From positions 1-42,154 of the forward strand of contig JBDKTO010000058.1 in the NCBI GenBank assembly GCA_039680175.1: 42,154 nucleotides of DNA, given 5' to 3'. The position numbers were made by a program, and so were the translations under genes. A model generated the notes under the pieces. The model saw only the letters and a list, made by a program, of their open reading frames with translations. It was not told where the DNA came from and ran no database searches. The DNA is from Veillonellales bacterium. GTDB taxonomy: Bacteria > Bacillota > Negativicutes > JAAYSF01. The stretch's first letter is position 1. Each line of letters opens with the position of its first letter. This document shows positions 1-42,154 of this stretch, piece after piece.

Positions 1-1097
1 GCACAAATTAAACCAATACTACCGGTAATAGCTCTTACTACTTCCGTTACAATCAGGTTTGAATTCAATATTTTGATTAACGGCAAATTTTTTTGCGCAC
101 TAATAAGCAATATAAGGGGAAGGAAACTTCCCAAATAAGCCAAGATTAAAGTATTTGACATAGTGCCCATAATGTCTTTCCCCACATTAAGCCCGGACTT
201 AAGCAATTCTAAAAATCTCAACTCTGGACAGGAGCACTTAATTTCATACTGAGCCGAAGCAATAGAAATTGCAACGTCCATTACGGCTCCTAATGAGCCT
301 AATATGATTCCGGCAAATAAGACGTCTTGAAAATTTACAGATGCCAAATACGTTACTTTTAGCATCATCGCCTCTTCGCTATCCAATCCCGTTAAGTGCA
401 TTAAAACAATGGAAGCGGAAGCCAAAAGGCCAGCGATAGCTACCCCGCCAACTGTTCCCAGCGCTGCCCCCCATGTTTTGGAATTCCAGCCGCTAACTGT
501 AATCTGGGTAACAAATGCAATAATCGCACTGACTAGGAAAGTAATTAGCGTTATGCTCCAATGCGCCTTTAAAATAAGTGGTATCATAACCTCTAGAATC
601 ACGAAAATGGCAAAGCCAATTACAAATAGTGATCTTAATCCGACCCGCCTGCCAATTACAAGCAATATTACTGCAAAGATTCCTAATAATATATAGATGT
701 AGGATAGACGTTCATAATCGGCAATATTATAGCTTTTACGGTTAAAATCCTGTGTGACTGCAACAACAATTTTATCTCCTGGTTTTGGGTCAATCTCCAT
801 CCCCGGCATACTTATGCTCATTTTATGATGAATACACTTTACCTCTTGACCACTTTCGAGCCCGGATGTCAATCGTATAATTACTAAGTCAGCACTATCC
901 GTTCCCTTTCCGGGAGCCTTTTTTACCGTCGTGTTATACAACTCTTGTACGCTAACAACAACCCCTTGAATATATTCAACCGGAGCGATGTCCTCGGCCT
1001 GATTTTCCGGATTTGCCAAAAGGCTGGGGGAGCTGACCGTCAAAAGCAAGCAAATCAAAACGAGTATTCTAGCTTTTGAATAAACCATCTTAACCAT
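1..1097 (-). CDS. YibE/F family membrane protein (3' end outside window)
   Basis: The reading frame is open from ATG 1097 to the left edge, so the C-terminus is missing; about 365 residues are visible. An SD (AGGAGGC) lies just before the ATG. The protein has an N-terminal signal/anchor (residues about 8-28), an extracytoplasmic domain of about 100 residues, then a series of hydrophobic helices. The segment reading GSLGAVMDVAISIASA is typical of the YibE/YibF family. The biochemical role of the family is not established; an export or transport function is inferred. The gene sits downstream of the rhodanese-like gene, separated by a 245-bp leader that carries a palindrome and a Fur-like box. 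The same leader is found before a metal ABC operon at 33 kb, which suggests metal-responsive control. Family assignment is confident; function is not. Confidence 0.8.
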   Translation of the reverse strand, partial: MVKMVYSKARILVLICLLLTVSSPSLLANPENQAEDIAPVEYIQGVVVSVQELYNTTVKKAPGKGTDSADLVIIRLTSGLESGQEVKCIHHKMSISMPGMEIDPKPGDKIVVAVTQDFNRKSYNIADYERLSYIYILLGIFAVILLVIGRRVGLRSLFVIGFAIFVILEVMIPLILKAHWSITLITFLVSAIIAFVTQITVSGWNSKTWGAALGTVGGVAIAGLLASASIVLMHLTGLDSEEAMMLKVTYLASVNFQDVLFAGIILGSLGAVMDVAISIASAQYEIKCSCPELRFLELLKSGLNVGKDIMGTMSNTLILAYLGSFLPLILLISAQKNLPLIKILNSNLIVTEVVRAITGSIGLIC

Positions 1098-1110
1098 ATA
1101 AGCCTCCTGA

Positions 1111-1377
1111 TAGAATCACTCATTCACCTGAAATCCAAATAAAAATTTTTATTTGGTCATAACCTCCTTTACCTGTCGATAATACGGTATTCCTATTTAA
1201 TATGATTATCAAATAGGAATATTCTTATTTATATAGTATGCATGCCATTTTTTCCCTGGTCAAGCAGCCATTTTATCCATAAGCCGCCTTAAAAAGGCGA
1301 AAAAGCCAATCAGCCCTCCTTTTTCCGGCTTATTCATAGGGTTATTTTTCAACGCTTCTCCGCCACTCAAGCATGCC
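1111..1377. repeat. 267-bp direct repeat, copy A
   Basis: This segment recurs at 33346-33612 in the same orientation and with the same length, with only scattered mismatches. Copy A holds the last 12 codons of the rhodanese-like gene, the intergenic leader with its palindrome, and ends just upstream of the YibE/F start. In both copies the segment lies directly upstream of a minus-strand gene for a membrane or metal transport protein. Confidence 0.9.
1189..1220. promoter_or_regulatory. Palindrome with Fur-family-like box
   Basis: Ten-base arms ATTCCTATTT (1189-1198) and AAATAGGAAT (1211-1220) flank a 12-base centre. On the minus strand the centre reads TGATAATCATATTAA, whose left half matches the Fur consensus half-site TGATAAT exactly and whose right half matches partly. 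The arrangement is conserved in copy B at 33425-33456, before the znu-type operon. An operator for a Fur-family metal regulator is inferred. A hairpin in the leader RNA is the alternative. Confidence 0.5.
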
Positions 1378-2103
1378 TCCCTGAATGCTGCAGGTGTTTG
1401 CAAACCCGCAGCTTTGCAAAATGATATTGGCCTGGGAGCTACTCTTGCCGCCATGGCAGATCAAAAGCACCTTTTTATCTTTAGGAATTTCCGTTAACCG
1501 ATTTTTCAGCACCGCAAGTGGAATCGAAGCAGCTCCTGGTATATGCCCCTGCTTATATTCATCCGCCGTCCGAACATCAATGAATATCGCCGCTTTATTC
1601 TGCCAAGCTTCCCTTGCCTGCTCCGTGGATATCTGCTGTACATGATCTTGCAGCCGCATGGGCCAGATATATCCGATCAGATTAAAGTCCTGCTTCAAAG
1701 TGGCGGTTGCTGCCTGATGACGAACTACCTTCCCCTTGTCCATTGTTTCAAAAACAATCTTATCGCCGCATACCTCACGGACAATGCCGGCCCAGCCATT
1801 CTGAGACTGATCAAGTCCTAAAATAAGCGCTCCGGGAATAGCGCTTCCCGGCGATGTCTTGACGATCCAACCTTTCTCAAAGGCACTGCCCAGCCATATG
1901 TCCGGTATAGCGCCGTCCCAGTCCACGCCCCGCCCGGGAGCCACCTTGTCAAACTCCTGCAAAAAATACCCCGAAGCATCTGACATAGAATGCCCTTTAT
2001 ATTGGGGGCCGGTGCCAGAACAACAGTCACAGGCAAAAGCCTGCTGATACGGCATGAACAGCAGCATAGCAATTAGCCCGGTTTTACATATAAAATTTTT
2101 CAT
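1342..2103 (-). CDS. Secreted rhodanese-domain protein with N-terminal CHAP-like region
   Basis: ATG 2103 is preceded by GGAGGAACAC, so it is preferred over an in-frame ATG 12 codons upstream. The product is about 253 residues. It starts with a signal peptide ending near AFA, followed at once by a Cys-rich CDCC motif. A middle region of about 100 residues loosely resembles CHAP or SH3-like wall-associated domains (inference). The C-terminal 110 residues are a rhodanese domain with the DVRTADEY motif and a catalytic Cys in LLICHGGKSS. Sulfur transfer or thiol/metal chemistry outside the membrane is likely. The YibE/F gene follows downstream, and a permease gene diverges about 100 bp away. Its last codons are copied at 33.6 kb. 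Confidence 0.75.
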   Translation of the reverse strand: MKNFICKTGLIAMLLFMPYQQAFACDCCSGTGPQYKGHSMSDASGYFLQEFDKVAPGRGVDWDGAIPDIWLGSAFEKGWIVKTSPGSAIPGALILGLDQSQNGWAGIVREVCGDKIVFETMDKGKVVRHQAATATLKQDFNLIGYIWPMRLQDHVQQISTEQAREAWQNKAAIFIDVRTADEYKQGHIPGAASIPLAVLKNRLTEIPKDKKVLLICHGGKSSSQANIILQSCGFANTCSIQGGMLEWRRSVEK

Positions 2104-2202
2104 GTGTTCCTCCTCGTTGAATAATAAATTTGCTTGCATACCTGTTAAAATATGGCATATGAATAATTAGAACCGGAACTTATCTGTCAGGGGGAGATAT
2201 TT

Positions 2203-3162
2203 CTGGAAAATTTTTTCGCGTCATTCTCTGCTGCAGCCATACTGACTTGGGACAACTTGATCAATTTCAAAATCATATTGCTCAGTATAGTGATTGAAGC
2301 TTTACCCTTCGTCTTGCTTAGCGTTATTGTCTCAGCAATCCTTCATAATTTTGTCACAGAAGATATGATCAGCCGCATTATACCAAAAAATAAGTTTTTA
2401 AGCATAGTCCCCGCCTCGTTACTCGGCATCGTGCTGCCGGTATGCGATTGCGGGATGGTTCCTATCGTCCGCCGCTTAGTGAAAAAAGGTGTTCCTCTGC
2501 CTACGGCGATATCTTTTATGCTGGGCGCGCCCATCCTAAATCCGCTGGTAGCTGCGGCAACCGCCTTTGCCTTCAAAACGAATACTGCCATGGTTTTATT
2601 CCGTTTGGGAACAGCTTTCTTGGTGGCATGTTTTGCCGGTTGGCTAACCAGCCTGTTTTTCAAAGGCAATGAATTAAAACCTCTGACCGCAAATCAGCAG
2701 CATTCGTGCGGATGCTGCGGCCCCCACACCGATCAATATTTAATTGACGAGCTAACCTTTACCGGCAAGCTGCTGCGAACTATTCATGACGCCAGTAATG
2801 AGTTTTTTGAAATGGGCAAGTATTTGCTTATCGGGGCAATATTGGGAACGCTGGCTCAAATAGTGCTTTCCCGAGAGATTTTACTATCCATTGGGCAGCA
2901 CCCTGGGTTTTCGGTTGGCGTAATGATGCTGTTTGCCTTTGTCATTTCAGTATGTTCAGCCGCTGATGCATTCATCGCCGCTTCATTTTATACGAGCTTT
3001 TCAGCCGGCTCCCTTGTTGCTTTTATGGTGTTTGGGCCAATGCTTGACCTAAAAAACACGCTGATGCTGCTGCACACATTTCGCTTTCGCTTCGTGGTTT
3101 GGCTGGCATTCGTTGCAGCAACTCTATGTGCCGGCGCGGCCTATGTGATCAATTTATTATAA
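2203..3162 (+). CDS. UPF0718 (DUF318) family permease
   Basis: The conserved CDCGMVPIVRRLVKKGVP motif and the following SFMLGAPILNPLVAAAT helix identify the UPF0718/YraQ-type permease family, predicted to move metal or oxyanion substrates. A cytoplasmic loop carries HSCGCCGPH, a likely metal or metalloid ligand. About eight hydrophobic helices are visible. The start is uncertain. The only strong SD (GGGGGAG, 2190-2196) is six bases before an in-frame CTG at 2203, which gives an N-terminus beginning ENFFASFSAAA. The first conventional in-frame start is TTG 2257, with no good SD. The next gene is the usual partner of this family, 14 bp downstream, so the two probably act as a complex. Confidence 0.85.
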   Translation: MENFFASFSAAAILTWDNLINFKIILLSIVIEALPFVLLSVIVSAILHNFVTEDMISRIIPKNKFLSIVPASLLGIVLPVCDCGMVPIVRRLVKKGVPLPTAISFMLGAPILNPLVAAATAFAFKTNTAMVLFRLGTAFLVACFAGWLTSLFFKGNELKPLTANQQHSCGCCGPHTDQYLIDELTFTGKLLRTIHDASNEFFEMGKYLLIGAILGTLAQIVLSREILLSIGQHPGFSVGVMMLFAFVISVCSAADAFIAASFYTSFSAGSLVAFMVFGPMLDLKNTLMLLHTFRFRFVVWLAFVAATLCAGAAYVINLL

Positions 3163-3176
3163 GGGGGGAACTCTGT

Positions 3177-3971
3177 TTGCAGCACAGACACAGGTATAAG
3201 TACAGGTACATATTTGACATCGACGCTTTGCTTCGATCCATAATCCTGTTTGGATTTATGGGGCTGCTGCTATGGCTTATTCATACAAACCAATTAACCC
3301 TGTATATCAACCCAAAGTTCTCAGTACTAGTTGAAACAGCGGGCTATTTGCTATTTCCCCTGGGAGTCGCACAAATGCTAAGCATAATCCAGCCAATCCC
3401 TTTTCTCAACAGCCCTCATCGGCACAATCATGCCAGCCGCTTGCTGTATTTACCCTTTATCGCCATACTTGCATTGGCCTTTTTATTGCCAAACAATACT
3501 CTAAATGCCAATCTGGTAAATAACAAAGGTCTGAACAGCCAATTGACCGCGCCTGCTCCCGGTTATGAGCTGCCCAGACCATTAGCCGCCAAGCTCCGCC
3601 GGTATTCGCTAATCGAAGTAACGGATCGCGACTACGCTGAAATCATAAACGAACTGCAGTTCTTTTCTCAGGAATATCTGGGCAAGGAAATAACAATGAC
3701 CGGGTTTGTCTTCCGGCCTCCCGGAATTACAAAGAATCAATTTTCACTAGTTCGCTACGTCATAGTATGCTGCACGGCAGACGCTTTGCCTTATGGCGTT
3801 TTATGCGAATGTAAAAACGGGGAAAAATTCAAGGACGGAACATGGCTTTCCATTAAGGGTGTTATTCAACAAAGTAATTATGAGGATAAAGTCGTTCCGG
3901 CTATTAAGATCACTTCCCTAAAACAAGTGAAGGAACCGCAGACGCCTTACGTCTTTCCCCCTAATCAATAA
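3177..3971 (+). CDS. TIGR03943 family (DUF1980) permease subunit
   Basis: TTG 3177 is preceded by AAGGGGGGAA at the right spacing, so it is chosen over an ATG at 3099 that would overlap the permease by 60 bases. The product is 264 residues. The N-terminal half has about three hydrophobic segments around RSIILFGFMGLLLWLI and the next 80 residues. The C-terminal half is a soluble domain with CCTADALPYGVLCEC, typical of the TIGR03943 family. This family normally lies next to UPF0718 permeases, as here, and is thought to form a two-part transporter. Substrate is unknown. A hairpin terminator follows at 4022. Confidence 0.85.
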   Translation: MQHRHRYKYRYIFDIDALLRSIILFGFMGLLLWLIHTNQLTLYINPKFSVLVETAGYLLFPLGVAQMLSIIQPIPFLNSPHRHNHASRLLYLPFIAILALAFLLPNNTLNANLVNNKGLNSQLTAPAPGYELPRPLAAKLRRYSLIEVTDRDYAEIINELQFFSQEYLGKEITMTGFVFRPPGITKNQFSLVRYVIVCCTADALPYGVLCECKNGEKFKDGTWLSIKGVIQQSNYEDKVVPAIKITSLKQVKEPQTPYVFPPNQ

Positions 3972-4021
3972 TCCGCAAATAGTTGCGGCCTTCGATGCGG
4001 AAGTACTAACCGGAACCAAGA

Positions 4022-4042
4022 AAAGCGGCTTTAAGCCGCTTT
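4022..4042 (+). terminator. Hairpin terminator after the permease pair
   Basis: AAAGCGGCTT pairs with AAGCCGCTTT around a very short centre, 50 bases after the TIGR03943 stop. The trailing T-tract is short, so termination is likely but not certain. Confidence 0.6.
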
Positions 4043-4168
4043 AACTATATACTAGAGATTGTGGTGTATAATCGATTCCTCATTCCGACAAGTCTAAATT
4101 AAATTCGGCTTTTGGCGATACAAATCCTGCAGTTCTGGTTGAGAGTGTACATCTTTGTTTTCGCCGTA

Positions 4169-4195
4169 GCTGCAATGCCTTTGCAGCCATTTTTT
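4169..4195 (+). terminator. Hairpin plus T-tract upstream of binding-protein gene
   Basis: A seven-base stem (GCTGCAA/TTGCAGC) with a five-base loop is followed within two bases by six T. It lies far from the preceding gene, so it ends either a short independent RNA or an attenuated leader. Confidence 0.55.
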
Positions 4196-4243
4196 ATTTG
4201 CGGATTTAAATTTTTAACCGGCTTGGACAAATCACTATAAGTA

Positions 4244-4273
4244 ATATGTAAAAATTTTTATTATTTTACATAT
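4244..4273. promoter_or_regulatory. Perfect 10-base inverted repeat, probable operator
   Basis: ATATGTAAAA (4244-4253) and TTTTACATAT (4264-4273) are perfect inverted arms with a 10-base AT-only spacer. They start about 15 bases after a TTGGACA -35-like element, so a bound protein would cover the -10 and start region of the binding-protein gene. The regulator is not identifiable here. Confidence 0.5.
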
Positions 4274-4329
4274 TATTGAAGGAACTTATTGGTAAATGTA
4301 GAATATTGGAAGTCAAGGAGGGTGATACT

Positions 4330-5346
4330 GTGAAAAAAAATTCGTTTTTTCTCGTTGCCTGTTTAATCATGATGCCCGTATTCATCGGAGGCTGTAGCGG
4401 CCCGCAAAGCAAGGCCGTAAGTACCACCAGTAAGTATCCTGAGAAACCGATTACACTGATTGTTCCGTTTAGCGTTGGCGGGGGACAAGATCTTTTAGCC
4501 CGGGTTATGGAAAAGCAAACGCAAAAATATCTCGGGCAGCCGCTTGTTATTGTCAATAAACCGGGAAGTGCAGGCGCCCTTGGGTGGAATGAGCTAACCG
4601 GTGCCAGCCCGGATGGCTATACAATCGGCACAACTGCCACCGAAGTATTAGTGCTGCCGCTGTATGGTATGGCTAAATACGACTATTCGACCGCTATGTT
4701 GCCCCTGGCACAGATTGCAACCGCTTCTTGGGCGATAGCAGTTAAAGCTGAGCAGCCCTGGCAGAATATTGACGACTTAGTCGCATACGCTAAGCAACAT
4801 CCGGGGCAATTAAAATTTAGTCATGCCGGTGTTGGCTCCCTGCCCCATATAATCGGTGAAACAATTGGCAGGGAAGCGGCTGTCAAACTTAGCCAAGTCC
4901 CGTTTCGCAGCGCCGGCGAGGCTGCCGCTGCGTTACTCGGCGGACATGTTCAAATTGCTATCGTTACTCCATCGGTAATAAAAGAACATGTAAAAAACGG
5001 TACTGTAAAAGTATTGGCCGTTAGCGGCGACAAGCGATCGTCAGATCCGGATTTCGCCAGCGTACCGACTTTAAAAGAGCAGGGCTTTAATATTGCGTAT
5101 GAAAATTGGTATGGTCTGGCAGCACCAAAGGACATGCAGCCGGAAGTAACAGCCAGACTTGCCGAAGGATTAAAAGCAATGACAGAGGATAAAGAATTTA
5201 AACAAACTGTTGAAAACATGGGGTTGCAAGTTGAATATCTAGGTCCGCAAGAAACAGCAAATAAATGGATCAAGGAAAAAGAAAAAATATCCAAAATAAT
5301 AGCGGAAACTGGCATTCTGGATTTGATTAAGAATCAAAAAAAATAA
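4330..5346 (+). CDS. Tripartite tricarboxylate transporter (Bug/TctC) binding lipoprotein
   Basis: GTG 4330 follows AAGGAGGGTGATACT and gives a clean lipoprotein signal with the lipobox FIGGC near residue 22; the longer frame from 4276 would spoil it. The product is 338 residues. The motifs YPEKPITLIVPFSVGGG, VNKPGSAGALGWNEL and SPDGYTIG are diagnostic of the Bug family of extracytoplasmic receptors, which bind carboxylates such as citrate, tartrate or aromatic acids. No TctA or TctB membrane subunit lies in the window, so the receptor is an orphan or partners with a distant transporter. A terminator follows immediately. An upstream palindrome suggests specific repression. Confidence 0.9.
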   Translation: MKKNSFFLVACLIMMPVFIGGCSGPQSKAVSTTSKYPEKPITLIVPFSVGGGQDLLARVMEKQTQKYLGQPLVIVNKPGSAGALGWNELTGASPDGYTIGTTATEVLVLPLYGMAKYDYSTAMLPLAQIATASWAIAVKAEQPWQNIDDLVAYAKQHPGQLKFSHAGVGSLPHIIGETIGREAAVKLSQVPFRSAGEAAAALLGGHVQIAIVTPSVIKEHVKNGTVKVLAVSGDKRSSDPDFASVPTLKEQGFNIAYENWYGLAAPKDMQPEVTARLAEGLKAMTEDKEFKQTVENMGLQVEYLGPQETANKWIKEKEKISKIIAETGILDLIKNQKK

Positions 5347-5356
5347 TAACCCAAGC

Positions 5357-5383
5357 CCCTCCGCTCTTGGAGGGAATTTTTTT
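5357..5383 (+). terminator. Intrinsic terminator of the TctC-type gene
   Basis: CCCTCC and GGAGGG pair around a six-base loop, and seven T follow two bases later. It lies about 10 bases after the stop codon. Confidence 0.9.
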
Positions 5384-5514
5384 ACCCCGCTTGATCCCCT
5401 CACTCTGCCATGTGTCCCTTCCTATAAGATATAGGTATTTTTTTACGGAAACATTGATATTTAACGAATATAAGGATATAATTTCGGTAATAATCGTTTT
5501 GAGAGGGTGATGTT

Positions 5515-6690
5515 ATGATAATCAATCCCTATACACCGGGAGCCGGTTTGGTGCCAAATTATTTAGCCGGTCGTGATGATACGATTGCAGAAGCAACAGA
5601 AGTTATTGCTTATGTTGCTCATGGGTATCCTGCCCGTTCTATTGTTTATTATGGTTTACGCGGTGTTGGCAAAACGGTGTTATTAAATAAAATTGAAGAT
5701 ATTGCTGACGATAATGATGTTTTATATGAGCATATTGAGGTATCGGAACATTCTTCTTTTAAAATTGCTATTTCATTACATATCCAAAAATTAATTAAAC
5801 AAATGAGCGTTAAGGAACAGGCTAAAGGTTATGTTCAAAAAGCAATGGGTATCTTAAAGGCTTTTAAAATTACTTATTCTCCCGAAGGGGAGGTAAGTAT
5901 CGGTTTAAACGAAGATGTTGCCGCGGCGGTCGGTATATCTGATACGGGCAACTTTGTCAACGATCTTACAGAATTATTTGTGTCTATGGGGACACTCGCG
6001 AAAAATAGCGACAGTTCGGTATGCTTATTTATTGACGAAATGCAATTTTTAAAAGATGATGAATTTGAAGCGTTAATTACTGCCTTACATAGAGTAAATC
6101 AAAAAGGATTACCGGTTACATTATTTGCGGCAGGGCTGCCTAAAATTGCTAAGATTGCCGGTGATATTAAGTCGTATGCCGAAAGGCTATTTAGTTTTGT
6201 TTCGATAGATTCTTTAACCCAAGCGGCTGCTAAATTAGCGCTGGTGGAACCGGCAAAAAAAGTCGGCGTTACTTTTACCGAGAAAGCGATTGACGAAATT
6301 TTAAGAATTACAGAAGGGTACCCCTATTTTTTACAGGAATATGGCAAACAAGTTTGGAACTTTATAAACGATAAAGAAATTGATATTACAGCTGTAAAGG
6401 CCGCATATCCAATATTTGAAAAAAGTCTGGATGATAGTTTCTTTAAGGTTCGTTATGACAGAGCAACTCCCAGAGAAAAAGAATTTATGCTGGCAATGGT
6501 TGAATGTGGTGATTTACCATGTACGATAGCTGAGATTGCTGATAAAATGCACGCGAAGGTACAAAAAATTTCACCACTTAGAGCACAATTAATTTATAAA
6601 GGTTTTATTTATGCAACAAGTTATGGCGAAGTCGATTTTACCGTACCTCAATTTAATCGTTACTTAAAAAGGATTCATGCTATCAAATAA
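5515..6690 (+). CDS. AAA+/STAND-like ATPase with C-terminal winged helix
   Basis: The product is 391 residues. The N-terminus NPYTPGAGLVP followed by LAGRDD is typical of a family of bacterial ATP-binding proteins in the AAA_16/archaeal ATPase group. Walker A is GLRGVGKT (about residues 48-55) and Walker B is CLFIDEMQ (about 178-185). A sensor-like region follows around AAGLPKIAKIAG. The C-terminal 100 residues look like a winged-helix domain. SD GAGAGGGTGATGTT precedes ATG 5515. The gene stands alone between two terminators and appears more AT-rich than its neighbours, which suggests transfer. Relatives occur in mobile and defence contexts, but no partner is seen here. Role unknown. Confidence 0.8.
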   Translation: MIINPYTPGAGLVPNYLAGRDDTIAEATEVIAYVAHGYPARSIVYYGLRGVGKTVLLNKIEDIADDNDVLYEHIEVSEHSSFKIAISLHIQKLIKQMSVKEQAKGYVQKAMGILKAFKITYSPEGEVSIGLNEDVAAAVGISDTGNFVNDLTELFVSMGTLAKNSDSSVCLFIDEMQFLKDDEFEALITALHRVNQKGLPVTLFAAGLPKIAKIAGDIKSYAERLFSFVSIDSLTQAAAKLALVEPAKKVGVTFTEKAIDEILRITEGYPYFLQEYGKQVWNFINDKEIDITAVKAAYPIFEKSLDDSFFKVRYDRATPREKEFMLAMVECGDLPCTIAEIADKMHAKVQKISPLRAQLIYKGFIYATSYGEVDFTVPQFNRYLKRIHAIK

Positions 6691-6926
6691 TAAGCGACGA
6701 GATGTTATCGGATTGAAGTGCGGAATATCATGGCAACAGTGGACAAACCGTTCATCGTAGCTGAAGCCAAAACCTTACTCCACTGTCGTAAAATGGCTGC
6801 TACCCGCATAACCATAAACGGTGAAAACCGGCTTAGTCCCCAATAGCAAAAGAGTACACGATTCTGTGCGGTTTAATTGCGCAGTAATTGTGTACTCTTT
6901 TCTTTTCAACTAACCAAATACGACCG
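6691..6926. other. Intergenic region with unsupported 38-codon ORF
   Basis: A plus-strand ORF from ATG 6730 to a TAG at about 6846 encodes some 38 residues beginning MATVDKPFIVAEA. It lacks an SD and resembles nothing recognised. It may be the remains of a gene. The rest is the terminator hairpin. Confidence 0.2.
6848..6906. terminator. Long hairpin between convergent ATPase and TRAP genes
   Basis: AAAGAGTACAC pairs with GTGTACTCTTT, and an inner stem CTGTGCG/GCGCAG extends the structure. The T-run on the plus strand and the A-run on the other side allow termination in both directions. Confidence 0.85.
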
Positions 6927-8819
6927 TTAAATTAAATGAAAGGCTTTAGGAAGAACGAGACTAAACCATGGAACAAAAGCAATCAGCAGCAATCCGACTA
7001 TAATTATCGCCAAATATGGCAGCATGTGCTTTGACAAATCTTCAATCGTGGTTTTCACAATTGCACTGCAAAAATAGGCTCCCATGCCCACAGGCGGTAT
7101 GAAGACCCCTGTCCCTAAAGCAATAATTAAAAATATACCATACTGTAAAGACGAAATTCCAAATTGAGTTGCCACCGGTACCAGCAGCGGTCCAAAAATA
7201 AGTACCGCCGGCAGCCCCTCCAGCATTGAACCGCAGGGTATAAGAAGCAGGAGTGAAAAGACCATAAACAACCAGGAAGAACCATGGAATAGTGCCAATA
7301 ATGACGCAAGTTCGTGTGGAACTCTTGCCACGGTCAGTGTCCATGAAAATGCGCTTCCCGCACAGATTATGAACAGCACCATTGATGTCATAACGGACGC
7401 TTCCAGCATCATATTCCAACATTTACGCAAATCCATTTCACGATAACATACGGAAAGGAACAATGCATAAATTACTGCAACAGTCGAAACTTCGGTGGGA
7501 GTTGCCATACCGGATATGATACCGCCGACTAAAATAACCACTGCTATTATGGCCGGAATAGCGTATATGGTTTTTTGCATTTTTTCTTGAAATGAAACCC
7601 TGGCCCCACACGGCATTTCCTGACTGCGGGCGCGGAAATAAATAAGAGTCATAATGGCTATTCCTATAACCGCGGCCGGTATGATTCCCGCAATAAACAA
7701 CGAGCCTACTGAAAGCGTAGTATTTGATGCTAACACTAATAAACACATACAAGGCGGAACTGTTTCACCCATAATTGCCGAGGCAGCTAAAACGGCTGAC
7801 GTTTCTCCCCGCTTATAGCCATATTTGTCAAGAGCGTCCGACATTGAGGTGCCTACCGCCGCCACATCAGCCAATTTCGAGCCCGATAGGCCGGAAACTA
7901 AGTAAGTAAAGACAACAATAACATATAATAGGCCGCCACGCATATGTCCCATGATTGCAATGACACTGTCGGCAATTCTGCGGCTTAATCCGCCGGCGGT
8001 CATGATATACCCGGCTAACATAAAAAATGGAATAGCCAGCAGTAAAAAGCTTCCCATGGATACATGCATGGCATGCGGTATCGCTGTCAGCGGCACTTTA
8101 CCAATAAACAGAATATATATTATTGAACTCAGAATAAGAACAAAGGCTATAGGAACACCAATGATCAGCAATGTAAAAAAGAAAGCCAACACCAAACACA
8201 ATAAAATTGTCGGATCCAATCTTCCTAACAAAACAAAAAGTCCAGCAATAACAGCGACAAATATCGCCAAAACAACGCCGGTAGAAAGTACAATTTTACG
8301 ATCTTGCTTACGCAAATTGCATATTGCAAAGACGCAAAACAAAATCATACCAATAATAATCGGCGCTATAAACCATGCTTCACGAATCTTCAGTATCGGG
8401 GATACTTCTTCCCATCGTGCCAGCATCATCTTTTGTGATAAGACAAAACAAACCAGCCCCATCGCAAAAACCGTCCAGTCACCCAAAGCCTCGCAAACTG
8501 CCTGCTTACGTTGAGATAAGTGTGTAACAACGACTTTCATCGCCATATGACCTTTTCGGTTGTACGCTACAGCGCCGCCGATAAAAGCCATAATTATCAA
8601 TGCCAAATTCCCGATTTCTTCCGTCCAGAACAATGAGAAAGAAAGAAAATTACGGGTAATAATATTGGTTGGAACAATAATTAATTCTGCAATAATTGAA
8701 AGGGTAACAATTGCTGCGCATAATTTGTCTACTCTGGCTGCAAGATCCGGCTTGTCAACGGAAGCAACAGAAGCACTTGAATTCACGTTATCCTTATCCA
8801 GATCGATTTTGTTTGACAT
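6927..8819 (-). CDS. TRAP transporter fused permease (DctQ-DctM)
   Basis: The product is 630 residues and fuses the two TRAP membrane subunits. Residues about 25-190 form the four-helix DctQ small subunit (ITRNFLSFSLFWTEEIGNLALI is the typical second-helix region). Residues about 205-630 form the 12-helix DctM subunit, with GVPIAFVLILSSIIY, the FFMLAGYIMTAGGLSRRIAD loop and FIPPVGMGAYFCSAI. It works with the DctP protein encoded just upstream (170-bp gap) as a Na+-driven high-affinity symporter. SD AGGAGGG lies about 13 bases before the ATG. Last gene of the polyol/sugar operon, ending at the shared terminator near 6.9 kb. Confidence 0.95.
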   Translation of the reverse strand: MSNKIDLDKDNVNSSASVASVDKPDLAARVDKLCAAIVTLSIIAELIIVPTNIITRNFLSFSLFWTEEIGNLALIIMAFIGGAVAYNRKGHMAMKVVVTHLSQRKQAVCEALGDWTVFAMGLVCFVLSQKMMLARWEEVSPILKIREAWFIAPIIIGMILFCVFAICNLRKQDRKIVLSTGVVLAIFVAVIAGLFVLLGRLDPTILLCLVLAFFFTLLIIGVPIAFVLILSSIIYILFIGKVPLTAIPHAMHVSMGSFLLLAIPFFMLAGYIMTAGGLSRRIADSVIAIMGHMRGGLLYVIVVFTYLVSGLSGSKLADVAAVGTSMSDALDKYGYKRGETSAVLAASAIMGETVPPCMCLLVLASNTTLSVGSLFIAGIIPAAVIGIAIMTLIYFRARSQEMPCGARVSFQEKMQKTIYAIPAIIAVVILVGGIISGMATPTEVSTVAVIYALFLSVCYREMDLRKCWNMMLEASVMTSMVLFIICAGSAFSWTLTVARVPHELASLLALFHGSSWLFMVFSLLLLIPCGSMLEGLPAVLIFGPLLVPVATQFGISSLQYGIFLIIALGTGVFIPPVGMGAYFCSAIVKTTIEDLSKHMLPYLAIIIVGLLLIAFVPWFSLVLPKAFHLI

Positions 8820-8988
8820 CTTATTTTCTCTTCCCTCCTAACAAAATCAGGCGACCGGTTACCAAACTACATGACGAACGCTTCAGATTTCTTTTTATCT
8901 AATCCATTTAGGAAATCCAAAGGTTCGTCATGAAGAAAAGCCTTACTATTTACACCCGCTTAGCTTAGCAAGTTCCATAAAAAATTAC

Positions 8989-10008
8989 TTATTTTGAAGA
9001 ATATTTTTTAACCAAATCCATTAAATCTTTGCCGAAAATTGCCTCATATTTATCCCAAACAGGTTTTTCAGCATCTTTAAATTCCTGGAAGTTAGGTTCA
9101 GTTACCTGCATACCTGATTTCTTCAGTTCATCTACGCTCTTGGCTTCTCCGTCCTTTATCATTTGACGTTCTTTATCACGCCAAATTTGCGCTTTTTCTT
9201 TAACGATTTTCTGTTGTTCAGGTGATAATTCATCCCAGGCTTGTTTGCTTATTGCCAAATAGCCTGAACCCCAAATATGATTTGTAAGAGTTAAGTATTT
9301 TTGAACTTCATAAAGTTTGGACGATTGAATGGTAATCAGGGGATTTTCCTGGCCGTCAACCGCGCCTTGCTGTAATGCGGTAAATACTTCGGCAAATGAG
9401 ATCGGTGTAGGTTCGGCTCCTAACAATTTAAATGTATCAATTCTCATGTCATTATTGGGTACTCTGATTTTCAATCCTCTGAAATCCTCAACTGAATTAA
9501 TCGGCTTTTTACTGTTAGTTGTTTGGCGATAGCCAGCTTCCCACCAGCTTAGACCAATAATCCCTTGTTTTTCCATTATTTTATTCAACGCTTCACCAAG
9601 TTCACCGTCGAGAGCAGCGTATGCATTTTCACGTTTCGGCCAAGCATATGGTAATTCTTCAATTGCCATCCGCTTATCCAACGGATTTAAGGATGCCGTC
9701 CCAAAAAGGCCCATCTCAATGGTCCCCATCTTTAGGCCGTTTGCAACATCAAGCTCCGAGCCTAATTGCGACGACGGAAATACCTGAATTTCAACTTCGC
9801 CGTTAGTTGCTTCCTTTACATCCTTAGCCATACCTTCTAAACAAACAGTCCAAGGATGATCCGCAGCAAGCGGGTGCCCCACTTTCAATACATGTTTTTG
9901 ATTACTGCCTGCTGTTTTATCATTACCGCAGCCGGCAAGAAAGGTAAGCGAAAATATCAGCATCAATAGTAAAATACCTAATTTTTTGAACTTTTTTACT
10001 CCCGTCAT
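8989..10008 (-). CDS. TRAP transporter DctP-type substrate-binding lipoprotein
   Basis: The product is 339 residues with a lipoprotein signal (LTFLAGCGND, Cys near residue 27). The conserved DctP features are visible: VGHPLAADHPW at the mature N-terminus, EVQVFPSSQLG-like EIQVFPSSQLG, LKIRVPNNDMR with the carboxylate-binding Arg, and the PTPISFAEVFTALQQGAVDGQENP segment. SD GAGGAGGAATTTAGG precedes the ATG. In this operon with a dehydrogenase, kinase and aldolase, the ligand is more probably a polyol, sugar or sugar acid than a C4-dicarboxylate. It delivers ligand to the fused permease encoded next. Confidence 0.95.
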   Translation of the reverse strand: MTGVKKFKKLGILLLMLIFSLTFLAGCGNDKTAGSNQKHVLKVGHPLAADHPWTVCLEGMAKDVKEATNGEVEIQVFPSSQLGSELDVANGLKMGTIEMGLFGTASLNPLDKRMAIEELPYAWPKRENAYAALDGELGEALNKIMEKQGIIGLSWWEAGYRQTTNSKKPINSVEDFRGLKIRVPNNDMRIDTFKLLGAEPTPISFAEVFTALQQGAVDGQENPLITIQSSKLYEVQKYLTLTNHIWGSGYLAISKQAWDELSPEQQKIVKEKAQIWRDKERQMIKDGEAKSVDELKKSGMQVTEPNFQEFKDAEKPVWDKYEAIFGKDLMDLVKKYSSK

Positions 10009-10189
10009 TCCTAAATTCCTCCTCTGAGTTTTTATTTCATTTCTTTACTTCGTACTACTTGGTTTTTTCTTTAGCAAACCTGATGCCTTCCCCCCTTATT
10101 GCTCCGATACAAGGCCGGACAAATTATGCCGTGAAACCGGTTTTAACATTACAATGCCGGCAATAGTACCCTCATTTGCAGCAATTATT

Positions 10190-11722
10190 TTATACTTTTA
10201 AAAGACTGCTGATCTGACTGAACCGGCCCGACATGTCATTAACAAGCTCCAGGTAAGCCTGGAAATAGCGATCGTATCGTTCCGCTTTTTGCGCATCATA
10301 CGGTATGATCCTGGCAATTTGAACTGTTTCATTTACCGCCTGAGCCAAATTTGAGTATATGCCTACGCCAACACCCGCCAGCAAAGCAACCCCTAGGACC
10401 TCGGTATCCAGGACTTTAGGAATTGATATGTTGGTCTTAGTTACATCGCCAATAATCCGGCACCATAACCTGCTTCTTGCGCCGCCATTGCTCAGCGTCA
10501 TATTATTGAAAGAAACATTATACTCGTCACGAATAATCTCAAGATTATGGCGTACCGCATAGGCAACGCCTTCCAGTAAGGCACGAATTATCTGCGATCT
10601 TTTATGCGCTAAAGTCAAACCATAAATAATTCCCTTGGCATCTCCGTTCCATAGCGGCGACCGTTCCCCGGAAAGATACGGCAAATAAATAAGGCCGTTT
10701 CCACCCAAATCAGCCTGAGAGGCCTCGTCCATCATAATGTCATAAACACTTTCATCCTGCTCTTTGGCCACGGCTGCCTCATACTGATAAAATGTATCGC
10801 GAAACCATCTTAGCGTAGCCCCGGCGGCGTTAATTGCCGCATTTGTCAGCCAAAGATCCTCCTGTCCGTGGCAGAAGTTCATCATCCTGCCGTCAAATCT
10901 TGTCCCATCAGTTACCACACATACACGTCCCACCGTACCCAGTAAACCAAATGTCTGTCCCTGTTTTACGGCCCCGGCGCCAATTGCCGCTGAGACAGTA
11001 TCTACGCAGCCTGCTATAACCGGAGTTCCTGCCTTGAGCCCGGTCGTTTCGGCCGCTTCCGCCGTTACCCTTCCGACCACTTCTGATGATTCATACAATT
11101 GAGGCAATTTATTACGGTCTATATCCATAGCCTTTAAAAGTTCTTCCGACCATGCTCTTTTTCGTATATCAAGCAGCATGGTAACCGATGCTCGAGAAAC
11201 ATCAATCGTAAATTGTCCGGTTAAGTGTTGAACAATAAACCCCGTCGGCACTAAAAATTTATATGTCTGCTTATATATATCAGGCCGTTCCTGCGCTATC
11301 CACAGCATCGTCGGCGCATAAAACGCCCCCGGCGCTATCCGGTTTCCCGTAATGTCAAATACCCGCTTTTCACCCAATTGCTTTTTTATGCAATCCGCCT
11401 GTGGTGCGCTGCGCTGATCAAGCATCATAACAGCCGGCAACAACGGATCGCCAGCTTTATTTACAGCTACCAGTCCATTTGTACAACTGACGCCGATTGC
11501 CGCAATATCTTCTGGCTTTATGCCGGGGAACGCCAAAACTTCCCGTGCGTTGCTAACCACCGACAGCCACCAATCTTCAGGGCTTTCCTCCGCCCAGCCG
11601 TTTTCCGGATGCATGAGTTTGTACTCACGATAGCTTTGTGCCACCTGGGTTCCATCCTGGCGATACAATGCGGTTTTACAGCCGGTCGTGCCAATATCTA
11701 TTCCCATAATCATCGGCTTCAT
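10190..11722 (-). CDS. FGGY family carbohydrate kinase
   Basis: The product is 510 residues, full length for xylulokinase/gluconokinase-type enzymes. The N-terminal phosphate loop GIDIGTTGCKTALY and ENGWAEESPEDWW segment, the sugar-site aspartate in AGCVDTVSAAIGAGAV, and the C-terminal SNGGARSRLWCRIIGDV signature are all present. It would phosphorylate a ketose or sugar acid with ATP. The adjacent dehydrogenase and class II aldolase suggest phosphorylation of a ketose made by oxidation of a polyol. SD AGGGGATG precedes the ATG. The gene follows the dehydrogenase by 29 bases in the operon. The exact substrate cannot be read from sequence alone. Confidence 0.9.
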   Translation of the reverse strand: MKPMIMGIDIGTTGCKTALYRQDGTQVAQSYREYKLMHPENGWAEESPEDWWLSVVSNAREVLAFPGIKPEDIAAIGVSCTNGLVAVNKAGDPLLPAVMMLDQRSAPQADCIKKQLGEKRVFDITGNRIAPGAFYAPTMLWIAQERPDIYKQTYKFLVPTGFIVQHLTGQFTIDVSRASVTMLLDIRKRAWSEELLKAMDIDRNKLPQLYESSEVVGRVTAEAAETTGLKAGTPVIAGCVDTVSAAIGAGAVKQGQTFGLLGTVGRVCVVTDGTRFDGRMMNFCHGQEDLWLTNAAINAAGATLRWFRDTFYQYEAAVAKEQDESVYDIMMDEASQADLGGNGLIYLPYLSGERSPLWNGDAKGIIYGLTLAHKRSQIIRALLEGVAYAVRHNLEIIRDEYNVSFNNMTLSNGGARSRLWCRIIGDVTKTNISIPKVLDTEVLGVALLAGVGVGIYSNLAQAVNETVQIARIIPYDAQKAERYDRYFQAYLELVNDMSGRFSQISSLLKV

Positions 11723-11751
11723 TTTATATTCATCCCCTAGATCATTTGATT

Positions 11752-12792
11752 TTAAAAAGTCAATACATATTTAAGCCCTTTATAATTTTCCTTCATATTG
11801 AAGGCTTCTTGCCACCGCTCGACGGGAAAGACATCAGAAATAACCGTTTTTACGTCAACTTGCCCCGCCGCAATCATTTTTAATATTTTGCGTTGATATG
11901 TAGGCTTTGCGGCGGAAGAACCGGTAATTACTAACTCCTTATAATGAATTTGATTAGGATCTATCGTTATTCTGCTGCCGGCGGGACAGCCGGCAAAGAT
12001 AACATATTTTCCGCCTCTCTTTACGTACTCAACCGACTTCTCGACAATCTCGGGAACACCAACATCGGCAATTACTATATCCATTCCCGCGCCGCCTGTC
12101 ATCTTATCGATCAACTTCTGTAAACTTTCATTAAGCGGATCTACGGCGGCATCAGCGCCAAAAAACTTCGCCTGCAAACGTTTCTCCTTCTGCGGCTCCG
12201 AAACGATAATCAGTCCCGCACCGTAAAGTTTGGACAATTGAGTATGTAAAAGGCCAATCGGCCCGCCGCCTACAATAAGTACACTATTGCCTGCCTTTAC
12301 ATTGGCTCGTCTGATGCCGCTGTAAGCGGCCGTCAGCGGTTCAGAAACGGCTCCTTCTTCATAGCTGACCCCGGAGGGAAGTCTATTAACATTTCCATTA
12401 GCAATTGCATTGGCCGGAATCCGTACATACTCGGCAAATCCGCCGTCTAACTCATAACCTAAAGTTATCCGCTCCGAGCAAATATTTGTCCGGCCGGTTT
12501 TGCAGGCATAACAATCATTGCAAGTAATAATCGGGTAAACGGTAACTCTTTCTCCCGCGGCAAAGTTCTTCACACATTTCCCCACGGCAATGATATCGCC
12601 GGCAAATTCATGGCCGATGATTCGCGGTGCTTCGATCTCCTTCGTACCATTATAAATGCGTATATCAGTTCCGCATACTCCGGCAGCCTTAACTCGGATC
12701 AGCATTTCTTCCTGCCGAATTACTGGAATCTTATGTCTTTTCAGTCTAATATCTCCAGGGCCGTAAAAGACCAGCGCTTTCATCCATTCCAT
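11752..12792 (-). CDS. Zinc-dependent medium-chain alcohol/polyol dehydrogenase
   Basis: The product is 346 residues. Catalytic zinc ligands are in GVCGTDIRIYNG and GHEFAGD. The structural zinc site has four Cys in TCNDCYACKTGRTNIC. The Rossmann motif VLIVGGGPIGLLHTQLSKLYG lies near residues 170-190. This is the sorbitol dehydrogenase/threonine dehydrogenase group of the MDR superfamily, so NAD(P)-linked oxidation of a polyol to a ketose is expected. SD GGGGGAAC precedes ATG 12792. It lies between aldolase and kinase genes in one operon, which fits a polyol-to-ketose-to-ketose-phosphate route. Confidence 0.92.
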   Translation of the reverse strand: MEWMKALVFYGPGDIRLKRHKIPVIRQEEMLIRVKAAGVCGTDIRIYNGTKEIEAPRIIGHEFAGDIIAVGKCVKNFAAGERVTVYPIITCNDCYACKTGRTNICSERITLGYELDGGFAEYVRIPANAIANGNVNRLPSGVSYEEGAVSEPLTAAYSGIRRANVKAGNSVLIVGGGPIGLLHTQLSKLYGAGLIIVSEPQKEKRLQAKFFGADAAVDPLNESLQKLIDKMTGGAGMDIVIADVGVPEIVEKSVEYVKRGGKYVIFAGCPAGSRITIDPNQIHYKELVITGSSAAKPTYQRKILKMIAAGQVDVKTVISDVFPVERWQEAFNMKENYKGLKYVLTF

Positions 12793-12832
12793 ACTTTGTT
12801 CCCCCGAAGTTTGTTTTTAAAATTGCCATCCC

Positions 12833-13462
12833 TTAACTGTACCGTTTGCAAACAGCCGCCTGTTCTTCGCTCGTCATCCCCACAGCTCTGGTTCCGCCTA
12901 AAATAAATATCTCCGCATTTTCTTCGATTTCCTCAGCCAGATTAACAGCTGTCTGTATATCCTCTCCTACGGTCACCAGGCCATGCTTGCATAAAAGTAC
13001 GCTGTCCCTTTTCGCTAAAACCTTCCGAACGGCTTCGGCAAGCTGAAGGCTCCCCGGAACCATAAAAGGAATTGCCGGTAAAATGCCGACTCTGCAGGCA
13101 TAACCCGGCGTCATGGCCGGAATATCAAACGGCTCTTTGGCAACCATGCAGGATAAGCAAACGGCATTGGGTGAATGTACATGGACTACACTTTTAATGT
13201 TGCTGCGGCTCAAATAAATATTCATGTGCAAATTAACTTCTTTTGACGGCTTACCGGAACTTAATATAGCTCCGTCAAAACCGACCTTTACCAAATCTTC
13301 CGCTTTCAGCTTGCCAAGAGAATATCCGGTGGGAGTGATCAAGAACCCGTCGTCAAGTCGGATACTGATATTGCCGCCGGATGAACTGACCATCTTTCTT
13401 TCATACACTTCCATGCACACTTGAATTAAGCGACACCTGGCGTCAAGCTCAAAATCCATCAT
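12833..13462 (-). CDS. Class II aldolase/adducin family protein (fuculose-phosphate aldolase-like)
   Basis: The chosen start ATG 13462 follows GGGGAGAAACGAA; an in-frame ATG five codons upstream has a weaker SD. The product is about 209 residues. Zinc ligands are visible in HVHSPNAV and in CKHGLVTVG, and the catalytic Glu is in GKPSKEVNLHMNIY. The SSGGNISIRL glycine motif binds the phosphate. Family members cleave or epimerise ketose-1-phosphates such as L-fuculose-, L-rhamnulose- or D-ribulose-1-phosphate. As the first gene of the operon, facing a DeoR regulator, it probably performs the final step: cleavage to dihydroxyacetone phosphate plus an aldehyde. Confidence 0.9.
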   Translation of the reverse strand: MMDFELDARCRLIQVCMEVYERKMVSSSGGNISIRLDDGFLITPTGYSLGKLKAEDLVKVGFDGAILSSGKPSKEVNLHMNIYLSRSNIKSVVHVHSPNAVCLSCMVAKEPFDIPAMTPGYACRVGILPAIPFMVPGSLQLAEAVRKVLAKRDSVLLCKHGLVTVGEDIQTAVNLAEEIEENAEIFILGGTRAVGMTSEEQAAVCKRYS

Positions 13463-13870
13463 TTCGTTTCTCCCCATTCCTTTTGAAATTAAATTATAAC
13501 CTTATAAAAACTGACATCGTGAAATCGTTTATGCATTGTTATCATAAAGATGCCATTAAATGTTAATTTCGGTCATCGCTGCAGTAAATTACAATCATAA
13601 ATTATCAATTTTAATCATATAGCTAATCACAATAGTCATTATGGCACATCCTATTTATTAAGTCAATATTCTAAACAATTTATTTTCCATTTAATAAAAC
13701 CGCTATAATTTGTAACTACAGTGGTATATTTAAGCTAATTAAGCCACTTTGCCCCGTATTTAAAATTTCCTGGTTATGATAATTATTGCTATTTTTGTAT
13801 ATTCAGCATTGCGCATTTTAATCATATGTGTTATATTACAATCAAGATAACTTATGGTGGTGGATTATTT
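13463..13870. promoter_or_regulatory. Divergent control region between aldolase operon and DeoR gene
   Basis: This AT-rich region of about 400 bp has no gene. Two motifs occur in pairs: ATTACAATCA at 13588-13597 and 13835-13844, and TTTTAATCATAT at 13609-13620 and 13816-13827. One pair is nearer the operon side and the other lies just before the regulator start. The paired layout fits DeoR-type operators that could support repression by looping. Exact promoters were not assigned. Confidence 0.5.
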
Positions 13871-14641
13871 ATGGTGTTAGGAGAACGGCATAAAGCTATA
13901 CTAGCCTTATTAAAACAGAAGGGTTCGGTTACAGTAAACGAATTGACGGTTGCTTTAAACGCCTCACCTGCAACGATTCGCCGGGACTTGGAATTGCTGG
14001 AACAAACCTCGCTGCTGCGGCGTACATATGGCGGCGCAATTGAATATACCGTAGGTTACGAACCAAGCCTCACGGACCGCGCGACAAAATGCACCGCAGA
14101 AAAAATCGCCATTGCCCGCTTAGCGGCCAGTCTGATAGCAGCCGGCGATATCATAGCCCTTGATTCCGGAACTACAACCTATCAAATTGCTAAACAGCTT
14201 ATATCGATAGAACCTTTAAGCATAATTACAACATCTTTGACGATTGCTGAAATCTTTGCAAATGCTGACAATGATGAACATACCATCATTATCCCCGGCG
14301 GTATTGTCCGGACCAAAACTCATTCCGTGGTCGGCGAAATGGCTGAAAGCAATTTAATGAATTACCGGTGTAACACGGCTTTCATGAGCTGCCAATCTAT
14401 CACCCCCGAAAATGGCGCCATGAACGACAATTTATTGGCTATGGGCATCAAACGAGCTTTGATAAACATCAGTCAAAAAATCGTTATCGTAGCCGATCAC
14501 TCAAAATTTGAAAAAATGTCACTTGCAACCGTGGTTCCCACCAAAAAAATTGACGTTCTAATTACCGATGAAAAAACTTCCGACACAACATTACAATCTT
14601 ATCGCGATCTTGGAATAGAAGTTATAATTGCACATTTATAG
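13871..14641 (+). CDS. DeoR/GlpR family transcriptional regulator
   Basis: ATG 13871 is preceded by GGTGGTGGATT; the ATG at 13826 lies inside an operator-like repeat and is rejected. The product is 256 residues. The N-terminal winged helix reads GERHKAILALLKQKGSVTVNE with SPATIRRDLELLE as recognition helix. The C-terminal DeoR sugar-phosphate sensor contains DSGTTTYQIA and IPGGIVRTKTHSVVG. Such proteins usually repress catabolic operons and are released by a phosphorylated intermediate. The divergent operon makes a kinase product or aldolase substrate the probable inducer. Confidence 0.93.
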   Translation: MVLGERHKAILALLKQKGSVTVNELTVALNASPATIRRDLELLEQTSLLRRTYGGAIEYTVGYEPSLTDRATKCTAEKIAIARLAASLIAAGDIIALDSGTTTYQIAKQLISIEPLSIITTSLTIAEIFANADNDEHTIIIPGGIVRTKTHSVVGEMAESNLMNYRCNTAFMSCQSITPENGAMNDNLLAMGIKRALINISQKIVIVADHSKFEKMSLATVVPTKKIDVLITDEKTSDTTLQSYRDLGIEVIIAHL

Positions 14642-14692
14642 GCATCCAATGTATATAAGAAAAGCTAAAAACATATTTAACCGATAATAAAC

Positions 14693-14738
14693 AACAAAGA
14701 AGGCACAGCGCATTGATCGTTGCTGTACCTTCTTTGTT
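14693..14738 (+). terminator. Intrinsic terminator of the DeoR gene
   Basis: AACAAAGAAGG pairs with CCTTCTTTGTT, and an inner ACAGC/GCTGT stem adds stability. The T-rich right arm ends in TTTGTTAT. It lies 50 bases after the stop. Confidence 0.85.
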
Positions 14739-14740
14739 AT

Positions 14741-14952
14741 AAGGCGGAAGTTTTCGGGAAGCATGGGGACGTAAAAATTGCTTCTCAATTTTTTGCAGAA
14801 AAATACCTTACATTAAATTTGCCTTTCCTGCGCGTTTTTATGTTGATGAACAAATTTTCTCTGTCGACCCTGACGCTGAAATCGGCAAGCTGCATTTCTC
14901 TTTAGTTTATGGCATAAAGCAGCATACGCCGGTAACTCATAAACAGGCGGGC
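14741..14952 (+). pseudogene. Possible frameshifted gene remnant, unrecognised
   Basis: One frame reads EVFGKHGDVKIASQFFAEKY up to about 14830, and another then continues ARFYVDEQIFSVDPDAEIG with further protein-like sequence until it runs into the antisense of the nucleotidase gene. The switch near 14828-14845 looks like a single frameshift in an old coding sequence. No start codon with SD and no family was recognised. It could be chance. Confidence 0.25.
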
Positions 14953-16527
14953 TTACGCAGCTTTCTTCTGTTGCTCTTGGGAAAAATGCCTGATCTCAAA
15001 ACGGTCATCTCCGTTGAATTCAATAGTTTTCTGGTTTCGAATGGCGCTTGCAACTATATCTCTTAAGGGTATACAGGTATTATAAAGATTCTTGCCTTCC
15101 TTGAACATAGTGAACCCGTCACCGCCGGCTGCCATGAAGTCGTTGGTTACTACTTTATACGTCTTTCCCGGACGAATCGGCGTACCGTCAGCTAAAGCGA
15201 CTGCAACGATCCGTCCTCCCTGTGGTTCGGCATCATAAGATACTTTTATTCCGGAATATTGCAGCATACTAACCTTATCATTCATTAGACCATACTGCAA
15301 AACCTTGAATATTTGCTCGCCGGTCATATCTACAGTATACAGCGTGTTGTCAAAGGGGATGGCTTCGTAAAGTTCTCCCATAGTAATAGTCCCGGCAGGA
15401 ATTCCCGTACGAATTCCGCCAATATTTTGAAAAGCAATGTCACCATGTACCGCTTGCCGCATCGTATCTGTCACCCATTGGCCAAGCAGCGTTTCCGTAC
15501 GTGCATACCGATCATGGCTAAGCCCATGCACTGTTTGTCCAACAACGATACTTTTGACCGGTATTATTTCCTTCTGAGCTTGGTCCAGCATCTCCCGCAC
15601 CCCTGAGTCTGCCTGAAGACCAGGATAAGGCAAAAGTACGCTGGCAGCAGAACTCTCTACCTCGTGAGTAGCGAGATTGAAAAGCAGTTCAATTTTTCCC
15701 ACCGCCCGTCCGTTATAGCCAGCCTGAACTATCGGTATGTCATTTACCTTGCCATAAACAATCTGATGGGAATGGCCGGAAACAATAGCGTCAATCCCTT
15801 TTGTTTGCACTGCAAGCGCAGCAGCCTCTCCTCTGATATTGCCGTCGCCATCCAACGAACTGGCAAGGTGAGTTAGCACCACAATAATATCGACGCCTTG
15901 CTGTTTAAGTTCAGGTACGAGAGCATTTACCACTTTAGACGGATCAGCAAATGTATAGTCAGCGATCATTTTCGGGTTGGTTTTAATAGCTGTTTCCGGA
16001 GTAGCTATGCCAATCACTCCAATTTTTACGCCGTTGCGTTCTAAAATTGTATACGGCCTGACAAATTCAGCAATCTTACCGGTACGTTTATCCAATAGGT
16101 TAGCGCAAACATAAGGAAAACCCGACTGGGCGATACACTGTTTCAAAATGTCAATACCCCAGTCGAACTCATGATTTCCAAGGGTCATGACGTCAAACCC
16201 GGTGTAATTCATAACATCGGCCACCGTTTTCCCATATAAAAGGTTAGAATCCGGGGTTCCTTGAAACATGTCTCCCGCACTCATCATCAATGTTCCGTCA
16301 GGATCTTGCGTTTTGATATCGTTCAGAAGCTGCACCAGTTTTGCAGCACCAATGTTCGTACCGGTTTCCGCCAACGCGCCATGGAAATCATTAACAGTCA
16401 GTATTTGGAGATGAACAACGTCATTGTCGCTGCCGTTTTCGGCAGCAATTGCTTGGCTCACTACCAACATCATGCTTAGCAAAGCTATAAGTAAAAACCA
16501 CTTTTTTGACTTACGTAATGTTTTCAT
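14953..16527 (-). CDS. Secreted bifunctional 2',3'-cyclic phosphodiesterase/5'-nucleotidase family protein
   Basis: The product is 524 residues. It starts with a signal peptide (MKTLRKSKKWFLLIALLS, cleavage near AIAAENG). The N-terminal metallophosphatase has the dimetal motifs NDFHGAL, GDMFQGTP, GNHEFDWG, VVLTHLAS and GHSHQIV. The C-terminal nucleotide-binding domain contains GGIRTGIPAGTITMGELYEA, IPFDNTLY and TNDFMAAGGDGF. It would hydrolyse extracellular nucleotides to nucleosides and phosphate. No wall-anchor motif is visible at the C-terminus. SD AAGAGGG precedes the ATG. It stands alone between a DeoR gene and the tartrate locus. Confidence 0.93.
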   Translation of the reverse strand: MKTLRKSKKWFLLIALLSMMLVVSQAIAAENGSDNDVVHLQILTVNDFHGALAETGTNIGAAKLVQLLNDIKTQDPDGTLMMSAGDMFQGTPDSNLLYGKTVADVMNYTGFDVMTLGNHEFDWGIDILKQCIAQSGFPYVCANLLDKRTGKIAEFVRPYTILERNGVKIGVIGIATPETAIKTNPKMIADYTFADPSKVVNALVPELKQQGVDIIVVLTHLASSLDGDGNIRGEAAALAVQTKGIDAIVSGHSHQIVYGKVNDIPIVQAGYNGRAVGKIELLFNLATHEVESSAASVLLPYPGLQADSGVREMLDQAQKEIIPVKSIVVGQTVHGLSHDRYARTETLLGQWVTDTMRQAVHGDIAFQNIGGIRTGIPAGTITMGELYEAIPFDNTLYTVDMTGEQIFKVLQYGLMNDKVSMLQYSGIKVSYDAEPQGGRIVAVALADGTPIRPGKTYKVVTNDFMAAGGDGFTMFKEGKNLYNTCIPLRDIVASAIRNQKTIEFNGDDRFEIRHFSQEQQKKAA

Positions 16528-16561
16528 ATGTTTCCCTCTTAAACCTCATTACTTTCTCCCT

Positions 16562-17488
16562 CTAATGTAACGCGATATTCAAAGATTCCTTCATTAAATT
16601 GATAAATTCAACCGCCGCCTTTGAAAGATATCTTCCTTTGCGATAAGCTATGATAACAGTTCGTATCGGAATGGGAGAAAGAGAAAAATAGCAAGGATTT
16701 TTGCTGATATTACTGGCGTGGATAAGAGTGTCCGGCAATAAGGCTGCGCCCATTCCAGCGCCTACTAAGGCCTGTGCGGCATTCATGCTCTGCGTTTCTA
16801 ACAAAATACGTGGTTTAACTTCAGCTTTATTGCATAAATCAAATAGAGTATTATGTAACTTTTGTCCTTGATCCATGAGAATAAAAGGCGTCTCCCGGAC
16901 ATCATGCAGATTGATTCGCGGGGGAGTATGATAATCCCCCGGCTGACGATTAAACTTTATACAGAGCGAATGATTTGGCGGCAGGGCAAGCAGCAATTCT
17001 TCCTGGAACAGTTCTTCGTAGTCAAAAAGCACTGTATTGATTGGTAACAGTGAAATTGAAAAGTCGGTTAGCCCATTGAGGGCAAGCTCTTCTAATCGCC
17101 GGGTTGTATCTTCTTTTAATATTAGCTCAAGTCCGGGAAACCTCTGTTCAAATATAGGAATAATCTGTGAAAGCAAATAGGTACTGCGGAAAGGCGAGCT
17201 TCCGATAGTTAACCTGCCCCGACGTAAATTAGCAGTATCATTTACCTTTTTTGTGAATTCATCGTTTAAATCCAGGATTTTTCTGGCCATCTCAATATAT
17301 AATTCACCAATATAGGTGATTTTTAGCGGTATGCAGCTCCGGTCGAAGAGGGAAAATCCAATTTTTTCTTCCAGCTTAAAAATAATTTGACTTAAAGCAG
17401 ACTGTGAGATATATAGTTTTTTTGCCGCCAAAGAAAAGCTCTTTTCTTCGGCTAATTTCAGAACATATTTTAATTGGCGATTTTCCAT
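16562..17488 (-). CDS. ttdR: LysR family regulator, probable regulator of tartrate genes
   Basis: The product is 308 residues. Its N-terminal LysR helix-turn-helix reads LKYVLKLAEEKSFSLAAKKL followed by SQSALSQIIFKLEEKIGF; the effector domain fills residues about 90-300. It is divergent from the tartrate transporter gene, and the 188-bp spacer contains AT-rich direct repeats of TATAAATTT around 17523-17545 that could be LysR sites. In E. coli a LysR protein (TtdR) controls ttdA-ttdB-ttdT, so the same role is inferred from context. The symbol is by position and not by close sequence recognition. Confidence 0.8.
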   Translation of the reverse strand: MENRQLKYVLKLAEEKSFSLAAKKLYISQSALSQIIFKLEEKIGFSLFDRSCIPLKITYIGELYIEMARKILDLNDEFTKKVNDTANLRRGRLTIGSSPFRSTYLLSQIIPIFEQRFPGLELILKEDTTRRLEELALNGLTDFSISLLPINTVLFDYEELFQEELLLALPPNHSLCIKFNRQPGDYHTPPRINLHDVRETPFILMDQGQKLHNTLFDLCNKAEVKPRILLETQSMNAAQALVGAGMGAALLPDTLIHASNISKNPCYFSLSPIPIRTVIIAYRKGRYLSKAAVEFINLMKESLNIALH

Positions 17489-17676
17489 TTACCTTAACCC
17501 GCCTCATATTATTAGTAAAAGCTTATAAATTTTATAAATTTATTTAATTAGACTTATATTATATTGTATATTATACTTTGGAATGTGTAAAGGCCTTCAC
17601 AGCGCTGTCAACGTCAAAAACAAACTTACTAAAATTTACGAAAATCAGTCTACAACATGTGTGGGAGGATTACGAC

Positions 17677-18966
17677 ATGAATCGTTTAATTCGCGGGGTA
17701 ATCGTTGTCGTTTTAATGGCTGTCCTTTGGTGCTTCCCTGTACCGCAAGGGTTGTCTGTACAAGCGTGGCATCTGTTTGCTATATTTGCTGCCACAATTC
17801 TTGGTTTTATTTTACAGCCTATGCCGCTGGGCGCGGTAGCGCTTGCTGCTATTACTCTTACTGGTTTAACTGGAATCTTAAAACCGCAGGAAGCTTTATC
17901 GGGATTTAGCAATACGACAATCTGGCTGATTGTGTCCGCTTTTCTTTTTGCCAAAGGCTTTATTAAAACAGGGCTTGGTCGAAGAATCTCCTATAAATTG
18001 ATTGAATTATTTGGCAATAGTACATTAAAGCTCGGTTATACCTTAGCAGTCAGTGATTTTATTATCAGTCCGGCGACGCCATCGAATACGGCCAGATCCG
18101 GCGGTATTATGTTTCCTATTGTGCGCAGCCTGGCATCTGCTTTTGGATCAGAACCAGGGCCTACGGCGAGAAAAATTGGTGCATATATTCTGGTAACTTC
18201 TTTTCAGGCAGATGCGCCAATTGCGGCGACATTCTTAACGGCTTGTGCACCAAACCCGCTCATGGCGACTTTAGCCATGAAGACAGCGGGTATAGACCTT
18301 AGCTGGGGATTATGGGCCTCGGCTGCAATTGTCCCCAGCCTTTTATCCCTCTTAATCATACCGTATTTTATTTATAAGGTTTATCCGCCGGAAATTAAGA
18401 AAACACCGGAAGCACAACAGTTGGCGCGTAAGGAACTTGCCAACATGGGTCCAATGACAAAAGCCGAAAAAATAATCAGCTGTGTCTTCATTGGTGCATT
18501 GCTTTTATGGAGTACGTCACAATATACACACCTGGATGCCACTATAGTTGCCCTGCTGGGGGTATCCGTCATGCTGATGACAGAAGTCCTGACCTGGAAA
18601 GATGTGCTGGGGGAACAGGGCGCCTGGGACGGTATGATGTGGATGGGCGGCATCGTTGGTCTGGCTGACTCGCTGAATAAAGTGGGATTTATTCCCTGGT
18701 TTGCCCAAAGTGTTACCGGCATGCTGGGCGGCATATCATGGATTCCGACACTGGGTGTTTTATTCGTTGTGTATTTGTACAGTCATTATGCTTTTGCCAG
18801 CCTTTCGGCACATGCCACCGCAATGTATGCAGCGTTTCTTGCCGTAGCAGTAAGCGCGGGAGCACCTCCCTATCTTGCTGCCATGGGTCTTGCCGTTTTA
18901 TCGAATCTTATGGCTGGACTTACACATTATGGAAATTTATCGGTCTTTGGTAATCTATACAGTTGA
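17677..18966 (+). CDS. ttdT: DASS (SLC13) family anion transporter, probable tartrate carrier, short C-terminus
   Basis: ATG 17677 follows GGGAGGATTACGAC; the frame opens 99 bases earlier but without SD. The product is 429 residues. Recognisable DASS features are SGFSNTTIWLIVSAFLFAKG, GLGRRISYKLIELFG and the ligand/Na+ motif SPATPSNTARSGGIMFPI; the family's second SNT-like motif would be near LAVLSNLMAGLTHYGN. E. coli TtdT, the tartrate:succinate antiporter, is about 487 residues and continues for roughly 45 residues after the equivalent point. Here the frame stops at GNLSVFGNLYS, so the last helix seems missing. ttdA follows after 68 bp. Confidence 0.85.
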   Translation: MNRLIRGVIVVVLMAVLWCFPVPQGLSVQAWHLFAIFAATILGFILQPMPLGAVALAAITLTGLTGILKPQEALSGFSNTTIWLIVSAFLFAKGFIKTGLGRRISYKLIELFGNSTLKLGYTLAVSDFIISPATPSNTARSGGIMFPIVRSLASAFGSEPGPTARKIGAYILVTSFQADAPIAATFLTACAPNPLMATLAMKTAGIDLSWGLWASAAIVPSLLSLLIIPYFIYKVYPPEIKKTPEAQQLARKELANMGPMTKAEKIISCVFIGALLLWSTSQYTHLDATIVALLGVSVMLMTEVLTWKDVLGEQGAWDGMMWMGGIVGLADSLNKVGFIPWFAQSVTGMLGGISWIPTLGVLFVVYLYSHYAFASLSAHATAMYAAFLAVAVSAGAPPYLAAMGLAVLSNLMAGLTHYGNLSVFGNLYS

Positions 18967-19034
18967 TTGAACCGGATTCCAACAACAATTACAATATTGC
19001 TGCTCGAAAAAAAACAGAAAGAGGATGATTATTA

Positions 19035-19934
19035 ATGACAAAGGACGAAGCGGTATCCCGCTTAACGGATACAATTGCCAAATTTGTCGCGTACACAGGC
19101 AAAGCATTGCCTGATGATGTAAAAAGAAAGCTGCAGGAGCTTGGGAAGCAAGAAGATACTCCGCTGGCAAAGATTCTCTATGAGACAATGTTTAAAAACC
19201 AGGAACTCGCTGTGCAACTCAATCGTCCTAGCTGCCAGGATACCGGCGCGCTTCAGTTTTTTCTCAAGTGCGGTGCCAGCTTTCCCTACATTGGCGAGCT
19301 AGACAAAATCTTGCGTGATGCCGTAGTTCAGGCAACGGTTAATGCGCCGCTGCGCCATAATTGTGTCGAAACTTTTGACGAATATAATACGGGCAAAAAT
19401 GTTGGCACGGGGGTCCCGTCAATTTTCTGGGATATCGTTCCGGAAAGTGACCGGCTTGATATCCATACTTATATGGCTGGTGGCGGATGCACGCTGCCGG
19501 GTAAAGCTATGGTGCTTATGCCCGGTGAAGGGTATGAAGGCGTAACCCGCTTTGTTATGGATGTTATGACAAGCTATGGGCTAAATGCCTGTCCGCCGCT
19601 ATTAGTCGGCGTCGGGATTGCAACCTCGGTGGAAACAGCCGCCGTACTTTCAAAGAAAGCGCTGATGCGTCCCCTTGGCAGTCATAATCCCAACGAACGT
19701 GCCGCTTCGATGGAAAAATTATTAGAAGACGGCATCAATAAAATCGGGTTAGGCCCGCAGGGGCTTACAGGAAAAAATTCTGTACTGGGCGTTCACATTG
19801 AAAATACGGCAAGGCATCCATCGGTTATCGGCGTGGCCGTAAATGTGGGCTGCTGGTCGCACCGCCGTGGGCACATAGTTTTTGATAAAGAACTGAATTA
19901 TACGATTGATTCTCATACGGGGGTGAAAATCTAA
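19035..19934 (+). CDS. ttdA: L(+)-tartrate dehydratase subunit alpha
   Basis: The product is 299 residues and aligns along its length with my recollection of E. coli TtdA (about 303 residues). Shared blocks include RPSCQDTG, the [12 protein letters not shown]-type block, [37 protein letters not shown] and the terminal GCWSHRRG. The three Cys in CQDTG, NACPP and VGCWSHRR are the expected [4Fe-4S] ligands of class I hydro-lyases. With TtdB it dehydrates L-tartrate to oxaloacetate. The order regulator, carrier, alpha, beta supports tartrate over fumarate as substrate, although class I fumarases are close relatives. SD AGAGGATGATTATT precedes the ATG. Confidence 0.93.
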
Positions 19935-20545
19935 TGGCAAAAAAGATTTTAACAACGCCAATTAAAGCGGCAGACTTAGCCGATCTCAATGTAGGTGATA
20001 TTGTATACTTGACTGGTTACCTTACAACTTGTCGTGACATAGCGCATCGCCGGCTTATTGAAGAAGGACGCAAGCTGCCGGTTGATCTTGATGGCGGCGC
20101 CATTATTCATGCCGGGCCGATTATTCGAGCTTTGAGCGATGATAAGTATGAATTGGTAAACGTCGGACCAACGACCAGTATGCGCATGGAAAAATTTGAA
20201 GAAGAATTTATTAAGGAAACCGGCGTCAAACTCATTGTCGGCAAAGGCGGTATGGGTGAAGGCACTATGAAAGGGTGCCGCGATTATAAGGCGCTCCACG
20301 CTGTCTTCCCGGCGGGCTGCGCTGTTGTAGCCGCGACCTGTGTAGAAAAAATCGTCGATGCCAACTGGAAAGACCTCGGAATGCCGGAAACTCTCTGGAC
20401 ATGCAAAGTCAATGAATTCGGTCCGCTCATTATTTCCATTGATACGCATGGCCGCAATCTTTTTGAAGAAAACAAAGTGAAATTCAATGAAAAAAAGGAA
20501 GCGGCGATTGCTGAGATTTGCAAACATGTAAGTTTTATCAAATAG
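19934..20545 (+). CDS. ttdB: L(+)-tartrate dehydratase subunit beta
   Basis: The start overlaps the ttdA stop by one base (TAATG), so the subunits are translationally coupled. The product is 203 residues, the size of E. coli TtdB (201). Conserved blocks are [13 protein letters not shown] at the N-terminus, [34 protein letters not shown], the FPAGCAV loop, LGMPETLW and [12 protein letters not shown]. It forms the heterotetramer with TtdA and contributes the catalytic domain that binds the carboxylates. A very stable terminator hairpin lies 32 bases after the stop. Confidence 0.95.
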
Positions 20546-20577
20546 CGGGAACTGGTGTTATTACATTGCTTTAAACA

Positions 20578-20640
20578 GGGGGCAGGGATTGCAGCTTGCA
20601 GGATATACGTACGTTTATCCTGCAGCACAATCCCTGCCCC
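20578..20640. terminator. Strong bidirectional terminator between ttdB and the signalling operon
   Basis: GGGGCAGGGATTG (from 20579) pairs with CAATCCCTGCCCC (20628-20640), with a second stem TGCAGGATA/TATCCTGCA inside. It lies between convergent genes and can serve both. No long T-tract is present. Confidence 0.8.
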
Positions 20641-20669
20641 TATTGCATTGTATGTACCGTTCCCCTGTC

Positions 20670-22298
20670 TTATTTGCCGCTCTTTTTACCCATACCTATA
20701 AACATCAAAAAAGCTTCTGCCAGTTTCGGATCAAATTGAGAACCTATTTGGGACTCAATTTCACCCAGCGCCGCTTTCTTATTCATTGTCCTCTTGTAAG
20801 GGCGATCATGCGTCATACTGTCATAGCTGTCGACAAGGGAAAAAATCCGGGCCAATAAAGGAATCTTATCCCCTTTCAGGCCAAAGGGATAGCCCATGCC
20901 GTCCCAGTGTTCATGCAGTGCCAAAATGATGTCGGCAACCAACGGTTCTCCGATTGATTGAGCCATTCGATAGCCTGTTTCACTATGATTTTTCATAACA
21001 CTCCACTCCTGCGGCGTCAACGGGCCTTGTTTCCCCAATATCTCAACCGGAATGGTTACCTTGCCAATATCGTGAAGCACACTCAGCCGAGTGATTAATT
21101 TTATGTCAATAGCTGCCTTTTCAATATCGAGAAACTCAATAAATTCAGTCGCCAATTGTAGTACTCTAGCGTTATGGCCCTCGTTCACAAAGCAGCGGCT
21201 AATCAGCATGTTTTCCATGTTAGCGACGATGCTACGACGAAAATTCTTGCTTTTTATCAGTTTATCGTTGTACATTCTGTGCTCGGCTATACTTAACAAT
21301 TCAGTAAGATGAAGGTTTCCTGAAACTGTGGTCGCCGCACCCAGTGCCGAGCTTAAAGCAATAACACAATCCCGGTTTGCGTCACAAGCTCTTCTAATGC
21401 GCTCACAAACCGTACTGCAGGCTGACTCATCCGTACTGGGCATGATAATGACAAACTCATCGCCGCCCCAGCGGGCGATAACGTCTGTCTGCCGGCAAGA
21501 TTTCTTCAACACATTTGCCATCGCCGTCAAAAGTAAATCTCCCTGCCGGTGCCCAAAAACATCATTGACCAGTTTAAGCCCATTCATATCCGCCATGACG
21601 ACACTCAGCGGCACGGCTTTTCCTCTTGCCAATTCCGCCAGCAAGACACTTTCAACATAAGCGCGATTATTTAACATTGTTAGCTTGTCATGATAACTGA
21701 GAAACCGTATTCTTTCTTCCGCCTTAAGTTTTTCAGTTATATCTGTCAGCATCATCATTACCAAAAAGCACTCGTCAGAATCGTCCGGCTGCGGCAAAAG
21801 TTTGCATTCAACCCGAATGCTTTTGCCGCTTATTTGAAAAGCCGCCGGAACCCGTTGCAATTCTGTTTGCCCAGACACAAAATCGGCTAGAAAAACTCGT
21901 TTCAAAATGGCCTGCAGTTGTCGCTGCAAGGTGTTATTATCCTGGCTGAGCAGGGAAATAATCAAGTTGCCGGCAATTTTTTTGCCAAAAATTCTGATAC
22001 ACTCCGCACTGTACTGCTGGTCAACCTTTAAATCCCGTCCAAACGTCAAAAATCCTTGATTTGCATTATCTAATAAATTTTGCAATTCATTTTGCCGGCG
22101 CTGCAAAATTTGCTCTTGGCGATCGCTAATGCGAAATATCTTAGTGGTTGTTCTAAATAATTTTTGGTAATCACGGGCCAGCCGCTTATAACAGGGCAGC
22201 AGATCGTTGCCATAATAGCGCTGACTGGCAAGATTAGACGCAGCGAATCGCAGTACTTCTTTCTCCTCTTCAAATAATTCTTCATTTTTTTTAGACAT
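20670..22298 (-). CDS. PAS-GGDEF-HD-GYP protein (c-di-GMP synthesis/degradation)
   Basis: The product is 542 residues and cytoplasmic. Residues about 1-75 look helical; a PAS-like domain follows (about 80-200, ending in the linker VMMMLTDITEKLKAEERIRFL). The GGDEF domain has an intact WGGDEF site, and RQTD five residues before it is a canonical inhibitory I-site. The C-terminal HD-GYP domain has HDIGK, NHSETGYR, LHEHWDGMGYP and DSYDSMT. It may therefore both make and break c-di-GMP. It is the last gene of the siaB-siaC-siaA-like operon, 17 bp after the phosphatase gene, in the position of SiaD. SD AAAGGTG lies before the ATG. Confidence 0.92.
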   Translation of the reverse strand: MSKKNEELFEEEKEVLRFAASNLASQRYYGNDLLPCYKRLARDYQKLFRTTTKIFRISDRQEQILQRRQNELQNLLDNANQGFLTFGRDLKVDQQYSAECIRIFGKKIAGNLIISLLSQDNNTLQRQLQAILKRVFLADFVSGQTELQRVPAAFQISGKSIRVECKLLPQPDDSDECFLVMMMLTDITEKLKAEERIRFLSYHDKLTMLNNRAYVESVLLAELARGKAVPLSVVMADMNGLKLVNDVFGHRQGDLLLTAMANVLKKSCRQTDVIARWGGDEFVIIMPSTDESACSTVCERIRRACDANRDCVIALSSALGAATTVSGNLHLTELLSIAEHRMYNDKLIKSKNFRRSIVANMENMLISRCFVNEGHNARVLQLATEFIEFLDIEKAAIDIKLITRLSVLHDIGKVTIPVEILGKQGPLTPQEWSVMKNHSETGYRMAQSIGEPLVADIILALHEHWDGMGYPFGLKGDKIPLLARIFSLVDSYDSMTHDRPYKRTMNKKAALGEIESQIGSQFDPKLAEAFLMFIGMGKKSGK

Positions 22299-22315
22299 GA
22301 GTAAGCACCTTTCTG

Positions 22316-24178
22316 CTAATGCAAAGAGAAACCCAGTAAGGTAATATCATCGCGCTGGGGCTCATTGCCCATATACTGATGTAAAATGTCGCCAAAGGCC
22401 GCTGCTTGTTGACCCATGTCTTTCGTCTTTTGAGCAAGAATGACTTGAAGCAGTCTTTTCCGGCCAAAAGGATAATCTTTGTCGCCGCCATTCTGATCAA
22501 TATATCCGTCTGTTGTCAAATAAAAGCAGTCACCTGCTTGGATTTCCCATTCGTAGTTGGTAAACGCCAAGTCGTTCCTGGAGCTTCGATATCCGATGCT
22601 CCATTTATCACCTTGGATCATTTCCACATTATTTTTTCGATGAATATACAGGGACATTTTTGCCCCGGCAAATAGCACTCGCTTATTACGTTCAATGCGG
22701 CAAATACCAATATCCAATCCATCGTCAGTGATCTGCCCGTGGTCGTTCCGATGCAGAGTTTCCTTCATTCTTCGATTGAGTTCGGTCAAAATATCGGCCG
22801 GTTCGCTATGATTGTGATCAACAATCTGATTAAGAATTGCATTTACCGTCATTGTCATTAGCGCGCCTGGGACTCCATGTCCGGTACAGTCAATCAAAGC
22901 AACGAGACTTCGTTCATCATCAATACGGCGTATCCAGTAAAAGTCCCCGCCCACTACATCCCGTGGCTTCCAAAGAATAAAGTAGTTGCCAAGTACAGCC
23001 CCGATCTCTTCCTCTTTTGCCAGGATGGCTTCCTGAATTCTTTTTGCGTACTCAATGCTGTCTACAATCTTTTGATTTTTTTCTGCCAGTTCACGCGTTC
23101 GTTCCGTTACCTGTTTTTCCATTTCCCGCGTAAGCAGCAGGGCGCGTTTCAAGGGATCGGCAATACGGCGGGAAACCACGTAAAAAATAAAGATCATCAA
23201 AACCAGCGCGATAATGCTGGAGATGATTGTATACAACTTAATATTGCTGAGAATTGCAATGCTCTCGCTGCGGGGAATTTGAGCCACTAGTTTCCAGTTC
23301 GTTGATTTCATCACCTTATAGGCTAAATCAATTGTTTCCCCGTTGTCATTTACGTATTCACTAATTTGGGGTGAAACTGTCCCGGCCTGACGATCTTCAA
23401 TAACCCGAACAGCTACCTGTGTCGGAACAAGCTCCGTGAGATATCGTCCGTTATCATTTAAATTGTCAGACAAATTAATTTCCCCATTGTCATCGACCAG
23501 CCACAATCTGCTATTCGGTCCAAACTTATATCTTTGGAATTCCTGGGCGATGTCTTTCAGACTCAATCCCACCCCGGTTACCCCTACAGGACGCTTCCTA
23601 TCGCCCATCAGAGCATTGAGAAAGACATATGTATCCTGCCGTCCACTATTGTAATCAAGGTTTAGCTCGACACTCTTACCCGATGCGAGCATATCATAGA
23701 ACCATTTCGCATTCGGATCGGTCCTGGACATAACCTGCAGCATCTTTGAATCTTCGGCCCAATAATGATTGGTAATGGCACTGACAATAAAAGTATTGGC
23801 ATAATCATAATTCTTGGCAATATTATTAATTTTTGTTTTGGAGTATTTACCCAATTTTTCATCCTGTTCGGCACCGGTAACCCAGTCATTAATGGCAGGA
23901 TCTGCAGCCAAAATTAAAGCTGTTTCTTGTGCACGGGCAATACGGCCGTCAATTTTGGCCGATATTGATTCGATAATATAAACGATATCGCGAGATTTCA
24001 GCTTATCAACAACGGCATTGCGAGTAATGAAATAACTCATACCGCCGGTAATCATCACCGCCAGAACGATGGTCAGGCAAGCTAATACAACGACCTTGAT
24101 TGTGCCGCTATCGTAAATAACGCTTTGCCGTGCCGGACGGGCGTCATCTGCTTCCCGGCCGCCGCTAGCCTGATTCAT
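22316..24178 (-). CDS. SiaA-like membrane PP2C (SpoIIE/RsbU) phosphatase with extracellular sensor
   Basis: The product is 620 residues. TM1 (about 28-50, VVLACLTIVLAVMITGGMS) and TM2 (about 320-345, IISSIIALVLMIFIFYVVSR) flank an extracellular dCache-like sensor of about 270 residues. A HAMP-like/coiled linker (LLLTREMEKQVTERTRELAE) leads to the PP2C domain with VVGGDFYW, LIDCTGHGVPGALM, the ITDDGLDIGI block, TTDGYIDQNGG and RDDITLLGF, which are the metal-binding sites. It should dephosphorylate the SiaC-like protein when a signal binds outside. The start overlaps the siaC stop by four bases (ATGA). Confidence 0.92.
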   Translation of the reverse strand: MNQASGGREADDARPARQSVIYDSGTIKVVVLACLTIVLAVMITGGMSYFITRNAVVDKLKSRDIVYIIESISAKIDGRIARAQETALILAADPAINDWVTGAEQDEKLGKYSKTKINNIAKNYDYANTFIVSAITNHYWAEDSKMLQVMSRTDPNAKWFYDMLASGKSVELNLDYNSGRQDTYVFLNALMGDRKRPVGVTGVGLSLKDIAQEFQRYKFGPNSRLWLVDDNGEINLSDNLNDNGRYLTELVPTQVAVRVIEDRQAGTVSPQISEYVNDNGETIDLAYKVMKSTNWKLVAQIPRSESIAILSNIKLYTIISSIIALVLMIFIFYVVSRRIADPLKRALLLTREMEKQVTERTRELAEKNQKIVDSIEYAKRIQEAILAKEEEIGAVLGNYFILWKPRDVVGGDFYWIRRIDDERSLVALIDCTGHGVPGALMTMTVNAILNQIVDHNHSEPADILTELNRRMKETLHRNDHGQITDDGLDIGICRIERNKRVLFAGAKMSLYIHRKNNVEMIQGDKWSIGYRSSRNDLAFTNYEWEIQAGDCFYLTTDGYIDQNGGDKDYPFGRKRLLQVILAQKTKDMGQQAAAFGDILHQYMGNEPQRDDITLLGFSLH

Positions 24179-24567
24179 TTCTCTTCCTCCACCGGCAGCA
24201 GTTCAAAGGGCATTGTCAGATCCTCTTTAAATTCTTCCGCACATTCCTTCGCCGTCTCATTTTCCACATCATAATACCACCGTACAGCGATTTTTTGCCC
24301 GTTTTGATGTGCTTCTTCCAGCCTTTCTAAGATCATCATCACGCACTTCGAACTGCTTGTATTAATATAAGGCATGTTGATATGTATTTCCAACGATGCC
24401 CCCTCTTCACTATCGGTCAAATAATCATTGAGCCAGGAAAAAACCGGTTCATAAAATTTAAAAGCATTTTCCGGATATGACTGACCTTCAATTCGCAGCC
24501 TTTGTTTTTGTCGGTCAAATTGAACCTCCGGTGTCGACTTCGTCTTCATAAAATACAATTCCTGCAC
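24175..24567 (-). CDS. SiaC family (DUF1987) regulatory phosphoprotein
   Basis: GTG 24567 is preferred because AGGGGGATTAAC sits at the right spacing and the product then begins like Pseudomonas SiaC, about ten residues before STPEVQF; an ATG at 24585 gives a longer form. The product is 130 residues. Conserved parts are QSYPENAFKFYEPV, INMPYINTSSSKCVMMILERL and the terminal AEEFKEDLTMPFELL. The NTSS motif (Thr about residue 70) is where SiaB phosphorylates SiaC in Pseudomonas. It should shuttle between kinase and phosphatase and, in one state, act on the c-di-GMP enzyme encoded downstream. Translationally coupled on both sides. Confidence 0.9.
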   Translation of the reverse strand: MQELYFMKTKSTPEVQFDRQKQRLRIEGQSYPENAFKFYEPVFSWLNDYLTDSEEGASLEIHINMPYINTSSSKCVMMILERLEEAHQNGQKIAVRWYYDVENETAKECAEEFKEDLTMPFELLPVEEEK

Positions 24568-24577
24568 GTTAATCCCC

Positions 24578-25123
24578 CTAAACATTAACCTTTAACGTAA
24601 AAAATAATAGACTGTCATCCAGTTTTTCCACTGAATAATGCAGCGGCCGGGTTGCTCTTCGCGCCATATTGATTAGCCCCAACCCTGCGCCGAGACTGCC
24701 GGGTGGGAGTTCTTTTTTCATCTGTTCCTTGAAAAGTTTTTTCAAACCAGCTTTATCCAAGCGTGATATTTCATCTAATTTTGCAGTAAGAGCGCTCACA
24801 TCATTATTCTCGATGATATTACCTGCACACACAAAATATCCGTCCGGCGTTTTGCCAATGGTAATAATACCAGAATTCGCGATCCTATCCCCATGCGGTG
24901 ATCCTCGCTTAAGCACACCATAATTTTTAATATTTTGTGTCTGTTCGATAAACACCGAAAACACATTGTATGTCTCGTTCTGGGATATTGCTTCCGTCTC
25001 TAGATATTTTTTAACCGCGTCACCTAACTCTTCAATAATTTCCTGTGTAAACCGACCTGCAAAATTGATTAATACTCCATAGTCCTGCAAAATTCTTTGC
25101 AGCTTCAGCAAATCAAATTCCAT
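24578..25123 (-). CDS. SiaB family protein kinase
   Basis: The product is 181 residues and belongs to the DUF6272/SiaB group of GHKL-type ATPases. The ATP lid and G-box region is seen in GSLGAGLGLINMARRATRP, and an Asn-containing helix precedes it. It lacks a dimerisation histidine, consistent with Ser/Thr kinase action of anti-sigma-factor type. It should phosphorylate the SiaC-like protein encoded next, whose start lies just inside this stop region. SD AGGGAG precedes ATG 25123. It is the first gene of the four-gene signalling operon. Confidence 0.88.
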   Translation of the reverse strand: MEFDLLKLQRILQDYGVLINFAGRFTQEIIEELGDAVKKYLETEAISQNETYNVFSVFIEQTQNIKNYGVLKRGSPHGDRIANSGIITIGKTPDGYFVCAGNIIENNDVSALTAKLDEISRLDKAGLKKLFKEQMKKELPPGSLGAGLGLINMARRATRPLHYSVEKLDDSLLFFTLKVNV

Positions 25124-25523
25124 ATAAGCACACTCCCTGGTTCCCAGCTGAAATTTGTATATTAGTTGTAAGTTTCGCTATCTTTGTCCCAAATCCTGTA
25201 TCAAATGAGACTTTCTTCAGGTGAAGTTTGAACTTTATCGGAAGCAGTCGAATTATGGGATTCTCACCATCGTGTATCTGGAGTTTCTAACAATCCTTTT
25301 AAAGCCCCTCGAAAAAAGTCAACCCTTGTCCTAAAAGTTACAGTGTACTATTTTTCCCGCTATTGGCAGATTGATTGCCCGGGCAGTTTAGTGCAAAAAA
25401 GTAAAAGAAGCAAAAAGTACGTCCCCTTTGCTTCCGTCCCCTTTGCTTCCGAAGATCAAAAAGAAAAAGGAGCTTTCCTTATTTTTTAAAAATTCGTGTC
25501 TTAACAAAAGGGGGTACTACACC
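25124..25523. other. Intergenic region upstream of siaB and marR-like genes
   Basis: About 400 bp without a supported gene. It contains the tandem 15-bp repeat at 25421-25450 and must carry the promoter of the leftward signalling operon, which was not pinpointed. Confidence 0.5.
25421..25450. repeat. Two perfect tandem copies of a 15-bp unit
   Basis: GTCCCCTTTGCTTCC occurs at 25421-25435 and again at 25436-25450 without mismatch. A flanking AAGTAC and GAAG are not repeated. Function unknown. Confidence 0.9.
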
Positions 25524-25558
25524 TTGACGAGAAATAGTTTATATGCTAAACTTTATTT
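25524..25558 (+). promoter_or_regulatory. Promoter and probable auto-operator of the MarR gene
   Basis: TTGACG (25524-25529), a 17-base spacer and TAAACT (25547-25552), preceded by an extended -10 TGC, form a good sigma-A promoter. The -10 is one arm of the palindrome AGTTTA-N5-TAAACT (25536-25552), so bound protein would block RNA polymerase. Transcription starting about seven bases after the -10 would begin at the A of ATG 25559. Confidence 0.75.
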
Positions 25559-26035
25559 ATGGATAGTCAGACAAAAAAATTATTACAACTACATACCGAT
25601 ACTTCTGATAAGGGAAGCGAAAAGATTGGTCGTTTAATCGTTCAGTTACAGCGCTTGGAACGTAATCCTCGCAATTTTGGACAAGCCGGTCCTTTAACTC
25701 CCAGCGAAATCCACACCGTTGATGCTATTGGCTGTGAAGAAGGCATTCTTATGAGTGAATTGGCTGATCGCTTGGGTGTGACAAAAGGGGCGGTGACACA
25801 GATTGTTAAGCGCCTGGAGCATAAAGATATTGTTAGACGTTCGCCCCATCCCAATGATTCACGCAGCGTCATAGTATCACTTAGCGAAAAGGGGAAAAGT
25901 GCTTTTCAAGCCCACGGGGAAGTGCATTTCGATTTTTACAAGCAATTAAAAGCTCAATTAGGCCAGAAAGAAATAGAAATATTCGAAATAGCCCTGGAAA
26001 AGCTAAATCGGATCTTGCAATCGCAAAAACACTAG
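25559..26035 (+). CDS. MarR family transcriptional regulator
   Basis: The product is 158 residues. The winged helix is clear: ILMSELADRLGVTKGAVTQIVKRLE as helix-turn-helix and VRRSPHPNDSRSVIVSLSEKG as wing. Dimerising helices flank it. No SD precedes the ATG, in agreement with the promoter position that predicts a leaderless transcript. The palindrome in its promoter recurs at 26054-26070 before the MBL-fold gene, so it probably represses itself and that gene until a ligand binds. Ligand unknown. Confidence 0.9.
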   Translation: MDSQTKKLLQLHTDTSDKGSEKIGRLIVQLQRLERNPRNFGQAGPLTPSEIHTVDAIGCEEGILMSELADRLGVTKGAVTQIVKRLEHKDIVRRSPHPNDSRSVIVSLSEKGKSAFQAHGEVHFDFYKQLKAQLGQKEIEIFEIALEKLNRILQSQKH

Positions 26036-26045
26036 GTAATTTTTT

Positions 26046-26078
26046 GGCTATTTAGTTTATGATATAAACTAAATAGCC
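26046..26078. promoter_or_regulatory. 15-bp-arm palindrome containing the MarR operator motif
   Basis: GGCTATTTAGTTTAT (26046-26060) and ATAAACTAAATAGCC (26064-26078) are perfect inverted arms with a 3-base loop. The core AGTTTA-N5-TAAACT (26054-26070) equals the motif in the marR-like promoter, including the spacing. No T-tract follows on either strand, so an operator is favoured over a terminator, though the RNA hairpin might also stabilise the upstream mRNA end. Confidence 0.7.
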
Positions 26079-26152
26079 CTTGATCCTTCTGGAATCAGCG
26101 ATGAAACAGTGTTACTTTATCCCAGGTAAATAATATTGAGAGGTGGATTATT

Positions 26153-26983
26153 GTGAAGATTAAAGCAACTGTACTTTGCGAAAACAGTGTATTCAGCAAT
26201 ATGGGAGCCATTGCCGAGCATGGCTGGTCCATATTCTTGGAAACAGACAGGGGTAATTTTCTTTTCGACACCGGACAAGGGCTGGCCTTGATTAACAACG
26301 CCCGGGTATTAAAAAAAGATATTTCCACTAGTAAGGGTATTATTATTAGTCATCATCATGTTGATCACACCGGAGGGCTTTTGAGTGCCCTGACAGCCAC
26401 CGGCCCGATTGATGTGTACTCCCACCCTCATTTATTTAAAGAAAGTTTCCTCACCCGCGGGCCTAAAGCAAAATACATCGGTATTCCCTTTGCCAAGATT
26501 GCGTTAGAATCTCACGGGGCTAACTTTGTCTATAACACGGAATTTAGAGAGATAATCCCTGGTATGTACCTTACAGGGGAAGTTCCCCGCCGGAATGATT
26601 TTGAAATAGGAGATCTTGACCAAGTTGTTATATCTGGAAACAAATATATAAAAGACCAAATATTAGATGACCAGTCGCTTATCGTGGAAACGGAGAAGGG
26701 ATTGTTTATTGTCTTAGGTTGTTCTCATTCCGGTATAATCAACATCTTGAATTATGCCCGAGAAAAAACGGGTGAAAAACGTATCTACGGGGTAGTGGGA
26801 GGAACTCATTTAGGCCCGGTTGGCCAAGCGCAAAGAAACAAGAGTATTGAAGCATTGAAAGAATTTAATATAGAAAGGCTTGGCGTTTCGCATTGCACAG
26901 GTCTGCCTGCATCTTTACGGCTAGCTCAGGAATTTCAAGAGAGGTTCTTCTTCTGCAATGTAGGGACCGTAGTGGAAGCATGA
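26153..26983 (+). CDS. MBL-fold metallo-hydrolase
   Basis: GTG 26153 follows GAGAGGTGGATT. The product is 276 residues. Metallo-beta-lactamase motifs are FLFDTGQG, SHHHVDHTGGLL (HxHxDH-type zinc site), and late metal ligands in LGCSHSGIINIL and VGGTHLGP. It resembles COG1237 hydrolases, which include the archaeal dihydropterin RFA-P synthase-like proteins; the actual substrate is unknown. It lies 117 bp after the MarR gene behind a matching operator, so it is probably the main target of that regulator. Confidence 0.85.
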   Translation: MKIKATVLCENSVFSNMGAIAEHGWSIFLETDRGNFLFDTGQGLALINNARVLKKDISTSKGIIISHHHVDHTGGLLSALTATGPIDVYSHPHLFKESFLTRGPKAKYIGIPFAKIALESHGANFVYNTEFREIIPGMYLTGEVPRRNDFEIGDLDQVVISGNKYIKDQILDDQSLIVETEKGLFIVLGCSHSGIINILNYAREKTGEKRIYGVVGGTHLGPVGQAQRNKSIEALKEFNIERLGVSHCTGLPASLRLAQEFQERFFFCNVGTVVEA

Positions 26984-27131
26984 AGCGCCGGGCTTTGGCG
27001 GCAATACATAGTTCTGACAGGTCTCTAAGTTTCGCAACAGATACTTTTTTACCATAGTTTAGCTAATGAGCAATGGGCGTTTTACTAAAGACCGCTTTAT
27101 TTTGAGAAACGAGAAGGGGTGAACTTCCAAT

Positions 27132-27629
27132 ATGGGTAAAAATACTCACATGGACAGTATTGGTGATGTGCCAATTATACTCAGGCGCGAAATCGAGGCA
27201 TTGATAGTAGCGCCGTTTCTTCAGGCGTTTGCTGCGGAACTTGGTAATGCTAAAACCACCGAAATTGCCACTAAAGTCATCGCGGAACTGGCCAGTAAGG
27301 CGGGCAAAGATATGGCTAAAGTTTGTGGTGGAAACACCCTGGCCCTTTTCCATAAAACATTGCCCCTTTTTAGTCAGGGAGGTGCTTTAGAAATGGAAAC
27401 CAAAGAAAGATCGGACACGTGTCTGAAGTTTAATATAACCTGGTGCGCTTATGCCGAAATGTACAGGGAAAATGGCCTGTCCGATATTGGTAGCTTGCTT
27501 TCGTGTCAACGGGATGTCCATCTGTTTAAAGGCTATAATCCTGATTTCGCTTTCACCAGAACTCAAACTATTATGGAAGGAGGCAGTTATTGTGATTTCT
27601 GCCTCAAGCTGAACCAGGAGGAACCCTAG
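27132..27629 (+). CDS. L-2-amino-thiazoline-4-carboxylic acid hydrolase family protein
   Basis: The product is 165 residues. The C-terminal part FTRTQTIMEGGSYCDFCLK and the central FNITWCAYAEMYRENGL block match the ATC-hydrolase family, named for an enzyme of bacterial D,L-ATC to cysteine conversion. Most members have unknown substrates. Several Cys occur (WCAY, SCQRD, CDFC). An SD-like GAAGGGG is about 12 bases before ATG 27132, slightly far; ATG 27150 (MDS) is possible. It follows the MBL gene after 148 bp on the same strand and may be co-regulated. Confidence 0.8.
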   Translation: MGKNTHMDSIGDVPIILRREIEALIVAPFLQAFAAELGNAKTTEIATKVIAELASKAGKDMAKVCGGNTLALFHKTLPLFSQGGALEMETKERSDTCLKFNITWCAYAEMYRENGLSDIGSLLSCQRDVHLFKGYNPDFAFTRTQTIMEGGSYCDFCLKLNQEEP

Positions 27630-27866
27630 AACAACAATAATAGATACTTCCGAAGAAAATGTTAAAATTTATAAATGATATTGACTGCTGGGCAAAAACT
27701 TGTAACGATTTAAAACGTCTTCTATTCAAATTATTGATTTAAAAACCATTATTGATCTCTTCTGCCTCCACCAAATGAGCTTTACCCACGTGTTGATATG
27801 ATCCGCTGCTTTTTTCAGTTGTTTCCAGCATGCTGTTGCTCAGCCGTTATATGCATAAAATTAAAA

Positions 27867-27889
27867 CCGCCTACCCTTAACGTAGACGG
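27867..27889 (-). terminator. Terminator after tiny ORF 1
   Basis: On the minus strand CCGTCTAC pairs with GTAGGCGG (one G-T pair) around a short loop, and TTTTAATTTT follows. It begins 13 bases after the stop of the 30-codon ORF. Confidence 0.7.
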
Positions 27890-27901
27890 CCTGGTGATAA
27901 A

Positions 27902-27994
27902 TTAATCTTCTGGCGGAAGATTTAGCACGCACTGCAGTAAATAATATAATGCAGTAACGCTGGCGGCAATTATGAAATATAGCAAATATTGCAT
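27902..27994 (-). CDS. Candidate 30-residue hydrophobic peptide
   Basis: ATG 27994 is preceded by AGGGAGGGATAAGG, a very strong SD. The peptide begins MQYLLYFIIAASVTALYY and ends LNLPPED: one membrane-spanning helix with an acidic tail. A terminator follows at once, so a dedicated short transcript is plausible. Size and layout recall single-helix small membrane proteins and type I toxins, but no family was recognised and no antisense RNA promoter was identified. Confidence 0.5.
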   Translation of the reverse strand: MQYLLYFIIAASVTALYYLLQCVLNLPPED

Positions 27995-28205
27995 CCTTAT
28001 CCCTCCCTTTTTTTCGGTAACATGGCCTATTATTGCATTTTCTTGTGACAAATATGCAGCAATAAAACTCTGGCAATAACTAAGCCAACCCTCAATCTCT
28101 AGGCTTAAACTTTCTATCTCAATGACTTGCGCACCCGTTAGCTATAGAGTATCATATTGTTCCTGGGTTTATAGTCTCAATTATTATAGGAAAAAAGTTC
28201 TAAAT

Positions 28206-28236
28206 AAAAACCCCCACCAACAAATGCTCGGCGGAG
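28206..28236 (-). terminator. Minus-strand intrinsic terminator of unknown transcript
   Basis: On the minus strand CTCCGCC pairs with GGTGGGG, and five T follow (A-run at 28206-28210 on the plus strand). Upstream on the minus strand lies a purine-rich SD-like tract (about 28265-28290) but no convincing ORF, so it may end a small RNA. Confidence 0.5.
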
Positions 28237-28379
28237 TTTTGAAATAAAATCCTTGCTGTTTAGATTTATCTCCTTCCTCCACCTCTTCCCTCCAAAATAA
28301 AGGCCCCCGGAAACTTGTCCGAAAAAGTTTTTTATCCTCGTTATTTCTAAATTTATACAAGCGCGCATATATTTTGGTA

Positions 28380-28402
28380 GGGCAGAGCTGCCATCTCTGC
28401 CC
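28380..28402. other. Hairpin upstream of tiny ORF 2
   Basis: GGGCAGAG (28380-28387) and CTCTGCCC (28395-28402) form a perfect eight-base stem with a seven-base loop, 14 bases before the SD of the tiny plus-strand ORF. It could be a terminator of leftward transcription or a 5' stabiliser of the short mRNA. Confidence 0.6.
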
Positions 28403-28429
28403 TAAAACTGAATACGGGAGGTGGCCGTG

Positions 28430-28519
28430 ATGCGTCTTGAGACGAAACTGTTTAAGCTTACCGTCTCAGACGGAATATTATTAATAATATTGCGCATCAT
28501 CACTGAGCTTTTAAGCTAA
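28430..28519 (+). CDS. Candidate 29-residue amphipathic peptide
   Basis: ATG 28430 follows GGGAGGTGGCCGTG. The peptide begins MRLETKLFKLTVSDG and continues with a hydrophobic stretch ILLIILRIITELL. A hairpin terminator follows at 28537. Within the ORF, the palindromes CGTCTTGAGACG and CCGTCTCAGACGG can pair with each other, so the locus could equally be a structured RNA. Not recognised. Confidence 0.4.
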   Translation: MRLETKLFKLTVSDGILLIILRIITELLS

Positions 28520-28536
28520 CCACCAGTATTCTATTT

Positions 28537-28568
28537 TTGAGCGTCCTTATTTGTGCCGGGACGCTCAA
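28537..28568. terminator. Hairpin terminator after tiny ORF 2
   Basis: TTGAGCGTCC (28537-28546) pairs perfectly with GGACGCTCAA (28559-28568). The following sequence has a broken T-tract (TGCTTATTTTTA). Confidence 0.7.
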
Positions 28569-28813
28569 TGCTTATTTTTATGCTGCTAATTTTTCGATTA
28601 GAACTTTCGTGCGTTCATTTTTCCAGCGGCATCATCGTGCCACGCCGCTCCCATAAATGTAGACGCGCTGAGCATGCAGCAAGGTGTCCCCCTCAGCCAA
28701 ACACGCCCCCGCCCCGCGGCCTTCCCGCCGCCGGAGCCATAGCTGCTGTCCGTGGAAAATACATCTTCAGAATTCAGAAACAGATCTTAATCCAAAGAGC
28801 AGGAGCAAAAGAA

Positions 28814-29371
28814 TCATGTACCCTGCCTGACTGTCGCATTGTTCCAGCCTGCTCTGCAAATAATTTCCGCACAAGCCGCGGCATCACTGCCGGCATCATG
28901 ATGCTGGAGCCCAATCTTTAAATAATCAGCCACTGTCGATAATTTGTGATTTTTTAATCCGGGCCAAGTTCTTCTTGCGACCTGCAGCGAATCAATCACA
29001 TAAAATTTTGGAACAGGCAGCTGATAGGTTTTAAGTATAGCCATTAAAACGCCAATATCAAAGCCGGCATTATGGGCAGCAACAATTTTATGCTCAACAT
29101 ACGGTTGAAATTCCGGCCATAGCTCGCCAAAAGTCGGTGCATCCCGAACTGTTTCATAGGTTATGCCATGAAGATAAGAAAAAGTAAAGTAATCCGTCGG
29201 CGGTTTGATCAACCAGGATTTTTTCATAATCGTCCTCCCGGCATCAATTACGGCAATTCCCAATTGGCAGGCACTGTTTCTGTGTCCATTGGCCGTTTCA
29301 AAATCAATTGCAGTAAAGTTTTGCTGCTGCAATTCATGCTTGATAGCGACAGGAATACTCTTATTGAGCAT
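28814..29371 (-). CDS. DEDDh 3'-5' exonuclease (DnaQ-like)
   Basis: Start ATG 29371 is six bases after AAAGG; an in-frame ATG two codons earlier abuts the SD. The product is about 185 residues. Exo I is FTAIDFETANG (Asp and Glu), Exo II is AAHNAGFDIGVL, and Exo III is HHDAGSDAAACAEI (His and Asp), so all catalytic acids are present. Stand-alone exonucleases of this type act in DNA repair or RNA trimming, or as DNA polymerase III epsilon-like proofreaders. It ends with a short tail and has no BRCT or UvrC fusion. It is convergent with nothing and faces the region of tiny ORFs. Confidence 0.9.
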   Translation of the reverse strand: MLNKSIPVAIKHELQQQNFTAIDFETANGHRNSACQLGIAVIDAGRTIMKKSWLIKPPTDYFTFSYLHGITYETVRDAPTFGELWPEFQPYVEHKIVAAHNAGFDIGVLMAILKTYQLPVPKFYVIDSLQVARRTWPGLKNHKLSTVADYLKIGLQHHDAGSDAAACAEIICRAGWNNATVRQGT

Positions 29372-29483
29372 AAGCATCCTTTCCTTTCTTCTCTCTACAT
29401 TATTTTTTATTTTACACTATTCCCCCTGTCCGGGTCTATCTTTGCCTTTTTCATTCTTGAATTCCGTAAAAATGTCCCTGCCC

Positions 29484-29534
29484 TAAGCAGCAAAAAGACG
29501 GTTTGCAATGACAAAACCGTCTTTTTGCTGCTTA
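29484..29534. terminator. Long perfect-stem bidirectional hairpin
   Basis: TAAGCAGCAAAAAGACGG pairs with CCGTCTTTTTGCTGCTTA around an inner AAACC/GGTTT-like loop region. It lies 113 bp before the exonuclease start and 20 bp after the HxlR stop, so it ends the HxlR transcript. Confidence 0.85.
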
Positions 29535-29554
29535 AGGATATTCCTTAAAAATTA

Positions 29555-29899
29555 CTAGGTAGTACCTTTCCCGGAACCCGGTTTATTCTTCGTTCCCCAC
29601 TGGGACATGAGCTGCAAGATAGGAATTAGCGTTTCTCCTTTTTCGGCTAATGAGTATTCGACTTTGGGTGGAATTTGATGATATGCTTCACGCTGAATTA
29701 ATTCTTCGAATTCCAATTCTTTAAGCTGCTGGCTTAGCATTTTATGCGTAATAGCGGGTATACTCTTTTTAATCTCGCCATAACGCTGCACCCCGTTTTG
29801 AAATAGTTTAAATAATATAAGCCAGTTCCATTTGCCGCCAACCACAGACAGTGTATAGGCAATTGAGCAGTTGCATTCGTCCGGTGACCATTTTCTCAT
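29555..29899 (-). CDS. HxlR family winged-helix regulator
   Basis: The product is 114 residues. The HxlR signature is clear: Cys near the N-terminus (CNCSIAYTLSVVGGKWNWLI), recognition region PAITHKMLSQQLKELE, and wing PPKVEYSLAEKGETLIPIL. HxlR-family proteins often sense aldehydes, quinones or oxidants through that N-terminal Cys. It diverges from a pyruvate-kinase-C-like gene over 105 bp that contain repeated GTAT/ATAC elements, so it probably controls that gene. Confidence 0.92.
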   Translation of the reverse strand: MRKWSPDECNCSIAYTLSVVGGKWNWLILFKLFQNGVQRYGEIKKSIPAITHKMLSQQLKELEFEELIQREAYHQIPPKVEYSLAEKGETLIPILQLMSQWGTKNKPGSGKGTT

Positions 29900-30004
29900 T
29901 TATACTCTCCTTTTGTATAGTATCTATCATAAAAGTGCATACTTTCTTTTTCGAGAAAATCATATACAATTAAAGGAGAAAAAGCAAGTAAGGGAGGATG
30001 CAAA

Positions 30005-30646
30005 ATGGAAAATAAAATTGTCTATTTTGAAAGTCTTACGCCGGAGAATACTTTGGCTACCTTTAAATTGGCGAAAGAACGAGTGAAGGCGTTGGGAATC
30101 AAAAAAGTGGTGTTAGCCTCGACTACAGGAACAACTGCCCGAAAAGCTATCGAGTACTTTAAGGATACGGATGTTCAATTAGTCGTAGTGCCCCATCAGT
30201 TCGGCTTTCACAACCGGAAAGACCACTTATTCCCGCAGGAGCTAGTGGAAGAGTTGAGGAACTCCGGCCACGCGGTGCATTTCGGCACGATGCTCTTCCA
30301 TACGGATCAATTGTATGGCTCGAACGTTCCCACTCTAATGGCAAATTTATTGCGCTGCTTCTGTCAGGGAATCAAGGTATGTTTTGAAATCGTCCTGATG
30401 ACGACAGATGCCGGTTATTTAACCCGCGGTGAAAAAGTAATCGCTATTGCCGGTACAGTAAAAGGCGCAGATACCGCTTTGGTCATGCAGGCCGGTACTT
30501 CCCAGCATATTATGAATGTTCGGGTGAACGAAATACTCTGCAAGCCTCTCAACCCCATACGAAACGAAGAATTAAAGGAAAAACTGGGAATAGCCGATAC
30601 GGATGAACTGAGAGCAAGGTTATCCCAGGAAGAAATCAAACTGTGA
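30005..30646 (+). CDS. Stand-alone pyruvate-kinase C-terminal-domain-like protein
   Basis: The product is 213 residues. The N-terminal part TLATFKLAKERVKALGIKKVVLASTTG and the GEKVIAIAGTVKGADTALVM block match the alpha/beta domain found at the C-terminus of pyruvate kinases; no catalytic barrel is present. Such free-standing proteins are common in anaerobes and of unknown function; nucleotide or phosphosugar binding is possible. SD AGGGAGGATGCAAA precedes ATG 30005. The divergent HxlR gene is the likely regulator. Confidence 0.8.
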   Translation: MENKIVYFESLTPENTLATFKLAKERVKALGIKKVVLASTTGTTARKAIEYFKDTDVQLVVVPHQFGFHNRKDHLFPQELVEELRNSGHAVHFGTMLFHTDQLYGSNVPTLMANLLRCFCQGIKVCFEIVLMTTDAGYLTRGEKVIAIAGTVKGADTALVMQAGTSQHIMNVRVNEILCKPLNPIRNEELKEKLGIADTDELRARLSQEEIKL

Positions 30647-30752
30647 TCTTGTGAGCAAAACTAAAGCATCGGCAGTTCAGGCGGAAAGTCTGCCCCACCT
30701 GAATCAACGCCGCCTATAAAGGCGGGAGTCTTAACTCATTGACTAAAATCAA

Positions 30753-31598
30753 TCATCTCACAAAACGATGTCTGAACATAAAAGTAGAAAAAAACAACAA
30801 CGCCGCAATAAGAACAATCGTCGCTCCCGTTACCGTATTCCAGTAATACGAAAGCATTAATCCTGCCACTCCGGAGAAAACGGCAAAGGAAACGGCAGCA
30901 AGATGATACTGCCTTACATTATTTGTTATGTTGCGCGCGGCGGCTGCCGGCAGAACCAGCAGGGAATTGATAATCAAAATACCTACCCACTGGATACTGA
31001 CGGCCACAACGACCGCCAGCGCTGCTGAAAATAATATTTCAACCAGCAGCGTGTTTACACCTCTGCTGGCTGCTAAAGCTGGATTTATGCTGATGATAAG
31101 CATTTTATTAAAAATAACCAGCCACAACAATAGAATGCCAAGCAGCACACAAAAAAGCATGATAATCTCCACCGCCGTTATACTTAACAAGTCACCGATA
31201 AGATAAGATGAAAACTTTGTAAAACTGCCGCCGCGGGACATAATCATTAAGCCCACGGCAATAGCCGTAGACGAAAATACGCCTATTACAGTATCGGTGG
31301 AAACCCCGCTTTTATTCTTAATGACAGTAATAAGCAGCGCAAAAAGCAGGGAAAATGCAACGAGTGCCGTAAGGGGCTTAATTCCCCCCAGCAGAGCTCC
31401 GATTGCTATACCAGTAAATGCCCCGTGTCCAAGAGAATCCGAAAAAAATGCCATCCGATTGCTAACGACCATAGTGCCCAGCAGACCAAACAGAGGCGTA
31501 ACCAACAATACCGCCAAAAGTGCATTTTTCATAAAAGTATGCCCCATCCAGGGAAAAGGAAGCATGACACTAACCACCCCATACCACCAATCTAGCAT
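30753..31598 (-). CDS. znuB: Metal ABC transporter permease (ZnuB/TroC type)
   Basis: The product is 281 residues with about eight hydrophobic helices. The ABC-3 family features are visible: NALLAVLLVTPLFGLLGTMVV, FFSDSLGHGAFTGIAIG (ATPase-contact loop) and the SIQWVGILIINSLLVLPAAAAR segment. It would form the Zn2+ (or Mn2+) channel. It overlaps the ATPase gene by seven bases, so both are coupled. It is the last gene of the three-gene operon. Confidence 0.92.
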   Translation of the reverse strand: MLDWWYGVVSVMLPFPWMGHTFMKNALLAVLLVTPLFGLLGTMVVSNRMAFFSDSLGHGAFTGIAIGALLGGIKPLTALVAFSLLFALLITVIKNKSGVSTDTVIGVFSSTAIAVGLMIMSRGGSFTKFSSYLIGDLLSITAVEIIMLFCVLLGILLLWLVIFNKMLIISINPALAASRGVNTLLVEILFSAALAVVVAVSIQWVGILIINSLLVLPAAAARNITNNVRQYHLAAVSFAVFSGVAGLMLSYYWNTVTGATIVLIAALLFFSTFMFRHRFVR

Positions 31599-32413
31599 GA
31601 ATATTCCTCCTCTTTCCTGCCGGGAGAAAGTTTCCCCTGATTATAATGCCTCAGCAGCACCCCGAACACATTCTGCGCCCGGTCATCGTTAAACACGTCC
31701 TCCGGTGTACCATTACAGATTACAGTACCGTCCAAAAGGATCACGCGGTCGGCGTATTTTGCAACCAAGTTAAGATCGTGAGATACCAGGATAATCGACA
31801 GATCATGGTTTTCTCTGAGATCGGAAACGAGATGATAAAACAGATCCAATCCATTCTGGTCGATTCCCGAAACAGGTTCATCCAAAAGCAATAAATCCGG
31901 TATGGGATCAAGAGCCAGGGCCAGCAGTACTCTTTGCAATTCGCCCCCCGACAGTGCGCCGAGTCTTCTGTCAATCAGATGCTCGGCTTTTACTCTGATA
32001 AGGTCCTGAATAACTCGCTTCCTGACGCCCTTAGAACGGATCAGCCAACAAGGGATTTTTGTCAAAAAGGCGGTGAAAAAATCAAGCACACTGGTCGGTG
32101 TACTGAGATCAAAATTTAGAGATTGGGGAACATAGCCGATTAAAGGATGTCCGCTGCGAACACCCTTGGCATCAAAATAACGCAAAACGCCTGAATGCTT
32201 CACCTCGCCGAGAATCGCCTTTAAGAGCGTGCTCTTGCCGGCACCATTAGCCCCTATCAGGGCGGTAAGCTCACCACAGTGAATATGAAGATTTACGTTC
32301 TGAAAGACCCTGGTGTTGCCGAAAGCAACACCAAAGTTCTCCAGTTTTGTACAACAGAACCGGCTGCATTTACTTTCACCGCCGGAACACTGATGATGCT
32401 GATTTCCGATCAT
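31592..32413 (-). CDS. znuC: Metal ABC transporter ATPase (ZnuC type) with Cys/His-rich N-terminus
   Basis: The product is 273 residues. Walker A is GANGAGKST, the ABC signature is LSGGELQRVLLALAL, and Walker B is LLLLDEPVSGID, with the switch His in VSHDLN. The start overlaps the znuA stop (ATGA). Before the ATPase domain there is an unusual tail with two His and four Cys (HHQCSGG, SKCSRFCC, within residues 6-21). Similar tails are rare in ZnuC and could bind Zn2+ for feedback. Energises uptake with the ZnuA and ZnuB proteins of the same operon. Confidence 0.92.
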   Translation of the reverse strand: MIGNQHHQCSGGESKCSRFCCTKLENFGVAFGNTRVFQNVNLHIHCGELTALIGANGAGKSTLLKAILGEVKHSGVLRYFDAKGVRSGHPLIGYVPQSLNFDLSTPTSVLDFFTAFLTKIPCWLIRSKGVRKRVIQDLIRVKAEHLIDRRLGALSGGELQRVLLALALDPIPDLLLLDEPVSGIDQNGLDLFYHLVSDLRENHDLSIILVSHDLNLVAKYADRVILLDGTVICNGTPEDVFNDDRAQNVFGVLLRHYNQGKLSPGRKEEEYSC

Positions 32414-33327
32414 TGCAATGCCTCTTGTAACGTTTTCAAATTTTTCCCCATTACAGTGATGTAATCGTCATAAGCGTCCGACTTCGCTTCACCAGTCACT
32501 GCCGGATCCAGCGTATAAACTTTTGCTCCCGTTTCCCGGGCAATCGTCTGGGCGGCCTTTGCCGGATATTGCGGTTCGGCAAACAGCGCTTTAATCTGGG
32601 ATTCTTTTATCTTTTCAATCGTTTCCTCTAATTCCGCCGGCGACGGTTCTGTTCCCGGTTCCCGCTCAATAACCGAAACAATATTCAAGTTAAATTCTTT
32701 GGCAAAGTAAGGAAAAGCCTCGTGAAATGTTATAATGTCCCTGTGTGCAGCGCTGTCCAGCGATTTATGCATGGTATCCCGCAAAGCTTCAAGTTTGTTC
32801 ACATATTCTTCCCCATTGCTTTTATACTTTGCCGCATTTTGCGGATCTGCTGCCGCAAGCTGTTCGGCAATGTTTCGGACCTGGAGGATCGCATTCGATA
32901 CACTAACCCACACATGGGGGTTCTCTTCCCCGTCTTCGTTCTTTAACAGTTCGATATTTTTACTGGCATCAATAATGGTGAGCTTCGGCTGCTGCTGTAT
33001 CACTTTATCCAAAAAAGCTTCCATGCCTGCACCATTAATAACAAAAGCGTTCGCCTTTTCAAGGGTTTTTAAATCCTCCGGCGTCAACTGATAATCGTGC
33101 AAACAACCTGTCTGGGGTTTTGTCATGTTGATCACCTCAACCCCCGGAACACCTTTCGTAACGTTAAGGGTAGAAATATACATCGGATAAAATGATGTTA
33201 CGATAGTGAAATTCTTTGCCGCCGCTGTCCCATTTAAACCTGCTTGGCTGCTGTTATTTTGTCCGCAGCCGCTCAAAGCAACAGCACTAATGATCAATAT
33301 TGATATGAGTTTACATACTTTTGACAA
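32410..33327 (-). CDS. znuA: Metal ABC transporter substrate-binding lipoprotein (ZnuA/TroA type)
   Basis: TTG 33327 follows GGGAGG by about 10 bases. The product is 305 residues with a lipobox ALSGC near residue 20. Metal-ligand positions of the cluster 9 family are visible: His in GCLHDYQLTPEDL, His in NPHVWVS, His in TFHEAFPYF and Asp in YTLDPAVTG. The acidic/His-rich loop of classical ZnuA is replaced by a short NEDGEENP segment. Zn2+ is the most likely cargo; Mn2+ cannot be excluded. The operon is preceded by the duplicated 267-bp segment with a Fur-like box. Confidence 0.9.
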   Translation of the reverse strand: MSKVCKLISILIISAVALSGCGQNNSSQAGLNGTAAAKNFTIVTSFYPMYISTLNVTKGVPGVEVINMTKPQTGCLHDYQLTPEDLKTLEKANAFVINGAGMEAFLDKVIQQQPKLTIIDASKNIELLKNEDGEENPHVWVSVSNAILQVRNIAEQLAAADPQNAAKYKSNGEEYVNKLEALRDTMHKSLDSAAHRDIITFHEAFPYFAKEFNLNIVSVIEREPGTEPSPAELEETIEKIKESQIKALFAEPQYPAKAAQTIARETGAKVYTLDPAVTGEAKSDAYDDYITVMGKNLKTLQEALQ

Positions 33328-33424
33328 CCTGCATGACCTCCCTTTTAGAATTATTCATTCACCTGAAATCCAAATAAAAATTTTTATTTAGGCCACGACC
33401 TCCTTTACCTGTCGATAATACGGT

Positions 33425-33456
33425 ATTCCTATTTAATATGATTATCAAATAGGAAT
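33425..33456. promoter_or_regulatory. Palindrome with Fur-family-like box before the znu-type operon
   Basis: Arms and centre are identical to those at 1189-1220. Conservation while neighbouring bases have drifted supports a functional operator or RNA structure. A Zur/Fur-type repressor is the natural candidate. Confidence 0.55.
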
Positions 33457-33576
33457 ATTCTTATTTATATAGTATGCATCCCATTTTTCCCCTGGTCAAG
33501 CAGCCTTTTTATCCATAAGCCGCCTTAGATAGGCGAAAAAGCCAATCAACCCTCCTTTGCCGGTTTATTCATAGGG

Positions 33577-33612
33577 TTATTTTTCAACCCTTCCCCGCCA
33601 CTCAAGCATGCC
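33577..33612 (-). pseudogene. Fragment of rhodanese-like gene (last 12 codons)
   Basis: The minus strand reads GMLEWRGRVEK followed by TAA, matching the end of the protein encoded at 1342-2103 with two substitutions. Nothing upstream continues the gene, so it is a duplicated stub. Confidence 0.85.
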
Positions 33613-33624
33613 AAAGGGGCATTC

Positions 33625-33653
33625 TTGACAATGTGTAAGTAGTAAGCTATAAT
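33625..33653 (+). promoter_or_regulatory. tRNA promoter
   Basis: Consensus TTGACA (33625-33630) and TATAAT (33648-33653) with a 17-base spacer lie 14 bases before the tRNA gene. Confidence 0.92.
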
Positions 33654-33667
33654 AATCTACGTTATAT

Positions 33668-33743
33668 GCCGGTATAGCTCAGCTGGTAGAGCATCTCATT
33701 CGTAATGAGAGGGTCGTAGGTTCGAATCCTATTATCGGCTCCA
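33668..33743 (+). tRNA. tRNA-Thr (anticodon CGT)
   Basis: The 76-base gene folds as a canonical cloverleaf: acceptor stem GCCGGTA/TATCGGC (one mismatch-tolerant pair), D-arm GCTCAGCTGGTAGAGC, anticodon stem TCTCA/TGAGA with loop TTCGTAA, and T-loop GGTTCGAATCC. CCA is encoded. Its 3' half is repeated at 41983-42024, marking an integration site. Confidence 0.95.
33702..33743 (+). repeat. Left attachment repeat (tRNA-Thr 3' part)
   Basis: 42 bases from the anticodon loop to CCA match 41983-42024 with one difference (T at 33714, C at 41995). Similarity continues through the tRNA terminator for about 45 more bases with a few mismatches. This is the tRNA-proximal boundary of the island. Confidence 0.85.
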
Positions 33744-33754
33744 ATGAAATTAAG

Positions 33755-33788
33755 CCTTCGCAGGTTGTGCGGGGGCTTTTATTATGTT
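33755..33788 (+). terminator. tRNA terminator hairpin
   Basis: AAGCCTTCGCA pairs with TGCGGGGGCTT and is followed by TTATT. The same element follows the right repeat at about 42035-42064. Confidence 0.6.
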
Positions 33789-33844
33789 AAATTGGGCTTT
33801 ATTTGGGCTTTATTTGTTTTCAAACATCCCTATAAATACTGAGC

Positions 33845-33878
33845 AAAAAAGGACAGGCTATTATGCCTATCCTTTTTT
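33845..33878. terminator. Bidirectional terminator at integrase remnant end
   Basis: AAAAAAGGACAGGC pairs with GCCTATCCTTTTTTT (one mismatch). It overlaps the last codons of the integrase remnant, with A- and T-runs on both sides. Confidence 0.85.
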
Positions 33879-34367
33879 TGTTTCGCTCTTTTCCCGGTGT
33901 TGCGTCAGAAACGTATCCATACTATCAGCAATTTGCTGATCAACGCTCTGTAATGAATGACTGTAAATATTTGCTGTTGTTCGAATATCGGTATGTCCCA
34001 GCCGGGTACTGACATTTTTTAGAGGCACTCCCTGGGCAATCAAGAGACTGGCAGATGTGTGCCGCAGGCCCTTGAATGGAACATGGGGCAGATTGTGGCG
34101 CTTTAGGAATTTAGAAAACCACTGGGAGGGAGTCTGGGTATACATGGGCTTTCCATTCCATTGCGTGAACAACCGGTCATGATCTTGCCATTTGTCACCG
34201 AGTTCCAAACGAACTGCGTTTTGTTGCGATTTATACTCTTTAAGTAATACAACAATGCTAGTCGGTAAGGTAATCCTCCGACACGATGAATCATTTATCC
34301 GCAGACCCGTATCCACCGATCTAACGCTTTGGTTTATGCTGGTTTTGTAAGCAACATAAATTAGCAG
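33867..34367 (-). pseudogene. Tyrosine site-specific integrase, C-terminal remnant
   Basis: The open frame runs from a TAA at 34368-34370 to 33867, about 166 codons, with no proper start; the best internal start is GTG 34316. Catalytic C-terminal features remain: FKGLRHTSASLLIAQG (Arg of the HxxR box, but Lys in place of the first His), STRLGHTDIRTT (His) and ANIYSH (Tyr). The arm-binding and core-binding domains and the first catalytic Arg are missing. It lies next to tRNA-Thr, as an island integrase should. It begins exactly at the asparaginase stop codon, a deletion or insertion junction. Confidence 0.85.
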
Positions 34368-35344
34368 TTAATAAGTCCAAAACATATCTTGTATTTCCTT
34401 AGGATCACTTGTTTTAGTCAAGGCTAACATGAGTAAAATCCTGGCTTTTTGCGGACTAAGATTATCGGCTGCTACAAAACGAGAAAATGCGTCATTTTGC
34501 GTAACAACTCCGTTACCCGTTCGGGTACTGCGAACAACTACAACGCCTTGGTTTTGTATTTTTCGAAATGTATTTTTCATGGCTTGCGACATATTCCCGT
34601 TACCAAGTCCTGCATAAACAATTCCTTTAACACCTAATGATGCGGCTGCTTTGGCTAACATACCGGTATCGTTGACATAACCATAAATAATATCAACTGC
34701 GGACAATTCTTTAATCCCGGAAATATCAAAATCGCTCATGTAAGTGTGCTTGCGAGTCGACATGCGGTAAAAATAAGGATGTCCGTCAATAATGTAACCC
34801 AAACATCCGAGTTCTGGAGCCTTAAAGGTATCTTGCAACGCCGTGTTGCTTTTGGTTACTTCCCGGCTGCTGTTAATTGTATCGTTAAGTGAGACAAGTA
34901 TTCCTTTTCCCCACGCCGTAGTATTTACAGCCAAAACGATTGCATTATACAAATTCATAGGCCCATCAGGACTAATAGCCGTTGATGGTCGCATGGCTCC
35001 GACGAGCACTACCGGTTTCTGACTTTCACTACTAAATTCAAGAAATACGCAGTCTCTTCCAGGGTATCCGTTCCATGAGTTACCACAATTCCATCTAAGT
35101 CCGGCTGCTTTAATAGAGTATTAATACGCTCAGCCAAGTGAAACCAGATTTTACAATTCATATCGGCACTGTCAATCTGGTTAATCTGTTCAGTGGTAAT
35201 GTTGGCGATCTTTTTTATCGGTTCGATGGCCTTTACTATCTCATCAATAGGTACTATACCGGCATGATAACCTACAATATCGGTAGGGTCATATGATACT
35301 CCAGCGATGGTTCCTCCAGTTGCAAGTATCACTATATTTTTCAT
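34368..35344 (-). pseudogene. L-asparaginase (type II-like, cytoplasmic form), one-base frameshift
   Basis: ATG 35344 follows AGAAGGATTGAATAT. The first part has the catalytic TGGTIAGVSYD and GIVVTHGTDTLEETAYFLNLVVK. At the AAA run (plus strand 35024-35026) the frame changes; the second part continues at once with KPVVLVGAMRPSTAI, DGPMNLYNA and the C-terminal domain to the end. One extra base would restore a protein of about 325 residues without signal peptide. Both catalytic Thr and the Lys/Asp region are kept, so decay is recent or it is a sequence error. The downstream end touches the integrase remnant. Last gene of the island operon. Confidence 0.88.
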
Positions 35345-35377
35345 ATATTCAATCCTTCTATAATATTTTTTATTCAT

Positions 35378-35694
35378 TTATATACGTTTTACTTTACATC
35401 TACGTATATAAATACTTTAAAATGAAGTGGTGCCTTGAAGTGTTGGGCTAATGTTTTGAAAGCCATCCGCCTAGTGTCGAACATGTATTTAACAAACTTT
35501 ATAAAAAAGACTTTAAGCTAATCTACTCGTGCGAGTCTGTGTGTTCCTATAGCAAACAGATAGTCAACAAACAACTTGCAGAACGAATGAAAAGCTTTTC
35601 GAATGGCCAAACTGTTTTCTTTAAGACCACCGCTAATAAATTATTATAAACTGAAACAAGCATATAATTGTGAAATAAAAAAATCAGTAATTTA
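35378..35694. other. Gap between ansA-like and dcuC-like genes with possible remnant
   Basis: A plus-strand frame without start, 35452-35649, reads FESHPPSVEHVFNKLYKKDF and ends KTTANKLL before TAA (65 codons). It is protein-like but unrecognised and antisense to its neighbours. Probably a leftover of an older insertion. Confidence 0.3.
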
Positions 35695-36953
35695 TTAGTA
35701 TATTAGCAAAATGGTAGCGACTATACATGCAATAATAACTCCCGGTAAATTTCGCTTTGTGAAATCCATTGTATTTGTTCCGGTAAAACTAGCACAAACA
35801 ATGGCAGCTGCGGAAATAGGTGGCACTGCTCGTCCAAGACAACCTGTTAAATTAGTCAGACTTCCCATACTCATAGGATCAATACCAAATTGCGCTGCAT
35901 AAATTGTTACAGATTGGTTGAAGGCAAATACAACAGCATTGCTTGATCCTGTTATGATTGAGAATAACAGGGGGCCCACTGAGGCAGTAATTTTAGCGAT
36001 ATCAGGGTTAGAAATCATATAATCTATCAACAGCTTAACCATGCCGAGAGTTTCCATTCCGCTTACAAATACCGAGGCACAAATGATAAGACCACAAACA
36101 GTACCGAAGGCTTCACCCATTCCGTGAAAAACGGTTTTGGTAATTTTACTGGGATTCTGCCTGGTAACAATAGCTGCTACGATAAACCCGATCAGCATCG
36201 TATGTGATATTTCCATTGGCTTAACGCCCGGAATAAAATGACCATGCGTTAAAAGGATCAGTGTGAGTGGAAATAACGGCAAAAATGCTTTTATCATACT
36301 TATCTGCATATCGGGTTGGTGCATTTCGTTAGTACTTCTCGATATATATCCTTTGTGTTCCTTGCGCAGATACGCACTCACTGTTAAAGATCCAGCCACT
36401 ATTGCTAAAGCTGTCAGGACAGCGAACATATGGTTGTTTACGACTGCCACGGCGGAAACATTAGCAACTTTACCTACTATAGCATTTAAAGGACTCCCTG
36501 GATTTAACATACCTCCGTACGTTCCAGCTACTACAGCAGCCCCGGCAGTGGCCGGATGAACGCCTGCAGATATTAAAATTGGAATTAAAACGGAACCAAC
36601 TGCAGCTGCCGTACCAGCTGCACTATCCATGGCAAGCATTACGAAAAATGAGATAAACGTAGTTGCCGGAATAAGAAACAATCCACTTTTTCCTAATTTC
36701 TTCGAAAACAGATTAACTAAATGTTTATCACATTCTGTCGCTTTCATAACTGTAGCAAAACCAATTACGGAAATGATTGTTTCAAATAACTGAACTTGCT
36801 TCATGGACTTGGAAAAGGCAAAAAAGTCCCTAAAGGATCTCCAAATATTGTATACATGGCCAAGCCACTCATAAAAAGAACCATGCGAGGTTCATGTCTT
36901 TTCATGAGTAAATATATCGCTATAATAAGAATAATTGAACCGCCTATAATCAT
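35695..36953 (-). pseudogene. DcuC family C4-dicarboxylate transporter, one-base frameshift
   Basis: ATG 36953 follows AGGGGAGAAGATTGT and begins MIIGGSIILIIAIYLLMKRH. The frame continues to FGDPLGTF and is lost at a run of six T (plus strand A-run 36820-36825); the other frame continues AFSKSMKQVQLFETIISV to the end. Together about 419 residues with some twelve helices. DcuC motifs include SFFVMLAMDSAAGTAAAVGS, GTYGGMLNPGSPLNAI and the SSNAVVFAF segment. It would carry aspartate, fumarate or succinate, which fits with the neighbouring asparaginase. One base restores it. It follows the M20 gene by 36 bp. Confidence 0.85.
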
Positions 36954-36989
36954 ACAATCTTCTCCCCTCGCTTTTTGATCAAACAGCGG

Positions 36990-38339
36990 CTATTTTTCGG
37001 CGTATTTATACAACAAAGCAATAATATGTTTTACCGCTTCAAAATAATCAGTAAGCACCAGGTTTTCATTAGGCGCATGATTTTTGGAACCCGGATATCC
37101 TGGTCCTAAGGCAATAATCGGCATATCCGTCCATTGGGTGAAAAATTCTCGCGGTCCTTTTCCCGGCATAGTGGGTCCAACAACAAAGGGCTTATCATAG
37201 ACAATTTTTCCCGCCTCAAGAACTACATCTAAAAACGGAGTACTTGCCGGGGTTTTTGAAGGTTTACACTTGCTTAGAACATAAATTTCCACGTCTTCAA
37301 ATCCACGCTTATCCAAGTGTGCTCTTAGCAAATTTACAATTTCATCAGGATCCTGATCTACGACTAAACGGAAATCTAATTTTGCCATAGCGTAACAAGG
37401 GAGAATAGTTTTCGAACCGTTGCCTGTATAACCGGAAGAAATGCCGCTAATGTTACAAGTTGGAGAATTAAACAGTCGTTTTGCATATTCGATTCCTTGC
37501 GCTTGTTTGATCAAGCTTCTAACATTCGCCCGGTTACGAACTTTTTCTGCTTCTTCAGCAAACGGAACCAATAAATCATATTCTTCTTTTGACAAATCCC
37601 GTACTGAGTCATAAAAACCATCGATTAAAATATTATCATTTAAATCTCTTAAGCTTGAAAGTGCCCCAACCAATCGCCATGCTGCACTGGGGATGACGGC
37701 AGCCATTTTAGAATGATAATCGTTGGCAGCTGCTTTTACGCGCAATTCGAGATAAAGAAGACCCTTGTTGCCCAAATAAGCTCCGGGTCTGCCCATTTCA
37801 TCCTTGGCGCAGAATTCCCAAATGCAGGCATCTGCTTTTAACATTTCTTTATTTTCCAGAATAAATGGTTTTAAGTTGGGGCTGCCACTTTCTTCTTCAG
37901 AATCAATAATAAATTTCACATTGACCGGCAATTCGCCACTGCTTTGCAAAATTGTCTGGATAGCATGCAAGCGCGTAAACAGAGGACCTTTATTGTCGGC
38001 GATGCCTCTTCCGTACATTTTACCATCCCGGACTTCCGGTTCAAAAGGGGGACTAATCCATAAATCAAAAGGCTCTGGTGGCTGAGTATCATAATGGTTA
38101 TAAAATAAGATCGTCTTATCCGACTTTCCTTTTATTTCTCCATAAACAACAGACGGGCCATTTCTCAAAGGGAATTTTCAGTTTTAATCCCGATCAAGTT
38201 CATTTTTTTTACTAAAAGGTCTGCCGTTTCTTCCAGTCCAATTTTTTGGGCTGAAATACTCGGCTGTCTCACAATATCAAATACATCTTGGATCATTTGT
38301 TCCTGCTGTTCATCAACCATTTGGAAAAGTTTTTTCATA
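36990..38339 (-). pseudogene. M20 family metallopeptidase, one-base frameshift
   Basis: ATG 38339 (MKKLFQMVDEQQEQM) follows GGGAGAGGAAGC. The first frame runs to KTENSL and stops at TGA; the second resumes at RNGPSVVYGEIKGKSDKTIL, so one base is missing near the A-run at plus strand 38175-38178. Metal and catalytic motifs remain: FYNHYDTQPPEPFDLW (His, Asp), GRGIADNKGP, DSEEESGSPNL (catalytic Glu pair) and the terminal NHAPNENL. A dipeptidase or deacylase of about 449 residues is expected. First gene of the operon behind a sigma-54-like promoter. Confidence 0.87.
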
Positions 38340-38421
38340 CTTTGAGCTTCCTCTCCCTAAAAATTTTTTGCGACTTTCTAATAAACTTTGTTAAGCCGCG
38401 TATTGTTTACTAAGATATATA

Positions 38422-38438
38422 TGCAAAAAGCATGCCAG
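38422..38438 (-). promoter_or_regulatory. Sigma-54 (-24/-12) promoter-like element
   Basis: The minus strand reads CTGGCATGCTTTTTGCA: GG of the -24 box and GC of the -12 box are separated by exactly 10 bases, as in the TGGCAC-N5-TTGC consensus. It lies about 80 bases before the M20 start, and the gene just upstream encodes a sigma-54 activator. Confidence 0.65.
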
Positions 38439-38467
38439 AACAAAAATCATTTGTTTTGGCATGCTTT
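38427..38467. terminator. 18-bp-arm hairpin downstream of the sigma-54 activator
   Basis: AAAGCATGCCAGAACAAA and TTTGTTTTGGCATGCTTT pair with one mismatch around a five-base loop. On the minus strand the stem ends in TTTTT, so it can terminate the activator mRNA. The same bases form the -24 box of the sigma-54-like promoter. Confidence 0.7.
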
Positions 38468-38598
38468 GTTAAGCGTATTTTTCAATTTTGCGTTCAGAAA
38501 TTATAGTATACGGTTATAATCCAATGTTTTATAGTGTCTTAACGTCTTTTGCATTTTTGAAATTCATTTTTCCATTTTTGCAATAGCATGGGACTAAA

Positions 38599-40505
38599 TT
38601 ACTTTATCTTTCGCCAAAGTGTAGTGCGGCTAATCCCCAGCTTTTGTGCAACTTTTTCATAGTCGTGTTCATACCGGGTTAATAATAGAGTAATATATTT
38701 ATTTTCAAATGTATGGACAGCAGTCTTTAAAGCTCCTTCAGATTTTACTTTAATATTAACTTCTTCCTCGTAGGATGAAGGAACTCTCATAACTTTTTTC
38801 AGCATATTATCCCAATTTTCTTCAGGTGGTGAGTTAATTATTAGTAACGACAAACGTTCCACTATATTATATAGTTCTCGAATATTCCCCGGCCAGTCAT
38901 AATGAATTAGCAGGAGTTTCAATTCCTTGGAATACTTTTCATTAATGTAAATCCCATGTTCTTTTAAAAAATATGCAGCGAGTACTATAATGTCTTGTTT
39001 TCGGTTTCTAAGCGGCGGCAACTCGATATTAAAAACATTTAAGCGATAATATAAATCTTTCCGAAATTCACCTTGTTCCACCTTTCTTGCAAGATTGACA
39101 TTGGTAGCACTGATGATACGAATGTCAACCGGTATAATTTTATTTCCGCCTATTCTCATAATTTCTTTTTCCTGGAGAACACGTAACAATCTTGCCTGTA
39201 ATGAGTTAGGCATTTCCCCAATTTCATCCAAAAAAATCGTCCCATTATGAGCAAGTTCAAACAACCCTGGTTTTCCATCTTTGCGTGCACCCGTAAAGGC
39301 TCCCCCTTCATATCCAAAAAGTTCACTCTCTAGCAGGGCCTCAGGTAAAGCAGCACAGTTAACAGCTACGAAAGGACCATTACCGCGTTTGCTTGCGTTG
39401 TGGATACTTTGTGCAAACAATTCCTTCCCTGTACCGGATTCGCCATGAATTATCACGGAAGAATCTGTGGTAGCGTACAGCTTAGCTAATTCTTTTAGTT
39501 CTTGTACATGAGGATCACTGCTTAGTATATGGTCAAACCTATTTTTAGCGATAAAGCCTTTTGTATGATTTTTATTGCGGATTAATTCTTCTAGTTGTTG
39601 AATTTTAGTAACATTTTCGAACGTCGTTACCACCCCAATACGGGTGCCATCCAATAGAACCGGAATGCGATTGCTGGCAATATGTACTCCGTTAATTTCC
39701 TGTAAATCGTTTAATTCCGGTTGACCGCTTTTAAATACTCTGTCTATTTTAATGTTAGGCAGGACAGTTTGTATGTCCTGGTCAATAACTTGATGCTGAG
39801 AAATTTTGAGAATTTTCTCTGCTGCAGGATTATATACCACCACGGTATTCTTTTCATCTGTAACAATAACGCCTTCAGCAAGGGAATCAAAGACAACTTT
39901 GATTCTTGCTGCTAAATTGCGTTCCTTACGTCGTACCCTAGCTAAATGAATTGCTTCATGAATGGAATGGCGTATAGCTTCATCACCGCAATATCTCAAA
40001 ATTCCTTTTAGCCCATTTTTTATTGCAAAATCTACAACTTTCATACCAGCAATCACAAACTCTATATTACGACGCTTTATCTCTTCAATGATTTCTGATA
40101 AGTCTTGTTGCGATTCATATCGATATTCAAAAATTGTTATACCTACCATTTTTTGAATATCCTTAACACCATGCATTTTTTTATAAGTAATCAAAGCAAT
40201 TTTAGCCGGAATATTTTCAATGGAATAGATTGTGTGCATGACATCGAATGAAGTATAAGGGATGGTTATTACAGGAATATCTACAACCTTCCTAATCTGT
40301 TCATCTGTACCTATAAGGGATAAAATTGTATCTGCAGTAGTTCCTAACTTTTCAGCCTCACTACCAGCTTCATCAAAGCCTGCAAATACAACACTGTAAT
40401 TAATATCTTCCTGCTTGGCAATTCTCGAGAAGTTATTTATTAAATCAGGCCGATAGTAATAAGAACAATACTGATATGTTTTTTTAAAACAAGATTATCT
40501 AACAA
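38599..40505 (-). pseudogene. PrpR-type sigma-54-dependent activator, N-terminal frameshift
   Basis: The continuous frame gives at least 546 residues from ATG 40239, but coding similarity extends upstream in frame to RPDLINNFSRIAKQEDIN and then shifts to HISIVLIT behind a TTG at 40505 with SD AGGAG. So one base seems missing near 40451-40465. Domains: PrpR_N sensor, PAS (about residues 105-215 of the ORF), AAA+ with HGESGTGKE, the sigma-54-contact GAFTGA (here EGGAFTGARKDG), FLDEIGEMP, and a C-terminal Fis-type HTH (EKVAQKLGISRTTLWRKIK). It probably activated the M20-dcuC-ansA operon. Confidence 0.85.
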
Positions 40506-40820
40506 TTAAAAATCAACTCCTGATAAGTGATAAGGTAGCATGATTTAGATATATTAATTATATTACACTAAATTTGAATCTCAAATTTTATTATGAGCAT
40601 TTTCCGTGCCAGGCTTTTTCCGTATAGGATTAGAAATTCGATCTATGCGGGCCTTTTCCGAAAATGAATTCACCTAGCTGCCACAGAGAAGTGTACTTCT
40701 AAATAGTTGCAGAATTATTGATTACTGGCTATTATTAGCTTAATAGATAAATAAATTAAGGCGGCTGTACTGGTTTCTAATAGAATGGCTAAACAACTTT
40801 TATATGAGAGGTTATGAGTC
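40506..40820. promoter_or_regulatory. Divergent spacer between activator and DUF362 gene
   Basis: About 315 bp with no gene. TTTTCCG occurs three times between about 40600 and 40665 (twice after GGC). No -24/-12 element was seen for the DUF362 gene. Function of the repeats unknown. Confidence 0.35.
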
Positions 40821-41918
40821 ATGAAGAATTCAGAAATTCATGTGATTTATGGTTCCAATCCAGCTCAAATGGCGTATGATCTTCTGGAAAAAATAGAACT
40901 CGCTAAGGAACTAAATCCCGGCATGAGTGTTGGGATTAAACCGAATCTTGTCGTGGCGAAGAAGGCTAGTGAAGGTGCTACAACAACTCCTGAAATAGTG
41001 GAAAGTGTGATCCGTTATTTACAGGATCATAAGATTCATAATATTGCTATTATGGAAAGCTCCTGGGTAGGCGATAATACGAAACGCGCCTTTAAGGTCT
41101 GTGGTTATGAGAAACTTTCCGAAAAATATAACGTGCCGCTTTATGATTTAAAAGATGATGATGTTGTTGTCAAACAAGTAGCGGGGCTTTCCATTAAAGT
41201 GTGCAAAAGACCGCTTGCAGTGGACTTTTTGATTAATATTCCCGTATTGAAAGCGCATTGCCAAACGTTAATGACTTGTTCCCTAAAAAATATGAAGGGT
41301 TGTATTCCCGATAGCGAGAAACGGCATTTCCACAGTCTCGGATTGAATAAGCCAATTGGCTATCTAGGCAAAATTTTAAAAGCAGATTTGATCATTGTTG
41401 ATTCGATTGCCGGTGACCTGACTTTTGAGGAGGGTGGTAATCCGGTTCAAATGGGCCGGATCATGGTAGGAAAAGACCCTGTACTTATGGATACTTATGG
41501 CGCTTCTTTATTGGGATACTCAAAAGAAGATATTGAGTATATTGAGATTGCCGAGCGGGCAGGCGTTGGTTCAGCAGACCTTCATGCCGCACAAATTGTT
41601 GAGTACGACATTGGATTAAAGAATGGCACACAATTTCGTCCTTCAAATAAGGTTAGGCGGCTCGCCCAAAAGGTTGTGGCCAAAGAAAGTTGCTCCGCAT
41701 GTTATGGTACTTTGATTCATGCATTGCAAAGATTGGACGAAAAACAGCAATTGAAATTTTTACGCCAGCCTATTTATATCGGGCAGGGTTTTCGTGGACA
41801 AGTGATAGAGGGGCTTGGCATTGGTCAGTGTACGAAGCAGTGCAGCCATTTTGTTCCGGGGTGTCCGCCGACAGGAAAAAATATTGTTGATTTTTTGGAA
41901 AAACATCTTCATAAATAA
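40821..41918 (+). CDS. DUF362 domain-containing protein
   Basis: ATG 40821 follows GAGAGGTTATGAGTC. The product is 365 residues and intact. The DUF362 core is visible: GMSVGIKPNLVVAKKASEGATTTPE, AIMESSWVGDNTKRAFKVCGY, LINIPVLKAHCQTLMTCSLKNMKGCIP and VDSIAGDLTFEEGGNP. The C-terminal 80 residues carry six Cys (ESCSACYG, GQCTKQCSHF, PGCPPT) that may bind an Fe-S cluster. The biochemical role of DUF362 proteins is unknown. It is the only island cargo gene without a disruption, divergent from the activator and adjacent to the right attachment repeat. Confidence 0.85.
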   Translation: MKNSEIHVIYGSNPAQMAYDLLEKIELAKELNPGMSVGIKPNLVVAKKASEGATTTPEIVESVIRYLQDHKIHNIAIMESSWVGDNTKRAFKVCGYEKLSEKYNVPLYDLKDDDVVVKQVAGLSIKVCKRPLAVDFLINIPVLKAHCQTLMTCSLKNMKGCIPDSEKRHFHSLGLNKPIGYLGKILKADLIIVDSIAGDLTFEEGGNPVQMGRIMVGKDPVLMDTYGASLLGYSKEDIEYIEIAERAGVGSADLHAAQIVEYDIGLKNGTQFRPSNKVRRLAQKVVAKESCSACYGTLIHALQRLDEKQQLKFLRQPIYIGQGFRGQVIEGLGIGQCTKQCSHFVPGCPPTGKNIVDFLEKHLHK

Positions 41919-41943
41919 ATTTCCATAGTCTTAAGAAATTTAT
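41915..41943 (+). terminator. Weak hairpin after DUF362 gene
   Basis: ATAAATTTC (41915-41923) pairs with GAAATTTAT (41935-41943). AT-rich stem and no T-tract, so terminator function is doubtful. Confidence 0.35.
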
Positions 41944-41982
41944 GCCACGATAGGAATATTAGATTTTTACCCCATTCCTTTT

Positions 41983-42024
41983 GTAATGAGAGGGCCGTAG
42001 GTTCGAATCCTATTATCGGCTCCA
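41983..42024 (+). repeat. Right attachment repeat (partial tRNA-Thr copy)
   Basis: 42 bases identical to the 3' part of tRNA-Thr except one C for T at 41995, ending in CCA. The 5' half of the tRNA is absent (preceding bases do not form an acceptor or D-arm). The tRNA terminator-like sequence follows to about 42069. This marks the distal end of the island, 8281 bp from the left repeat end. The remaining 85 bases hold nothing recognised. Confidence 0.85.
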
Positions 42025-42154
42025 GTAAAATCAAGCCTTCGCAGGTTATGCGAGGGCTTTTATTATGTAATATTGTGTGCAGCTTAATGTGTCCTATCCA
42101 TGAGACAATGCGCAGGTTGATACAATTTTTATAATTGATAGACGTCTTAAAAGC

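Follow-up and report, generated by a model that had tools for sequence, protein, structure and literature searches.

What does a SiaC-type partner switch control when the operon that encodes it ends in a GGDEF-HD-GYP protein? The question is raised by a locus on a 42,154-nucleotide stretch of DNA from a Veillonellales bacterium (contig JBDKTO010000058.1), referred to here as the window. In Pseudomonas, SiaC activates the diguanylate cyclase SiaD (PMC8457831). The preliminary description of the window proposed that SiaC flips a bifunctional output enzyme between c-di-GMP synthesis by the GGDEF domain and c-di-GMP breakdown by the HD-GYP domain. The four genes lie on the minus strand, at the same coordinates as in that description, in the order SiaB, SiaC, SiaA-like phosphatase, GGDEF-HD-GYP protein, and likely form a single operon:

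24578..25123, minus strand: SiaB-family protein kinase (DUF6272), 181 aa, scoring 201 bits against the NF038262 cut-off of 85, with a catalytic-type motif E60-QTQN
24175..24585, minus strand: SiaC-family phosphoprotein, 136 aa, overlapping siaB by 8 bp, E-value of 2.5e-31 to the Pseudomonas SiaC structures 6kko/7e6g
24358..24360, minus strand: codon for Thr76, the equivalent of the phospho-acceptor Thr68 of Pseudomonas SiaC, in the motif Y-I-N-T-S-S
22316..24178, minus strand: SiaA-type membrane phosphatase, 620 aa, E-value of 9.3e-49 to the SiaA PP2C structure 6k4e
20670..22298, minus strand: output protein, 542 aa, with a predicted SiaC-docking stalk, PAS-like, GGDEF, and HD-GYP domains (AlphaFold model, mean pLDDT of 88)

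The close packing of the genes seen earlier is real: siaC also overlaps siaA, by 4 bp, and a 17-bp gap separates siaA from the output gene. The kinase, phosphoprotein, and membrane phosphatase assignments are likewise borne out by protein families and by matches to solved structures. The respective Pfam E-values are 3.8e-42 for DUF6272, 5.5e-45 for SiaC (PF09345), and 4.4e-23 for SpoIIE/PP2C, with 3e-32 for GGDEF and 5.6e-30 for HD_5 in the output protein. The phosphatase consists of a dCache-like extracytoplasmic sensor, which scores slightly below the Pfam cut-off, two transmembrane helices, and, at the C terminus, a PP2C/SpoIIE domain in which the metal-binding motifs are present. The kinase exceeds the cut-off of the NCBIfam model for the SiaB family; none of the four window proteins reaches the cut-offs of the Pseudomonas equivalog models NF038263 to NF038266 (scores versus cut-offs of 300.7/700 for SiaA, 143/225 for SiaB, 138/150 for SiaC, and 117.9/290 for SiaD). 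The elements that define a SiaABCD-type partner switch are found together at this locus: the SiaC phospho-acceptor motif Y-x-N-[TS]-S, an adjacent SiaB-family kinase with the EQxQN motif (retained in most of the surveyed loci), a SiaA-type PP2C phosphatase, and an output stalk with an R-I-S-D motif. A scan of viral contigs with the SiaC query returned no relatives.

The link between SiaC and the output protein depends on the N-terminal part of the latter, which in the AlphaFold model opens with a long helix (residues 34 to 78). The parts of this protein are as follows:

22065..22199, minus strand: stalk helix (residues 34 to 78), a predicted SiaC-docking coiled coil, from the stalk profile and the structure model
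22116..22142, minus strand: predicted SiaC-binding motif K53-I-F-R-I-S-D-R-Q61, aligned with K77-V-A-R-I-S-D-R-Y85 of SiaD
21741..22058, minus strand: PAS-like domain (residues 81 to 186), from predicted secondary structure and fold, with no Pfam match
21255..21695, minus strand: GGDEF diguanylate cyclase domain with an RQTD I-site and an RWGGDEF active site, from Pfam and a residue check
20694..21176, minus strand: HD-GYP domain with HD and GYP signatures present, from Pfam, alignment, and the model
20916..20918, minus strand: codon for Leu461, at the position of a metal-ligand His (H276 of PmGH) in active HD-GYP enzymes, from sequence alignment

The crystal structure of the Pseudomonas SiaC-SiaD complex shows SiaC bound to two repeats of the SiaD coiled-coil stalk; the contacts include K77, V78, R80, I81, S82, D83, R84, Y85, and Q86, with T68 of SiaC reaching S82 and Q86 between the helices and S82/D83 meeting SiaC residues N67/T68/S69 (PMC8457831). 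When the N-terminal part of the window's output was used alone as a phmmer query, only chance matches were obtained (E-values of 0.17 or worse), so a profile was needed; it was built from seven SiaC-linked outputs of Negativicutes and included no Pseudomonas sequence. Among all PDB sequences, the best match of this profile is SiaD (7e6g_A, E-value of 1.1e-5), and the match covers both SiaC-binding motifs. In the stalk alignment, the equivalent of Asp83 is invariant (92 of 92 stalks) and that of Ser82 is found in 81 of 92. The Q86 contact of SiaD is not conserved, being replaced by Glu in the window's output and by Gly in many of its relatives. Within the heptad, the Ser and the Gln seem to occupy core positions, a polar break at which the SiaC threonine would enter. 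Taken as a set, the SiaC-contact columns are not significantly more conserved than the other stalk columns (permutation p of 0.21), so the argument is limited to the S82/D83 core. By analogy with SiaD, the R-I-S-D motif of the window's stalk can be predicted to dock SiaC. Since this stalk carries one docking motif versus two in SiaD, the stoichiometry would probably be one SiaC per chain and two per dimer.

The distribution of the stalk points in the same direction. The stalk profile has a match in 10 of 398 genomes from the phylum, precisely those in which SiaC exceeds the Pfam cut-off; the remaining 388 lack it. In each of the 10, the stalk is encoded on the same contig as siaC, within about 2.5 kb. 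Among 60 closer relatives, the stalk is present in all 14 SiaC-containing genomes. One further strong match comes from a fragmented, 73% complete genome whose genus has SiaC, and two weak matches were detected elsewhere (E-values of 7e-5 and 3e-4). Given that the profile was derived from SiaC-linked stalks, its presence next to SiaC is partly by construction, and the informative part of these counts is its absence elsewhere. The coupling of the SiaBCA switch to the output protein, as proposed in the preliminary description, is thus supported, at the sequence level, by the docking motif matching that of SiaD, by synteny, and by this co-occurrence. It is very improbable that the output gene is a mere passenger of the operon, with its own PAS-like domain controlling it and SiaC acting elsewhere. 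The protein does contain such a sensor-like domain; against this, the stalk and SiaC co-occur both by genome and by gene, even where the catalytic output has been swapped, and the stalk profile finds the very motifs through which SiaD binds SiaC.

The PAS assignment holds in part: predicted secondary structure and fold are PAS-like, but the Pfam PAS models give no match. SiaD has no such domain between its stalk and GGDEF, so that signal transmission may differ between the two proteins.

The GGDEF domain with an I-site was correctly recognized in the earlier reading (the RQTD is located five residues ahead of GGDEF). Its active-site, metal-binding, and substrate-binding residues are invariant in all 41 members with the PAS-like-GGDEF arrangement, and the window's output is most likely a diguanylate cyclase, judging from its intact GGDEF residues. 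The HD-GYP domain, described earlier as intact, is not: the HD and GYP signatures are present, but alignment to PmGH, PA4781, and PDE3 places Leu461 at the position of H276, and a Val occupies that of E185. Six of the eight PmGH metal ligands remain, and the essential set (H189, H221, D222, H250, H276, and H277) is incomplete; in PmGH, the H276A replacement abolishes activity (PMC4159591, also the source of the metal ligands and other mutants). The equivalent of H276 is lost in 35 of the 38 HD-GYP members, including the window's output, and that of H277 in 16 of 38, with K225 and H250 also lost in several. By comparison, all 22 other readable HD-GYPs encoded in the same genome keep the H276 equivalent. 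Moreover, the entire HD-GYP domain has been lost three times (L019, L036, and L083), with the stalk and GGDEF retained, and loss of GGDEF was never seen. All three of these shortened genes end in stop codons inside their contigs, which dismisses truncation at a contig end as the cause.

These observations do not favor an enzyme that SiaC flips between synthesis and breakdown. That reading draws on the presence of both signatures in one polypeptide behind the stalk, on the six metal ligands kept in the window, and on the few relatives (L020, L071, and L084) that retain the double His; set against the Leu and Val in the window, the prevalence of H276 and H277 loss, and the one-sided deletion of HD-GYP, it is unlikely. 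The HD-GYP of the window is probably not an active phosphodiesterase. The GYP motif is present in all readable members, from which it follows that some selected function of the domain persists. A precedent is DvhD, in which a metal-free HD-GYP serves as a c-di-GMP receptor without hydrolysis (PMC13090378); the HD-GYP portion of the output model is one of the parts that match DvhD. By analogy with DvhD, the C-terminal HD-GYP could act as a dimerization or c-di-GMP-binding feedback domain. More generally, annotation of a protein as GGDEF-HD-GYP need not mean a bifunctional enzyme.

How widespread this arrangement is was assessed in a scan of GTDB genomes, which yielded 80 SiaC loci; with those added by genome searches, 101 loci remained after removal of duplicates. 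A stalk gene adjoins siaC in 97 of the 101, the other 4 having no stalk gene in view. Of these 97 loci, 43 encode a GGDEF-HD-GYP protein (in 3 of them together with another stalk output), 26 encode GGDEF alone, 18 histidine kinase alone, 4 a PucR-type protein, 3 a PAS-like-GGDEF protein, 2 a class III nucleotide cyclase, and 1 a CheA/Hpt-like protein. The most common order, SiaB-SiaC-SiaA-GGDEF-HD-GYP, recurs in 32 deduplicated Firmicute loci from Negativicutes, Clostridia, and Paenibacillaceae, followed by SiaA-SiaB-SiaC-GGDEF with 18. The preliminary description had suggested a survey for the former order, to be counted against its proposal if the last gene proved not to be conserved. In operons of this type, the last gene is conserved; in other loci, the catalytic part varies and the stalk is constant. 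The stalk is thus fused to six output classes: GGDEF, GGDEF-HD-GYP, histidine kinase, class III nucleotide cyclase, PucR-type regulator, and CheA/Hpt-like. The stalk-histidine kinases include one from Paenibacillus, and the stalk-cyclases one from a spirochaete. At least 16 output changes are required on the SiaC tree, a rough parsimony count based on few columns and weak branches. In L196/L197, both a stalk-GGDEF-HD-GYP protein and a stalk-histidine kinase accompany one SiaC. It is quite likely that SiaABC is a general bacterial partner switch, with the coiled-coil docking stalk as an exchangeable plug and SiaC as a phospho-controlled hub able to serve two outputs. Through such a hub, a membrane sensor would act on second messengers, two-component signaling, and transcription.

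The SiaC phosphosite is Thr or Ser in every readable locus except L025 and L026, where it is Ala. These two loci, from two genomes of a single genus and hence representing one event, retain siaC next to the stalk-GGDEF-HD-GYP gene; SiaB is absent from the entire genomes and SiaA is absent beside siaC. The joint loss of the kinase and the phosphosite with retention of the SiaC-output pair is as the switch model predicts.

The operon can be expected to work as follows. With its dCache-like domain, the SiaA-type phosphatase would sense an extracytoplasmic cue; it would dephosphorylate Thr76 of SiaC, which SiaB would rephosphorylate. Unphosphorylated SiaC would dock on the R-I-S-D motif in the N-terminal coiled coil of the output and stiffen the parallel dimer, turning the GGDEF diguanylate cyclase on; phosphorylation of SiaC would block docking. 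Phosphorylation, docking, and the direction of regulation are all inferred here from Pseudomonas SiaABCD. Overall, a SiaABC-type switch in which SiaC activates a diguanylate cyclase with a noncatalytic HD-GYP is likely. SiaC could instead act as a brake and inhibit the GGDEF output, with a sign opposite to that in Pseudomonas: the intervening PAS-like domain could invert the signal, whose sign is unreadable from sequence. This is rather improbable, given that the motif is shared with SiaD, which is activated by docking (PMC8457831), and that the nonphosphorylatable SiaC kept with its output in L025 and L026 is at least as readily explained by a constitutive activator as by a constitutive brake.

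A literature search found SiaC (DUF1987) described from Pseudomonas aeruginosa only, with remarks on homologs possible in the EMBO J 2020 SiaABCD paper; studies of the family have so far covered a single species and a single output, and the four-gene switch is known from the biofilms of Pseudomonas only. The structural work of 2021 contains the general suggestion that proteins of the DUF1987 family modulate their neighbors. New findings are the conserved Firmicute operon, a docking stalk module recognizable in sequence and spread over six classes of output, and the decayed site of the HD-GYP domain. The stalk motif allows finding SiaC targets from sequence and leads to the prediction that, besides diguanylate cyclases, histidine kinases, nucleotide cyclases, and transcription regulators are under SiaC control. 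The stalk also provides a clean test of the idea that an exchangeable coiled-coil control is common to bacterial dimeric outputs.

The closest known system is SiaABCD of P. aeruginosa (PMC8457831, PMC7647112, PMC7278518), which shares with the window the kinase, the Y-x-N-T-S-S phosphoprotein, the PP2C membrane phosphatase, and a GGDEF output with an R-I-S-D stalk. The window differs in its gene order (B-C-A-D versus A-B-C-D), its single docking motif, the additional PAS-like and HD-GYP domains, the dCache-like sensor, and its scores below all four equivalog cut-offs. The exchangeable coiled-coil toolkit of RsbT/RsbU (PMC12143880, whose main text mentions neither SiaC nor SiaD) is similar in that a partner stiffens a coiled-coil linker to turn a dimeric output on and in that linkers are exchanged between classes of output; the partner there is RsbT, and here it is the phospho-regulated SiaC, with a STAS-like fold. 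DvhD of Desulfovibrio vulgaris (PMC13090378) also has an HD-GYP without the full set of metal ligands; unlike the window's output, it has lost the HD motif itself, is membrane bound, and has PAS and HD-GYP domains in its published description, without GGDEF or a SiaC-docking stalk. Finally, in HsbA-HsbD and BgrV-BgrR, as they are cited in PMC8457831, a partner-switch phosphoprotein likewise controls a diguanylate cyclase; these systems use canonical STAS partner proteins, in contrast to the DUF1987 protein SiaC.

Two of the surveyed SiaC loci, L196 and L197 (in genomes G386 and G614), carry a single siaC flanked by two outputs with the N-terminal coiled-coil stalk, the predicted SiaC-docking region. 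One is a divergent stalk-histidine kinase, the other a stalk-GGDEF-HD-GYP protein, and both may therefore be served by the same SiaC. The second SiaA-SiaB-SiaC locus of G614 (L198, contig C3) is an exception to the rule that a stalk gene lies beside siaC, as it adjoins a PAS-histidine kinase that has no recognizable stalk.

Stalks are also fused to other domains. At two spirochete loci, the partner is a class III adenylate/guanylate cyclase domain:

L101, 2518-3570: stalk-cyclase fusion
L078, 541-2178: stalk-cyclase fusion

In the SiaC operons L023, L024, L080, and L124 of Negativicutes, the stalk protein has a PucR/CdaR-type helix-turn-helix at its C-terminal end, and its gene is followed by a separate GGDEF gene. 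At L086 and L096, from Desulfovibrionaceae, stalk-GGDEF forms the C terminus of ∼1,280-aa proteins.

The 4.1-Mb genome from which the window comes encodes a rich HD-GYP set, with 26 matches. In the window, the output-gene side of the Sia operon contains the following:

17578-18966: DASS-type transporter, with the next gene pair behind it
19035-20545: two genes that, judged by eye, resemble those for an L(+)-tartrate dehydratase or fumarase, one for its alpha and one for its beta subunit

This gene pair, also preceded by a divergent LysR-type regulator, is convergent with the Sia operon and stops just short of it. On the other side, siaB is separated from a MarR-type regulator gene by a spacer with two perfect tandem copies of CGTCCCCTTTGCTTC (25420-25449).
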